Source of the DNA: Apoderus coryli
Taxonomy: Eukaryota > Arthropoda > Insecta > Coleoptera > Attelabidae
Direction: 5' to 3'
Length of the DNA: 64,000 nt
Assembly (NCBI GenBank): GCA_911728435.2
Contig: OU452208.1
Span: forward strand, 744,001-808,000
Position 1 is the stretch's first letter, and the number at the start of each line of letters is the position of its first letter. Shown piece by piece: positions 1 to 64,000 of the stretch. The notes beneath the pieces are model-generated. The model made no database searches. It was given only the letters and a program-made list of their open reading frames with translations, and had not been told where the DNA came from. Made by a program: the position numbers and the translations under genes.

Positions 1-660
1 GAGTGGAAATACATACAAAGGACTTTTGGAACCAAATTGACGAAATTATAAGAGAATCATCAGATAATCGATTTCAATCAGTAAGTTTTGATAACCCAGA
101 AAGTTCCAGCCTAAATACACCCCCAAATTTAATCATAGATAGAGACGATAACATGTCGCTACAAGTAAATGTAGACGAAGACATAAACCTTGACCTACCC
201 GAATTCCTACACGCAAATATACAACCAAATGAAAACGAAAATTTACATAAAAGTGACGATGGACATACTGTACATTCTAATTCCATTCAAAATCCTATAT
301 TTGAAATTCCTATAGTAGACTATCCGATAAACCATGGTAAAAACCAAATATTCATAGATACTGTTTTGCATTCTCCATCTCCACCTAAAAGACTACTCTT
401 ATATGAAACTAAGCAACGAATTAAAGTTCAACTCTCTGAAAATAATTTCGAACAAGACACTATTAATTTTGTGAAAAATTATATTTCTCCTGATGTTACT
501 TATCATGTATATTTCGAAAAACCTGATACTTATAAAAAGTTCTCTGTTATCTTGCAACGTGTGTTTTCCTCTAATGCATTGAAATTAAGAAAATGTAATG
601 CGAAACTCATTGACGTAACAAATAAACATAATATACAAGATATTATACAAATGTACCACG
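1..660 (+). mobile_element. Element A: 5' piece of errantivirus-type pol (RNase H-integrase linker), truncated by window edge
   Basis: The open frame from base 3 to the stop near 674 matches, at protein level, the linker between RNase H and integrase in the pol gene of element B (the shared run reads like SENNFEQD, then KLIDVTNK). The homology ends at 660; the last codons before the stop at 672-674 come from the inserted element B. The same frame resumes at 6319 with the integrase zinc-binding region. This is therefore the upstream half of one provirus (A) split by another. The protease, reverse transcriptase and RNase H parts of A lie left of the window. No start codon is expected here because pol is read as part of a polyprotein. 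Confidence 0.85.
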
Positions 661-678
661 AATTATATAATTAATCTT
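661..678 (+). repeat. 18-bp remnant of element B 5' LTR
   Basis: Bases 661-678 are identical to the first 18 bases of the element B 3' LTR (6067-6084). Directly after them comes the protease region of pol at 679. The rest of the 5' LTR, the primer-binding site and gag are therefore missing, removed by one deletion that leaves only the LTR tip. The left target-duplication copy CACG is at 657-660. Confidence 0.85.
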
Positions 679-3600
679 GCGAATTGCCTTATATAATTTT
701 ACCTGAGCATAACTTAAAATTATTAATCGATTCTGGGTCAACAAAATCTTTTATTGATCCTGATATAGCATTTAAAATTTTTCCAAAATTAATACAAAAT
801 GATCCATTTATTGTATCAACTGTTTTTCAACAATCTACACATAAATATAGTATTTTAATGCCATCTTCGAAAATTTTTAAACTACCTAGATTGACAAATT
901 TGAAATTTTATGTTTTTAAATTTCATGATACTTTTAACGGATTGATAGGATTAGACAATCTGAAAATATTACAATCAACTCTTAATTTCGAGAAAGGATT
1001 TTTGATCACACCTTATACCAAAATAAAACTTTTATTTCATAAAACAAAAAATGAGGTTGACAATAATAATGTGATTACTATACCTGGAAGACACGAACAA
1101 ATTATAAAAATTAAAACATCAATTAATAATGGAGAAATTATAGTACCTTATCAAAAAATTCAAAATTGCGAAATTCCAGAAAGTTTAACAATATCTTCAA
1201 ATGGCTATGCTCTAACAAGTATTTTAAACAGTAATTCTGATGATATAACCTTAGATCTATCAAATACTTTTGAAGTAGAAAATTTTGATAGGAAAAATAT
1301 TGAAAAATTTAATTTTAACAATTTTGACGACAGTAAAAAACATAAATTAGACATTTCTAAAATTTGTATCGATAATTTAAACGAAGAGGAAAAAGCAAAA
1401 ATAATTAATATTTGCAGAGAATTTGCTGATATATTTTATAACGAAAATGAACCCTTAACTTTTACAAGTAAAATAAAACATAATATAAAAACAACGGATG
1501 AAGTACCAGCTTACACAAAATCGTATAGGTATCCTTTTGTTCATAAGAAAGAGGTACAAAATCAAATTAAAAAAATGCTAGATCAAAAAATTATTAAACC
1601 AAGTGTTTCACCCTGGAGCTCTCCCATTTGGGTAGTCCCAAAGAAGATCGATGCCAGTGGCAAGCAAAAGTGGCGAGTTGTCGTTGACTATAGGAAACTC
1701 AACGCTAAAACTATAGATGACCGTTATCCTCTACCAAACATAACTGACTTACTGGATAAACTCGGAAAATGTCAATATTTTACCATTTTGGACCTAGCCA
1801 GCGGATTTCACCAGATCGAGATGAATGACAAGGACATTGAAAAAACAGCTTTTAATACAGAACATGGACACTATGAATTTCTGCGAATGCCCTTTGGACT
1901 GAAAAATGCCCCCGCAACCTTCCAAAGAGCAATGGACAATATACTACGTGGTATTCAGAACGAAAAATGTCTGGTATATCTTGACGACATAATAATTTTC
2001 TCGACTTCCTTACAAGAACATATCGAAAACTTAAGATCAGTATTTCAGAGACTACGCGATTCAAATTTCAAAATTCAAATAGACAAGTCAAAATTCTTAC
2101 AAAAAGAAGTAGGTTATCTAGGACATATAGTAACCCCCGAAGGTGTTAAACCCGATCCTCAAAAAATTAAAGCTATAAAAAATTTCCCCATACCTAGATC
2201 AACAAAACAAATAAAAGGATTCTTAGGACTTTTAGGTTATTATCGAAGATTCATCGATAACTTTGCAAAGATAACAAAACCTTTAACAAAGTGTTTAAAA
2301 AAAGGTGCAAAAATAGATTTAAACGATGAATATATTTCTTGTTTCGAAACCTGTAAAAATCTTCTTATTAATGAACCGATACTTCAATATCCAGATTTTT
2401 CCAAATCATTCAACCTTACAACAGACGCTAGTAATGTTTCGATAGGTGCCATCTTGTCCCAAGGCCCTATAGGCAGTGACCTTCCCGTTGCGTATGCCTC
2501 CAGAACCCTAAATGAATCTGAGAAAAAGTATTCCACAATTGAAAAGGAATTATTAGCAATTGTTTGGTCCACCAAGTATTTCCGACCATATCTTTATGGC
2601 AGGAAATTTAATATAATTACTGACCATAAGCCCCTACAATGGCTATTCTCATTAAAAGATCCAAATTCAAAGTTAATGTGTTGGCGTATTAAACTAGAAG
2701 AGTACGATTACACAATTACATATAAAAAAGGCAAACTAAACACAAATGCAGATGCATTATCGCGCGTCGAAATCCACACTAAAGAAACTGATAACGTTCA
2801 AAACGCAGATAATAGCCCAGAAAGTTTTAATTTAGATGAATTTATAAACGAAGTTGCAAATGTAATTTTACCTGATAAAACACCACAACTCGACAATGTA
2901 TCTTTACAAGTTAACTTAGACGAAACAGAGAACGATATACAGGATGAACATGACATACATAATAACGACAATACTATACATTCAAACGCAGAACAAAACC
3001 ATGTAGTGGACATACCAATTAGGGAAAATCCTTTAAATTTTGGACAAAATCAAATAATTATTACTTCCGTATTACATTCACCTAGTAAACCAAAGATTAC
3101 TATATTATTTGAGAAAAAGAAAAGAATTAATGTACAAATATCTGAAAATAATTTTGAACAAGATGTTGTTAACTTTGTAAAAGATTATATATCTCCAAAC
3201 TTTCAATATTACATTTATTTTGAAAATGAAAAACCTGGTATATATGAAAAGTTTTCAGCAGCGTTACAAAAACATTTCAAATGGCCGTCTATAAAATTAA
3301 AAAAATGTAATTCAAAATTAATAGATGTCACAAATAAGGACAACATCCATGACATTATTAAAAATTATCATGAAGGTAAGACAAATCACCGAGGTATTGA
3401 CGAAACAACAAGTAGAATAAAAACCAAATACTATTGGCCTTTCATAAAGCAATCTATACAGACATTTATTAATGATTGTGAAGTGTGTCAACAATCTAAG
3501 TATGAGAGACACCCTGTAAATATCCAGATGAACCTTACACCTACTCCTACACAACCTTTCCAAATAATCCATTTAGATACATTTACTTTAGAACAAACGA

Positions 3601-4373
3601 AGTTTTTAACAATTATAGATAGTTTTTCGAAATATGCTCAAGCATATAGCATTCCCACATTAGCAGGTACAGAAATAGTTAATAATTTATTAACCTTTTT
3701 CACCCACCACGGTATTCCTAAACATATTACAGTCGATAATGGTACTGAATTTAAGAATACTGTAGTACAAGAACTTTTCAAATTACACAAAGTCAATGTA
3801 CATTTTTGTTCACCTAACCATCCTCAATCTAATGGAATTATCGAACGATTCCATTCCACTATTATAGAACATATACGTTTGTTAAATACAAAGGGATTTT
3901 TAAAAACAAATATAAAAATGAAAATGATATATGCAATTCTTGCCTATAATCATTCGATTCATTCTGCAACAAAATTAAAACCAATAGATGTCATCAATGG
4001 ACATATCACTAGTAATGATCCATTTGATATGGAAATCGATTAGATACTAATTAATGACTATATCAATGAACACAAAGAAAAGTCTAAACTCATTTATTCT
4101 AAACTAAATTCCGATCTTATGCACAATAAAGAAAAACTTATTGAAAATCTAAACAAAGATAGAGACCATCCCGGTATCTTTCAACCTCAACAAACAGTTC
4201 ATATTAAAAAACATATAAGACAAAAGAATGCGAATAAATTTAGTAAATCTACTACCTTAACTGATGCAAATGAACAAAATAAAACTGTGTCTACTGAAAA
4301 TAGAGAAAAAATCCACATGGATAATTTAAATCGACCTTTAAAGCATACATATACATTTCCTAATAAAAATTAA
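679..4373 (+). pseudogene. pol: Element B pol (protease-RT-RNase H-integrase), one in-frame stop
   Basis: This is a Ty3/gypsy (errantivirus-type) pol polyprotein that has lost its 5' end with gag. The frame is open up to a TAG at 4041-4043 and then continues in the same frame to the TAA at 4371-4373. In order it shows an aspartic protease with the DSGS active site (about residue 16-19), a reverse transcriptase with YLDD near base 1980, an RNase H (TTDAS then ITDHKP), a divergent linker, an integrase zinc finger (HxxxxH-type segment then CEVC) and a DDE core with D in HLDTF, D in DNGTEF and E in IIERFHS. All catalytic residues that I can locate are kept. The single stop falls in the integrase C-terminal region, where element A has Arg. 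The first codon is TTG, so the apparent start is an artefact of the truncation. Confidence 0.92.
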
Positions 4374-4396
4374 AGTAAACAATTTGAACTTTTCAG

Positions 4397-6076
4397 ATTG
4401 CCCCTGATTTTGGGACAGACAAAAATAACTGTACGAAACTTGGATAAAAATACTGGACTTATACCACTGAAACTAGGAACGACAAAAGTAGAAGAATATT
4501 CGCACACTTTAATACATTATTACGATTTATCACCGATAGTCGAACAAGTTGAAAAACTCAAATCTCAAACTCATTCAATAATTAAAATAATTAATACACA
4601 TGGTGACTATTATTCTGATGTTTCAAATTATTACAAAGTTTTAAGATTTATAGAAGAAAAAGTGGAGACAAAAATTAATGAAATTATTCCTCAAGAAAGA
4701 ACTCGAACAAAAAGAGGTCTTATTAATGGAATAGGTTCAATCTTTAAAGCCATCACAGGAAACTTAGATGCCTATGATGCAGAACGATACGAAAGTTTAA
4801 TAAAACAGTTACAAGAAAATCAAAAAGAATTATCTTCAAAATTAAATAAGCAAGGATCTTTAGCAATTACTCTCATAGAAAAATTCAATAATACTATTCA
4901 ACAAATAAATCATAACGAAGAGCTATTGGAAAAGAAAGTGAAAGAATTTGCAAGTTACGTACAAAGGCAACATTATAAAGAAAATTCTATGTATATGAAA
5001 GAAGTTCTAAATCAAATAATAAATATGTACGAAATAATCAATTCAATTCTGCAGGATATCGAAAATTCCATTCTATTTGCAAGACTTCAAATTATGCATC
5101 CTAGTATAATCAAAACTTCGGATCTTTATCAAGAATTACTGATTTTACAAAAACATTTTAAAGAAGAACAATTTCCAGTCGAATTAACTTTACAAAATAC
5201 CCCTGTAATTGAACAAATAATTAAAATCGACAGCTATATATTTAATAACAGAATAACTTATATTTTACATATTCCTTTAATGTTTCCATCTAATTTCGAA
5301 ATGTATCATTTGTTTTCAATACCAATATTTTCGAAGGGTCAGTTTAAGGCTATTATACCTCAAAATAAATATTTAATAATAAATCAGTTGTACTACGCAT
5401 TTATGGGTACCCCCTGTAAGAAGATGCAACGCAAACTCTTCATTTGCGACAATATAAATTTGAACGAGATTTCCAGCGAAGCCAACCCTTGCGAAATCCA
5501 GTTGTTAAATTCGAAGAACACCTCCACATGCCAACAAACATCAATTGTTATCACCAAGCCTACCCTTAAGCAACTAGAAGCCAATTTATGGATCACGTTA
5601 CTTCCATCAACTCAATCAATCAAATTAAAATGTAATGAACAAGAAGAAATTGTTAAAATGATTGGAACTCATCTGTTCGATGTTCCTATTGATTGTCAAT
5701 TATCAGTCAATGAATGGACAATTACAAACAAACAACGAAAAATCAAGCAATTATGTTTCCTGAGTTAGACGTTGATGTAAAGTTCACACCTCAACCTAAC
5801 CTGAGCTTAACTCTAAAAGAAGTTAAACTCGATGAACTTCAAGATATCAAAACCCAATTTCTGAACAATGAAGCCGATTTAACGTTTCAAAAGGTCACCA
5901 AATATCCAAGTGTATGGACAATTCTAATCTACATATCCGCCACCATCGGAGTTTTATATATGTGCTACAAGAAACTTCGACCCAAACGAATCAAGTCGCA
6001 ACCACCCCAGGAGTTAGATGTTCAGCTACCTCAGTTACCCTCCTTCGCTGAATCTTCGAGGGGAGGAATTATATAA
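4397..6076 (+). pseudogene. env: Element B env, baculovirus-F-like envelope protein, frameshifted
   Basis: Envelope gene of the insect endogenous retrovirus type. It opens directly after a 3' splice acceptor (tttcag, 4391-4396), as expected for an env made from a spliced subgenomic RNA, and has no convincing ATG of its own. A furin-type site RTKR is followed by a GLINGIGS-type fusion peptide and the LDAYDAERY motif shared by errantivirus Env and baculovirus F proteins. A heptad-rich stretch follows. The frame runs to a stop at about 5768. The C-terminal part, with a membrane segment near 5920-5980 and a short cytoplasmic tail, is in another frame (about 5714-6076), so there is a frameshift between about 5714 and 5768. 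The protein is not expressible intact. Confidence 0.88.
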
Positions 6077-6314
6077 TTAATCTTCATATGAAGTATATGA
6101 AATGTATATGATAAATATTGTTTATCTCGCATAAGTTAATAATTGTTTATGTAGTTATTTTTTCATTACTTTGCTTAATATTATTTTTTCAGTTAGGACA
6201 GTCAGTCAGAAAGAAGCTTTTGAATGTATAAGATATAATTTTGAAACTTAAATTGTAATTGTTTAATAAAATAAAGTTTTTAAAAACATAGATCTTTGGC
6301 GTTGTGAGATAATT
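6057..6314 (+). repeat. Element B polypurine tract and 3' LTR
   Basis: The polypurine tract gaggggagg (about 6058-6066) primes plus-strand synthesis. The LTR runs from 6067 (aattatataatt) to 6314 (ataatt), 248 bp, with inverted AATT-type ends as in errantiviruses. It has an AATAAA-type signal near 6267. The base after it begins the right target duplication CATG (6315-6318), which pairs with CACG at 657-660. Boundaries were set by where element A coding resumes. Confidence 0.82.
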
Positions 6315-7286
6315 CATGAAAGCAAAACAAACCATCGTGGCAAAGACGAAACATTTTCTCAAATTAAAGGCAAATACTATTGGCCAAATATGAAATCTTC
6401 TATACAAACATATATCAATGAATGCGAAATATGTCAACAATGCCAATACGAAAGGAACCCTATTAAAATTCCAATGAATCTGACCCCTACAGCAAATCAT
6501 CCTTTTCAAATTGTTCATCTAAATACCTTTACTTTTGAACAAAATAAATTTCTTACAATAATTGATAGCTTTTCCAAATTCGCACAAGCGTATATTCTTA
6601 ATTCTTCCTCAGGCATTGAAATAGCTGATAATCTACTAAACTTCTTTAGCAATCATGGTGTACCAAAACAAATAATTGTAGACAACGGTACTGAATTTAA
6701 AAATTCTGTTATCACTGAATTTTTGGCCTTGCATAAAGTTAAAATTCACTTTATATCACCAAATCACCCAGACTCAAATGATATTATAGAAAGATTTCAC
6801 TCAACAATTATTGAACATCTTCGATTGCTTAATAATCAAAATTTCTCAAAATGTTCGGTAAAAAGCAAAATGGTGTATGCTGTATTAGCCTACAACCATT
6901 CAATACATTCAGTAACTAAATTGAAACCTATAGACGTTATTAAAGGGCATATTACGAATAATGAGCTGTTTGATATAAACATTGATCGAATATTAATAAA
7001 CGACTATGTAAATAACCACAAAGAAGAGGCCAAACTACTTTACGGAAAAATTAATTCGGATATAATTCAAAACAAAGAAAAGATAATATCAACACATAAT
7101 AAAGGTTGCGATGATCCTAACATTTTTAAACCAAACCAAAAAGTCTTTCCAAAAAAGCATGTACGGCAGAAGAATGCAAACAAATTCGATAAACCCGCCA
7201 CTGTTCAATCAGTAAACATCGAGAGAAACACTGTATCAACTGACACTCATAACAAGATTCATATGAGTAATTTAAACGTCCCTTGA
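6315..7286 (+). pseudogene. pol: Element A pol, integrase and C-terminal part
   Basis: This continues the reading frame that stops at 660. It holds the integrase zinc-binding segment (TNHRGKDE, then CEICQQC), the DDE core and the C-terminal domain, ending at TGA 7284-7286. Compared with element B, the first catalytic Asp is changed: HLNTF here against HLDTF in B. The residues before the catalytic Glu also differ (DIIERFHS against GIIERFHS). The second Asp (DNGTEF) and the Glu are kept. The Asp-to-Asn change should abolish strand transfer. The frame is otherwise open, so the integrase was probably lost by point mutation before or after B inserted. Confidence 0.88.
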
Positions 7287-7403
7287 GGAATGTTTATTCA
7301 TTTGATGCTAACTAAAAAAAAATAATTAAATATAGTTTAATATATGCACTTACTTCAGTTACATAAACTAGTTGTTTACACATTTTTCTTACTTACATTA
7401 CAG

Positions 7404-9041
7404 ACTTCCCGGAGTTCACGGACTCTCAGAAACCATTACGCAGCGAAACCTTAACAACAACCTTGGTCTAATTCCAATGAAGATAGGCAGTGGGAAAATT
7501 ACAAAATTCTCACATTCTATTATATTTAATTATGATCTTAATTCTATTTTGAACGAAGTTGAAAATTTAAACATAAAATCAAAATTTCTTACTAGTACGA
7601 TTAATAAAAACACCCAATACCAAAATGATAGTTCAAATTATTTAAAAATTTTAAATTTTATCAAAGAGAGGGTACAAGACAAATTAAATGAAATAGTGCC
7701 CCAAAGAATCAGAAACAAAAGAGGTTTAATAAACGGTTTAGGCTCTGTATTTAAATCAATCTCTGGCAACTTAGATGCGTATGATGGTGAAAGATATGAT
7801 TCATTAATAAAAGAACTTCAGAAGAATCAAAACGAGCTCTCTTTAGCTGTTAAAACACAAAATACACTCTCTACTGAAACTATGAACAAATTTAACAACG
7901 CAATTCAACGGATAAACCATAATGAAAAAGTGTTAGAATCAAGAATAAATCAAATTTCTCTAATAGTAAAAGGAAGTGTTTATAAGGAGAATAGCTTTTA
8001 TATAAAAGATGTTATAACTCAAATAATAAATATGTTTGAGATAATTGAATCAATTTTACAGGATATTGAAAACTCTATAGCTTTTGCAAAACTTGGATCA
8101 ATGCATCCTAGCATTATTAAAACAAAAGAATTATTTAATGTTCTTAAACAAGTAGAATCAAAACTTACCTCCGATACAGTACCAATAAATCTCACTCTTG
8201 GAAACATCCCAATAATACAAAAAAAAATAATTAAAATAAATTGTTTTATATTCAATAATAAAATTACCTATATTCTTCATCTTCCTATAACCTATTCTGA
8301 AACCTTTAATCTATACCACCTTTATTCTATTCCTACACCTTTTGAAGGTCAGTTTAAGGCGATAGTTTTAACAAATAAATTTCTCGCGAAAACTAAATTG
8401 CACTACGCATTTTCTGGTACACCCTGTATTTATGTGAAATGGAAATACAAGACTACGCAGAAATCAAAGACAATCCTTGTGAAGTTCAATTACTAGAATA
8501 TAAAACTGCTTCTTCATGTAAACAAACTCAAGTCACCATACCGAAGCCTACATTTAAAAGGCTTAGTGAATCAAATCAGTGGTTAGCCTTCCTACCAGTA
8601 ACAGAATTGGCTACCCTAAAATGTCCAAGTCAAGAAGAAACAATCGAAATCAAAGGAACGCACCTATTCAGCATACCTCCAAAGTGCACGTTGAAAATTG
8701 CAACAGAAATATTAACGAACGATGATGAAACGTTAATTAACATACCTCCAACATTATTTCCACAACTAGACTACTCAACTCCAAACACAGAAATTAAACT
8801 TCCATTAGAAAAATTAAATCTAGATGAAATTCAAGAAATCCACATTCCGTACGATCCAAAACTTCACTTTCTGCCAGTGACGAGAAACTTGAATATTTGG
8901 ACAATCACTGCGTTTTTTGTAATTATGCTAATGTTCAGTTATTTCGTTTATCAAAAATATAAACAGTGGTGTTGTAAAAGACATTCAACAAATCAAGAAG
9001 AACCTGGAATCAACCTAGCTAATGTTCGACTCCCTCAGTAA
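7404..9041 (+). pseudogene. env: Element A env, envelope protein, frameshifted
   Basis: Envelope gene related to that of element B. A splice acceptor (acattacag, ending 7403) precedes it by 0 bp. The first frame runs to about 8430 and shows the furin-type site RNKR followed by GLINGLGS and LDAYDGERY, then a helical region. The frame changes near 8425-8440, where about 20 bases present in B are missing after the GTPC motif; the rest of the ectodomain, the membrane segment (near 8900-8950) and the tail are read from 8439 to the TAA at 9039-9041. The break separates the fusion subunit from its membrane anchor. Confidence 0.87.
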
Positions 9042-9061
9042 CCCTTATGAGTCGAAACTAC

Positions 9062-9293
9062 GAGGGGAGGCGTTATATCACCCTATACTGCTGAGTCCAT
9101 AATAATAGTAAACTCATTCCAAGAAGCTGTACACATGGAAGGGGCTGCTTGAGTACCCAATGTTACATTTTATATTCAGTCTGTATGAAGCTCTCTAGTA
9201 ATTAAGTTGTAATAATAATAATTGTATTTCTAATGTTTCTTTCGTCAATATTCAAATAAATAAAAGTTTGTATTTTTAAAAAGGTGTTTAACT
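9062..9293 (+). repeat. Element A polypurine tract and 3' LTR
   Basis: Polypurine tract gaggggagg at 9062-9070, the same as in element B. The LTR starts near 9071 (cgttatatc) and contains an AATAAA-type signal near 9257. Its right end is not certain: I place it near 9290, before the Ginger-type inverted repeat begins at 9312. The 5' LTR is outside the window. Confidence 0.6.
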
Positions 9294-9311
9294 TATTAAG
9301 AAAGTTAACTA

Positions 9312-11666
9312 GTGAATGTCGATATTCACCGGTTAATGTCGACAAACACCAAATGAGATGGTGCAAGACCGAATTTTTATTAATTTCAGTATCGTTTCGG
9401 TCCTTCACCGGTGTATGTCGACAAACACCAATGAGCTTCGGTCGATGTCGGAAACGACAAGTTATAACTCGCTTTTTCTGCGGCCTCTGGTCTGTGTGAG
9501 ATTGTCGATTGTCGTCAGTCTTACGCTTAGTTTGATAGAGTGCGTGCAATCTTACTACTTTATTGAATTTAAATAAACGTTTTCATATTCTGTGCTATCT
9601 TCAATGGCTACCGCAGTGAGTAGTGACCAGTTTTTCGAAAAGTTACAAGCCCTAATTGGAAGCAAACGAGAAGACAATTGTTTTTATTTTTCTCAAGAGA
9701 AATACTCGAAAATTGTTTCAGAAGTAAGTTCGGCTAAAATTAAGTGCAGTACACCTTTGGACTATCGACGTTTGAAGCGTTTTGACATTTTACAAGTTAG
9801 TGATGAAGAAAAGTTAATTGTGCCATTGAAACCAGAAGTAAGGAATATTCAGTATTATGTTACAAATGAGGAATTGTTCGACATTCTTTCCGAAACTCAC
9901 ATAAGAACAGGCCATGGAGGAAGAACATGGATGCTTAAAGAATCGCAAATTAAATACAAAAATATTACTTATGAAGTCGTAATGTTGTATTTAAACTTGT
10001 GTAAACAATGCCAAATGAAACAGAGTGCGCCCAAAAAAGGTATTGTTGTAAAACCGATGATTAGTTCCGGATTAAACTCAAGATGTCAAGTCGATTTGAT
10101 AGACTTGCAGTCAAATAGCGATGGCGATTATAAATTTATAATGGTATATCAAGATCATTTAACAAAGTTTCTCCAGTTACGACCATTAAAGACCAAGAGA
10201 GCGGAAGAAGTGGCATATCATCTTCTTGAAATTTTCTTAATATTTGGTGCTCCGGCCATATTGCATTCGGATAATGGAAGAGAGTTCAGTAACCGAGTTA
10301 TATCTGAATTGTGCGCTATGTGGAAAGATGTTAAAATAGTGCACGGAAAGCCTCGTCATAGCCAAACGCAAGGCTCAGTCGAACGGGCCAATCAGGACAT
10401 ACAGAATATGTTAACTGCGTGGATGCACGATAATGATTCAAAAAAATGGTTAGAAGGGTTGTCGTTTGTCCAGTTTGCCAAGAACACAACTTATCATGAA
10501 GGAATACGCCAGAGTCCATATGAAGCTCTGTTTGGCGTTAAACCAAAAAGAGGAATAGCATCGTCATCTCTTCCTAATGGGGAAATTGCAGATATTGAAA
10601 CCGAAGAAGAGCTAGAAGCTTACGTTAATAGCTGTGAAGAAAATTTGGTTGAGGACCATATTGATGACCAGGTTTCAGATGAGAGTGACATAGATGATCA
10701 AAATAATAATCCGAATCCTTCATCACAAGTACTGATTGATCCGCAACCTGGCACGTCTTCTCTTCAAGTATTGACCTATCCCCAACCCAGCACGTCTTCC
10801 TCTCAAGCACTTACTAATCTGCAACCCAGCTCGCCTTCGTCTAAACTGCTGACTGAACAACACGAGCTTATTCATTTAAAAAGAATAGCCGCAAGAGAAA
10901 ATCTCCAACTTCAAGCAACAAAAATGCTGCGAACCTCAAAAACTAAATTTTCTCCGGCACAAATTGGTGATACCGTAAGAATCAAAGTTCCTGACGTCGA
11001 CCGTGGTCGTACAGACCCCCGGAATGTACTAGCGACTGTTGTTGGAATAGAGGACTCAGACTTTTATAGATTAGCAAGCAAAAGTGGTACCTTGAAGCAG
11101 CTTTTCACCTGTAATCAATTCACAATTTGTAAGGAAAAGTTACATTCCATGGATGAAGTCTCAACCACAGAAATGTCGCTAAGAGAAGCAGCTTCTGCTA
11201 ATTCAAAAAGTGGAGGGCAAGGCTATACCCGTTGTAACTGCAAAAAGAAGTGTTCCACGGCTAAATGTAGCTGTAAGAGCAAGAGGCTTTTGTGCAATTC
11301 CAAGTAGTTTGAGTTGTTGCAATAAATAATAAGTTCGTCACACATTTTCTTTGTTTTTTACATTGCAGTAAAAATATGTGTTTTATTTCTCATTTCAATT
11401 TGTTAGTTTGTATTAAGTTCAACAATGTCTTTATATTTACTGGAAAAGTTTTCACATGTTTTAACATGAAATAAATAATAAAAAGGACTTTATTGTTGTT
11501 CTTAATCAATAAAACAATGTTTCTTTTCAACATTCACCATGAGTGCATGGTGAATGTTGACATTCTCCGGTGTAAGTGAGGAATAATGATATTTGATCAA
11601 TATTTCGGACAAACGCCAAGTAACTCGGCGAATGTTGACATTCACCGGCGTATCTCGACATTCATG
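9312..11666 (+). mobile_element. Ginger-type DNA transposon with diverged terminal inverted repeats
   Basis: Bases 9312-9375 and the reverse complement of about 11603-11666 align over about 64 bases with mismatches (shared TGAATGTCGA, then CCGGT, then AATGTC). Sub-terminal copies of the same motif occur near 9410-9460, and a hairpin cattcaccatg/catggtgaatg lies at about 11530-11555. The repeats bracket one intact integrase-like transposase gene. The exact ends and the target duplication could not be fixed. Confidence 0.65.
9604..11307 (+). CDS. Ginger/KRBA2-like integrase-type transposase, intact
   Basis: The open frame runs from about 9592 (TTG) with the first ATG at 9604 and ends at TAG 11305-11307. 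It resembles the Gypsy-INteGrase-Related transposases and the vertebrate KRBA2/SCAND3 integrase-like proteins. It has an HHCC zinc finger (HIRTGH then CKQC), a DDE integrase core with D in VDLID, D in HSDNGREF and E in GSVERANQD, a low-complexity Pro/Ser/Thr linker with short repeats around 10720-10850, and a C-terminal Cys-rich CXC-like motif (CNCKKKC then CSCKSK). All catalytic and zinc residues that I can place are present and there is no frameshift. The CXC motif stops a few residues earlier than in relatives I know. It could be a recently active transposase or a domesticated gene; the flanking inverted repeats favour the first. Confidence 0.85.
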   Translation: MATAVSSDQFFEKLQALIGSKREDNCFYFSQEKYSKIVSEVSSAKIKCSTPLDYRRLKRFDILQVSDEEKLIVPLKPEVRNIQYYVTNEELFDILSETHIRTGHGGRTWMLKESQIKYKNITYEVVMLYLNLCKQCQMKQSAPKKGIVVKPMISSGLNSRCQVDLIDLQSNSDGDYKFIMVYQDHLTKFLQLRPLKTKRAEEVAYHLLEIFLIFGAPAILHSDNGREFSNRVISELCAMWKDVKIVHGKPRHSQTQGSVERANQDIQNMLTAWMHDNDSKKWLEGLSFVQFAKNTTYHEGIRQSPYEALFGVKPKRGIASSSLPNGEIADIETEEELEAYVNSCEENLVEDHIDDQVSDESDIDDQNNNPNPSSQVLIDPQPGTSSLQVLTYPQPSTSSSQALTNLQPSSPSSKLLTEQHELIHLKRIAARENLQLQATKMLRTSKTKFSPAQIGDTVRIKVPDVDRGRTDPRNVLATVVGIEDSDFYRLASKSGTLKQLFTCNQFTICKEKLHSMDEVSTTEMSLREAASANSKSGGQGYTRCNCKKKCSTAKCSCKSKRLLCNSK

Positions 11667-11689
11667 AGATTTCGGACTTTCACGGTACC

Positions 11690-11911
11690 ATATACACCCT
11701 ATACACAGCACATGATATAGTTAACGATAACGAAATAAAAATTTTGAAAAACACTCGATTTAAACGGGTCCACGTTATGGGCGCCAATTGTAAAGGTTAG
11801 GGGGTGTGGGTTAATACCCGTTGTCTAATGTTTACCAAAATAAAGCACTTTTAATTAATTATTAAACAACAAAACAAATATTAATATTTAACTAACGAAA
11901 TTGACATATAA
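11690..11911 (-). mobile_element. Ty3/gypsy primer-binding site and LTR fragment
   Basis: Read on the minus strand, the LTR ends in ...TTTACA (complement of tgtaaa at 11789) and is followed two bases later by a primer-binding site beginning TGGCGCCCA (complement of 11770-11786). This is a typical insect gypsy arrangement. The LTR runs from 11789 to the right and is cut at about 11911 by the tail of a non-LTR element. Its other end was not identified. Confidence 0.6.
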
Positions 11912-12880
11912 TAATAATAATAATAATAATAAAGGACTTTATTAAAGGGCGAGTTTCAGTACAGTGGCAGATGTCACTGTTCTGTTCAGCTAACCCTGAA
12001 AATATAACATAATGTTACAAACAAAAAAATTTGCTACCAAAGTACAATCATTATAATATTTTTTGAAACATACAATAATTATAAAATAGACAATAAAAAA
12101 ACTAGGTACAACTCAAAGCTCATTAATCCATTCAAGAAAACTTACAATAAATGAACGTATCTAACTCAAATTTGGTTTACAAATTAACATCTTATGTAAT
12201 TTAATTCTAAATAAATTTTTTGGTAATGTTCTTAAATCAGAGAGTTCATTCATGTATTTCGCTATCATATAAGAGAAGGATCGTTTACACATTTCCGTAG
12301 AGTGAACAGGTGGGGTAAGGGCATGTTTGTGACGCACATTTATATTGTGAACATCTGTGCGGTATCTTATTCGCTGGTACAAATACGGTGGAGATTTGTC
12401 ACACAAAATTTTGTGAAAACGACATACAGAATGATAGTATCTTCGGTCTTCCATGTTTAGCCATCTGATCGCAGACAAAGTGTGAGATATCCTTTGAAAT
12501 TTCCGTATTCCGAAGATCAGGCGAAGACACGAATTCTGTAACTTCTGTAAACGGGATTTTGAGATCTGCGTAATGCATGGAGCGTAGATGACATCGCAGT
12601 AGTTAAGCTGCGATAAGACTAAAGCCTCGCATAATTTTGCTTTTATAGGAACACTCAGCACAGAGCGGTGCTGAAATATTAATTTAAGATTCATATATCC
12701 AATTTGGATGCGTTTTGAAATATATTCCTCATATCTGAGGTTCTGATCCATTAAGAGTCCCAGATTTATCACTACGGTCCTAAATTCAACTGGTTTCCCC
12801 TCCAAACTCAAACCGTCCTTATAGAGCTCAAGAAATGCCCGTCTGTCCCCTCTTCTACCGAATAAGATGCTTTTTGGTAG
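11911..12880 (-). mobile_element. 5'-truncated non-LTR retrotransposon with (TAA)n tail
   Basis: On the minus strand a 216-residue frame (12161-12811) matches the C-terminal part of Jockey/CR1-like reverse transcriptases: LGLLMDQNL, then SQLNYCDVIYAP, then SKSRLQKLQN. It is followed by a 3' UTR and a tail of TTA repeats at 11911-11932 (plus strand: ataataataa). The body ends near 12875, so the RT active site and the endonuclease are missing. The last bases of the 3' UTR (aaTAAAGTCatt-like) recur in the elements at 40561 and 54697, so the three probably share one family. Confidence 0.78.
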
Positions 12881-15837
12881 ACAATTTAACTTTTAATTCT
12901 AAATAACTAAATATTTACTTAACTAAACGCGCTAAATCGTTCTAAATTGCTTTTTTATGCTTAATTTAATTTCTTTTGACTAATAAAATTTACTTTTAAA
13001 TTCTAAGAGAGAAAACAGCTTTTTGGTAGACACTTTAATTTTTAAAATGAAATAAAATAACTTGTACGAATTAAAAAAATCTAACTAATAACTATAAACG
13101 GTAGTTGTTTATGAATGTTAGTCACTTTTTACTACATAAATATAAGATCTTTACGGGATATTAAATAGGTACAAAAAATAAGCACCTCTCTGGCACTATA
13201 GGAGACTATCAATTAAAATTGAAAAAACACGTCATACGTTACTGGCTCCAAAGTTATAATAATTTTTGTTTTATGATATGGGCTCACATATACAGGGTGA
13301 TTGCCGGTCGATGGTACATTAGAAGCTTTGGCAAAACCAACCTTACGATTCTTTTGAAATTGTAAGTGATATTTTTATATTTCTAAAGCTTCCGGCTCAA
13401 CCGAAAATTGATACCAACTTTCTTATTTCGAATATAATATGCTATATATTATTATATTTTTGGATTCCCCATTCATTCTGAAGTATTTTGCTTAACAACT
13501 TCCATATACCTATCTTCAAGTTCGTCATTTCATCCCTGGAATAAACAGTCTCTTGGAATTTTGAAAGTAGTTTAAGACAATCTTAGGAAAATCAAAAATA
13601 TTGACAGATTGACTCAGCCAGTTACATAGTGGTCACAAATTACTGTAGTATGATCTACTACTAAAAATAGGCATAAGTCAATTTTCTCATATAGAACATC
13701 CTGTATATTATCTAATATTCTCAAATGAACTCTTATTCCCTTTCAAATCATAAGCCTTATTTCTATCCCTAATACATTTTTAGGTTGTACTATTTCTTTA
13801 ATATCATAAATTTGTTTTCAATTGGCGTTTTCGTATTATTGAAATATTCCAAATAAAGACAATTTATTTAAAATTAAATAGTAATGTAAAAATATAAATA
13901 TGCTTCCAAACTTTTTCCTAAATAATTCATATTCATATTGAAAAAGGAATAATACCGGATTTTTGCATTTTAATTGATATTCTCCTATCGTTGCAGAGAG
14001 GTGATTTTTTTTTTGCGTATTTAAAATTGCATAAGGTACATTGTTTCAAATGGTCATTTACCTATAGATATGTGGTGAGAAAAGTGACTGATATTGATGT
14101 TCAACTATCATTGTTTATTTTGAGTTATTACGTCTTCAGTATTTCACTCAAAAATAACTTTTTGTTAAATAAATAATATTCGAATAAATAGTAATTACTA
14201 TTATTCTAATTAAAACATTTATGTAAAAATCATAGGATTGATTGTTTGAAATGCAAGAAAAAATATTACTTTATGTGGCGTAGATGGAGCTAGAATTAGT
14301 CGTGGCAGCTAAACAGTAATCGAAGTTAACAAGGAAAGGGATCATAAACAACTACATAAACAATATACACATATTGTACGGACGGGCAGTTAAGAGACAT
14401 CAATATTGCAAGTTGCGAGCATTCAATAAAAAAAAGTTACACCGATAAATAAGAGAGTTGAAACAGGTCATGAATTAGGGTACTCAAGGATTGGTTATGC
14501 GCAGCAAATCTTCAACTTTCATAAGAAAGAAACATATTAGTCTGAGATAAACAGCAGTTTGTACAAGTTCAGATGTTTGACCTCGACTGTTGAGTGACGA
14601 AACCTGCACAACAAAAAGAGAATCGCATGTGTACGAGTGAAACTTTGTGATTTTTTACCCACTTCAATTGTCTATTATTCAATTTCAAATGTCAGTGTGT
14701 CAAAATCTTTTAAATATTTCCGAAGGCTGATTGTTACTTGGATGTTACCATAACGGGTAAACATCCATTAAAAAGGTATAATACAGAAAGTAAAAATTAT
14801 TGAATTTAATTAATTAATTAATAATTATTAACGACCTGCTCTTTAATTCGATAGGTATGGTTATGTGGATTTTAGGTCGCTCAATTACTACAATACAATT
14901 TTAGGACTTGCCAAGATTTCTCTCCACCATTGAGGCATCTTTAGGGCTCTTTCTTGTATTGGTTTTTCTGTCAGAACCAGTTATATAGAGATATTTTTAT
15001 TTCAGTTTGATGTAAATAAATAATTAATATCAATATTTTTGTTGTTTAGGATGGCATTTAAAGTAATAATAATTAAGAACACTTAAAATTTTGATAAATT
15101 ATCAAAATTCAACCAATTAATTTTGTAATTTATAACTATTATATTTAAATAACTTGAGCAGTGGTTCTGACAACTTCTTTATTATTTATTTTATTTCAAC
15201 TGACATCTATAATTTCCTCGCAATCATACCTCTATATTTTATAATAATCATATATATTGTATAGGGTCATACATATATTTCCTACACTCCCTCTCAATTT
15301 TAATTTTCTACATTAAAAATTGTAAAGCCTAGATAAGGGCTGGGTTAGAATGAAGACATACGATACTTACCTTATATCTCCAGGGAGCCACCTGAACTTT
15401 TTTTCTCGAACTAAACTGTAAAACTGCATATGTGTAAGTGGCGAACTGGCCTCCACCACAATTATCGCCAGTGGCCTTCTTGGGTCAATTCTAATCATTT
15501 AAACTACTTATTCACGGGGGTACCCACTTGCCTCCGAAATTTCGCAGTTGCCTACATATATACAAGGTGTCGTATTAAGAAAATGGAAGTTTGGTCTGTA
15601 GCGCGTTTATGAACTGGGATGTAGATCTCTTCAGTTCCACTAATGGGCCACCCTGTATATACGAAACATGTCTGTCCACTTGAATGATTGTAAAACAAGG
15701 TAATATATTGAAATTTAGGGGAGACGACAGTTTATTATCTCCCTCAATAAATTGAGACTACCACAGAAAAAATGGACTACTTTATATATATATTGCTTTA
15801 TTTTATGACGCCAAAATGGTTGACACCTTCTCTGGTT
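12881..15837. other. Intergenic, no gene seen
   Basis: AT-rich sequence with no convincing coding signal. A 23-base stretch starting gctttttggtagaca occurs twice (about 12870 and 13018). Short MITE-like ends containing CAGGGTG or its complement appear near 13292 and 15648. A gcctcc/ggagcc-rich stretch near 15440-15560 resembles the repeats at 17890 and 21240-21740. Confidence 0.5.
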
Positions 15838-16080
15838 TTATTTATAGAGAGTTACTTTCTCTTGAAAAAAAGAACATTTTTCTAATTTCATTTTTAAACA
15901 ACAATCGTCAAGTTTTTGAAACACCTTGAACAACTTATTTAAATGATCATTCACTGATTTTCCAGTTACTAAAATGTCGTCTAGGAAGATTTCAACATTA
16001 TCGATCCATTTAAAAATAGTATCGATAACACGCTGCAAAATTCCAAGACTTGTCGAAACACCGTAAGGTAGTCTATTCAC
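15838..16080 (-). pseudogene. Ty3/gypsy reverse transcriptase fragment
   Basis: An 80-residue frame on the minus strand carries the RT core: LPYGVSTS, then the active site FLDDILVTG, then LKMKLEKCSFFQ. It is a short piece of palm and thumb with no start, protease, RNase H or integrase. On its left it ends in noncoding sequence; on its right, 31 bases away, lies a tRNA-Ser 3' end. Confidence 0.8.
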
Positions 16081-16111
16081 TTGAAACAGACCATTATGTG
16101 TATTTACTTTT

Positions 16112-16143
16112 GGAGCGTAGGTTCGAATCCTACCGACTGCGCC
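16112..16143 (+). other. tRNA-Ser 3' end with CCA, beside a gypsy RT fragment
   Basis: Starting at ggagcg the sequence reads the variable-arm edge, the T arm (GTAGG, loop TTCGAAT, CCTAC), the acceptor 3' strand and then CCA. It matches the 3' part of insect tRNA-Ser. No matching 5' half (GCAGTCG) is found upstream, so it is not a tRNA gene. The CCA is not genome-encoded in eukaryotes, so the piece derives from a mature tRNA or represents an extended primer-binding site in the minus orientation (TGGCGCAGTCGG). Confidence 0.7.
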
Positions 16144-16498
16144 AGTGTAATAACTTGTGTTACAATTTATTATAATAAACTATATTTAAAGGTAAAGGAA
16201 AGTAATTTATTTATAACCTTTTGGTTTGATTTCCCAAATTAAAGTGTGTTTATTCAGTCTCTATTTACAGCAAAAAATAAATACAATTATAAATATACCA
16301 TAGATCATAGATACACGGTAAACCAAAAACAATTTATACTTAGTAACTTAAATAAATATTAGAGTGGTTATATGCGTTTTCCAAATTTAAAGCTTGCCAA
16401 ATAGCATATAATTCAGCCGCATAACAAAGGCAGAATCCACCTCACAGATTGTTTGAATCCATCGTTGTAAATAGTATAAGACTTCCCAAAATCGTTCA

Positions 16499-17082
16499 AT
16501 AGGGAGTTAAGGCAAAGCCAGTGACGTATACGTAAACGTATCTTTTGACATCTACGCATGAGCTCTTTAAATTTAAGATACGTTTAACGATACGCAGGCC
16601 GTAAACATATGTACCACTACGCGTATCGTATACTTAAACGTATTGAACCGATTGTTGTCGGAATTACATGAACTGGTACGAATATCTAGAATAGAACATT
16701 AAAAACTCAATCTAAATTGAAAATTAAGCTAAGATATTTTGCAATAAATACTTTATTATTATTAGTAGTAGTAGCAATTTATTTTGTAACAATTATAAAC
16801 ATTTTTCTGTTATTGTTTATAGGTATACATAATAAAATATAGGTATTTGGTTAATAATTAAAAAAACAATAATATTAACAACATAGTAAATGGAAGTAGA
16901 AAAATCTAAAATAGTCTTTTTCTCAAGTAAAGTGTTATCTCTATCTTCCGCATATACGATACGTATTGGATGGCACCTTAACTCTATTTTGAATGACTGC
17001 TTATCTAGTGTAAACATAACAAAAATCTCACGTTTACGTATGGAGATACGTATACGTGCTTGGTTTTGCCTTAACTCCCTAT
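16499..17082. mobile_element. Non-autonomous TIR element, about 580 bp
   Basis: Terminal inverted repeats start AGGGAGTTAAGGCAAA at 16501 and end TTTTGCCTTAACTCCCT at 17080. Both ends are followed inward by many copies of an acgtatacg/taaacgta palindromic motif. No transposase frame is present. The superfamily is unassigned and the target duplication is unclear (possibly within AAT/ATT at the ends). Confidence 0.7.
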
Positions 17083-17836
17083 TATTTGTATGTTTCAGCA
17101 TTTTTCATAGAAGAAGGGGATTGAGCTGTTTTTCGGGTATCAAATCGTATCTTAGGTTGTTCGTTACAATGATAACTAAGGAGCATCTACATTGGTAAAT
17201 ACCCAATATTTCACAAAAGAAAAAACATATTTCAGCTAGGTTAAATTATTATATTTGAAAAAAATCCCGATGGCAGCCAGTCGGAAAAGTAGATTTTTGA
17301 TTTAAGTATTTTTTATTTATACTTAGTCTACCACTGACACCCACTATTATTAAACAAATAATGGAATATTCTGACATTCGCCAAATATAACCAAAGTGTC
17401 ATATTGACAGTTATTTTAACTGAAATACCCATTATACTATAATACATACGTAAGTACGGTCTTATTGTTATTTCACAGGAGTTTATTTGTCAAAATAATT
17501 ACAGGTATAGCGGGTGATGATATTTTTTTTATTTTTTGTTACTTTATATTGACTTACATTTACTTAAATATGCCAGCGATGAAAAAACTCTCCAAATAAA
17601 TATTGTAGAGATTTAAGTGCTTAAGTCATTTGATATGTAACATCGGTATTTTCTATTAACAACGAAAAAAATATGATTTTTTTAAAACTTTGACAGGCCG
17701 CCATTCTGAAATTAGCTCTCCGATTTCAATCGCCAACGAACTCACGCGATTCCATGACCTAGCCGATTTTTTAACCAAATTTTGTTTCGATTGGTCAAAA
17801 AATGCGGCCTAGAACGTGACGCAAAGTTTCTATATC

Positions 17837-17886
<50 letters not shown>

Positions 17887-19081
17887 GCACATATATCTTA
17901 GTGGGCTCCATACGTGGATAAGGCGCCCTGGCCTCCACCAGAACCACGTTATTTACGCGTGTATACATTGCATATTTGAATTCCCCGGAAAAAAATAAAC
18001 AAAGGCAACTTGAGAGGGGAAGAAAATTCGTAAAAAAAATATATACGACAAAAGTATAGACTCAAGATAGAAACCGGGCTCCGCATATGACATGACAAAC
18101 TCTCCTCCGGTGCATATAATTGGATATGTTATCTCGACCTAATGGTCACCGACGATGTTGCCATATCGAGGCATATTGTATATCTAAACAATATATGTAA
18201 ATGTATCTTTATGGCCTCTACTTTGACTAGCCTCCGCTGTGTATATCATTTATATAAACGCAGGCACGTTTTAATCGCCTCCGTCTTTTTATAACTAAAT
18301 TCCACTTCATTATTGAACTTGTTTTGTTGAGGAGTTGTATATCAATTACTTACATTCATCTTATTGGGCTCCATTTTCTGACCTAAATTCCTCTTGATTA
18401 GTTTTCTAGTTTTGCAGACGGGTTGTATATAAATAATGTTATGTGCATATAACTGATCAGCCTCTATTTTACATACAAAGAAAGTATTGTCTCCTTCGTT
18501 ACTGGTAGACAAAAAATGATTAAAACCAAGCAAATTGAGAAAATTTATATTTGGAATTTCAACTTACAACTTACTCAATTAGTTCAATTCAAGTTATAGA
18601 TAAATAATAGCTACTTAAAAGAATAAAATAAGACATAATACAGTAGGTATAATATATCCATGAAATGACTGTTAAACGCTTAACTACAAATTCCTCAACT
18701 AAAAATAAGCCGATCTAGCCGTTTTGCCGTTTTTTCAGAATAATTATTTTCTAAACGCCTTTATCAATTTTCACTAATTTTGAAACTAACCGATTTTTTG
18801 TTAATGCCTAGAAATTTAAAAATGGTGCGTGATTCGTAAAGAAAAGTTTCTGTCTCCCGTAAAATTTGCGCTAGACATACAGTTTATCTACAAAAAGATT
18901 ATTTACAATACCTTGAAATTGATCATTGCCTATTTATTCGACACGAAAAAATATCGAAAGTTTTAATTCTGAACAATGTTTAAAATAATTTTTATGTTTG
19001 TTTACTAGGCAACAATAAAATAAATAATCTGACAACGATAGTTTTTATTTCTTTTACGTAAATAATTATTAGTTCTTTAAA
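17083..19081. other. Intergenic with (AT)n microsatellite and gcctcc repeats
   Basis: An (AT)n run lies at about 17838-17882. Around it and near 18060-18250 are scattered motifs ending in gcctcc or beginning ggagcc, also seen near 15440 and 21240-21740. No gene is seen. Confidence 0.5.
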
Positions 19082-19752
19082 ATGGACCATTATTCTATCG
19101 CTGAGAAGGTCGACATGCTTCTGGTATATGGATTATGTGAGAGAAATGGACGTATGAGTGTCAGAGTCTATCGTGAAAAATATCCAGAATTCCTATCGAT
19201 CAAACTTTCACGAATATTATGAAGTAAGTAACATAGAGAAAGAGGTAGTTTTCATAGAAATAATGTTAAGCCAGGACGCCAACTTACAATTAGGACTGCT
19301 GAGTTTGAAGAGGTAGTTTTAAACAGAATTGAAGATGATCCCAAGTTAAGTCGTATACGCTAGGGGTTCGGATTGGAGATTTCCAGAAGTACAATGAATA
19401 ACATTCTACGAGAGCAGTTACTCCATCCGTATCATGTCTAACAGGTGCGAAATGTTTTACCAAAGGACCCTGAAAGTCGGCTGACGTTTTACCATCTCAT
19501 CAAGCCAATGAGAATACCACATATTCGTGCTGAAATGTGGTTTGTGCACGACGGAGTGCCATCCTTCTTTAGTACCAGCGTTCGCAGATTTTCAAATGAA
19601 ACATATCCTAATAGATGGATCGGAAATCGGCCAGCAAGGTCACCCAACTTAACGCCTCTGGACTTTGGATATTTGGTATATTCGCCTAGATATTTTTAGT
19701 TGAGAAATCTGTGGTTAAGCGTTGTACAGTAATTTCATGGACACCCTGTATA
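19082..19752 (+). pseudogene. Dead mariner/IS630-type transposase with N-terminal HTH
   Basis: From ATG 19082 the translation reads like the helix-turn-helix region of insect mariner/IS630-related transposases (HYSIAEKVDMLL, then PGRQLTIRTAEFEEVV). After several stops and frame changes, a 3' part reads WFVHDGVPSFF, then ETYPNRWIG, then ARSPNLTPLDF, the DDE-core end of the same family. A terminal ACACCCTGTAT motif lies near 19740. It is a decayed copy with a deleted middle. Confidence 0.8.
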
Positions 19753-22700
19753 ATAAATAACTAAAGAAACAAACTAACAAATAGTGTTTAAGTTACTCAA
19801 ATTCGTTGGGTTTGTTAAAATGTTTCAAGTGGTAGGTAATACTTTAACTGAAATTGAAGTCTGACAGGTGCGATGAATGATGATAGTACATTATTCCTTA
19901 GGCTTAAAATCTTTGTAGATCTTTGTTTAAATAATTGAATCAATACTTATGGATAAGTCGTCAATTATTGTTTTGTTGACGAGTTGTATATCAATGAATT
20001 ATTTACATTCATCTTATTGGTCTCCATTTTTTACAATTTCTCGCTATTTTTTATACTGAAATTCTTCTTCATTGATTTTATTATTCGCAGGCGCTTTGTA
20101 TATAGATAATTTATGTGCATTTAACTTATTGGCCTTTATTTTTACATAAAAAATAAAGTATTGTTTTCTTAGTTATTAGTAATTAAAAAATGATTGAAAA
20201 CAAGCAAATTTTAAATTTGGAATTTCAACACAATATAAAATTAATATTCATATTACTCAATTAGTACAAATATTAAACATTGAAATAACACGGTAACTAC
20301 TCGTATATTTTCCTCGCCGATAATTTTATTTGACAATAATCTATTGTAAGGTAGGTACTCTATTATAAGGAATCCTTGTTTACTAGAGTCAACCAACATC
20401 GTGACAGAAGATCAACGGAAACAGTGGTCAGTTCATTCGGTCGAACTATAAAAGTTTAAATGGTTGACTCATATGTTACATTTACGTGTTTACGGTGTTT
20501 TTACTTTTGTTATTTTTTTATTTTATTCATGCCTTCTGGTTTTAAAGCCAAATAGTTACGGTTAACATTAGTACATCTTACAAAATTGACCCGAGACTTA
20601 CTAAGTCCATTTCAGCTGCTTATGAGAGCCTTTATTAATATACATAATTTAAGTCAAAGTCATGTCAAAGTCGATATATTAAATCCTGCACACCTTTTAA
20701 CGCAATTGCTCCTTCCTTAAAATTATTTTCAGAAGTAGTAGTAGTTTTAAACCGAAACAATATACTCAAAATTTTTGTATTATAGGAGTGATCAATTTGA
20801 AGTTATTTATTTAGTTATAATAGATGTGGCATTGATTTAAAAAAAAAAGTATTTTTTGTAATGAACTCAAACCCAAAGAAAAATAAATAAACAAGAACAA
20901 TATATGTAAGAACAGGATGAAATGAATGGATTAAAAATGTGCGAAAGAAACTATATTTGTTCGACTAAAATATGGCTATAAAGTTGTTGTCCCGGAAAAA
21001 ATTGTGAGTCAAAGAATCCGAGAAAAGTACCAATTAAGAATTATCTATGATTATGGGAAATTATATTTCAAGACATAAAAGAAATTCGAAGTCACTCCCA
21101 TAAAAAGACAAATATATTATAAAATTTGGTTTATGAACAAAGTACTATTTTCGACCTTGGTAATTAGCTACTGTTAAGTAACAAATAGATTCTTGCGCCA
21201 AGCAAATTTTAAAATAAAACTGAAAAAACTATGTGTTTATTATTGGCCAACTAGTACGTGGAGCCCAGTGCAACTAGCGGACAAGTACGTGTGTTGCTAT
21301 GACACGTTGAGAAATCAAATATACTTTACAATACCTAAAATAAATAATTCTACCGACGAAATATACACATGAAGGTTTACGATATATGTTAGCTGGTATC
21401 ATTAGCCACCAGTAACGTTGCCAAATTTAGGAGGCTAATATGTGTACTTACACGTGGAGCCCAGTGCAACTAGCGCACAAGTAAATGTGTATATCTGTGT
21501 ATGTCTAACGCGCCACGTGGTGGAATTTTTTCAAACCCGGTTGTATATCTGTATGTGTGTATACTACCCAGTGGGCTCCACCCTAAAATTTGCCAGATGG
21601 GTGGGTATACCCTGTAGACCTGAAAAAACACTATATACACGGGGGTACGTAGTGGCCTCCGAAAAAACGCAGTCGCCTCCGTTTTGGAGCCCAGTGCGCT
21701 TAGCGTATATATATTTTGGAGGCCACTTTAACGTTTTGCATATATATATATATATATATAAATTCAATTAACTTAAAAAATGTTAAATGTTAATCATTAT
21801 TTTACAAAGTTGACAAAAGTTTTTATATTAATGTTTTTTAATTTACAATTTAGATTATTTTTACCAATGTAAAACTTGCCGCGTATACTAAGGTAAACAT
21901 ATTTTTAAATTTTATATGTATTTATACTTAGCTTACACTTATATTTGTAGCCCTGAGGAAGATATAAAAATATATCGAAAGCTTGGCATAACGTAAAAGA
22001 GTTTTAATCAAAAATATTTGCTGATCAACCCAAGACACAAAGTTATCTATATATATATATATAGATATATAAACTTTTGAACTGAGGTCATTTTTAGGAT
22101 CCAGGGGTCATAAAATGAAGTACTGCATAAAAATTTTTCAAAATTTCGGTTGTGTCGATCTCCTGAATAGTTAGATTTTTTTTAAAAATCTACTAAAAAT
22201 ATATTGATTCATGTCTTTTAACAGGAAATATAGCGGCAGATTTGTTGTCAGAATGATGTTGTTGTGCCATCAATCTGACAACAAATAGAATTTTAAAAAG
22301 CTTAAAAGTTCAATACATTTCAAATAATGACACATACTTGTCATTCCCGGCCTGCCTTTATTGTTTTTGCAGATTTCAGGTATCAATACTAACAAATATT
22401 ATTCCGAAGAAAATATACACATTAGACATTCCATGTCTGATAGCTACTTGGTTTTGATTTACGAATTGCACCTAATAGATAAGAAAGTCGATAATGTTAA
22501 TTGGTACATTATTACCAAAGCCCCATAATAAAGTACAATATTAGTTTTTATATTATACTTAATGCAAGTACTCAGAGGATTATTAATTTATAGATCGGCA
22601 ATTTCATAGAAAATTATTAAATTTGCAAATTTAGAAATTGCATACTATCATAAAGTATTTACAACATTATTAAAACAATTATCAGTTTTCAGATACTAGA

Positions 22701-22759
22701 AAATCTGTTTGGTATAAATAAAATGTTCAAATACCTATATTATGAAAAATATTTAGTTG
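19753..22759. other. Intergenic with ggagcccagtg/gcctcc repeats and short AT microsatellites
   Basis: The motif gtggagcccagtgcaactagcg occurs near 21258 and 21455, and gtggcctcc-type motifs near 21650-21725. An (AT)n run lies near 21740. Near 21951 a stem (GATATA/TATATC) sits between CTGAGGA and GAAAG, a weak hammerhead-like arrangement. A TATAAATA box lies at 22713-22720, 187 bp before the chitinase start codon. No coding frame is supported. Confidence 0.45.
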
Positions 22760-22971
22760 TCAGTTTCTGAGAAAAATTAGTTTCGTTTAATTTTCGTGAA
22801 CCTGTGGTAAGTCCACTTTATATTTAAATTATTATTTTATCAACACCTCAAATAATGACCAGTACAAATACTTATTACATACATGATTAGGTGAATCCAG
22901 AATGATCCTTAAATTGACCTTATGGGCTATAGTGGTATACGCTTTGGTTTGTTCCGCTACTTCTAAAGTGG
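22760..22971 (+). CDS. GH18 chitinase, 5' UTR and exon 1 (signal peptide)
   Basis: ATG at 22902 opens 23 codons ending at a phase-1 donor (gtaaga from 22972). The translation is a signal peptide with a hydrophobic core (LTLWAIVVYALVCSA) followed by TSKV. Joined in phase to the exon at 55348 it gives SKVVICYHGTWSTYR, which is the canonical mature N-terminus of insect chitinases. Upstream, a likely 5' UTR intron runs from a gtaagt donor at 22807 to a gattag acceptor at 22890 (84 bp). A TATAAATA box lies at 22713 and an initiator-like TCAGT at 22760. The join to a partner 32 kb away is inferred from phase and sequence; another reading is an orphan exon of a paralogue. Confidence 0.72.
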
Positions 22972-23784
22972 GTAAGAATTATTATTTATACTGTACTGAT
23001 TGAACTCCTTCTGTGTTTAACAAATTTGAATGTTTCTTGTAAGCACTATTCATACATCATACAGTTTCTATAATAACGAACAAAAAATAATAATGAGTAT
23101 TGAATAAACTCCATGCAGTTTATTATTAGTTCAAAGGAAACAGAAAAGAACTAAATATTATTTTGAACGCCTTTTTGACAAATATATTTAGTTTCTGGCA
23201 AATGTGTTCTCTTACTACTCAGTTTGTGAAGAAATGAATAGGCATTAGTGGATTTCTTGAAATGAATACAGGAAAATTGGAAATTTTCATAATTTCGTAA
23301 CAAATATATTGTAACTAATATTGATTATATATGTATACAAACTAAAAGTACCTACTAAGTAGCGTAATCTGAAAGAAACAACACTTTTAGATAAATCCTG
23401 CGTCAAATCTATATTAATGGGATATATCCAGAAACATTGTTTCTATAATTTTAGTTGCCTGTGGAAGTTTTTTGTGTAAGTTGCACTAACCTGCAGCAGT
23501 TTAGGGGCAAATTCCTGCAAAACTGTTCACTTTAGACAAATAAAAAATTTTTACTTTTTAAGCAGAAATGAACAAAAAATTAAAAAAAATAAAACAATAT
23601 ACTTATTCCAGTGGCGTAAAAAATAGGGGGATAAAAAAATAATCAAAGGCATTTTTGAATTATGGAATATTTTTCGATTTTAAATGTGAACCTTTGAGAG
23701 CCTGTAACTCATTGAGCTATAAGGAGTCGCTATAAGCATTATTTTACATTGTACACAAACGCGTGCATTGGGTGGGGCGTAATC

Positions 23785-24979
23785 GTATACCAATATGGCG
23801 GATTCTCCAGAGCCGCATTAACTATTTTTGTTGCTTTTAATTTACAGCTTGGGTTTATACTTTATTTTGAAATATTATGCAGTGTGCAAAATACTTAAAT
23901 ATAGGTAATTATTGATATTTGATACCTAAATACAGGAATAAAAGACGTTAGTACTTTATAAATTATATATTAATACCCGTTAAACAAAACAATTTTATTT
24001 AAATGTTGCGCTATGCTTATCCACTTTATTTTTACTTAAATAATACATCCTGGTATTAACATATTTAGTCGCAATAGATTTGATCAGTAAATGTATATGT
24101 TTATCAAACACTGATTGATCAAAACCGTGCACAACTAAATTAGGAAAAATATTACTATTTACAAATTCCTTTAAAACAAGGTTTATTATGAATCCTGCGG
24201 ACAACTTTTCATTAGTAGCTACTACACGATTTTTTATGATCTTTTCGGATTGGAAGAAAACGTCTAAAACATCTTTTGAAGGAATTTGTAAATCCTTTTT
24301 ATTAATGCATCTCGACATTCTCTGCAAATAATTTGCTTCTTTAAACTAAAAACAACAAATCTAACAATATAAATAATAATGAATTTCGAAAATTCAGAAA
24401 ATGGTCCAGGAAGATAATCATGATCTGGATAAATTATATTTGTGTACATTTCTCGTTGGTATCCAATTAATTCGAGACACATATTGTGTCCAAATATGTC
24501 TACGAGCAGGATCTTTAGGAAGTCTAAAAACCAGAATATGTTTTTAACACACATTTAGGGGTCTTTTTTGCTAGAAAGTGATGAAAACGTAGAGAGTTTG
24601 AGAGTAGAAATCACGTAAAAGAATTTGTAAAAAAAATAAACTACAATGCACGTGCCAATTGTTCAGTGCAGAAAGAAGAATGCTACCAGACTCCTATAAT
24701 AATGTGTTTTAATAAGTTCGCCTAAAAAAAACCCTAAATACGTCCATGTACAATGTTTACAATATTTGGTACATACCTATGAAACGTTATTCCTGATATT
24801 TTCTGGTCGATTTCACTTCTACTACTGCAACTACGCACAGCACAGGACACCATTATAGTATATTGTCAAATAACCGTCCAAAAAAACACGAAAAACTTAA
24901 GTAAACTTGTCAAATACTTGTAAATAACACTATAAACTTGAAAGCACGACAAATGATAGAGGTCGTATACCAATATGGC
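23785..24979 (-). pseudogene. P-element/THAP9-like transposase gene remnant
   Basis: On the minus strand, exon 1 (24853-24777) starts MVSCAVRSC and ends in ITFH at a phase-2 gtatgt donor. Exon 2 starts at 24523 after a tttttag acceptor and gives RLPKDPARRHIWTQYV, so the two exons rebuild the first half of a THAP zinc finger (C-x4-C, then LPKD, then W). Soon after, the frame breaks and the sequence jumps to a C-terminal segment typical of P/THAP9 transposases: FVVFSLKKQIICREC, then IPSKDVLDVF, ending near 23995. The second half of the THAP finger and the whole catalytic core are absent. An 18-bp direct repeat, TCGTATACCAATATGGCG, brackets the locus (23784-23801 and 24962-24979). Confidence 0.7.
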
Positions 24980-25217
24980 GTACCTGCACCCGCTTTTGGC
25001 CACGTTAGAGCGTCTCCCCCCACCTCAATGCTGTAACTAGACAACTAAGCCCTTTAGCCAAGTTGAAAATAGTTGATTTTTTTTATAATAAAATTATTTT
25101 GCCTCCTTTTCTACTATTTACGAAGGCCTATGTAAACAAAATTGTTATGCTGCATGTTGTAGGTTATCTTATATCAAATTAGCTAATTTTTCTTTTATAT
25201 TTGGAATTTTTGTTTTC

Positions 25218-25462
25218 TTCTAGCGTGAACAGGCAATATGCCTGTTCACGCTAGGTGTCGCCACAAACATCTCTCTCTCAATCAATTCTCGTGCTAGTAT
25301 AAGCTCTTTGTCAATGTTGGAAATTTAGGTCACACTGCCTGCCGATCACCACTGATGAGTCGTGGATCGACGAAACGGCCGTCTGGTGGAAGCATGGTAG
25401 TGTGAAATAAATTTCCAACATAACTTAAAGTCTTGTTGCTTTATGTAACAAGCAATTCTTAA
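25218..25462 (+). mobile_element. Hammerhead-ribozyme element, copy 1 (~244 bp, 12-13-bp TSD)
   Basis: It is inserted in a satellite monomer with the duplication ATTTTTGTTTTC at 25206-25217 and 25463-25474. The element starts with a perfect 16-bp hairpin (25220-25254, loop ATA). Next come an unpaired segment, the inverted pair gttggaaattt (25316) and aaatttccaac (about 25409) enclosing the ribozyme, and a cttgtt/aacaag hairpin at the 3' end. No open frame is present. The variable-length TSD, with no LTR or TIR, indicates target-primed retroposition. Confidence 0.85.
25346..25389 (+). ncRNA. Type I hammerhead ribozyme (copy 1)
   Basis: Core CTGATGA at 25352-25358. Stem II is GTCG (25359-25362) with CGAC (25368-25371) and loop TGGAT. 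GAAA lies at 25372-25375. Stem III is A-C (25375-25376) with G-T (25381-25382) and loop GGCC. The cleavage triplet GTC ends at 25383. Stem I is TCACCA (25346-25351) with TGGTGG (25384-25389), five Watson-Crick pairs and one wobble. Every conserved core residue of the hammerhead is present. A two-pair stem III is typical of Penelope/retrozyme-type ribozymes that work best as dimers. Confidence 0.9.
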
Positions 25463-26842
25463 ATTTTTGTTTTCGTTTTTGACCCTTTTTTATACTATTT
25501 TCAAACGCCTGTGTGAACCAGTTCATTTATGTAACATTTTTTAGGTTATATACTATTACAACTATGAAAAATCATTCTGTATTTCGAATAAGCTTAGGCA
25601 GTATATATTTTTTTATTTCGACCCCTTTTACACTATTTACGAACGCCTATGAAAACAAGTTATTTATAACACATTTTATAGGTTATATTCTATCAAAGCT
25701 ATAAATAACTAGTCAATATTTCTGCTATTTTTAAGAAGTACGTTTTTTTCTAACCTTTTCACCCCATTTCACACTTTATTCGTATGTCAATGTAGTCTAA
25801 TTGTTTAGGTTAAATATTTAATTAAACGCACAAAAAATTAATCAACATTTCGGATAAGTTTAAGAACTATGATTTTTTTAATTTTTGAACCCTTTTTTTT
25901 AAACCTCTTGCCTACGCTCAATGTTAATCACTACCTATAAATATCAACTATTTTTTTTATTTTACCCCCTTTTCTACTATTTACGAACGCCTATGTAAAT
26001 AAAATTTTTATGCTGCATTTTGTAGGTTATCTTATATCAAAGCCATATATAATTAGCCAATTTTTCTGGTATATATGGGAAACGTTTTTTTTTTCGTTTT
26101 TGATCCTTTTTTTAAACTATTTTTGAACGCCTGTGTGAACCAATTCTTTTATGGAATATTTTTTAGCTTATATTGTATCACAACTATGAAAAATTATTCC
26201 ATATTTCGAATAAGTTTAGGAAATATATTTTTTTTTATGTTTTGACCCCTTTTACAATATTTACGAACGCCTATGAAAATAAGTTATTTATGACACATTT
26301 TATAGGTTATATTCTATCAAAACTGTAAATAACTAGTTAATATTTCTGCTATGTTTAAGAAATACGTTTTTTTCAAATCTTTTTTACCCCATTTTACACT
26401 ATTTTCGAACGCCAATGTGGTCTAATATTTTATGTTAAATATTTTAGGTTATGTTCAATTAAATGCGTAAAAAATTATGCAGTATTTCGGAAAAACGTTT
26501 CCCAAATATACCAGAAAAATTGGCTAATTATATATAGCTTTGATATAAGATAACCTAAAAAATGCAGCATAAAATTTTTATTCACATAGGCGTTCGTAAA
26601 TAGCAGAAAAAGGGGTAAAATAAAAAAAAATTAAAATGTAAAAACTTTATATTTAACTAGATGAATTGGTGTTAAAAATACACGACAAAAATTAATGTAC
26701 CAGAAAAAATTTGTATCCGTGATAACTCAAAAACCACTTAACGGATAACCTACAACATGCAGCATAACAATTTTGTTTACATAGGTGTTCGTAAATAGTA
26801 GAAAAGGGGGCAAAATAAATTTTATAATAAAACTAAAAAAAA

Positions 26843-28439
26843 TCAATTAATTTGCGTTCAAGAACTTGGCCTAGATCTGAAATATAAAATATCTGCGTAT
26901 AAATAGTGCCTCCAAAGAGAAGAAAAAGGCACAAAACCCGATACGAAAAAAATAGCTGATGTCTAAAACAAAACAAAAATTTATTAAATTTAGATAAATG
27001 ACAAAAAGGTCATAAAATTATTACTTTTACACTTAAATATGGAGAGCTATTCGTGCCTCGAGGGCAACAGTTTATTTCCGGTGAAATTAAAAAAAAAAAA
27101 ATTTTTTTCATGAAACTAATGGTCTCCATATATACATATATGATATGGAGAGCTAATAATTCTCCTCTTTTGAAATTGTTTGCCTGTCTTGTACCTTTAA
27201 ATTTTATTTCAATGTAAAAAACTGTTATGTTGGTATTTACCACTTGAGTTCATTTCTGGGGTTTCCATATATTTTTTTTATACCTTACACTATATTACTT
27301 TACTTACCTGTTTTTATTTAATAGTATAGAAACCAAACTCCAGGTAAACAAAGTAATATTGTGTAAGGTATAAAAAAATATATATGGAAAAACCCAGAAA
27401 TGAGCTTATGTCAGATATTCTTTTACCATTTTAGAAGAAGCGAAACACGTGTAATGTACATAAATTAAAAATAAAATTAGTGGAAATTAATAACTTTAAT
27501 TTAATATGAATGTCCATGGACAGTTACATAATATCAAGTTTACAGGTTGGGTAGATGGGGGATAGATACTACATAGTTTGTAGGTTACTAAGATAACGTC
27601 CCATATTCCAAAAACCATAAGTTTTTCAACCTATGTTTTTAGAGGTAAACCACCCAAAAATTAGTTATTCCACATTCTGTTAAAGTTCTGATGGTAAAAC
27701 CACGAACTCCCTGTATAGCATACATTTTTTTTCACATTGTTACAGACCATTATAAATCGATCTTTGCCATTTATTAAGAAAACTAAGATATGTCAAACAA
27801 TTAGTTATATAAAAAAATTATTATCTTTTTGGCTTTTAGTAGCATTCAAGAACACAGAATCACAAACATTTCCCTGCGGAAATGTATCATTAACATTACA
27901 TTAAAACGCATTTTTCCCTTGTATTTTAGACGTTTTTCCGAAAATAGAAAAAAATCTATATATAACCTTCATCTTTTTAAGGTTCAGGTTAAAATCTTTT
28001 TATTCTCTTCAGATCGCCCATGAGGTTCAATAGGTATATCCTTAGCGAGTCGAAATCAATATAAAAAAAATTCTTGTGCATTTCCTATGGTACCATTTCC
28101 ACAGTCAACAATTAACTGAATATTGAGATCTATCAATTAGCTCCAAACATGCCGTACAATTATGTTTACTCTGTGACATACTTGGGAGATAATGCTAACG
28201 AGCAAACTTAAAAAGAAACCAAACTTCAGAAATCAAAAATAATATTGTAAGGACAACCTGTATATACGCAAATATATAAGTATATTATTTGTTTTATGTA
28301 TTTAAAATTCTTTTACTTGCTATCCTAAACAATTTTTTTTATAACTTGATTAATTTCATGCTCTCCTACGTTAAAACACTTTTACAATGAATAAGCGAAC
28401 AAAACTAAAAACTACCTCCGTTTATTACTACCACTACTG
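26843..28439. other. Noncoding, with a ~70-bp inverted repeat
   Basis: Arms at about 27245-27312 and 27338-27412 (ttccatatat... ataccttacac and its complement) are separated by about 25 bp and make a MITE-like palindrome. A gctctccatat palindrome lies near 27120-27155. No gene is seen. Confidence 0.6.
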
Positions 28440-28800
28440 TTGAATCGGCAACATCTAGTTTTTCGACGGCGTTTCAATCGGTGTTCGATGCTACGACGAA
28501 GGTATTAATTCGTATAGTCGCCGCAACATATGGGATGACGCCTGTTACCGGGTAGGTTTTCTCTAGGAGAGGGGTAAGGCGAGCATAGCGGGGCGCATTG
28601 TCCTTACCCCGCAAGCGACGACCCCCTCTCGTCCGGCGTTGCGTATCTTATTAAATATTTCAATCAACGGTATAATGCATAACAAAAGCGAGCGTTTATC
28701 CAACATATAGTCATAAAAACAAGCATAACCAAAGTGCCGAGCCAATCAAAATCTGTATATTCTGCGCATGCGGCATACGGGCAATAATACACAAAATGAT
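28440..28800. promoter_or_regulatory. Local GC/CpG-rich island, possible promoter
   Basis: This stretch is far richer in CG dinucleotides than its AT-rich surroundings. It contains an inverted pair GGGGTAAGG (28571-28579) and CCTTACCCC (28602-28610), and GCGCATGCGG near 28763, which matches the NRF-1 palindrome core. No exon was recognised next to it. Alternatively it is a foreign insertion or repeat. Confidence 0.35.
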
Positions 28801-29714
28801 TATTTTTATTTTTGTTTGGGCCATACCAAACAATAAACATTATATTATGTTACCAAACATTTAAAACAATTTTGTAAATTTGTCCACAATTTTGCATCAT
28901 ACTTCATAGATCTCCTATGTTATGTAACAGAAAATATAATATACATTCAGCAGTTTTATTTTTAAAAGTGTTGTGTACATTTTCGATACCGATACTTTTT
29001 AGACAAGTATCGGTAGAATCCACACTTGGCAAAAATTACTGTTATCGGAATCGATACTTTTTACTATTTTCGCATTCCTAGTTACTTCCTCTTCTTCTAT
29101 TATATGAACACTCGACGGGTGCGTGTACCAGGAGAAATAAATAAGTAGAAGTCCACAGCAAAGTAAATCTGGGTGAGATCCTATAACTTCTACGTTAGGA
29201 AAAACTACAACTTTAGAGAGCAATCCTTTAGAAAAGCACATACACGTCTAATGCCTTCTAGATAAAGAAAATCAAGATGCAAGATGACTGAAGTCATTGC
29301 GGGAAATTCAAACTACGGCATAATTTTGTTCATAGCAGAGACATAATAATAATATTTTAATAATTTATATCATAAAGTTAATGAAATTTCATTTATTATA
29401 TATATAACAAGAAATCCCTTTGAGATTTCCCAGTCGCTTTGTGGTAGTCTTATCTATGATAAAATTCATTGAGGGTTAAAAAAAAAAATCGTAATTTTTT
29501 AAAAAAAATTTTTTTTATTAATTTTTGTCTTTTTTATTTTTTTTTTTATTTATTTTTTTGAATTTTTCTTTTTATTTTTTTTGTAATAAATTTTTTAATT
29601 TTTTTTTTTATTTTATTTTATTTACATTTTTTTTTTTTGAATTTATTTTTTAATATTTTTTTTTTAATTTTTGATTTTGAATAAAAAAAAACAAAAAAAA
29701 AAAACAAAAGTATT
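28801..29714. other. Noncoding; long T-rich low-complexity tract
   Basis: 29481-29700 is almost pure A/T with many T runs of 8 or more. No gene is seen in 28801-29480. Confidence 0.6.
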
Positions 29715-29786
29715 GCCACAGCTGGTATTCTAACCCCTAACCTTTCGCATGCGAAGCAAACGCTCTATCAATGACTCCACAGAAAC
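29715..29786 (-). pseudogene. tRNA-Ala(CGC)-like pseudogene
   Basis: The minus strand reads GATAGAGCG, then an anticodon arm TTTGC-TTCGCAT-GCGAA with CGC in the loop, then a T arm AGGGG-TTAGAAT-ACCAG. The D and anticodon arms are close to tRNA-Ala. The T-loop consensus TTCGA is mutated and the two acceptor strands do not pair, so it is not a working tRNA. It could also be the head of a decayed SINE. Confidence 0.5.
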
Positions 29787-32230
29787 CTGATAACAAATAT
29801 TGTATTTTAATTGTAATAATATAGATTCCAACTACCTAACTGGTGAAATTTTAAATGGGAACAATACACATACACCCTGTATAAAAATTTTATGATCCCA
29901 TTCTAACTGAAAATAATGTGAAACTTAAAGAAATATATAAAAATCTTCAAATTAAAATTTTTTTGAAGCATTTTTGAACCACCCTGTGCAATAATTTCAT
30001 AAACCATTCTAAAAACCTAAACAAAACATTTTTAAGTAGATAACCTTTGGAAGCTTATAGTTGCATTTCAAAGAAATTCTGAATTGAAATCTAAAAAAAT
30101 CAAAACATTACCCAAAATATTAATTTTTTGTCCTTAAAAAAATAAACAAATACATTTTTGACTCACCCCGTATTTAAATTTAAAGTATACGCTAAAAATT
30201 TCTAAAGATTTAAAAGTTTTTCGATTGCAATCTGAAAAAAAAAGTTAAATTGCACAATCAATAACACGTTCAAAATTGAACTGGGATCACTTTGTGTATA
30301 ACTACACCACCTAAAAAAACACCCCTGCATATACTGAGACAAAATTAAAGAGCATCGAAAAGTGTCTTATTCCATAGAAGAGGTTATGCAACCGTAAATA
30401 GCATAATGATGTATTGGAGGTTGCATAAGCATAAGATATTAAATCTAATCAGTTAAAGGTCATTGATTGGTTGTAATTATTGAAATTGTAGCCCGTCTGC
30501 ACATATTCAAAGATGTTAATATCTCTCCCACCTCAATGATATCTCTGCACATAAATATAGCGGGATCATTGAACTTTTTTGTATTATTATTGAAATTGTA
30601 ACCTTCCTGGAGGGAATCATTTTTCTAATGGCAAAAAGTGTGTAAAACTTGTGCACAGCCTACTCTGCCAGATTTAGTTCATTTGAATAGTAGTAGAATA
30701 AAAATAAGTATAAATTCGTAGTTGTTTTATATAAAATAATGTTTTAATATTTGTTATATTATTGTGGGAGTTGAGTAAATTAAATTTGTTGGAAAATCAA
30801 GTATCTAATAATTTTACATGTGTAAATCTATTGTGTAATGTGTGGATTTATTGAGGAAAATCTGATGAAATATTTTGGTGGTGAAAGTGTGGCATCACCG
30901 AATTTCTTTATTGTTTTATATTTATTATTTATATTTTACGGTACCTACAGATTTATTTTTGATAAAAATAGGTAGGTACCTACTAATTAATAACCGTAGG
31001 TATATATATTTTTTTAATTTGTTCAATACTTTTTTAGATTTTAAAACTTAAATTAAATACCTATATAGGTAACCTAAATAGAAGGACTAATTTGTATTCC
31101 AAATATCAAAAATCAAAACTTAAGTTTCCCGAAAAGTAAATAACAATAATAGCATTTAGAATAGCACTAGAAATTTGCGACTGGGTGATAGAAATAGATA
31201 TAATCAAAATAATAATCGACATATAGGTATAGAATAATAACTATAGATAGTCGCCAAGCGTTGTCATATAACCTTAATTATTATTTTACATTAAATCTCT
31301 GCTGCATCTATATAGATGCTTCATATGAAACGTGCTTCTTATAGTGTTTTTTTTTTTAATGGCAAGATTCGTATGCTATGCTTAGTACAATTAAACGCTG
31401 GCAACTATGTTTATACGAACAGCGATAGGTGGTTGTATATGCCCGATGGCAGTGTTGCCCATTGTTGCTGAATTATAGATGAAAATGCTTTGAGGCACGC
31501 TTCATCTGCATAAGAACGTGTGTGATAAATAAATAGGCTATTGTCAGAGGACACAAGCACTGGCAACTGGCAAGGGTGTCAACTGCCGTACACAGGGAAG
31601 AGAGAGACCGAAATAAATAATGTTTTAGTATTATTACACGAATAAAAAAAGAAGGAAATACCTATAGGTATGTAAATTAAGTATGTTAAATAGGTGTATA
31701 CGATAAAGCCTGCTTCAGATGAAGACGAAATTCAAAATTACAGTTTTATGGTAAAGCAAAATTTGAACATATGATTACAATTATCTTATTGTTGAATGTT
31801 ATGAGGATAAGAAATCAATGTGGTGTATAGTTCGAAGTGTAGAATCCAATTATTAAAACTCTAAATACTACTTTGATGAAAATGAAAAAGGAAAAAGAAC
31901 ATAAAATCGATGTAATTAATGTTTTACTAAATTAATAATTAACTGTTCTAAACTTGGAAGATTGTAGTGAAGAAATATTTTTGACCATTTTCAAGCAGAT
32001 GATAACTGTAGTTGTGATAGATCAATTATTCGTGAGGCCGATAATATCGTTGAGGCAGGTAAGATTACGTGTATTTCAATTAAATTTATTTATCTAAAAT
32101 TCAGTAAACACAATTTAAGTGTTAAATATTATATAAACTGGTGGATATACCGCGTGATATTCTGAAGGGTGTATCACAAATATTTTTAGTCAGTATTTTG
32201 AAAACTCAAAATATATGTTTACTTACAGTT
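29787..32230. other. Noncoding, nothing recognised
   Basis: AT-rich sequence without convincing frames, splice-bounded exons or long repeats that I could see. Confidence 0.5.
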
Positions 32231-33170
32231 TTATTGACAACACGCTGATGTTCTCGTTGCTACAAAAAATATTGCTGTAGCTGCTAATGCGTACGCTCTT
32301 GCTGCGTGTATAGTAGATACCAATCCAAATTGGTTGCAAGTTCCTACGCCTGTGCTAGATATACGTTTCTGTAAAGCTAACGAGGTTTTAAAGGCAATAC
32401 CGAGAAATGAACCCATTGATTACTTCAGGGGAATATTTGATGACCAAATTATAGAGGGGACCAATAATTATGAAGAGGAGATTTTCCAATCAGAAGGTGA
32501 TTCTTAAAGTTGCCGATTTGGTAGGTGGAATAATGTAACATCAAGAAATGTTAATTTTTGAATGGGCTATTATTACACACATACGATTAAATCTACTGCA
32601 AGTCTATTGGATATTTAAAATTTTTTCACAACACATGAGTCGTAAACGAATAATGCTGACAGTAAAGAGCTTTACATTTTAATAGAAATACACCCAACCA
32701 GCAGCCAATGATAGATTGAATAAAATAAATACCTACTACTATACTATAATGGATCTTTCAGTAGACGAATCCATGGTGCTTGCCTAGCTTGTTTGGTGTT
32801 CCGACAGTATACAAAAAAATCACAAATACGGAATTAAAATATATACGCTGACAGAACCTGATGGTACATTTATGAATACTTTAGTATACACCGGGGGATA
32901 ATATCGGAGGAAAATTTTATTCTACAAAGGTGGTTTCGGAACTTATAACTCTCTTGACCTAGCGGAAAAGCCGACTAACAGCAAGACTTACTGCACTAGA
33001 ATCCTAAATTCAAAAAGAATTATTAAGCTTTGCAACTTCTGAAAAAAGCACTTGAAACATTGTCTTGATTTCTCACAACGTACTGGTCGGCAAATCGAAA
33101 GATACAAGAGACGTTTTATACATAATCTAAACGAAATGCTGGCGTGTGTAGGTAACACTACACCAGAAAA
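32231..33170 (+). pseudogene. piggyBac-type transposase pseudogene
   Basis: Several frames on the plus strand carry pieces of a piggyBac transposase: a KANEVLKAIPRNEPIDYF-like N-terminal part near 32370-32430, then SVDESMVL near 32757 and KYGIKIYTLTEPDG near 32826-32868, ending in a basic stretch near 33120. Stops and frame changes split it at least three times. Terminal repeats were not identified. Confidence 0.72.
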
Positions 33171-33499
33171 AAAACAATTTTTTATTAGTGTCTAATCCTA
33201 GACATTATATTTAAAATAAATAATATTTTTTTATTATTAGCTAAAAATTATACCACGACGCCTATGACTAAATATTCACAATTCTTGCAAATAGTTTGCA
33301 ATTTTTACTTAAAAGCATTTTTTAAACGTTCCATATTTTTACTTAGGTTGCATTTTTAATAATTTATATTGAATATTTGTACATAATAATGTAAATTAAA
33401 TTAGTAACAATTTTAGCTGTTTTCAGCATTATTTTGTATATAAATAGTCGATTAATTTTTAATAAAATCAGATTCAATCAAACATTGTTTCTCAATTAA

Positions 33500-33665
33500 A
33501 ACCACCACTGTTGCACAAGTCACCTTTATGCCTAGTAGGGGAGTGAGACTGCTCTTCCTAACAGTGGTTCCTAACTAACAAACCAACACTGTTGCACAAG
33601 TAACCTTTATGCCAAGTAGGGGAATGAGACTGCTCTTCCTAACAGTGTTGCTTAACTATTACCGC
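33500..33665. repeat. Two tandem ~82-bp units
   Basis: The segment cactgttgcacaag... tcttcctaacagtg occurs at about 33503-33581 and 33585-33663 with a few differences. Each unit has complementary ends (cactgtt / aacagtg) that can form a hairpin. It precedes the minisatellite of element C and probably belongs to its leader. Confidence 0.7.
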
Positions 33666-33780
33666 TGCTCTCAGCCACCCAAGCGAGAGCAAAGTAATCT
33701 TCGAAGGGTAAAACTAATCACCCTTCGAACATTGGTCCTTCGAGCCGGATTCAATTTCTTGGAACTTACAACTCCTTGAA

Positions 33781-34350
33781 AGTTGAATCTACAAACACAC
33801 ATCCTTCGGTCCATAAGCGTCCAAGGAGCCACTAACAAACAGCCTTCGGTCCATCAGCGTCCAGGGAGACAATTACAAACAACTCTCGGTCCACCAGCGT
33901 CCAGGGAGAGAATTACAAACAGCCTTCGGTCCATCAGCGTCCAGGGAGACAATTACAAACAACCCTCGGTCCACCAGCGTCCAGGGAGCCAATTACAAAC
34001 AGCCTTTGGTCCATCAGCGTCCAGGGAAACAATTACAAACAACCCTCGGTCCACCAGCGTGCAGGGAGCCAATTACAAACAACTCTCGGTCCACCAGCGT
34101 CCAGGGAGAGAATTACAAACAGCCTTCGGTCCATTAGCGTCCAGGGAGACAATTACAAACAACCCTCGGTCCACCAGCGTCCAGGGAGCCAATTACAAAC
34201 AGCCTTTGGTGCATCAGCGTCCAGGGAGACAATTACAAACACCCCTCGGTCCACCAGCGTCCAGGGAGCCACTAACACAACATCCTTCGGTCCACAGCGT
34301 CCAAGGAGCCACTAACAAACAGCCTTCGGTCCACCAGCGTCCAAGGTGCT
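33781..34350 (+). repeat. Minisatellite, about 14 units of 40 bp, element C leader
   Basis: Units of the type agccttcggtccatcagcgt plus ccagggagacaattacaaac repeat every 40 bp with small variations. Because 40 is not a multiple of 3, the open frame across it cycles through three reading frames and is an accident of the repeat, not a gene. Confidence 0.85.
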
Positions 34351-34395
34351 ACCAACCAACAAACTTCTGTCGAATTTACGAACTATCCACTCACA

Positions 34396-35929
34396 ATGTC
34401 CATGACGACAGATGAACTTAACCAGCTAGCCAAGCTACAAGAGGAGCATGGGACACAGATTCTTCAACTCCTCACCAACGCCAAAAAGGACTCAGTTAAA
34501 CGAAAAACTGAAACTTACATCGCCGACCGCCTACAACAATTAGAAGAAATTTGGAAAGCCGTCCAAAAAATCAATCAAAAAATACGAATACTGGATGTTC
34601 CAAACCGTCCATATAATACAAAAAACTATTATCAACAAATTATAGCCAAGTACGAAGAAGCAATACGATACCTCAACGAATGCCCTAAAGCCATATTAAA
34701 GGTTTATTAAATGTTGTAGGTAAAGTTAACAAATGGCTATTCGGTACTTTAGATTCTGAAGACGAAGAAAAATATAATAATGCTATATATAAATTAGAAC
34801 AAAACCAAAAGGACTTAGCACATGAAGTAAACTTACAAATTTCTTTATCAAAAAATCTAATTAATCATTATAATAAAACAATCCAAATATTGTATAATAA
34901 TCAAGAAAAACTTGAACAAGGTTTCAAACAACAGTTCAATCTAGTATTAAAGATGTTAATGATTACATTAGTTTTCACGGAACTATTTCACAAATAAACT
35001 TAGATTGTCAAAACATAATAACATTTATCGATAATATCGAAAATGCTATCATATTTTCAAAATTAAATACGCTACATAATTCTATCATATCGAGCTATGA
35101 AGTTAGGGAAATGATAAATTATTTAGGTAAACTCTACGGGAAAGATGAAATTCCAAATTTTACAAATATAATAACCTATTATCAGTTTTTAGGCACACAA
35201 GTGACCATTTCAAATTTAAAACTAATTTTTGCTATTCATGTTCCCATTTTACAAACCGAAGTTCTTAAATACTTCCATCTATATCCTATTATCCAAAACC
35301 ACAAAATGTATACCCCAAAATATCCTTATTTGGCACAAACGGCAACAAACGCACAATTCCAAGAAGAAGATTGTCCACGTTTGGAAGACGTTTACTATTG
35401 TCAAGAAAGTCCTGTGTTACCAGACGCATGCACACTTAAATTTATGAACGGCGAAACCCCAGAACAGTGTCAAACCTGGGAAATCAACGCTGAAAACTCC
35501 ATAACTTATCAAGTTACGCAAAATATGATCCTGATAATACCGCCAAAACCACAAAAAATATATTCAAAATGTCAATCCAACCAATATTTGGAAATTAGTT
35601 CTCCAGTATTAATAAAAATACCACTAACATGTGAAGTTCACATCGATAACGAAAAGTTTATGAACAATCACGAAATGCAACATGGTAAACCATTAATCTT
35701 ACCAAAATTAGAAATCAAAAAATTAAAAAGTCCAAAAATGTTCGAAGCCTCAAATTTTACAAAACTCAATTTAGAAGAAATGTATCGAATAAACGAAATA
35801 ACGAAGCAACTCAAACCGATCATGCTACGAGATATCACTGAAGAAAAGTCTACATTATTTACTACAATCCTCATCATCATAGCAATCACAATCATCACAT
35901 ATTTTGGATGGAAAGTTTGGAATAGATGA
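34396..35929 (+). pseudogene. Element C: internally deleted provirus, gag N-terminus abutting env fusion subunit
   Basis: ATG at 34396 (or 34402) opens about 103 codons of gag-like sequence (KKDSVKRKTETYI, then RLQQLEEIWKAV). At about 34702 this is followed at once, in another frame, by an envelope fusion-peptide region (GLLNVVGKVNKWLFGTLDSE). The furin site, the surface subunit and all of pol are gone. The envelope continues with stops near 35000 and then an open frame from 35111 to TGA 35927-35929, Cys-rich, ending in a membrane segment (near 35850-35920). The envelope family is the same as A and B but distant. Not expressible as one protein. Confidence 0.82.
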
Positions 35930-36008
35930 GTCCAAATTTTGAAAATGTTCAAAAATAGGCCAAATCCACAACCCACTGACGAAAATAACTCCATTATTTT
36001 CGCATCTT

Positions 36009-36202
36009 AAGGAGGGAGGAGTTACGAGCCCATAAATTACTTAGTATTTAAGAATTATTGTTATCTTTAGTATTATATTTCACTTATGTTTGTATTTTAC
36101 TTCATATAAAACTGTTTTGCTAATTAAATATAATTCATTCTCAAATTAGTAGCTGTAAATAAAAGATTTGAAGTTTTTACTGTTAACAAAGATTTTATAA
36201 TT
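36009..36202 (+). repeat. Element C polypurine tract and 3' LTR
   Basis: Polypurine tract aaggagggagg (36009-36019), then an LTR beginning AGTTA, the usual errantivirus LTR start, at 36020. I place its end at TAATT 36202 (about 183 bp) with an AATAAA near 36160. No matching 5' LTR was recognised left of 33500. Confidence 0.55.
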
Positions 36203-37219
36203 TTTTAAAAATCGTTTCAAAGTTAATTTATCCAAAATTTGGAATAGACCACCAGGATCAAATGAGGTCATAAAACACCTGTGAGATAAAAACACTGAGA
36301 TGATATAAGAAATTAGGTATCCATTTCATTACAGTTCTATTTCTTTATTTTTATAAATAAATATTCACGAAAAACATGACTCTATATAATTTCCAACTAG
36401 CTGTCATCACAACATTGTTTACTATTCAAGTACCTAATACTAAGGCTGCCCCGACGATTGACGCAAAGGCACATATTGACAAAAATCACATATTACATAT
36501 AATTTCATAAATAAAAATGTGAAACTAACAGGAAAAATTATCGAGTTTCAAAAAAAAAAAAAGAAATAAAAATAAATGACATTGTAAAATTGTGAAAAAT
36601 GTCCTGCTGAATCCAGTGTAGTGGGAAAAGTGTTCAATCATAATTTGAAAATGAAGTACATTCTAATGCCGTTTTTCATTTTTTCGATTGTTAAAAATAC
36701 CCGGGTAAATTTTCTGGTAATAACAAAAGTAGCATCGGTTATGAAAAATCACCATAGCAACGGCGACAATACAACTAAACCATATTGACAGTTATTAATT
36801 AATACTAATAAATTATTTCGCTAATTTCGAAGGTTTCAAAGCTATTTATATAATAAAAAACAGTGATAGTGATAGTGAATATAGTTTAACACCACCAAGT
36901 CAATGTAATACTTTTAACTCATCGTATGTAGGCTTACGCCAACAGGGCGAGTCTAGGTAGGTTTCGAAAAACAAATATTTTCTTAAAAATGTTTAATTTA
37001 TTCAAAAGCATTAAAACAGTCTTAGAAAAAGTATAGTGTGAAACTCACATGCAACGACCATTTCCTAATCGTATGATTTGCATGATCCTCGTACGAAATA
37101 TATTATGTAATTTCATGTTCGTTGCACAGTATACTATTTTTTTTTCTTTTATGTATTATAACAATAAATATGTTCTTTTTTTAGATATAATCACTAGTCG
37201 ATTATTATTTCTTTACGAA
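36203..37219. other. Noncoding; one small signal-peptide-like ORF
   Basis: ATG 36376 opens about 45 codons starting MTLYNFQLAVITTLF and reaching KAAPTIDAKA, which looks like a secretory signal. It stops at about 36510. No splice donor or homology supports it as a gene, so I leave it as an observation. Confidence 0.3.
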
Positions 37220-37367
37220 TTGCTTGTTACATAAAGTAACAAGACTTTCAGTTATATTGGAAATTTGTTTCAATTCAATTCAATTTTGCTTTCACCAGAC
37301 GGGCCGTTTCGTTGATCCACAACTCATCAGTGGTGATCGGCAGGCAGTGTGACGCAAATTTCCAACA
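37220..37367 (-). mobile_element. Hammerhead-ribozyme element, copy 2 (~148 bp, 8-bp TSD)
   Basis: A 5'-truncated copy of the element at 25218. It begins (minus strand) at the tgttggaaattt arm and runs to the acaagcaatt 3' end. Duplication TTTACGAA lies at 37212-37219 and 37368-37375. It lacks the hairpin-bearing 5' part of copy 1. Confidence 0.82.
37292..37336 (-). ncRNA. Type I hammerhead ribozyme (copy 2)
   Basis: The minus strand reads TCACCA-CTGATGA-GTTG-TGGAT-CAAC-GAAA-C, then loop GGCCC, then GTC and TGGTGA. Stem I has six Watson-Crick pairs. Stem II differs from copy 1 at both members of one pair (C-G to T-A), so pairing is kept. The core is unchanged and the stem III loop has one extra C. 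Confidence 0.88.
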
Positions 37368-37492
37368 TTTACGAAGAGAAAATGAATAATAAGATGATTA
37401 AGAAATCAAACAATTATTGTAATTGAGTTCGGTATACACAAAAATACAGTTTCTCTGGACGACCCAGAATATTACTGATGTCACTGGGAAAT

Positions 37493-38203
37493 GTGCGAGG
37501 CATGTTTTTTAAGTAAGTACCGTTTTGGAATTAAAAAAAGACGTGCAAAGATATCGCAATAATTTTATTTTTACATGAAAGCCTGTACCTTAATCTACTT
37601 TTCTACATAATTTCCGTGAATATTAAGGCACTTGTCATAACGTGGCACCAGTTTTTGAATACCCTCCTCATAAAATTCTGCCGCCTTAACCACTGTATCA
37701 CAAATGCAGAAACTCCACTAGCAATACTCCTTTTCTATCCCAAAAAACTGTGCACATGATTTTCCGGGCAGAAATTGTTTGCTTAAACTTCACTCTTTGG
37801 GGTGACGATGAATGTCGCCATTCCATGGATTGTTGTTTCGATTCTGGTGTGACGTAGGCCACCCATGTTTCGTCACCAGTAACAATTTGGTCTAAAAAAT
37901 CTTCACCTTTATTATGGTACCGCTCAAGGAAAGTCAATGCACTGCCTAAACGTTGGGTTTTGTGATAACGAAGTCAAAACATTTGTGACACAGTGGTTAA
38001 CAAGTCAGGCAGCAGAAGTTTATGAGGAGGGTATTCAAAAACTGGTGCCACGTTATGTCAAGTGCCTCAATATTCACGGAAATTATGTAGAAAAGTAGAT
38101 TAAGGTACAGGCTTTCATGTAAAAATAAAATTATTGCGATATCTTTGTACGTCTTTTTTTTTAATTCCAAAACGGTACTTACTTAAAAAACATGCCTCGT
38201 ACC
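37493..38203. mobile_element. Composite mariner relic with two opposed 3' ends
   Basis: The minus-strand part (37493-37960) carries a mariner transposase piece (VTGDETWVAYVTPESKQ, then RKGVLLVEF), joined by deletion to the C-terminal end (YEEGIQKLVPRYDKCLNIHG) and the terminal repeat gcgaggcatgttttttaag. The plus-strand part (about 37955-38203) repeats the C-terminal end and the same terminal sequence in the opposite direction. The arms (about 37493-37690 and 38005-38203) are nearly identical. The second and third catalytic Asp are missing. Confidence 0.82.
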
Positions 38204-38471
38204 TAACCTAAAAGTGACCTTCTTAAAATTATCTTTTACTGACCGACTTAACAAAAAATATAGTACAGGGTGGTCGAAATGGGACACTTTTGATAGGAAA
38301 CACCAATTTCTAGAGGAATCAGAAGAAAACTAACCAACATGTCACGATCTCGATTTTCAAACGAAATCAAATGCCGAAAACCGCACCTCGATATCTTGAA
38401 CCGTTTAAAAGATACAGGGTGTTTTTGACTTTTGCGCATTTTTAACCTACTCCTGTAACTTATTTATTTAT

Positions 38472-39166
38472 TTTAAAGAAGTAGTCCATTCTGAAGTGGA
38501 GTGAATGTATTGTAATAAATAAAAGTCTGACTCCACAAAATCAATTTAATACGTTACACTCAATGTGTTACATCCAAACATGTTTCGAAGCTCACTAGCT
38601 TCATCATCAGTGGTAAATTTCGAGAGAAAATTGTATTTGCAAATATTACATATGACTAGGTTGAGAGTAATGCGCCGAAGTCACCTTGAGGAAAAAATTT
38701 TTTGTTAATATTAAAATAAAATCATCATGTTATATCTGGTTTTTCTTTTTTGTGATCATTTCAGAATAGAATTTTTAACAAAGTTATGGTCTGTCTTTTT
38801 ACGCAGTAACTGATAGACAAAATTATTATTATTATTATTATTATTTTGTCTATCAGTTACTGCGTAGAAAGACAGACCATAACTTTGTTAAAAATTCTAT
38901 TCTGAAATGATCACAAAAAAGAAAAACCAGATATAACATGGGTTAACATGATTTTATTTTAATATTAACAAAAAATTTTTTCCTCAAGGTGACTTCGGCG
39001 CATTACTCTCAACCTAGTCATATGTAATATTTGCAAATACAATTTTCTCTCGAAATTTACCACTGATGATGAAGCTAGTGAGCTTCGAAACATGTTTGGA
39101 TGTAACACATTGAGTGTAACGTATTAAATTGATTTTGTGGAGTCAGACTTTTATTTCCTATTACAA
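38472..39166. mobile_element. Fold-back element with hammerhead-like motif in each arm, 12-bp TSD
   Basis: Near-perfect arms of about 310-320 bp (from about 38500 and to about 39166) face each other across an (ATT)n loop near 38825-38850. The duplication TTATTTATTTAT lies at 38460-38471 and 39167-39178; the uninterrupted relative at 42900-42930 shows the empty site with one copy, which supports the boundary. Each arm holds CCACTGATGA, a GAAGC/GCTTC stem, GAAAC, then TTTGG (right arm near 39061-39103). Confidence 0.75.
39061..39103 (+). ncRNA. Hammerhead-like motif, degenerate (mirror copy at ~38579-38621 on minus strand)
   Basis: CTGATGA, one extra T, stem GAAGC-TAGTGA-GCTTC, GAAAC, AT, GTT, then TGG, which can pair with the CCA before the core. 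The layout copies the canonical elements, but there is an unpaired residue at the base of stem II and stem I is only three pairs long. It is probably inactive or a divergent relative. Confidence 0.45.
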
Positions 39167-39444
39167 TTATTTATTTATGATTATTTTTTGTTTCTGTGAA
39201 AACATTCGCAATGCACTTTTTTGAGAGGAATCCAGTGGTGTCTCCAGTTTTTTTTTAAAGACTGGAGTTGAAACTATGACTTAAACTTGTATTTTTTCTT
39301 ATAGACTACCCTGTATATTTTTGCATATTCGTTTTAGAAATTTAATTATCTTTCCAAAAATAGTTGCCATTTATCTTTTGAAACTTTTGTTTTATTAATG
39401 TTTCCAAATAATGTTAGATGCGTCTTTGAAAATTTATCTTGAAA

Positions 39445-40560
39445 AAAAAAAACATAATAAATTGATTTAATTAATTTAATAAAAAATATCAAGAACAAAG
39501 AGCAAAATGATTTATTAAAACAGGTGTTCAAATTGAATACCATTTAAAGTAAAGCATATTTGACTTCGCTCCTGGACATGATTAATTCTACCGCATCTGC
39601 GGAAAAACCATATCGTACACTGAAAAAAATATTGTACGTAAAACCAATGAATGGTTGTCATCAATATTTTGAACATTAATATTATGAATTGGTCACTGTT
39701 ACAATGAATTTTGATCATAAATTAATAATTTCATAGATAGAAACAATGTACGATGAAACATTAATCAATAAATGCAAAACATCGAAAATTTATGTTTTTT
39801 TTCATCAATATAATGTCACTATTTATTGCTTCAATGTTTTAAATTTATTAATTTATGATCTTCGCCTTTAACACAATAATTTGTAAATCATACACCTATG
39901 AACAGCGAACATAAAAACTAATAAACGATCATCGTTGATTCAATGGATGGTAAGCATTAATTTTACGACCCTAACCATTAAATTGTGAATAACGCGCGCA
40001 AATCAATGCACCCGGACCATAGACTGAATACTCAAAACATTCACATTATGACATTCTCATAGACTTTTTGTTTACGCGTCCTTTTTGTTTTGTTTAGTTA
40101 AATGTATACAGTTGAAAAGTGAGGTGTGTTCCTAAATCTATTTTTAAAATTTGTTCCCAAATAATACAACAAATGTAGAAATATAAGGTAAGTAGTAATC
40201 CTTTTATATAAGTACCATTTAGTAAAGTACAAAACTAAAGTCAGTTTAAAACGAAAAAAAAACACAGTACGGTATTCCTTTGTAATGTTGAAAACCCGCC
40301 GATACGAGGGGCTCTTCATGGATATTTAGTGCTATCCGCTAAGCTATGTTCCAAAGGTGCCAGTGGAAAGATAAGCCATTTAAAGTACACAATAAAAGAC
40401 TCTCAAGAATATTTTTTATTTTGTGCTAAAACAGTTCAAGAAATAGATGAACATATAATAAACCTTAAAGGAAGAAAATCTGCAATTCAACCGTACTTAT
40501 GGGTTCTATAACTCTATTCTAAAGGCGCACACTGTTTACTTAAAAACCTGTTATTTTGAT
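39445..40560. other. Noncoding, nothing recognised
   Basis: AT-rich; some weak inverted similarity to 42200-42330 (ttaatgtt, ttcattg, acgtac motifs). No coding signal. Confidence 0.4.
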
Positions 40561-41600
40561 TAATAATAATAATATATTAAATGACTTTATTGAGAACTTA
40601 GAAAAGTTACACAAAAGGCGAAGTCGATGCACAGCCTCCTAGCTTAACATATTAGCAATACTAAAGATAACTGCATAATAATAACAAAAACAAAAACCCT
40701 GATACATAAAAAATGGCAATGATTCCTGGATGCCCTGCGGCACTACGCAATGTCCTGGGCCCAGACACTGCCGTTCCCAAAATGACAACCTGACTTCTAT
40801 CATTCACATATGTTCCGAGTAGAGACACAGCAGACTCCCCAAAGCCCAGGTAACCCACAATGGCCAGCAACAAACCATGATCAATGCGGTCAAATGCCCC
40901 TTGCGTAGTCCAACAGCAGCAATGCCGTCAATCGACCCTGATCTACCGCCCCCAATGCATCATCCAGTATTTTAAGTCATGTCGTGGAGCAACTGTGACC
41001 CTGACGGAACCCAGACTGGACCTCCGACAACAACCCATGCCCATCAAGATATGTTTTCATTTGATTGCAGATCACTCTCTCAATAACATTGGAGATCGCT
41101 GGGAGTATATTAATCGGTCTATAAGATCCTTAAATGTTGATGGAGTTTTAGTTTTGGGATTGGAATGACATTGGCTTCTTTCCAACATGTTGGGAAGTTC
41201 CTCATTTCTATATAGTAATTAACTAGATGCTGTATAAAAGGCATTATAAACGGACAACTACTACTACTAGCATATCAATACTGATCATGTCACTGCCTAC
41301 AGCATTTGACTTAATCCCAAGCAATGCATCAAGTATCTCCCCATGATCCACCATTGTAAATTCAAAGTTAATATCAGGACTAATTTTATTACCTAAGTAA
41401 AAATTGATCATTCCTGAGTCCGGATTGTTGGTAGAAGTGGCCACAAAAAAATCATTAATATTATCAATATCATGAATAAAAGACGGTATTGTGATATTTT
41501 CCCTTGCATAAATGTTTAGATCTCGTAATAATTTCCAATTTTGTTTAGAAGAATTTCCGCGGACTTTAGTTTCCAAATATAGGTTTTTCTCCCTTTTCAC
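40561..41600 (-). mobile_element. 5'-truncated non-LTR retrotransposon, broken
   Basis: From right to left on the minus strand: a linker upstream of RT (NWKLLRDLNIYAREN, then GIKSNAVGSDMISIDML), RT motifs (PINILPAISNVIERV, then LLSEVQSGFRQGHS) and, after stops, LLAIVGYLGFG, ending in a (TAA)n tail at 40561-40575. The YxDD active site region and C-terminus are missing. The 3' terminal sequence matches the elements at 11911 and 54697. Confidence 0.8.
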
Positions 41601-41964
41601 CTCAGACGACAGACGAATCTGACATGTTTAGCATTTAATATTAACTAAATTAAAAATAAAGCCTTTAGATTTCGAGTGTCGTACAAATATGATTTAATTT
41701 ATTTACAAAGCAGGTGCATCAAATCAATGGACGTACAGCAAGATAATTTTGAGTCTTATTTGGGCTTTTAAATTCTCTAACCATTGGTACTAGTATATTT
41801 GAACCATACTGCACTTTGCAGTATACATAATACATATGTACCTATATGCTCGCGATTATTGATTGAATACAGAACAATAATCTCAATCTTTCGTAATAAT
41901 AATTTCCGGCGAACACAATTACGTAAAACAATTATTATAACCCAATGTAATAATCAGCTAACAT

Positions 41965-42160
41965 TGGTTTAACGTACAAAAGTCATAGATTCATGTTTCT
42001 CGTTCGTAAAATTAATAACCTTCAGACATCGTTTTAATGTACAAAAGTGATAGATTAATGTTCATCGTTCGTAACATTAACAACCTGGTAACATCGTTTT
42101 AACGTACAGGAGTTATAAATTAATGTCCATCATTCGTAAGATCAATAACCGGCGAGCATA
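41965..42160. repeat. Three tandem 65-bp units
   Basis: The motif aacgtacaaaagt / aatgtacaaaagt / aacgtacaggagt recurs at 41971, 42036 and 42101. No gene. Possibly the sub-terminal repeat of a DNA element. Confidence 0.7.
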
Positions 42161-42364
42161 AATTTATGTTCCTTATTTATTAATTCAACGTACAGAATTC
42201 GCTACCGAATTTATGTACGAACGTTCATTGTATTAATGTCACCCATCATCGGCTCAAATTTAATGTTGACGTTCATTGATTTGAAGCACTTTTTTATTAA
42301 TATCACGTACCTTTTCGGTTTAGTGTACTGCTGCCTCCAACGCATCTCGAGAAACAGGATTCCG

Positions 42365-42571
42365 CTAATATGTGAGGTATCTTATTCTTCCCCAAAGATA
42401 AAAATCCTGAGGCGTTAGATCGGGGGACCTTGCCGGCCAATGCACAGGGCCCCGGTTGCCAAGCCAATTGTCCCCAAATTGTTGGTTTAAAAATGTCCTT
42501 ATAATCTGTGCGTTATGACACGGCGCCCCGTCTTGTTGGAAGTATACGTTTTCAGTTTCCGTTAATGGCAA
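42365..42571 (-). pseudogene. mariner/IS630-type transposase fragment
   Basis: A 68-residue frame holds the second and third parts of the DDE core: YFQQDGAPCHNAQIIRTFL, then ARSPDLTPQDFYLWG. The first Asp and the DNA-binding domain are missing. Same superfamily as the piece at 19082 but not the same copy type. Confidence 0.82.
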
Positions 42572-43440
42572 ATCAATTTTGTTTCAGTTCAAAGCTTGGA
42601 TTTGGATGAAAATATACTAATTGTTTGACAGCGACTGATAGTTGCTAAAGTTACTTCGCTATGTTTTTGCAGCATGTCACGCCAAATTTTCAAAGACGCA
42701 TCTAACATTATTTGAAAACATTATTAAAACAAAAGTTTTAAAAGATAAGTGGCAAGTTTTATATATATTTCGAAAGGTAATTTAATTCCTAAAATGAATA
42801 TGCAAAAATAATCCATAAGAAAAATTACAAATTTATGTCATAGTTTCAACAAAAAAATTAACTAGAGACACCACTGGATTCCTCTCAAAAAAGTGCGAAT
42901 GGTTTCACAGAAACAAAAAATAATCATAAATAAATAAGTTACAGGGGTAGGTTAAAAATGCACAAAAGTCAAAACCACCCTGTATCTTTTAAACGGTTCA
43001 AGATATCGAGGTGCGGCTTTCGGCATTTGATTTCGTTTGAAAATCGAGCTCGTATCATGTAGGTTAGTTTTCTTCTAATTCCTCTAGAAATCGGTGTTTC
43101 CTATCAAAAGTGTCCATTCACACTTCAATTTTATGACATTACCTGAATGTCCTAGTTTTTTTGATGACGACCGTACATATTGAATGTTACTTTGGCAGAA
43201 CAATATTTTTAAAGAGAGAGAGATGTTTTTGGCGACATCTAGCCTGAACAGGCAATATGCCGGGTGAAACACAGTTCACAAACGATGGCCGGACAAGAAG
43301 TAACAACTCCATTATATCCTATTGCCAACACTAGATGCGCCCGAATCCCCTAGCAGGGAGGCTTTATTTAAGAATTACTTGTTACATAAAGCAACAAGAC
43401 TCTTAAGTTATGTTGGAAATTTGTCCACACTACCATCCCT

Positions 43441-43484
43441 TCACCAGACGGCCGTTTCGTCGATCCACGACTCATCAGTGGTGA
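43441..43484 (-). ncRNA. Type I hammerhead ribozyme (copy 3a)
   Basis: The minus strand has TCACCA, CTGATGA, GTCG-TGGAT-CGAC, GAAA, C-GGCC-G, TC, TGGTGA. All core residues match and stem I has six Watson-Crick pairs, making this the most perfect copy in the window. Confidence 0.9.
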
Positions 43485-43576
43485 TCGGCAGGCAGTGTGA
43501 CCCAAATCTCCAACAATTCTCGTGCTAGTAAAAGCTCTTTGTAAATGTTAAAGATTTGGGTTACACTGCCTGCCGA

Positions 43577-43620
43577 TCACCACTGATGAGTCGTGGATCG
43601 ACGAATCGGTCGTCTGGTGA
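43577..43620 (+). ncRNA. Hammerhead ribozyme (copy 3b), core mutated
   Basis: Same layout as copy 3a, but GAAA is GAAT at 43603-43606 and the stem III loop is GGTC. The last A of GAAA normally pairs with the U of the cleavage triplet, so cleavage should be weak or absent. Confidence 0.8.
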
Positions 43621-43707
43621 AGGCATGGTAGTGTGGAACAAATTTCCAACATAACTTAAGAGTCTTGTTGCTTTATGTAACAAGCAATTCTTTAATATTT
43701 TTAAAGA

Positions 43708-45430
43708 CTATTTAAAGAACTACTAAAGGTTCGCAACATTCCAAATATATTAAGTTAAGTCAGATGGTAAATAAAATAATATATATCTAATAATAAATTG
43801 CTCGTGGTTAGTGCAGTACCAGTTTTCAAAACAATAATAAATTTGCGCAAAAACAATTTCATTCATCAGGAGTCTTCTGCAATAAATTAAGGAAGGAATT
43901 GAAAACACATCTTTAAGAACATTATGGCCAAACTGAACCGTCATACATCAAAATTAAAAGCGTCCATTAAATAGCATTTTTTTATTGAAGCATTAATTCG
44001 CCACCTGCTGCATTTTCGTTTTTAATTAAATTATTAATTTTCTACCCTAGATTCTCGTCTAGGCATTCTGTGTGTACGAAGCCTTATCTTTTGTTCACAG
44101 TTGTTGTGGCACTTCTCATTTATTCGATAATGTTATTCAATCAAAATGTTAGTATTTATTTGGTTTGAGGTTTTACCACTGATAACAATTGAACTGATTT
44201 AATAGGTGCGTGTGATCTAATGTTTAGCATAAAAGGAAAAGCACTCAGGAGACTCTATTGCCATACTATTTTTAAAACTAGATTTATATTGCTTTGACAA
44301 TTACTTACTATTTTTTTTTCTGCAACTGTTTCTGAACTTATTGGTCTAAAATTACCTATAGAACATAAAAAAATATGATCAGAAGTTCCAATATGTTCTT
44401 CCTTTGGGCTCTCCTGAGTCGCTAAAAGGCGCCACTGGAAATCCGTTTTCGTAAAATAACTTTTAATGTTCTTAAAATAATGTCTTTAAATCTAAATTAG
44501 GTTTTTTAATTTACAAGGGACGGACTAAGTTCTATACTTTAATACTTAAATTTTCGCCAGCTTGTAGATAAATGGCAAATTTACAGTAAAATTTGATTTT
44601 CTTAGAAACTCAACTACAGGTCAAAACAGGCGAGGCGGACCAAATTTTGCCTGACCTTCAAACCCAAATAAGTATTAAAGACAAATTATTTGTTATTAGA
44701 GCTATGAGACTCGATTTTTTTAAATTAAGTCAGTGTAAAGTAAACTCCTGATGTTTTTCCTCATAAGATACGACTCTTCCAATTTCGTCCTTTTTTTTTT
44801 TGTTTACAGTATAGTTGGTAATGCAACGCTGCATTTTTTATTTATTTCATGAATTCGATCACCGTCTGGCATCACTGTAATGTGTTTAGGCAAAATAAGT
44901 GAGCGCGCGAGAGAGAGAACCCAAGCTTCAACTGCCGCGTTTATTATACGTCGCAAAATTTGTATTTGTTATTTGTTATTTTTGTAATCGTTATAATATA
45001 TGTTCTAATAATAACTACTATATTAAATAATTTAACTTAATATCACCTTTGTGTTATGATTTTATTTCCATAGAGAAAAGTTAGTTATGTGTTGTGTATA
45101 AGTCCATGAAAGAAAACTTTCAAACAACAGCAAAGGAAATTTTGTTATTTTGTTAATAATTAACTAATGTTATTAACAATAGTGTTTAGTTTATAGAGGA
45201 ACACAGTTTGAAAAAATTTTAAATATCTCGTCAATTTTTTGAAAATAAAATATTGCATGGTAGGAATTGTAAAAAAAATAAGCACTCTCCGCAGTCATTA
45301 AATACATAATTCCTGAAGAAGGTTTACGGCGTTTACCGAAACGTTGTACAACCAGAAACTCTAAATCAAATAAATAAGTTATTTCAATAAATATATAATA
45401 TTTAGTTAATAGTGTTTTATTGAAATTTAA
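43708..45430. other. Noncoding; weak hammerhead-like motif near 45311
   Basis: No gene. Around 45311-45350 CCTGAAGA, a GG...CC stem and GAAACG are arranged like a hammerhead core, but no stem I or cleavage triplet fits. Confidence 0.35.
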
Positions 45431-46562
45431 AGGAAGAAAAATCCTGTGAGGGGGGTCAGGAGAGTGCAAATTTGTTTGCGGCATATTTTCAGTCGGTATA
45501 TAGCGACAGGAGTTTAGATTTTATTACCAGCGACCAAGAAGAGAACTTTGTGAGTGTTTCGAATTATATTGTCTCCGTTTCTAAGTTTTCGATATGCTCA
45601 GTAAACTGAATGTAAGAAAGTAGGTCGGTCCTGATGGAATTCATCCATTGTTTCTCAATCAGTCTCGCTTCTCTTTTGCTAATTCCCTCCAATTTATTTT
45701 CAACTTATCTCTTTGTTCAGGCCACTTTCCAGTCCAGAATGGAAGTCTAGTTGTATCAGCCCTATTTTCAAATCTGGAAACAGAAATGACTTGTCAAACT
45801 ACCGTCTTGTTTGCATTCTCAACTCCATTCCCAAGCTTTTTGAGAAGTTAATAACAAGATACTTTATTTAAGCCAATTATAATCGACGAACAGTTCGGTT
45901 TCCAGTCCGGTCGATACACTGAGCTTAACCTTCTTAAATATACAAATTATTTGTCACGAGCTTTGGAGGGCGGTTACCATGTGCATGCAATCTATACAGA
46001 TTTTTTCAAGGCTTTCGACTGCATGAATCACCGGCTCCTCATTCATAAGTTGAAGCAGCTTGGTGTGACAGCACCAATGTTGACATGGTTGGAGAGCAAC
46101 TTAGTGGTAGAACTTCCTTCACGGACGACCTGAAATATTACAGGCGTATTGGCAGTCCCACAGATTGCTATCTTCTGCAGGATAATGTGAGATTTTGTGC
46201 ATTGGTGTGAGATGCATAATATGTCGTTAAATATTTCTTAATGCTTTTGTGTTAATTTTAACCGAACTAGAAGACCACTTTTGAATGAATATTTTATTGA
46301 TCATTCGTCCCTGAAATACAGAACCTCAGTCAGGGACCTGGGAGTTTACCTGGACAACTCCTTGAATTATATCGATCACATCAGATATTCGACTTCCAAG
46401 TCGCTCAAAATGTTGAACTTCATAAAGCGCTGCTCTGCAGAGTTTAATAATGTCAGCACTATTAGAACTTTGTTCACGACGCCCGCTAGACCGCATTTGG
46501 AGTATGGTTCGGCGGGGTTTATTGTTGTTTATAAAATAATGAAGGGTAATTCAAACTTTTAG
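45430..46562 (+). mobile_element. Non-LTR retrotransposon fragment (Jockey/CR1-like), plus strand
   Basis: The translation in shifting frames gives FAAYFQSVYSD near 45480, IHPLF near 45640, the RT A-box IYTDFFKAFDCMNHRLL (45990-46035) and, after a deletion, DLGVYLDNSLNYIDHI (46335-46380) and RPHLEYGS. The YxDD box is missing. Both ends are lost. Confidence 0.8.
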
Positions 46563-46734
46563 TTATTTGTAACATTTCGAATTTTAGTTAAATAAGGACA
46601 TTAAATTGGTCAAAATTCGGATTATTATTACAGAGATCGTATATTAAACACTTTGTGTACGAACTAATAGAGAGTCTATGAGAAAAAGTAAAAACCTGTA
46701 CCTACTTGTCCACAATATCTCTGCCGCTAGGGGA

Positions 46735-46846
46735 AATTCGGAATTATAAAGATAAATTGAGCTGAAGATACTCCGTATGTTCCTGTGTTTAAAGAAAATT
46801 CTTGAATAGGCTTGTCTTGGAAAAAAGCCATAGTATACGCTGAAAA
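46735..46846 (-). pseudogene. BEL/Pao reverse transcriptase, 3' piece
   Basis: The minus strand reads RILW followed by PIQEFSLNTGTYGVSSAQF, the BEL/Pao RT segment before the active site. It continues the segment at 49150-49452, from which it is separated only by the Copia element. BEL homology stops near 46735. Confidence 0.78.
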
Positions 46847-47014
46847 TGTTAATGTATGATAAACCACCCTAATACTTAAATATTCTGAAATGATATTTGA
46901 ATAAAAAGAAATATAAACTTCTTGTGACAAAACTCAATAAAATCTATTCTAACAATATTTTTAACAACAATATATATGACCAATAACAATACTTGAATAT
47001 ATACAGTGTAAACT

Positions 47015-48085
47015 TCAACACCTTCCCTTATTCAATGTATTGGTTACTCCCAATCGTCCTCGAAGTTCTTGCAGTCTCGGTTTGAATAATGGCTTAGTTA
47101 ACAAATCAGCGATTTGTGATTTACCATCTATTTTCTTTATCAGAATTTGACCATCCACTACAAGTTCTCGAACAAAGAAATGTCTAATTCTGATATGTTT
47201 TGTGCGCCGGTGAAATTCAGGATTTTGCACCAATTTGATTGCAGCTTCATTATCAACAAATAGGACTGGAACACTTTTCAAATCGTGAATTTCATTGAAC
47301 AATCTCATTAACCAGACAAGTTCTCGAGCACCTTCACTTGCAGCTACAATTTCTGCTTCTGTAGTTGAAATTGCTACTGAAGACTGTCTTTGACTCATCC
47401 AAGATAATTCTCTCTTCAAAATTCCCTTAACGTGTTTTTTATTCTGGTGTCCTAATCTTTCATGATACAGCTGAAGAACATTTTCAATCTCAACAACATT
47501 TGTTTCATTTTCTTGATTTGGAATGATATTTTTCATGTCTAGCTTATAAAGTCCACCATGTATGATTCTTCTTCCAATCAAAATTATCTTTCCATCAATT
47601 TTAAAATAACAAATTTGTGACGTTGAAATAAATTCACTGTTTGTTCTTTTATCTTGTGCAGAAAGAACTGAGAATAAATTCTTTTTAATACTAGGAACGT
47701 ACCAAACATCTTCTAAACGAATAAAAGTAATGTTTCCATTGACATTCGCTTCAACTTCAATCGTGCCTTTTCCTAAAGCGCTTATTTTATCACCATTTGC
47801 AGTTGTTACTGTACGATGCTCACTAAAATATTGAAAATTAGTAAACAAATCACTTCTGTGACATATATGGTTTGTTGCACCATTATCTACAAACCAATGT
47901 TCATCATCAATATTAACTGTTAAGACTGTTTTTGTCAAAGCCATTAGTGATACTGTAGTCTGTGCAAAATTACCTTTTTCTACGTTATCTACCTTAGGAG
48001 GTCTTCCATCAGCCTTCGATTTAAAACACTGTTTTACCATATGACCAGCCTTGTTACAATACTTGCAAATTATTTCTTTCTTCAA
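47015..48085 (-). pseudogene. pol: Copia pol with in-frame deletion of integrase and RT
   Basis: 356 residues with a zinc knuckle (CKYCNKAGHMVKQC), an aspartic protease (WFVDNGATNHI), and the pre-integrase region (LYHERLGHQN). Right after KRE it jumps in frame to the RNase H C-terminal part (LSWMSQRQSSVAISTTEAE, then DNEAAIKL, then ADLLTKPL). The integrase core and the whole reverse transcriptase are missing, but the frame is kept. It cannot move by itself; an autonomous relative must have copied it. The stop lies at the start of the 3' LTR. Confidence 0.9.
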
Positions 48086-48088
48086 TTT

Positions 48089-48811
48089 TTAATTCTTTGA
48101 AAAATTCTTCTTTGTACCTTTTACCAAAAGAACTTCTTCTTGATTATTTTCTTCATTTTTACTTAACAATGCTTTCTCAAAAGAGCAAAGTTGGATTGTT
48201 AAATTTTCAACTGATCTTTCTGATTTTACCATCAGGGACCAACTTGACTTAAATGAAAAATAATCATCTGGTAAAGTTGACAAAATTTTGCAAAGTAACA
48301 ATAAATCTGGTAAACCACAGTTACAGGTACTTCCATTTGTGGACTTTTCTTTTGATAATTCATATTGTAAATCACTCCACAAATTTTTGAGTTTAGAAAC
48401 ATGCGTCGAAATATCATCGTTAGCGTCTTTCTTATAATTGAAAAACTTCGTGCACAAATCATACGATTTTTCCTCAACAGCACCGTCATACAATCTATGA
48501 AGTTCTAACCACATATCTCTAGCTGTATTAAATCTCATAACTTTTTGTAAAGTATCTTGTGTCATATTGAGAGTAAGCAAAAACAAAGCATTACTATCAG
48601 CTTGATTAAAGGTAGCGAAATCTCTGTCATACTTGGTTTGTTGTTCATTTGTTACTCCTTCTGCAGGTAAAGGTAAAGGTTTTTGCAATTTACCTTCCAA
48701 AATATCATTTGCACCTGGAATACTCCGTAACAAAATATTTAACTTAAACTTCCATGTACTCCAATTTTGTTTTCCTTCAAGCAAACCGATCTGAATTTTA
48801 CTTGCATCCAT
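48089..48811 (-). CDS. gag: Copia Gag
   Basis: 240 residues starting MDASKIQIGLLEGKQNW, the standard Copia Gag N-terminus (UBN2-type region), with WSTWKFKLN and the LYDGAVEEK segment. It ends at a TAA (48089-48091). The next codons, in the same frame, lead straight into the zinc knuckle and protease, so a single in-frame stop separates gag from pol. That stop may be a mutation or a readthrough site. Confidence 0.85.
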   Translation of the reverse strand: MDASKIQIGLLEGKQNWSTWKFKLNILLRSIPGANDILEGKLQKPLPLPAEGVTNEQQTKYDRDFATFNQADSNALFLLTLNMTQDTLQKVMRFNTARDMWLELHRLYDGAVEEKSYDLCTKFFNYKKDANDDISTHVSKLKNLWSDLQYELSKEKSTNGSTCNCGLPDLLLLCKILSTLPDDYFSFKSSWSLMVKSERSVENLTIQLCSFEKALLSKNEENNQEEVLLVKGTKKNFSKN

Positions 48812-49149
48812 ATCTTCTTCTAATTATTATTATTTTTAACTAACTTTTAAGTTTTTTTATAATTTAGATATGTCTTACTGTCACTACTTGTCACAATTAT
48901 TTTTTTTTTCTCACAAATATCTATCTTCTCCAACAAAATTTAAGTCTTCTGGGAACCACGCTCTGCTACCATGTTAATGTATGATAAACCACCCTAATAC
49001 TTAAATATTCTGAAATGATATTTGAATAAAAAGAAATATAAACTTCTTGTGACAAAACTCAATAAAATCTAGTCTAACAATATTTTTAACAACAATATAT
49101 ATGACCATAACAATACTTGAATATATACAGTGTAAACTTCAACAGAAAA

Positions 49150-49452
49150 TCACGATGTTGTTCAGCCATGAGAATTTGTCCATAGATCATACGAATATCA
49201 GCCGTTATGACATACAAATAGAGTCGAAATTTTTTAGTAAAATAGAGACAATTTAAGACCAACAAGAGGCTGTTGCTTAAGAGACAAAGAGCTGCTTTAG
49301 CAAATGCAGGCAAATCCTTCTTAAACGGTAGGTTGACAACAAACCGCCCTGAAGGTAGTCTGCATGTCGTTTCAACATGAATCTCCTCCTACTTGACTTC
49401 ATCGAGAGTTAGCTTTGAAGTGGTAGAAATACTTTCAATTTCTCACAATTTT
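49150..49452 (-). pseudogene. BEL/Pao reverse transcriptase, 5' piece
   Basis: The minus strand reads EIESISTTSKLTLDEVK, then LPSGRFVVNLPFKKD, then ITADIRMIYGQILMAEQHRDF, the BEL/Pao RT start. Its end joins the piece at 46735-46846 across the Copia TSD. To the right, the homology stops where the gypsy LTR begins. Confidence 0.8.
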
Positions 49453-52400
49453 TTTGTTTCAATGAGTGTGTATTTTTAGTGAACGTATCTGAATTGCAAC
49501 ACATACATTATATTATGTGAACCAGTTTATTCATTAAATTTGTTGGAACTCACTTGGCATCCTTTTATAGTTCTTTCTCTCTCCCTAACAATTTAAGAAT
49601 CATAAAATTAGTAACAATCAACAACCAAAAATTAAAATATACAAAGTGTAAAATAATACAAAAGTCGCCACGTTACTCCCCTTCCAGTGGTGAAGCTATC
49701 GAAAAAATAGCTGCAAATCTATCTGGAAAATGAACTTTTCAGGAAACGTGCTATGTAAATCCTCAAAATAATGTTGTTCTAACAAAAACCATTCATCGTA
49801 GGTCTTAATTGCGTTACAAAGTAAGAACTGCTGGAGGATGAATTTAAATCTCGAGTATCGAAAAACTCTCCTGGTAACCTAGTAGACTCATCATACTCCA
49901 TCTCTGCAGATGTAGCTTGAAGAAGATCATTAGAAGCTGACAGAATACCCAATTTCCACAATCTGATTTAATCGAATGCCAAATATTACGTTGCATTATG
50001 ATTGTCCCTCTAATTCCTGGGTGAGATAAATTATGCATTGAATTAAATGCTTCTCTTCCGAAAGATCTTGCAATGAAACGTCGAAAGTTAGTTAGTTAGT
50101 TAGTTTGAAACATCACAATACAAACATAATGCGGGCACAGGTAATGGAATTTGTTTAAGTTTTACTGGACATAAGTATTTTTGAATTTCTTCATCATTCT
50201 GTTAAGAAAGTGCTAGCTCTCAAAAAACTAAAGCTTTATCAAGTGCTTCAATGCGAGAAAGAGCATCAGCAACTATATTTTCATCATCAGAGACATAACG
50301 TATGCCCGTTGAAAATTAAAAATCAAATCCAAGTATTGAGCCGGACACGTTGCACATTGTGATTAATTTTCTTTGTATGCAAATGTTAAATGTTTATCAT
50401 CAGTGTATATAATACAATATTTAGCTTCAACCATATACTGAAAGTGTTTAACTGCATAGCAAGTTACTCACGATCGTTAGCACCAAACTTAATTTCAGAT
50501 GAACTAAGTTTTCTCGAGAAAAAATCCAAAGGAGCATTTTCGACAAGTTATTGCCATGAAGCACCAATTATAATGTCTGATGCATGGCGAAAAATTGCAA
50601 AATCGCTCCTTCCAGAACTCAAGCTACCCTGAATATAATTCAGGGATGGTGTCAGCGGGAGCAGAAGTCTGTAAATCCCAGCAAAACCATAATTGTACCT
50701 TTTACTCGGAAAAGGAAGCTAATTCCACTTTCTTTCGATGGACAGAACATACCATATGAGACAGAAGCGAAATATCTAGGGTTGGTACTAGACAAAATGT
50801 TTAACTGGAATGCTCATCTGGAAAGGGCTCTACAAAAAGGAAGACTATGGGCATGTCGACGGATCTGTGGAACGTCCTGGGGAATGAAACCCATACCTAA
50901 GCTTGTCTTGCTATTAATGGTGCATTATCCAGCACACCGTCAGCAGCTATGGAGGTACTCCTGGAGTTAACTCTTCCTTATATAGTTCTGGACAAGAAAA
51001 CCTGGTGGATTACATACAGATTATATCATACTAGTCGATGTATGGTAATGGCACACATGGAGGACAACAGAATGCTGGCCGGCATTGAAAGTCACAGCAT
51101 TTTGGGAATGAACTCCGATGTAATGCCTCCAGCAATAAACTATGATCTGCCTTATAGAAGTCTGTTCCACAGCAGTTGCGAAATGCCGACTTTTGATGGT
51201 TTACTGATAGCTCAAAGACAAACACAGGTATAGGTGCCGGAGTCTATGGAAGCAGAACCAAGACAAAAATTTCTCAATGTCTGGGTTCTCACGCTACTGT
51301 ATTCCAGGCAGAAGTTCTGGCCATTGATCTGTGTGCTCAGGAGCTCGAGCAGGAACACTGTCAATAAAAATTTTCTTATCAGAGAAATCCGCCTACTATA
51401 AAGGCCCTAAGCTCATCAAGTGCCACATCAAGAACAGTGTGGAAATGTCAACACAGACTCTATTTCGGGAGAAATAATAACCTGACTCTGGTCTGGCTCC
51501 CTGGCCATTCTGGTTTAAGGGGGAATGAAATGGCCGACTCTCTGGCAAGAGAAAGAGCTGCAGGAGAATTCATCGGACCCGCAACTGGCATAGCGTTTAG
51601 CACTGCCAAATACATACTTAATACCTGGATGACCACAAAAGTTCAGAACTTTTGGCAAAATCATCCAGCTTTGGTACATTCGAAGGAGTTCATTGACGTA
51701 ACCCTTCTACCAGTGAGTCTAAAAGAAAGCTCACCCAGAAAAATAATCGACTTAATTAAAAAGATTGAGCTGCTGGGTGAAATATGAATAGGTATGGGCC
51801 ACAAAAGACCCTCAGTGGTCGCAGTGGAAGGTCCGGCGGAGACCCACTCATTTTGAACCTACCTACCTACCTAAGTATAAATCTCCTATAGAAATTAATT
51901 ATACCTAAAAATTGTCTTAATTTTTTAACATTGTCTGGTTTCGGATAATTGCGTATGAAGTTTACTTTTTTTCTGTCAGAGGTTTTGAACCAGCACATGT
52001 TACCAGATAACAAAGACATTTAACTTCGGGTTTTGGAAGAACAAACGACGTTAAATTTGGAACGATCCAAGAGGTTTTGCATTTGTTACTAACAAGTCAT
52101 ATTGTTGGTCCTGGTTATTTTTTGCTTCGTTTATAAATAGTTCAAAAAATCTATGGAAAGGAAAATTCGCAGAGAAACCAAATCGTAAGAAGTAATGTTA
52201 GAATTAAAGAAGTTTAAGTTATGTTGAAGATGTTCTTCAGGCTAGATGAAGCAACGAGAATGTTGTCAATGTAAAGAAAACAGAAATCTAAATCTCGCAC
52301 AACTTCAAGTAGTTAAAACGTTTGTGCAGCATTTCGAAGATCAAATATCATGAATGGAAATTCAAGAAGCCCAAAAGGTGTGATGATAGCAGTTTCGGGA

Positions 52401-53285
52401 ATATCCTCATTTGCAACAAGGAATTTGGTTAAAAACACGTACTAAATCAATAGTACAAACATTATTTTACCGCGCAAAAAATGAGTAAAATTTTTAATAT
52501 GCCTTACAGGATATTGTGCTCCCATCTCGCATTGAGAGCAGGTTAATCTCCACATGGTCTCCAATCGATTCCTTTATTCGGTACTAAATGAGATGGCGAT
52601 GCCCAACAACTTTTAGAAGGTCGAGCTATGGCTATGGCATAGCATCAGGCTCCTTTTTGGATATGTTCAATTTATCCAGATCCAGAGCCAGTTGTCGTGT
52701 ATAACGGTCAAGGTGTTGTCAAAATAAATCATGTCAACTTGTATGCCTGACTTCTGTTGGAAATGTAGTGAAATTTGAAAATGCTCGTAGTCTATTGTTG
52801 AAAAATATTTACTCAAGAAATCTAAACCTAGGACACCGTGTATGTCCTTCTCAAAGCTGTCGATAAGCAGAAATTTATGTATAACATGAACATTGTTAAT
52901 ATCTAAACATATATTTGTAGCTCCAAGCATACCATTTATTTTAATTTTTTGAGAATAGTCGATGTTTTTATTTCCACAAACAAATTTTTAAAAAATTACA
53001 CTAAGAGATGCTCCGGAATCTATAAGGAGTTTGAGATCTTTATTATTATATTTTACCTCAACATAATTTAGTCCATTTGCATTATAATTGGAATGTCTGT
53101 TCTGGAAAAAACACATTTACTGATTCTGATTCTATTTCTATGGATGTTGTGGAAGTATTTCGATAGCATAGATAGTTTCTATTTACAAAATTTCGTTGTG
53201 AAAAATTTCTAAAATTAGATCTGTTGGATGGCCTTGAAGATTCACCTCGAGTTCTTTGATTTAGTAGCCTGTCATTGTTTGTCGA
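49453..53285 (-). mobile_element. Ty3/gypsy element inserted in BEL/Pao, itself interrupted by an I-clade LINE
   Basis: Minus-strand order: end of gag (Asn/Arg/Ser-rich, 53285-53082), protease with LIDSGASLSV (about 53010) and VLGLDFLSKYF (about 52800), RT (ITPFGLLEFPF, then FLYIDNILVAS near 52270-52400), the end of RT (FYRRFI near 51880), LINE insertion, RNase H (ASDIIIGAS near 50570, DALSRIEALDK near 50250), integrase finger (HNLSHPGIRG near 50020). A polypurine tract ggaaggggag near 49685 and a 3' LTR (about 49453-49677) with TATAAAAGG follow. Many stops and frameshifts. No 5' LTR was seen; the left end of gag abuts BEL sequence. Confidence 0.82.
50586..51874 (+). mobile_element. I-clade LINE fragment with RNase H and (CCTA)n tail
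   Basis: Plus-strand frames carry the RT C-terminal region (IIQGWCQREQKSVNPSKT, then EAKYLGLVLDKMFNW; 50640-50820) and an RNase H domain with GIGAGVYG near 51230 and LVWLPGHSGLRGNEMADSLA (51490-51550). The 3' UTR ends in cctacctaccta (51858-51873). Both frames are broken. The gypsy host lacks about 200 bp at the insertion point, so target DNA was deleted. Confidence 0.8.
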
Positions 53286-54600
53286 AAGTCTATATCTACA
53301 TTGGTCTAGCAATAATCTAGCATAACAGATTTTGAAAACAATAACAGCATTCACGGATAACATTTTAATGAACGATTTAGAACAAAGGATTATAGTGACA
53401 CCTCCATGGCGAGCAAACGAATTCATAGAGTCTAAAATTGAATAGAATGGAACAAGCCTCCGCTTTTAAACCCAAACGTTGAACACCTTTGCGAGAAATC
53501 AAAGAAACCATACCATCATTAAAATTACCTACAAAATCCAATACATCCACCAGCGCGTTTGCAAGTAAAACTTCGGAACAACAGTGAGGAAAAACCACAT
53601 TGACCGATGTAACGGGTATGGTAGCAGAAACAGGAGCAGGTGCAGAAGTAGGTACTGGGAAGCACAATAGAAGTATCTGGTGTAAGCAGCAAAGCTTATG
53701 AACTGGAAATATTTCTGACATTACCCCCAGGAAAATGCAACAGAGTGTGATTATATTGGTTACATTTGCGGCAAGTAGAAGAGTTCTGGCATTTTTTAGA
53801 AGCATGGGAATTGTTTAAACGGTACGTACATAAATGTTTGGTTTGGAAATATTATACCGATCAAAAGAAGAAAGTTGTAGAAATGTTTGAAATTTATAAA
53901 CTAGATGATTGCAGTTGCAGTATGCGCAGTCTCCGAGCATTAAAATAATAAAGAAGTCTATTGTTTTACAGGACAAAATTTCGATTTATTTAATTTAGGA
54001 CTTTGTATTATTAAGAATTCTGTAAGTTGGTACTACATATAATTGATGAAACTGAGCAGCATCATGGTTTTTTTTTCAAAAGCAAAAGTCCCAATGATCC
54101 ACTGGAAATTTCAAACTTTTAAGAGCCTCCATGTTTCGCGAAATTGTATCCAGTAAATCTCCTAATTTTCGAGGGTCATCAGAGTTGCATTTGGGAGCAT
54201 TATCGATCGCTGCCCAAAGGCGCCGAAGAAATCCCTCTTTTATTATTAGACCGGTCTATTAAAATTTTGTAAGCTATCATATAATATTCGGGTTTAATTG
54301 GTATTTGCGAAATTATACTGAAATCATATCCTTTCAATGAGGACAGCAGTAAATTAAATTTACTAACATTAGTCAGCGAATAATTGTCGTGAACTAAAGA
54401 GTGAAACCTAGCCAAATATAACTGTCAAATTTAATATCAAAATCGTTTTTGATACTGTCCTAATATTAAACATTTCTTGATCATCCTCAGATAATATCAA
54501 ACAACAACGTTATGACTTTCAAAAAAGTTATATTTTATTGTATCTAATTCTACAGTATAACTATCCAATATCGGAAAAATTGCGTTATCTCTTTCAACCC
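53286..54600 (-). pseudogene. BEL/Pao gag and protease fragment
   Basis: The minus strand shows BEL/Pao Gag (ARFHSLVHDNYSLTNVSKF, then LLSSLKGYDFS, 54415-54200), a zinc-finger part (CRKCNQYNHTLLHFPG near 53740) and a protease (VLLANALVDVLDFVG, then VSLISRKGVQRLGLK, then NSFARHGGVTIILCSK). Several stops and frameshifts. It is the 5' part of the element whose RT lies at 49150-49452 and 46735-46846. Confidence 0.8.
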
Positions 54601-54696
54601 TCACAGCTAGATAGCCTTATCAGATGATTATGATGATTAATGTGTATATGGCGGTTAGCTTTATATCGCTTCAGCTTAGCAGCGCTAGCCGTTATA

Positions 54697-54850
54697 ATAA
54701 TAATAATAATAATAAATGACTTTATTTAAACATATATTACAGCGATATTTACAAATTGTGTTTATATTGTCTAGCATAAATGCGCTACTTAACTCAACCT
54801 TAAATTAAACAGTAATTCTAAGAAAACTTATACAAACTTAGTGAACAACA
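54697..54850 (-). repeat. Non-LTR 3' end with (TAA)n tail
   Basis: Plus strand ataataataataa (54693-54716), then aatgactttattt, the same terminal pattern as at 11911 and 40561. Only the 3' UTR seems present. 54851-55347 shows nothing else than intron sequence. Confidence 0.55.
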
Positions 54851-55347
54851 AAACAAAGCAAAATTTACCATGTGAAATTTAACTATTAATTAAAAAATGT
54901 TAGAACGTTATTGATCAGCAATTTTTGACATATGAAATTAATTCAGAATAGGTAATTAAAATTATTGCTATGCAAGAAAAATTCACATTTTCTATGGAAG
55001 ATATACAAACTTATAAGTTTGAAATGGCACAGAGTTATAAGCCCTTGAAGCATTATAACTTAAAAAATTAAAAGATTTAAAATTTTTACGTTCCGCCATA
55101 AAACAATTTTTAAAAGTCTCACAATTAATTGTGACATCTATTTCTTAATCTTTTAATAATTTCTTAAAAAATAAATGTCGCCAAACACACTGATTTACAA
55201 CATTATTTCAAAAAGGTTGTCTATTTGGAAGTCCAACCAATTAATAGTTTTAGAAAAATCAATGCTTTAGCCATAATAAACTATATTGATTCACGTGAAT
55301 GGTTCTTATTCTGTTTTTTCTGATTCTTTATGTTTTACAATATTTAG

Positions 55348-55515
55348 TGATATGCTATCATGGTACGTGGTCCACATACAGATCAGGCGATGGTAGTTTT
55401 AGTGTAACGAATATTGATCCAACACTTTGCACGCATTTGATTTATACGTTTGTGGGTATTAACAGTACAGATGGATCCGTAATACTCTTAGACTCATATC
55501 TCGATGTTGATAGAG
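55348..55515 (+). CDS. GH18 chitinase, exon 2
   Basis: The exon lies between a pyrimidine-rich acceptor (ending tatttag, 55347) and a gtaagt donor (55516), phase 1 at both ends. It encodes CYHGTWSTYRSGDGSF, then IDPTLCTHLIYTFVGIN, the first beta strand and conserved N-terminal block of insect chitinases, including two of the usual Cys. An in-frame ATG at 55299 would give a hydrophobic leader, but that leader is the translated pyrimidine tract of the intron, so I reject it in favour of the splice to 22902-22971. Confidence 0.88.
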
Positions 55516-57693
55516 GTAAGTGTTTTCTAAATTACTTATGATTTTATATAAACTTTCGGAGTTCATTAGTTAACAGTAACGACTGTAACTCTTGGGAAGA
55601 ACCCGATTTTTTTTTTGAAAAAATATATTTCAAAATGCCGTAAAAATGTAAAATACATGGGGACCAGATATCTAAAGTTTTTACAACACCCCAGCATTTC
55701 TGCATACATGACTAAAGTGAGAGAGAGTACGGTTTCCAGCATACACTGAGACTCTGGTCCCAAGTTCTGAAGAACTGCTTTTACTAAAACTCAGTTTACA
55801 CAAATATATTTAAAGAAAGTAGACGCGATGTTTATCGCAGAATAGTTGACAATTTAAAAACAAAAAATAATTTACATGAGATCAGTGATTACTAAACCCA
55901 CGCAGTTGGTCTTTTTAACTTTTAAGTGAAAAAACATTCAAAAGACGTTAAATTACATAAAAAATATACTCAAATTCCGTCAAATGACATTACTAATTAT
56001 ATAATAATATTTTAAAAGGGTCTAGAACCACCAAAAATTACGTGTGGTATTTGATGGCTCTGCTGAAACATCCATGGACTGTCATTAAAACAACAATTTA
56101 ATGATGACGATTTGATGGCTATTTTCATCGAATTTAGTTTAAATAAAATCGCCATCACCGCAGATGTAGAAAAAATGTGTAGATATGTCATGGTAAACGA
56201 ACGCAATCGAACCGTAGCGCGTTTTATTCAATTTCAGTCAATCGGAAGAATATCACCAAATACAGTCACACATAGGATATTTATATTTAGCACTATTTTT
56301 TAAAGAATTACTCGGCTTAATTTGAAAAATACTGAAGTAAATTCAAAACGTTTTTAATTATGTGTCGATAAATATATTTATTTTAAATAGATACATTTTA
56401 ATGATTTACCAAGTTATAGAGAGTATTGTTTATGTTGCAAAAATAGAAACCAAATATGCACGCTCGGTGGGTCATATTAGAGACAGCAAATTAAGAAAAG
56501 ACTCTTTAGTGAGAAGTTATTTATGTGTACACATAAAATTTAAAATAAATATATTTATTGACACAAAATTAAAAACGTTTTGAATTTACTTCAGTATTTT
56601 TCAAATTAAGCCGAGTAATTCTTTAAAAAATAGTGCTGAATTTGGTGATATTCTTCCGATTGACTGAAATTGAATAAAACGCGCTACGTTTCGATTGCGT
56701 TCGTTTACCATGGCACATCTACACATTTTTTCTACATCTGCGGTGATGGCTGTTTTATTTAGACTAAATTCGATGAAAATAGCCATCAATTCGTCATCAT
56801 TAAATTGTTGTTTATCCCGCAAAGGCGATATATTTGGAACAGTTCGAATTAGATAGGATCTCTACACATTATGTCTTAAATAGCTTTAGGAGATCTATAT
56901 CACGCAGATGTTGTAGTGATATTTTTAGAGACAGTGGTGCAAACTTCGTTGGAGTTAAAAAAGTTCTTGAATCACTTAGTATGTATAGCTACCGACAAAC
57001 CAAACATCAAAAGTTAATTGTTGTTTACCAGTTGCTGGCCATGGAGATCTCGAGATCTAACACCGCTAGATTTTAATGTATTCAACACCAGATAATTCTA
57101 GGGACGATTGTATGAGAAAAATTCTATTATGTTATTTTAGTAGAGCTTCTTGAACAATATAGATACCGAAATTTTGCAAATTCAATTCAAGGTGGTCTCT
57201 AAAATATTCCAATGGATCTTTACCATAGGGCACCCTGTGTAATAATCAAATAATCAAAAAATTATTACTTCTCAGAAGGAACCTTGCTGTTCGGGTCTAA
57301 TTATTCAGAAACATTCTTGTGCATATTTATAAATCTCTTACGGTAATAACATTGGATAATTGACCTGACTGCACTTGTAATTAAATAATTAGTATGCCTT
57401 GAACCGAAATCTATTTTTTCGGTAATTTATTAAATTTACCACCTCAGTATTAATATTAGTAATCCAAATAGGCGAGTAAATAAATAGTTAATTTCGAAAA
57501 TAATATTTGAAATTAAATTTTTTAATCACTTACTTGCTTTAGGTTATTTAAGTTAGAAAGCTTTGTCTACCTAAATACTTTAAAAAAAATTTCAAAATAA
57601 TTGGGCTTTGCTCTATCAGCGAATTTTAATTAGATAACAACTGTTATCATACCTTAAATTATTATTATATAAAAATTATGATAATATTTTTAG
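55516..57693 (+). other. Chitinase intron 2 (2178 bp) with an inverted repeat
   Basis: It starts gtaagt and ends attttttag. It holds a ~290-bp inverted repeat (see 56090-56835). Nothing else coding was recognised. Confidence 0.8.
56090..56835. repeat. Inverted repeat of a retroelement fragment
   Basis: Arms at about 56090-56388 (+) and 56537-56835 (-) are highly similar; the left arm has about 24 extra bases near 56265-56288. Each arm encodes FIEFSLNK, then ITADVEKMCR, then NERNR, which resembles a retroelement RT segment (BEL/Pao-like ADIEKM block). The spacer is about 150 bp. The RNA would fold into a long hairpin. Confidence 0.72.
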
Positions 57694-57926
57694 GCAATTT
57701 AGCAGCATTTGCAGCACTCAAGCAAAATAATCCTAACCTGAAAGTCATGATCGCCGTTGGTGGATGGAATCAGGGTTCAATTAATTATTCTAATATGGCA
57801 GGTAGTGCTACACTACGTGCACAATTTATAAGCAGCGCTCTGGCTCTAGTTCAAAAGTATGAATTTGATGGATTTGACTTAGATTGGGAGTATCCCGCCT
57901 TACGTGGCGGAGTTTCAGCTGATAAG
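57694..57926 (+). CDS. GH18 chitinase, exon 3 (catalytic motif)
   Basis: It follows acceptor ttttag (57693) and ends GATAAG before gtataa (57927), phase 1 in and phase 0 out. It encodes NPNLKVMIAVGGWNQGS (conserved region I) and FDGFDLDWEYP (conserved region II, with the catalytic Glu and the DxxDxD Asp residues). The catalytic machinery is therefore intact so far. The rest of the barrel (MAYD and MWA motifs) and any chitin-binding domain are not found before 64000, so the gene continues beyond the window or is truncated. The protein would hydrolyse chitin outside the cell, in gut, cuticle or moulting fluid. Confidence 0.9.
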
Positions 57927-59469
57927 GTATAAAAATGCAAGGAGTTAATCATAAAGTGTATATTTTAAACATCTAATTATTATGTAGTGTCTATACAGGC
58001 TGAATAACGACTAACTTGGCCGTTTATTATAGAAAAACTAAAAAGTATGGTATTTCAAACTTATACATTATTGGAAATCCATATTTTACAGTACATTTCA
58101 ATAGCACATAAGAAATAAGGCCTTGTACTAATATTTCCTACAGCTATTTTGAATAGTTTTTGAGAAACAAACTGTTTTTAATTGTAGTATTTCTGAAGAA
58201 AACAAAGCACTTTCATAAGTTAAACAAATTATTAATTAGTATGCCAAATTCGTAGAAATTTTTCTACTTACGAGGCAAACAGATGCAGCTTGTAATGTTT
58301 GTTTTTAATCCAGAGAGTGTCCTTAATTATATATATATATATATTATATTTACCCAATTTAAATCTTCCTGACTTCATTTCCTCAAATAGAACACCATAT
58401 ATTATTTGTATTTACTATACCAACTTTTAATTTTCTATCGAATTTGTATAGATTATATCTTTTTATATAATACAGGCATATCTAAAATTTCAAGATTGTA
58501 ATAATTTGATTGAGCTCGCTGTAATTCACTCTCCTTATAATTTCATGTCATATAATGGCTTATTAAAAACAACATAGTAGTCAAATTATCATACTAAAGT
58601 TTGAACAAATGTATGGAATTTAAATACCTAGACGCGCTAATATATTATTATAGAATAGACTACAATCAGATAATATTTTTATGTTATACAAAGCTGACAA
58701 ACCACTTACCATTTTGGGAAAACATTTTTGATATAACTAGATAACTTTAACTTCACATAGTTATAATTTAAAATTTAAGATAAAAAGTAAAAATATTGTG
58801 GTAAAAGTAAAAAAATATTGTATAATATAATTTCTACTTGGAATAAAATGGAAAAGGATGAATGAAATCCCATGTACTCCCGAAATAAATTTCTTATAAT
58901 TTCGATCATTTCATTCTTCCTTAAGAGATAAACTCCTCGCTTAAAATGGACTATTAATTTTACTAATTACTAAAACGAAAACAAGATGTGAGGTTCTGTA
59001 AGAAAAAGCGTACATGCTGGAAAAATAATAGAAAGAATGTTTCTAAAGCATATAGAACAATACAGTAAATAAGACACAAATAATTAACCTCAGAAAAATA
59101 AATAAAAATAGAAATGTCATCTAATTTCAATGTTTGTCTTCATAACATAAAGGTCAATATTTACCTTTTTAATGACAGAAGGAGTGCATGTAAACAAAAG
59201 CCAGTGGCGTAGTATAATTCTTTTGAAATTGTGGTTGTAGTTTCCAATAATAAATACATACCTACGCAGGAACTGTTGCATTTTTTTCAAATATAATTTA
59301 TTAAATAATATATGTCTGGGATTAAAAGGAAACACTTTCTATATTATAAAAATATTGATTATTAAATGCAAAGGTATATAATTATGAATTTTTAATTACA
59401 TAAATTAATAGTATATTATGCGATACACCGATATCATATATTTCTGAAATTATGAAAAATACCGTTTTG
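57927..59469. other. Noncoding, probably chitinase intron 3
   Basis: AT-rich, an (AT)n run near 58330; I looked for the next GH18 exon and did not find it. Confidence 0.5.
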
Positions 59470-59600
59470 TCGAGGGATTTCTGGAACTAGTTGTTAAATC
59501 TGTTCCATCTAAATGAGCATACTTTTCTTTTTCTATTGTCAATGCTTCAGGTGTCTTCTTTCTTATCTTACTACTAGGCTTATTAAAACTGAAAAATTGT
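59470..59600 (-). CDS. Possible extra exon of the THAP gene
   Basis: The minus strand reads KKTPEALTIEKEKYAHLDGTD, then SSRNPSTKR. The IEKEKYAH block repeats the end of the exon at 59847. Exon limits are not clear; it may be an alternative or decayed last exon. Confidence 0.35.
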
Positions 59601-59846
59601 AAGTATATCAATCATTATAATATTTAGATATTTAAATTATGGCTCTTGGATCTGCTCGAAAAACACGTGCTGGTCAGTGGGGAACGTGTAAACTGGTAAG
59701 CAATCAAAGGTAGAATCCTTTAGAAATCTGGTTTTGAAAATGCCACTTTTGCTGGTCTTTTAACAAACATACAAACCTGAGTTTTCTAGAGTATTGTACT
59801 TTTAATAGCAACACATTCCTCACTGACCATGTACCGCACAGGAACC

Positions 59847-60117
59847 TTAATGTGCATACTTTTCTTTTTCAATTTCTGAGACTGATAGGGTTTCAGAGGA
59901 ACTTGCTGTTAATGTGTCCATGACCTCCATATTATGCTTGGTCGCGCTGAAAAAAAAAAACAACACAAATTTTAATTCATTGTTGCGGTGACCAGTATGT
60001 ATGTGATAAGAATACTTTTCATCCTCAACTTCGGACGCAGACAGAGTTTCTGAAGAACTAGCTGTAAATGTCATATTTTTTGCAACCTCAGCTGTAGACA
60101 CTAATTCAGAGGATAAT
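59847..60117 (-). CDS. THAP-domain protein, exon 3
   Basis: Starts after acceptor aacag (60118-60120 region) in phase with exon 2 and ends at TAA 59847. It has two similar blocks: TFTASSSETLSASEVEDEKY and TLTASSSETLSVSEIEKEKY. Between them is a pyrimidine-rich ttttttcag, so the second block may be an alternatively spliced exon; reading straight through is also in frame. The three exons total 513 nt, 170 residues. Confidence 0.6.
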
Positions 60118-60178
60118 CTGTTAAAAAATATTTTCAATAAATTGTAATATTTCTAATCGCACAAAAATATTAACTTAC

Positions 60179-60355
60179 TGAACATAGCGAACAGGAATGG
60201 CTGTGTGCGATATGCATGTTTGTGTTCCAAAAATTCTAATGTCTCTTTGATGGTTGAAATACTGTGAGCAAACATAAGAACTTTTAGTGACCCTTTCAAA
60301 ACTTAAACCAAGAGAAGTACACCACTCTCTTCTAACGGCTTGATCACTGGGAAAC
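60179..60355 (-). CDS. THAP-domain protein, exon 2
   Basis: Between an acceptor ttgtag (60356-60357) and donor gtaagt (60173-60178). It encodes FPSDQAVRREWCTSLGLSF, then SSYVCSQYFNHQRDI, then HTAIPVRY: the middle and end of a THAP zinc finger. Where the consensus has C-x2-H (CSxHF), this protein has CSQYF, so the last zinc ligand is Tyr instead of His. The AVP-like end (AIPVRY) is kept. Confidence 0.8.
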
Positions 60356-61122
60356 CTACAAGAATTATTGTACTATAGTATAAATAAAACATGAATAAGT
60401 GCTATGAATAGAATATATAGGATCATAATGCCCACTTGCACCACATCCCATATCTTATCTTTATCGTAAGGCACTTACTTAAAGGTCTGTGCATATCATT
60501 ATACATGTATGCTACTATCTATTAAGAAATTATGAAATATAAAGCATTTTATGAATTTACAATTCTTTTTGTTTATTATATTACTATCTATTTTGCAACT
60601 AGGTGTATAGTATATCGATACCTGTTCGCCAATCTATCGTAAGCTACCAAAGTCAAAGTTTACAGGAGGGCGATGTTTTTGTTACAACTGGAAAATATAA
60701 ACATAGAGATCCCAGTTCTTTATATCCATTTAGGTGTATTACGTTTTTCATTGAAATAATATTTTTATGTCATTATTTTAAAGATTTCTCCTTTATTTGG
60801 CACTTACAATATTTTGGTAGAGTAAAACCTGCATCGTAAAACATCGTAAGCAACACAGTTACGATACTTTGGTTCTAACTATTATGCATTTACGATACTT
60901 TATACTATTTATAAATTTTAAAGGTTTTCGGAAGATCGATGCAAATTCTTGAAATAAAGTTTAGTAAAATAATTATTTTTATAGCATTAACAAAGTTATC
61001 TATGTATAGGTATATGTACATCTCTTAATTTAATATTACTGAAAATGGGTTGTCCTCTTCAAAATAACTGTGCCAAATAGCTTGTTCTTTTTCTCGGATT
61101 CAACATACAGTGTTTTTCTTAT
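60356..61122. other. THAP-gene intron, noncoding part
   Basis: No frame with coding character was found here. Confidence 0.5.
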
Positions 61123-62293
61123 TTAGTTTGAGAAAATAAAATTCCTTTTTGATTTTAATAAACGTATTTTTCCTAAGACAAAATAAAACTTTGTGACAAC
61201 TTTTGATGAAATTATAAACACATCTTCTAACGGCATCAGGAGTTTTATTATGAGGTATGTGTTTTCCTCAGGCTTGGCAGTTTTTTCAATAGCATTACGA
61301 ACAGCATATCTTAACGTCATTTGTAAAATATCTAAAGTCTTTAATAAGAATTGCTGACAAACCTCAAAAGAAAGATGATTCCATGTAATGAAATATTTAT
61401 AGGAATACTGTCTTCTACTTTCTAAGACATTTTGTGTTCTTCTTCGGATCGGTACAGATTGAACACAAGTAAGTAACCAGTTACGTTGTCGCTCATAGCT
61501 ACCTAAGCCCCTGTAGAATTCGTGAATGTTTTGCCCATCCACTTCCATGAAATGTGTTGCCGATCTCAATTAAATCTTTTAAGCATACTTTCTTTCTTTA
61601 GAGGAACTTTATATGTTACTACTGGTAGATCTTCTTCTGCTGAGCTTTCATAAGCACAAGTCTAGTGAAATCAGAGTGAAGGGAATTATTATCAATAAAA
61701 GTAATTTCTGATTCAGCTTCGAATCTATTACTTTCAGAAAAGCCCTCAGCGTCGGTAAATGCCGTATTATTTAAGTCTAACTGGAAATTATCAATTTCAT
61801 CAATACTTTGCAATTCTTGGTTTGAAATGCCATCACTGGTAGTTGTAATGGTGTCTAGGATATGAACTGGCATATTATTAAAATCATCTGCATTGAAAAG
61901 TTCTTTACTATAACGCATGGAAGCCTGTTCAGGAACTTCATAATTTTCATTTGTCATTGCAATAAAATCTTGTTTGTTAAACATTTGGTCACATAATATC
62001 AAAGCCTGTTGTTTGGGAACTGTAGTAATAATTAATGGTTTCTCAGAGACTATAGGGGTACAAATAATATTACCAATAAGATCCTGTTTGCTAAATAGTT
62101 GTTTACTTGTGGAATTCTGTTGTTCGGAAACACTATTATCTAAATTAGTAGTTTTTTCTGTCTCATTGGATTCAGTTATATAAATATCATTAGATTTTAT
62201 TTTGGACCAATTATTCGGATCAATATTTTCTTTTAAATTTGTTGAATTTTGCCTAAGGGCAGCATGTAAGATCTTAGACGCACGCGATGACAT
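61123..62293 (-). CDS. Conserved insect protein of unknown function, probably broken or with missed introns
   Basis: ATG at 62293 (MSSRASKILHAALRQ) opens 225 Ser/Asn/Glu-rich codons to 61619. Near its end another frame continues with YESSAEEDLPVVTYKVPLKK. Downstream, 61569-61123 reads EFYRGLGSYERQRNWLLTCV, then RQYSYKYFITW, then LSFEVCQQFLLKTLDI, a pattern I know from a large family of uncharacterised arthropod proteins (Gly-Ser-Tyr-x-Arg-Arg block, then a CxxFFLxTL-like block). I cannot assign a function. A stop and at least two frame changes lie between the parts, so it is either frameshifted or spliced in a way I cannot resolve. It sits entirely inside the first intron of the THAP gene. 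Confidence 0.6.
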
Positions 62294-62707
62294 CTTGCCT
62301 AAAATAACGTTATTTTGTTTTATTATTATGTAATATTGCAATTTAAATTATCAAATAACATACAGAAACTATGGGTACCTATCTTATTACTATTTTCTAA
62401 TAAAAATTAATAAACTCAGTAAAATATCGGGTTCTGAAATATTTTTTTACCGTTTCAAGATATTTAATAACAGAATTTATTATGATGAGGTTTCCCTGTC
62501 CTGATGGAATCTTTCTGAATGTAATCGTTTTATGTTAGGTTAGGTTAATATGCTAGTAAGCTTAATAGACGTTTAATTAAAAAGTGAGAGTATAACATAC
62601 AAACTTTGGCTTTCTAGAGATTCTATACTTAATACTGAATACTTTAAATAGCAACAATTTTATTTTTTTAGCTCAAATATGTACTAAAAATGAAAAAAAC
62701 CACTTAC

Positions 62708-62850
62708 CGTTGTCACTGTTCCGGAAAATACTTTGACAGATAAGTAACTTAACCAACAATACAGATATCGTCAGTCACATCATGTGATGTCGCTTACGAT
62801 ATTCTCGACGTAGCCAAAATAAAATGAAACGTAGGTTACCATATTTTTGC
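62708..62850 (-). promoter_or_regulatory. 5' UTR exon of the nested gene
   Basis: A donor gtaagtg (62701-62707 complement) closes an upstream exon, and the acceptor ttttag just before 62298 (12 bp including gcaag ahead of the ATG) opens the coding exon. The intron is about 410 bp. The 5' limit is not defined. Confidence 0.5.
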
Positions 62851-63096
62851 AATTCATTAAACATATTTTGACACTTACGATAAAATAAAAACCGTTCTTT
62901 ATTAAAAACGGTGTATATTTGACTTACTATAGTATGTCAGATTGTTAATTTCATAAAAACACTTACTATGGTCAGAAAATCTCAATTTGAACGAAATTGA
63001 GGCTTACGATAGTTTGGCAAAAAACAATCGATATTTAAACAACTCATGTTAACTACCATCTCTGCAAAATCCCAAAATCTACGCCATTGTACTTAC

Positions 63097-63161
63097 TTGT
63101 GACACGTAACCTTACTCGGAAAATCACTCGACATGCAAACTAAGCACTTTTTTCTCCCCAT
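63097..63161 (-). CDS. THAP-domain protein, exon 1
   Basis: ATG 63161 gives MGRKKCLVCMSSDFPSKVTC and ends at donor gtaagt (63091-63096), phase 2. Joined to exon 2 it gives ...CHKFPSD, the exact THAP layout: C-x2-C, then FP, then W, then C. The intron of 2741 bp contains the nested gene at 61123-62850. THAP proteins bind DNA and act as transcription factors or derive from P-element transposases; no transposase part is present here. Confidence 0.8.
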
Positions 63162-63402
63162 TATTTAAAGGAAACCTAGTTTTACACACTACAAATGCAG
63201 TAAAGCAGAAGAGTCTCGTAAAATTCACTTAATCCGCGTTATAAAACTGTACGTAGCACTACTAGCACCCTGCGCGTCAACGTGACGTGTAAATATAAAC
63301 AAATCCCTCCGCGGGGTAGCCACACATTTATATCCGTAGAACATCTTTGTGAATCATATTATATTTGACTGATTTCTTGACGTTAAATATTTTATGAACA
63401 TG
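63162..63402. promoter_or_regulatory. Shared promoter region between two head-to-head THAP genes
   Basis: About 240 bp separate ATG 63161 (-) and ATG 63403 (+). The middle (63225-63330) is CG-rich against its surroundings, with gcgcgtcaacgtgacgtgt (a CRE-like TGACGT) and a ttataaaac TATA-like motif near 63239. This fits a divergent promoter. Confidence 0.5.
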
Positions 63403-63519
63403 TAATGGAAGCCGAATACAAAAAGAAATATTATAAATATTGTATAGTTCTGCAATGTAAGAACACTGGGACCAACCCTAATAAAAATTTACACTGGGAT
63501 GTGAAATACGAGTTCTGAT
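63403..63519 (+). CDS. THAP-type first exon or fragment, plus strand
   Basis: ATG 63403 gives MEAEYKKKYYKYCIVLQC then KNTGTNPNKN, the N-terminus of a common insect THAP family (YYKYCIVPxC, then PNK). Read straight on, it meets a stop at 63517-63519. A gtaaga at about 63453 could be a donor, in which case the rest lies beyond the window; otherwise it is a fragment. Confidence 0.55.
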
Positions 63520-64000
63520 TCTATGAATAAAACGAGCATTTGGCAACAGTGTTAGATCTTATTAGTAAAAATGTAAAGGTTATGTTGGCTACAAACATTT
63601 TTGTGATTAGTTTCTTGTTATGCCACTTCTATTTTTATTTATTTTTCTGAGTAATTAACCACTAATACAGTGAGGACCTAAAGTCTCCCTCCCACCCTTC
63701 TAACATCTGAACCGTTTGATATATTGTGATGTAATTTGGAACAAAACTACAAAAACAAGTTCTACATTTTTCGACATATCAATGATAGCTAGCTGTGAAT
63801 GTCATAATAGCACCTCGGGACGCTTTCGATTGTTGTTTTTAATAGAATAGAAATAGCGTGATATCTCATTTTAAAGGTCTTTTTATTATTTTTGGAAAAA
63901 AAAAATACGCGTGCAGCACATTACACATAATAGAAGTGAATACTTCTTTCACGAGAGAGGAAGGGAATACGAATGACGGTACAAAAGGGACAACCGAAGG
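63520..64000. other. Noncoding to window end
   Basis: No THAP continuation or other gene was recognised. Confidence 0.5.

Follow-up and report, generated by a model that had tools for sequence, protein, structure and literature searches.

A putative non-LTR retrozyme of the beetle Apoderus coryli with palindromic, two-ended insertions resembling those of Penelope-like elements

We found that a 245-bp non-coding insert in the genome of Apoderus coryli is best read as an animal (non-LTR) retrozyme, a truncated copy of a unit of 336 nt found in tandem arrays throughout the genome. The insert lies in a window of 64,000 nucleotides (contig OU452208.1, positions 744,001 to 808,000 of assembly GCA_911728435.2), from whose first letter all window positions are counted. 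What can be read directly, there and at related loci, is the scar of insertion: a hammerhead motif, arrays, target duplications, an empty site, arms joined head to head, two kinds of outer end (A and B) and sequence variants that the two arms of a locus have in common. We consider it quite probable that we are dealing with a truncated, non-autonomous retrozyme of the animal type. Its hammerhead would cut the RNA into 336-nt units, which would likely be closed into circles, and Penelope-like elements (PLEs) would probably supply in trans the reverse transcriptase and the GIY-YIG endonuclease that copy it back into DNA.

The insertion and its target site

The limits of the insert, taken by direct reading of the window, are given together with its other features in Table 1. 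An earlier sequence-only reading had put the element at 244 bp, one less than measured, but its 12-13-bp target duplication stands (12 bp, or 13 with one ambiguous A). On the plus strand the 12-mer ATTTTTGTTTTC occurs in the window at only two places, immediately left and right of the insert. When the flanks are joined across the insert they align without gaps to two paralogues, L079 (172 of 174 positions identical) and L078 (171 of 174), each of which carries the target once. The direct duplication is legible, as had been claimed; the empty site, however, is best seen in these paralogues and not in the neighbouring monomers of the flanking repeat, which are ~63-93% alike. Likewise, the insert does interrupt a repeat, yet not the satellite monomer that had been supposed. 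Since the joined flanks match two dispersed paralogues, the flanking repeat (25052-25217 and 25462-26365, 97-98% identical to L078 and L079) is no simple satellite but a dispersed repeat associated with a GIY-YIG fragment, found in both paralogues a few hundred bp upstream of the match. A PLE remnant may have given rise to the flanking tandem repeat or may have joined it. Matches to this repeat are also present on the minus strand, up to window position 27077.

Table 1. Features of the insert and its relatives in the window
Feature	Position	Strand	Basis
Target duplication, left copy, ATTTTTGTTTTC	25206..25217	+	Direct reading; single in empty-site paralogues L078, L079
Retrozyme insert, 245 bp, related to the 336-nt unit (98-99% identity) but truncated	25218..25462	+	Genome matches, unit alignment
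Short inverted arm, unit positions 106-128, B side	25220..25242	-	Unit alignment (L005 1515-1537)
Main arm, unit position 113 to A end (unit 336)	25239..25462	+	Unit alignment
Extended helix I, with arms on either side of the ribozyme at 25314-25339 and 25396-25421	25314..25421	+	Inverted repeat, 26-nt arms, 88% complementary
Type I hammerhead motif, predicted cleavage 25383/25384	25346..25389	+	RF00163 32.3 bits, E 2.9e-6; conserved in 17 distinct copies
Hairpin CTTGTT...AACAAG just before the A end	25432..25452	+	Direct reading
Target duplication, right copy	25463..25474	+	Direct reading; single in paralogues
Decayed single-arm relative, hammerhead motif 37292-37336	37213..37378	-	87% identity to unit; RF00163 28 bits, E 4.8e-5
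Target duplication of second retrozyme insertion, left, AATATTTTTAAAG	43202..43214	+	Direct reading
Second, older head-to-head insertion, B end left, A end right	43215..43693	.	Minus arm 94.7%, plus arm 91.6% identical to unit
Hammerhead motif of its minus arm	43441..43484	-	RF00163 33.8 bits, E 1e-6
Target duplication of second insertion, right, AATATTTTTAAAG	43694..43706	+	Direct reading

The insert is made of two arms, ~23 nt on the B side and ~224 nt on the A side, which meet at the unit's own inverted repeat GGCA-TAT-TGCC; the stretches 25220-25235 and 25239-25254 are 100% complementary. Its B-side outer end falls ~24 nt short of the usual B end, and its opposite end, site A at 25462, would correspond to a start site of reverse transcription. 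The 5' part of the hairpin just before site A, AAGTCTTGTT, is common to a second, 333-nt family described below.

The lack of coding capacity that had been noted was borne out, as the ORF list of the window holds no frame of at least 130 aa overlapping the insert and ATG frames in a dimer of the 336-nt unit reach 49 aa at most. A reverse transcriptase plus GIY-YIG endonuclease frame was absent from both in the ORF scan, which rules out identity with an autonomous PLE and leaves the element as a possible PLE client. By eye, neither LTRs nor a PBS or PPT were seen in the insert or at the ends of its relatives; a plant LTR retrozyme is ruled out by the type I match and the 12-bp duplication.

Two further relatives lie in the window. 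The plus-arm core of the older head-to-head insertion (43215-43693) reads GAAT instead of GAAA, and around the decayed single-arm relative (37213-37378) no target duplication was seen by eye. Rfam models mir-3165, mir-1992 and MIR5229 match positions 43464-43597 at 46-52 bits, all below their gathering scores, most likely only because of the head-to-head palindrome. Elsewhere in the window, gypsy-like frames with env-like ORFs and copia-like frames were recognised by eye in the ORF list (1-9041, 35111-35929 and 47015-48811), and TRF reported tandem repeats at 33795-34343 (40 bp, 13.7 copies) and 33499-33658 (81 bp, 2 copies) that are unrelated to the insert.

The hammerhead motif

A cmscan of positions 25100-25560 matched the hammerhead type I model RF00163 over its full length (model 1-45) at 25346-25389 on the plus strand, with 32.3 bits and an E-value of 2.9e-6. 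The core (25352-25383) has all of CUGAUGA, GAAA and GUC, in agreement with the complete type I core and GTC cleavage triplet seen in the sequence-only reading. That reading had also anticipated an RF00163 hit above threshold. The window copy itself lies below the Rfam gathering score of 34 bits for this model, which is why the whole-window scan at gathering score listed nothing, and at the same score nothing was reported in 20 fetched loci; but its 32.3 bits are a graded match, and two relatives in the same genome exceed the gathering score with 37.4 and 34.4 bits. Helix III is very short: ACGGCCGT can be read as 2 bp with a GGCC loop or as a self-complementary 8-mer. The window hammerhead RNA is predicted to cut itself between 25383 and 25384.

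The best fold given by RNAfold was not the hammerhead, and on the ribozyme core the program favoured a non-hammerhead fold (-16.6 vs -7.4 kcal/mol), these energies ignoring hammerhead tertiary contacts. Compared with its shuffles, the 269-nt stretch has a far lower folding energy (z -9.5), mostly owing to its hairpins. Across 17 distinct copies, 94.5% of cells retain the hammerhead pairing, and helix II shows double changes in 3 cells, at 2 pairs. A covariation score as high arose in 2 of 500 shuffles, and as many double-changed pairs in 32 of 500. Displacing the partners by -3 also gave the identical two counts of double changes; the support from covariation is therefore slight.

The core pattern is present beyond chance. 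In the 428-Mb genome, CTGANGAGNCN{4,12}GNCGAAAC occurs 1474 times on the forward and 1520 times on the reverse strand, against 0 and 1 for a reversed control. Sorting by hand assigned 85 of the first 100 listed places to the retrozyme type and the other 15 to other core types. These 15 (e.g. C1 7184735 and 9702666; L059, L069) mostly read CTGAAGAG...GTCGAAAC, and in those fetched neither a clear helix III nor a clear cleavage triplet was found. Perhaps they are old minimal hammerheads of PLEs.

A genome-wide family of 336-nt units

The 269-bp query has at least 140 matches in the genome, counting the window itself and partial matches, and the 336-nt unit, with its reference taken from L028, has at least 234. 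Many of the listed unit matches are 99-100% identical and stand in head-to-tail arrays of period 336 at distant loci. The unit has 44% GC and a circular-fold z of -6.4. A second, diverged family is built of a 333-nt unit (L070, L074 and L077); the reference units of the two families are identical over a 47-nt block spanning the ribozyme and also share the motif CTAGRTGTCGCCA and the block AAGTCTTGTT, the remainder being widely diverged. Several traits of a retrozyme are found together: a type I core, a unit within 170-400 nt, low GC, tandem arrays and duplications longer than 4 bp, the window copy being a truncated monomer. The description of the insert as a retrozyme-like non-autonomous retroposon, made before the genome was searched, is supported as the best one for an element with a 336-nt unit of 44% GC, a type I hammerhead, tandem arrays and, wherever the duplications are intact, lengths of 12-16 bp for these.

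The arrays might instead be the remains of a fossil element, expanding at the DNA level through unequal crossing-over as satellites do, the hammerhead being irrelevant. Such decay is visible in the window, where the insert is single and truncated and where both the plus arm of 43215-43693 and the copy at 37213-37378 are decayed. However, satellite growth at the DNA level is countered by the target duplications and fixed ends of most arrays (see below) and by the near-identity of many units at distant loci to one reference, and a dispensable ribozyme sits poorly with a 47-nt block conserved without change between the reference units of two families that otherwise differ widely. We regard this explanation as very improbable indeed.

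Paired ends, target duplications and joints

Retrozyme cores tend to lie head to head. The first 85 retrozyme-type cores of contig C1 fall into 60 clusters, 15 of which have more than one core; 13 of these 15 are of mixed orientation, and all 13 are arranged head to head, none tail to tail. The ends of insertions were analysed at 38 loci, namely 4 relatives located separately in the genome, 25 from the 269-bp query (5 overlapping ones dropped) and 2 and 8 from the first core-pattern places, minus L032, whose array runs off the locus. The set is not a random sample, and the two further relatives in the window are outside it. An outer end was scored as A if it fell at unit positions 333 to 8 (336-nt unit) or 330 to 8 (333-nt unit) and as B if it fell at 150-169 or 153-167, respectively.

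By this script, one outer end is A and the other B at 20 of the 38 loci, which are all those with both outer ends on a defined site, and outward A/A or B/B pairs occur at none of the 38. These 20 loci have the paired ends of a PLE-like insertion plan, by which we mean arms placed head to head, a plain end opposite a tailed (B) one, and an AT-rich duplication of 10-14 bp. As for the other 18 loci, five have an A end and a truncated 5' side; three A and two B ends are accompanied by an unclassified outward end; two loci, the window copy and L007, combine an A end with a shortened B end; four single-arm insertions (two with A, two with B) have their other side near B; one single-arm insertion is A/A; and one is unclassified. 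By eye, A and B ends are also seen at L034, L061 and L071, in which one arm is only ~8-12 nt long. Two single-arm insertions, L018 (1503-2025), with its 5' end at the B site, and L019 (1501-1838), which spans one unit plus 2 nt from A to A, may be linear or once-around copies.

Target duplications accompany a large part of these insertions. An exact flanking repeat of at least 9 bp is present at 22 of the 38 loci, the window copy among them, vs 1.35% of 1480 permuted flank pairs, and the median exact repeat over the 38 loci is 12. The expectation that sibling loci would carry the duplication is accordingly upheld at these 22, but 16 of the 38 lack an exact repeat of this length. Leaving aside L004 (9 bp), the remaining 21 duplications measure 12-16 bp and are 86% A+T, compared with 68% in the flanks. 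Five more were recognised by eye (L026, L031, L061, L071 and, with one mismatch, L074).

The inner joints were scored at 20 loci. Filler is present at four; among the 16 filler-free joints, ten overlap by at least 2 nt (16% expected, p 2.8e-5, equal bases assumed), although three of the ten (L005 to L007) represent one joint site. This overlap fits microhomology joining. With the three joints left out of that scoring (L016, L017 and L030) added, 17 of 23 head-to-head joints connect arms whose first unit positions differ by more than 10, and the other six connect arms that start within 10. These numbers bear on snap-back self-priming, which has been proposed for PLEs (PMC3846280, available text) and which would produce a palindrome from one cDNA and not from priming on two target strands. 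The six joints with arms starting within 10 unit positions, among them that of the window copy at GGCA-TAT-TGCC, are what it would lead one to expect, since symmetric joints are its prediction; the 17 asymmetric ones argue against the copying of a single cDNA, as do outer ends that represent two different fixed sites and never the same site twice among the 20 paired loci. Snap-back copying is decidedly unlikely in our estimate.

A LINE-type non-LTR retrotransposon could also be imagined as the mobilising element, the palindromes then being products of ordinary twin priming, with the second target strand priming at an internal RNA site. Twin priming likewise yields arms with both 3' sides outward and joints with microhomology, and the usual range of LINE target duplications covers the 12-16 bp observed here. 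But across the 20 paired loci the internal start does not vary, being fixed at site B, no poly(A) tail was apparent at any end that was read (the TC run that holds the B end of the 336-nt family is part of the unit), and the same paired ends recur in PLEs of the same genome, as described below. We think LINE mobilisation unlikely. The sequence-only reading had spoken of a TPRT-type duplication; the target duplication is real, but palindromes with one A and one B end favour priming on two strands over plain one-sided TPRT. Most insertions being palindromic with one A and one B end, as PLEs are, points to two-strand priming.

A probable single template for both arms

At diagnostic variants the arms of the same insertion disagree in 0 of 62 cells over 14 loci, these being the loci, out of 25, in which both arms cover a diagnostic site; shuffling the arms gave a mean of 17.2 disagreements and a minimum of 4 in 20,000 shuffles. 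Private variants occur in both arms at L030 (97G>A), L031 (28G>A) and L032 (an inserted T, placed by the aligner at 188 or 189). Other private variants are confined to a single unit, as expected of later mutation or copying error. Because both arms carry the same variants of their locus, a single RNA sequence probably served as template for each insertion. Gene conversion between arms is another possible source of their likeness.

Penelope-like elements of the same genome

GIY-YIG matches number at least 150 in the genome, many of them as minus-then-plus pairs. We fetched 12 PLE loci and could read both ends in nine, each of which combines a plain with a tailed end and has a duplication of 12-14 bp. 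In each of the eight palindromic copies measured (L050, L051, L052, L053, L055, L056, L064 and L067) the 12-14-bp repeat fits only the combination of a plain and a tailed end, with a tail of ~25-35 bp. The ninth copy, L057, has its tail on the left, its plain end on the right and ATAATCTACCTA on both outer sides. At L066 a single plain end was seen, together with a tail match apart from it; L054 and L065 belong to other families and had no match to the ends of the main PLE family.

L050 contains an open frame of 728 aa with RVT_1 and GIY-YIG domains. The first named of its protein matches are from beetles (Molorchus, Aromia and Tribolium), and others are from a springtail, a midge, mosquitoes and a mealybug; a PDB sequence search with the PLE frame gave no match. 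The terminal region of L050 has a hammerhead-like motif (RF00163, 18.3 bits, E 0.07), and a loose pattern detects such a minimal motif in all eight measured copies. RF00163 gave no match in L053, a member of the second PLE family, and a strict hammerhead script missed the motifs of both main families. In L056, a third type of hammerhead-like motif, with 5 pairs in stem III, was noticed at 1118-1311 and 6346-6522, in 87% inverted arms that flank the palindromic PLE; possibly it is another ribozyme element that the PLE entered.

The retrozyme B site and the tails of the two PLE families are not significantly alike (p 0.13-0.77), nor is a shared CGCCAAA significant, and sites A and B are 152 nt apart in the retrozyme vs ~34 nt in the main PLE family. 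A search for PLEs with a tail like the B site yielded no matching element, and a third GIY-YIG class proved to be none other than the dispersed repeat in which the insert lies.

Discussion

Animal non-LTR retrozymes, as described by Cervera and de la Pena (2020, PMC7229834), have a type I hammerhead with a short helix III in a unit of 170-400 nt, and in the available text of that study they agree with the elements analysed here in these respects (units of 336 and 333 nt), in GC below 50%, in tandem copies, in duplications longer than 4 bp when present, and in co-occurrence with PLEs that reportedly bear minimal hammerheads. In contrast, head-to-head palindromes, A/B ends or variants shared by arms are not described in that text. 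Plant LTR retrozymes (PMC7761336, available text) are likewise non-autonomous and hammerhead-bearing and have circular-RNA intermediates, which for our elements are putative, but they have a type III hammerhead, LTRs with PBS and PPT, and 4-bp duplications, none of which was seen here. The hammerhead satellites of newts, schistosomes and cave crickets are also type I tandem repeats, of ~330 bp in newts; the portions of PMC7229834 and PMC2837043 at hand describe them as satellites, whereas most arrays in A. coryli are bounded insertions with target duplications. The kind of element is already known. As far as the open-access literature available to us goes, what is new is that the insertions follow a palindromic, two-ended plan and that this plan matches the one seen in PLEs of the same genome; we found no paper there that ties retrozyme insertions to the PLE plan.

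Which element mobilises animal retrozymes was left open in the available text of PMC7229834, PLEs being named as strong candidates. Their candidacy rests there, and in what is available of PMC7761336, on shared hammerheads, tandem copies and co-occurrence. Our results add the scar itself. Endonuclease-bearing PLEs are reported (available text of PMC3846280 and PMC11167929) to share head-to-head copies, AT-rich targets, short duplications and hammerheads with the retrozymes studied here, and to have an optional 30-40-bp tail at one end; their duplications are 8-10 bp in the rotifer examples of these sources vs 12-14 bp in our nine copies. The retrozyme differs from them in having no reverse transcriptase or endonuclease and in its 152-nt rather than ~34-nt A-B distance. 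Since retrozyme insertions carry the same marks as the PLEs of this genome, PLEs are the likely machinery that copies them.

Experiments with purified PLE protein, in the available text of PMC11167929, offer a scheme into which these ends could fit. The protein cuts and extends both target strands and reverse transcribes from two adjacent internal RNA sites, which define the tail; the start sites are the same on both strands, and the hammerhead is dispensable for insertion in vitro. By analogy, A and B would be the two starts of this PLE scheme, which the retrozyme ends fit. A plausible course of events would then be as follows. The hammerhead would cut retrozyme RNA into 336-nt units, which would be closed into circles, as circular RNA has been reported for other animal retrozymes (PMC7229834, available text). 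A staggered cut ~12 bp apart would expose two target 3' ends. Priming by one of these ends would start reverse transcription at site A, and priming by the other at site B, on the same RNA. A cDNA might follow the circle for more than one turn, giving tandem units, and the two cDNA ends would be joined, often via microhomology, into a palindrome. The reverse transcriptase and GIY-YIG endonuclease of a PLE would do this copying in trans. Self-cleavage, circle formation and the PLE enzyme as copier are what we infer.

A bolder form of this proposal holds that retrozymes are PLE clients copied from a single circular RNA with obligatory priming by one target strand at A and by the other at B, that both cDNAs roll around the circle and are sealed head to head by microhomology, and that the pairing of one A with one B end is a general rule of PLE integration. 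We would give this version about an even chance. If true, the one-A-one-B rule would explain both the PLE tail and the palindromes.

Overall, retrozyme and PLE scars in one genome agree in plan, in paired ends and in duplications, and thereby offer a direct test with defined RNA sites. For PLE integration, the pairing of A and B ends speaks for priming on both strands, from two RNA sites, rather than for the self-priming proposed in the available text of PMC3846280. The same pairing would also give a reason for these elements to have a circle-making ribozyme.
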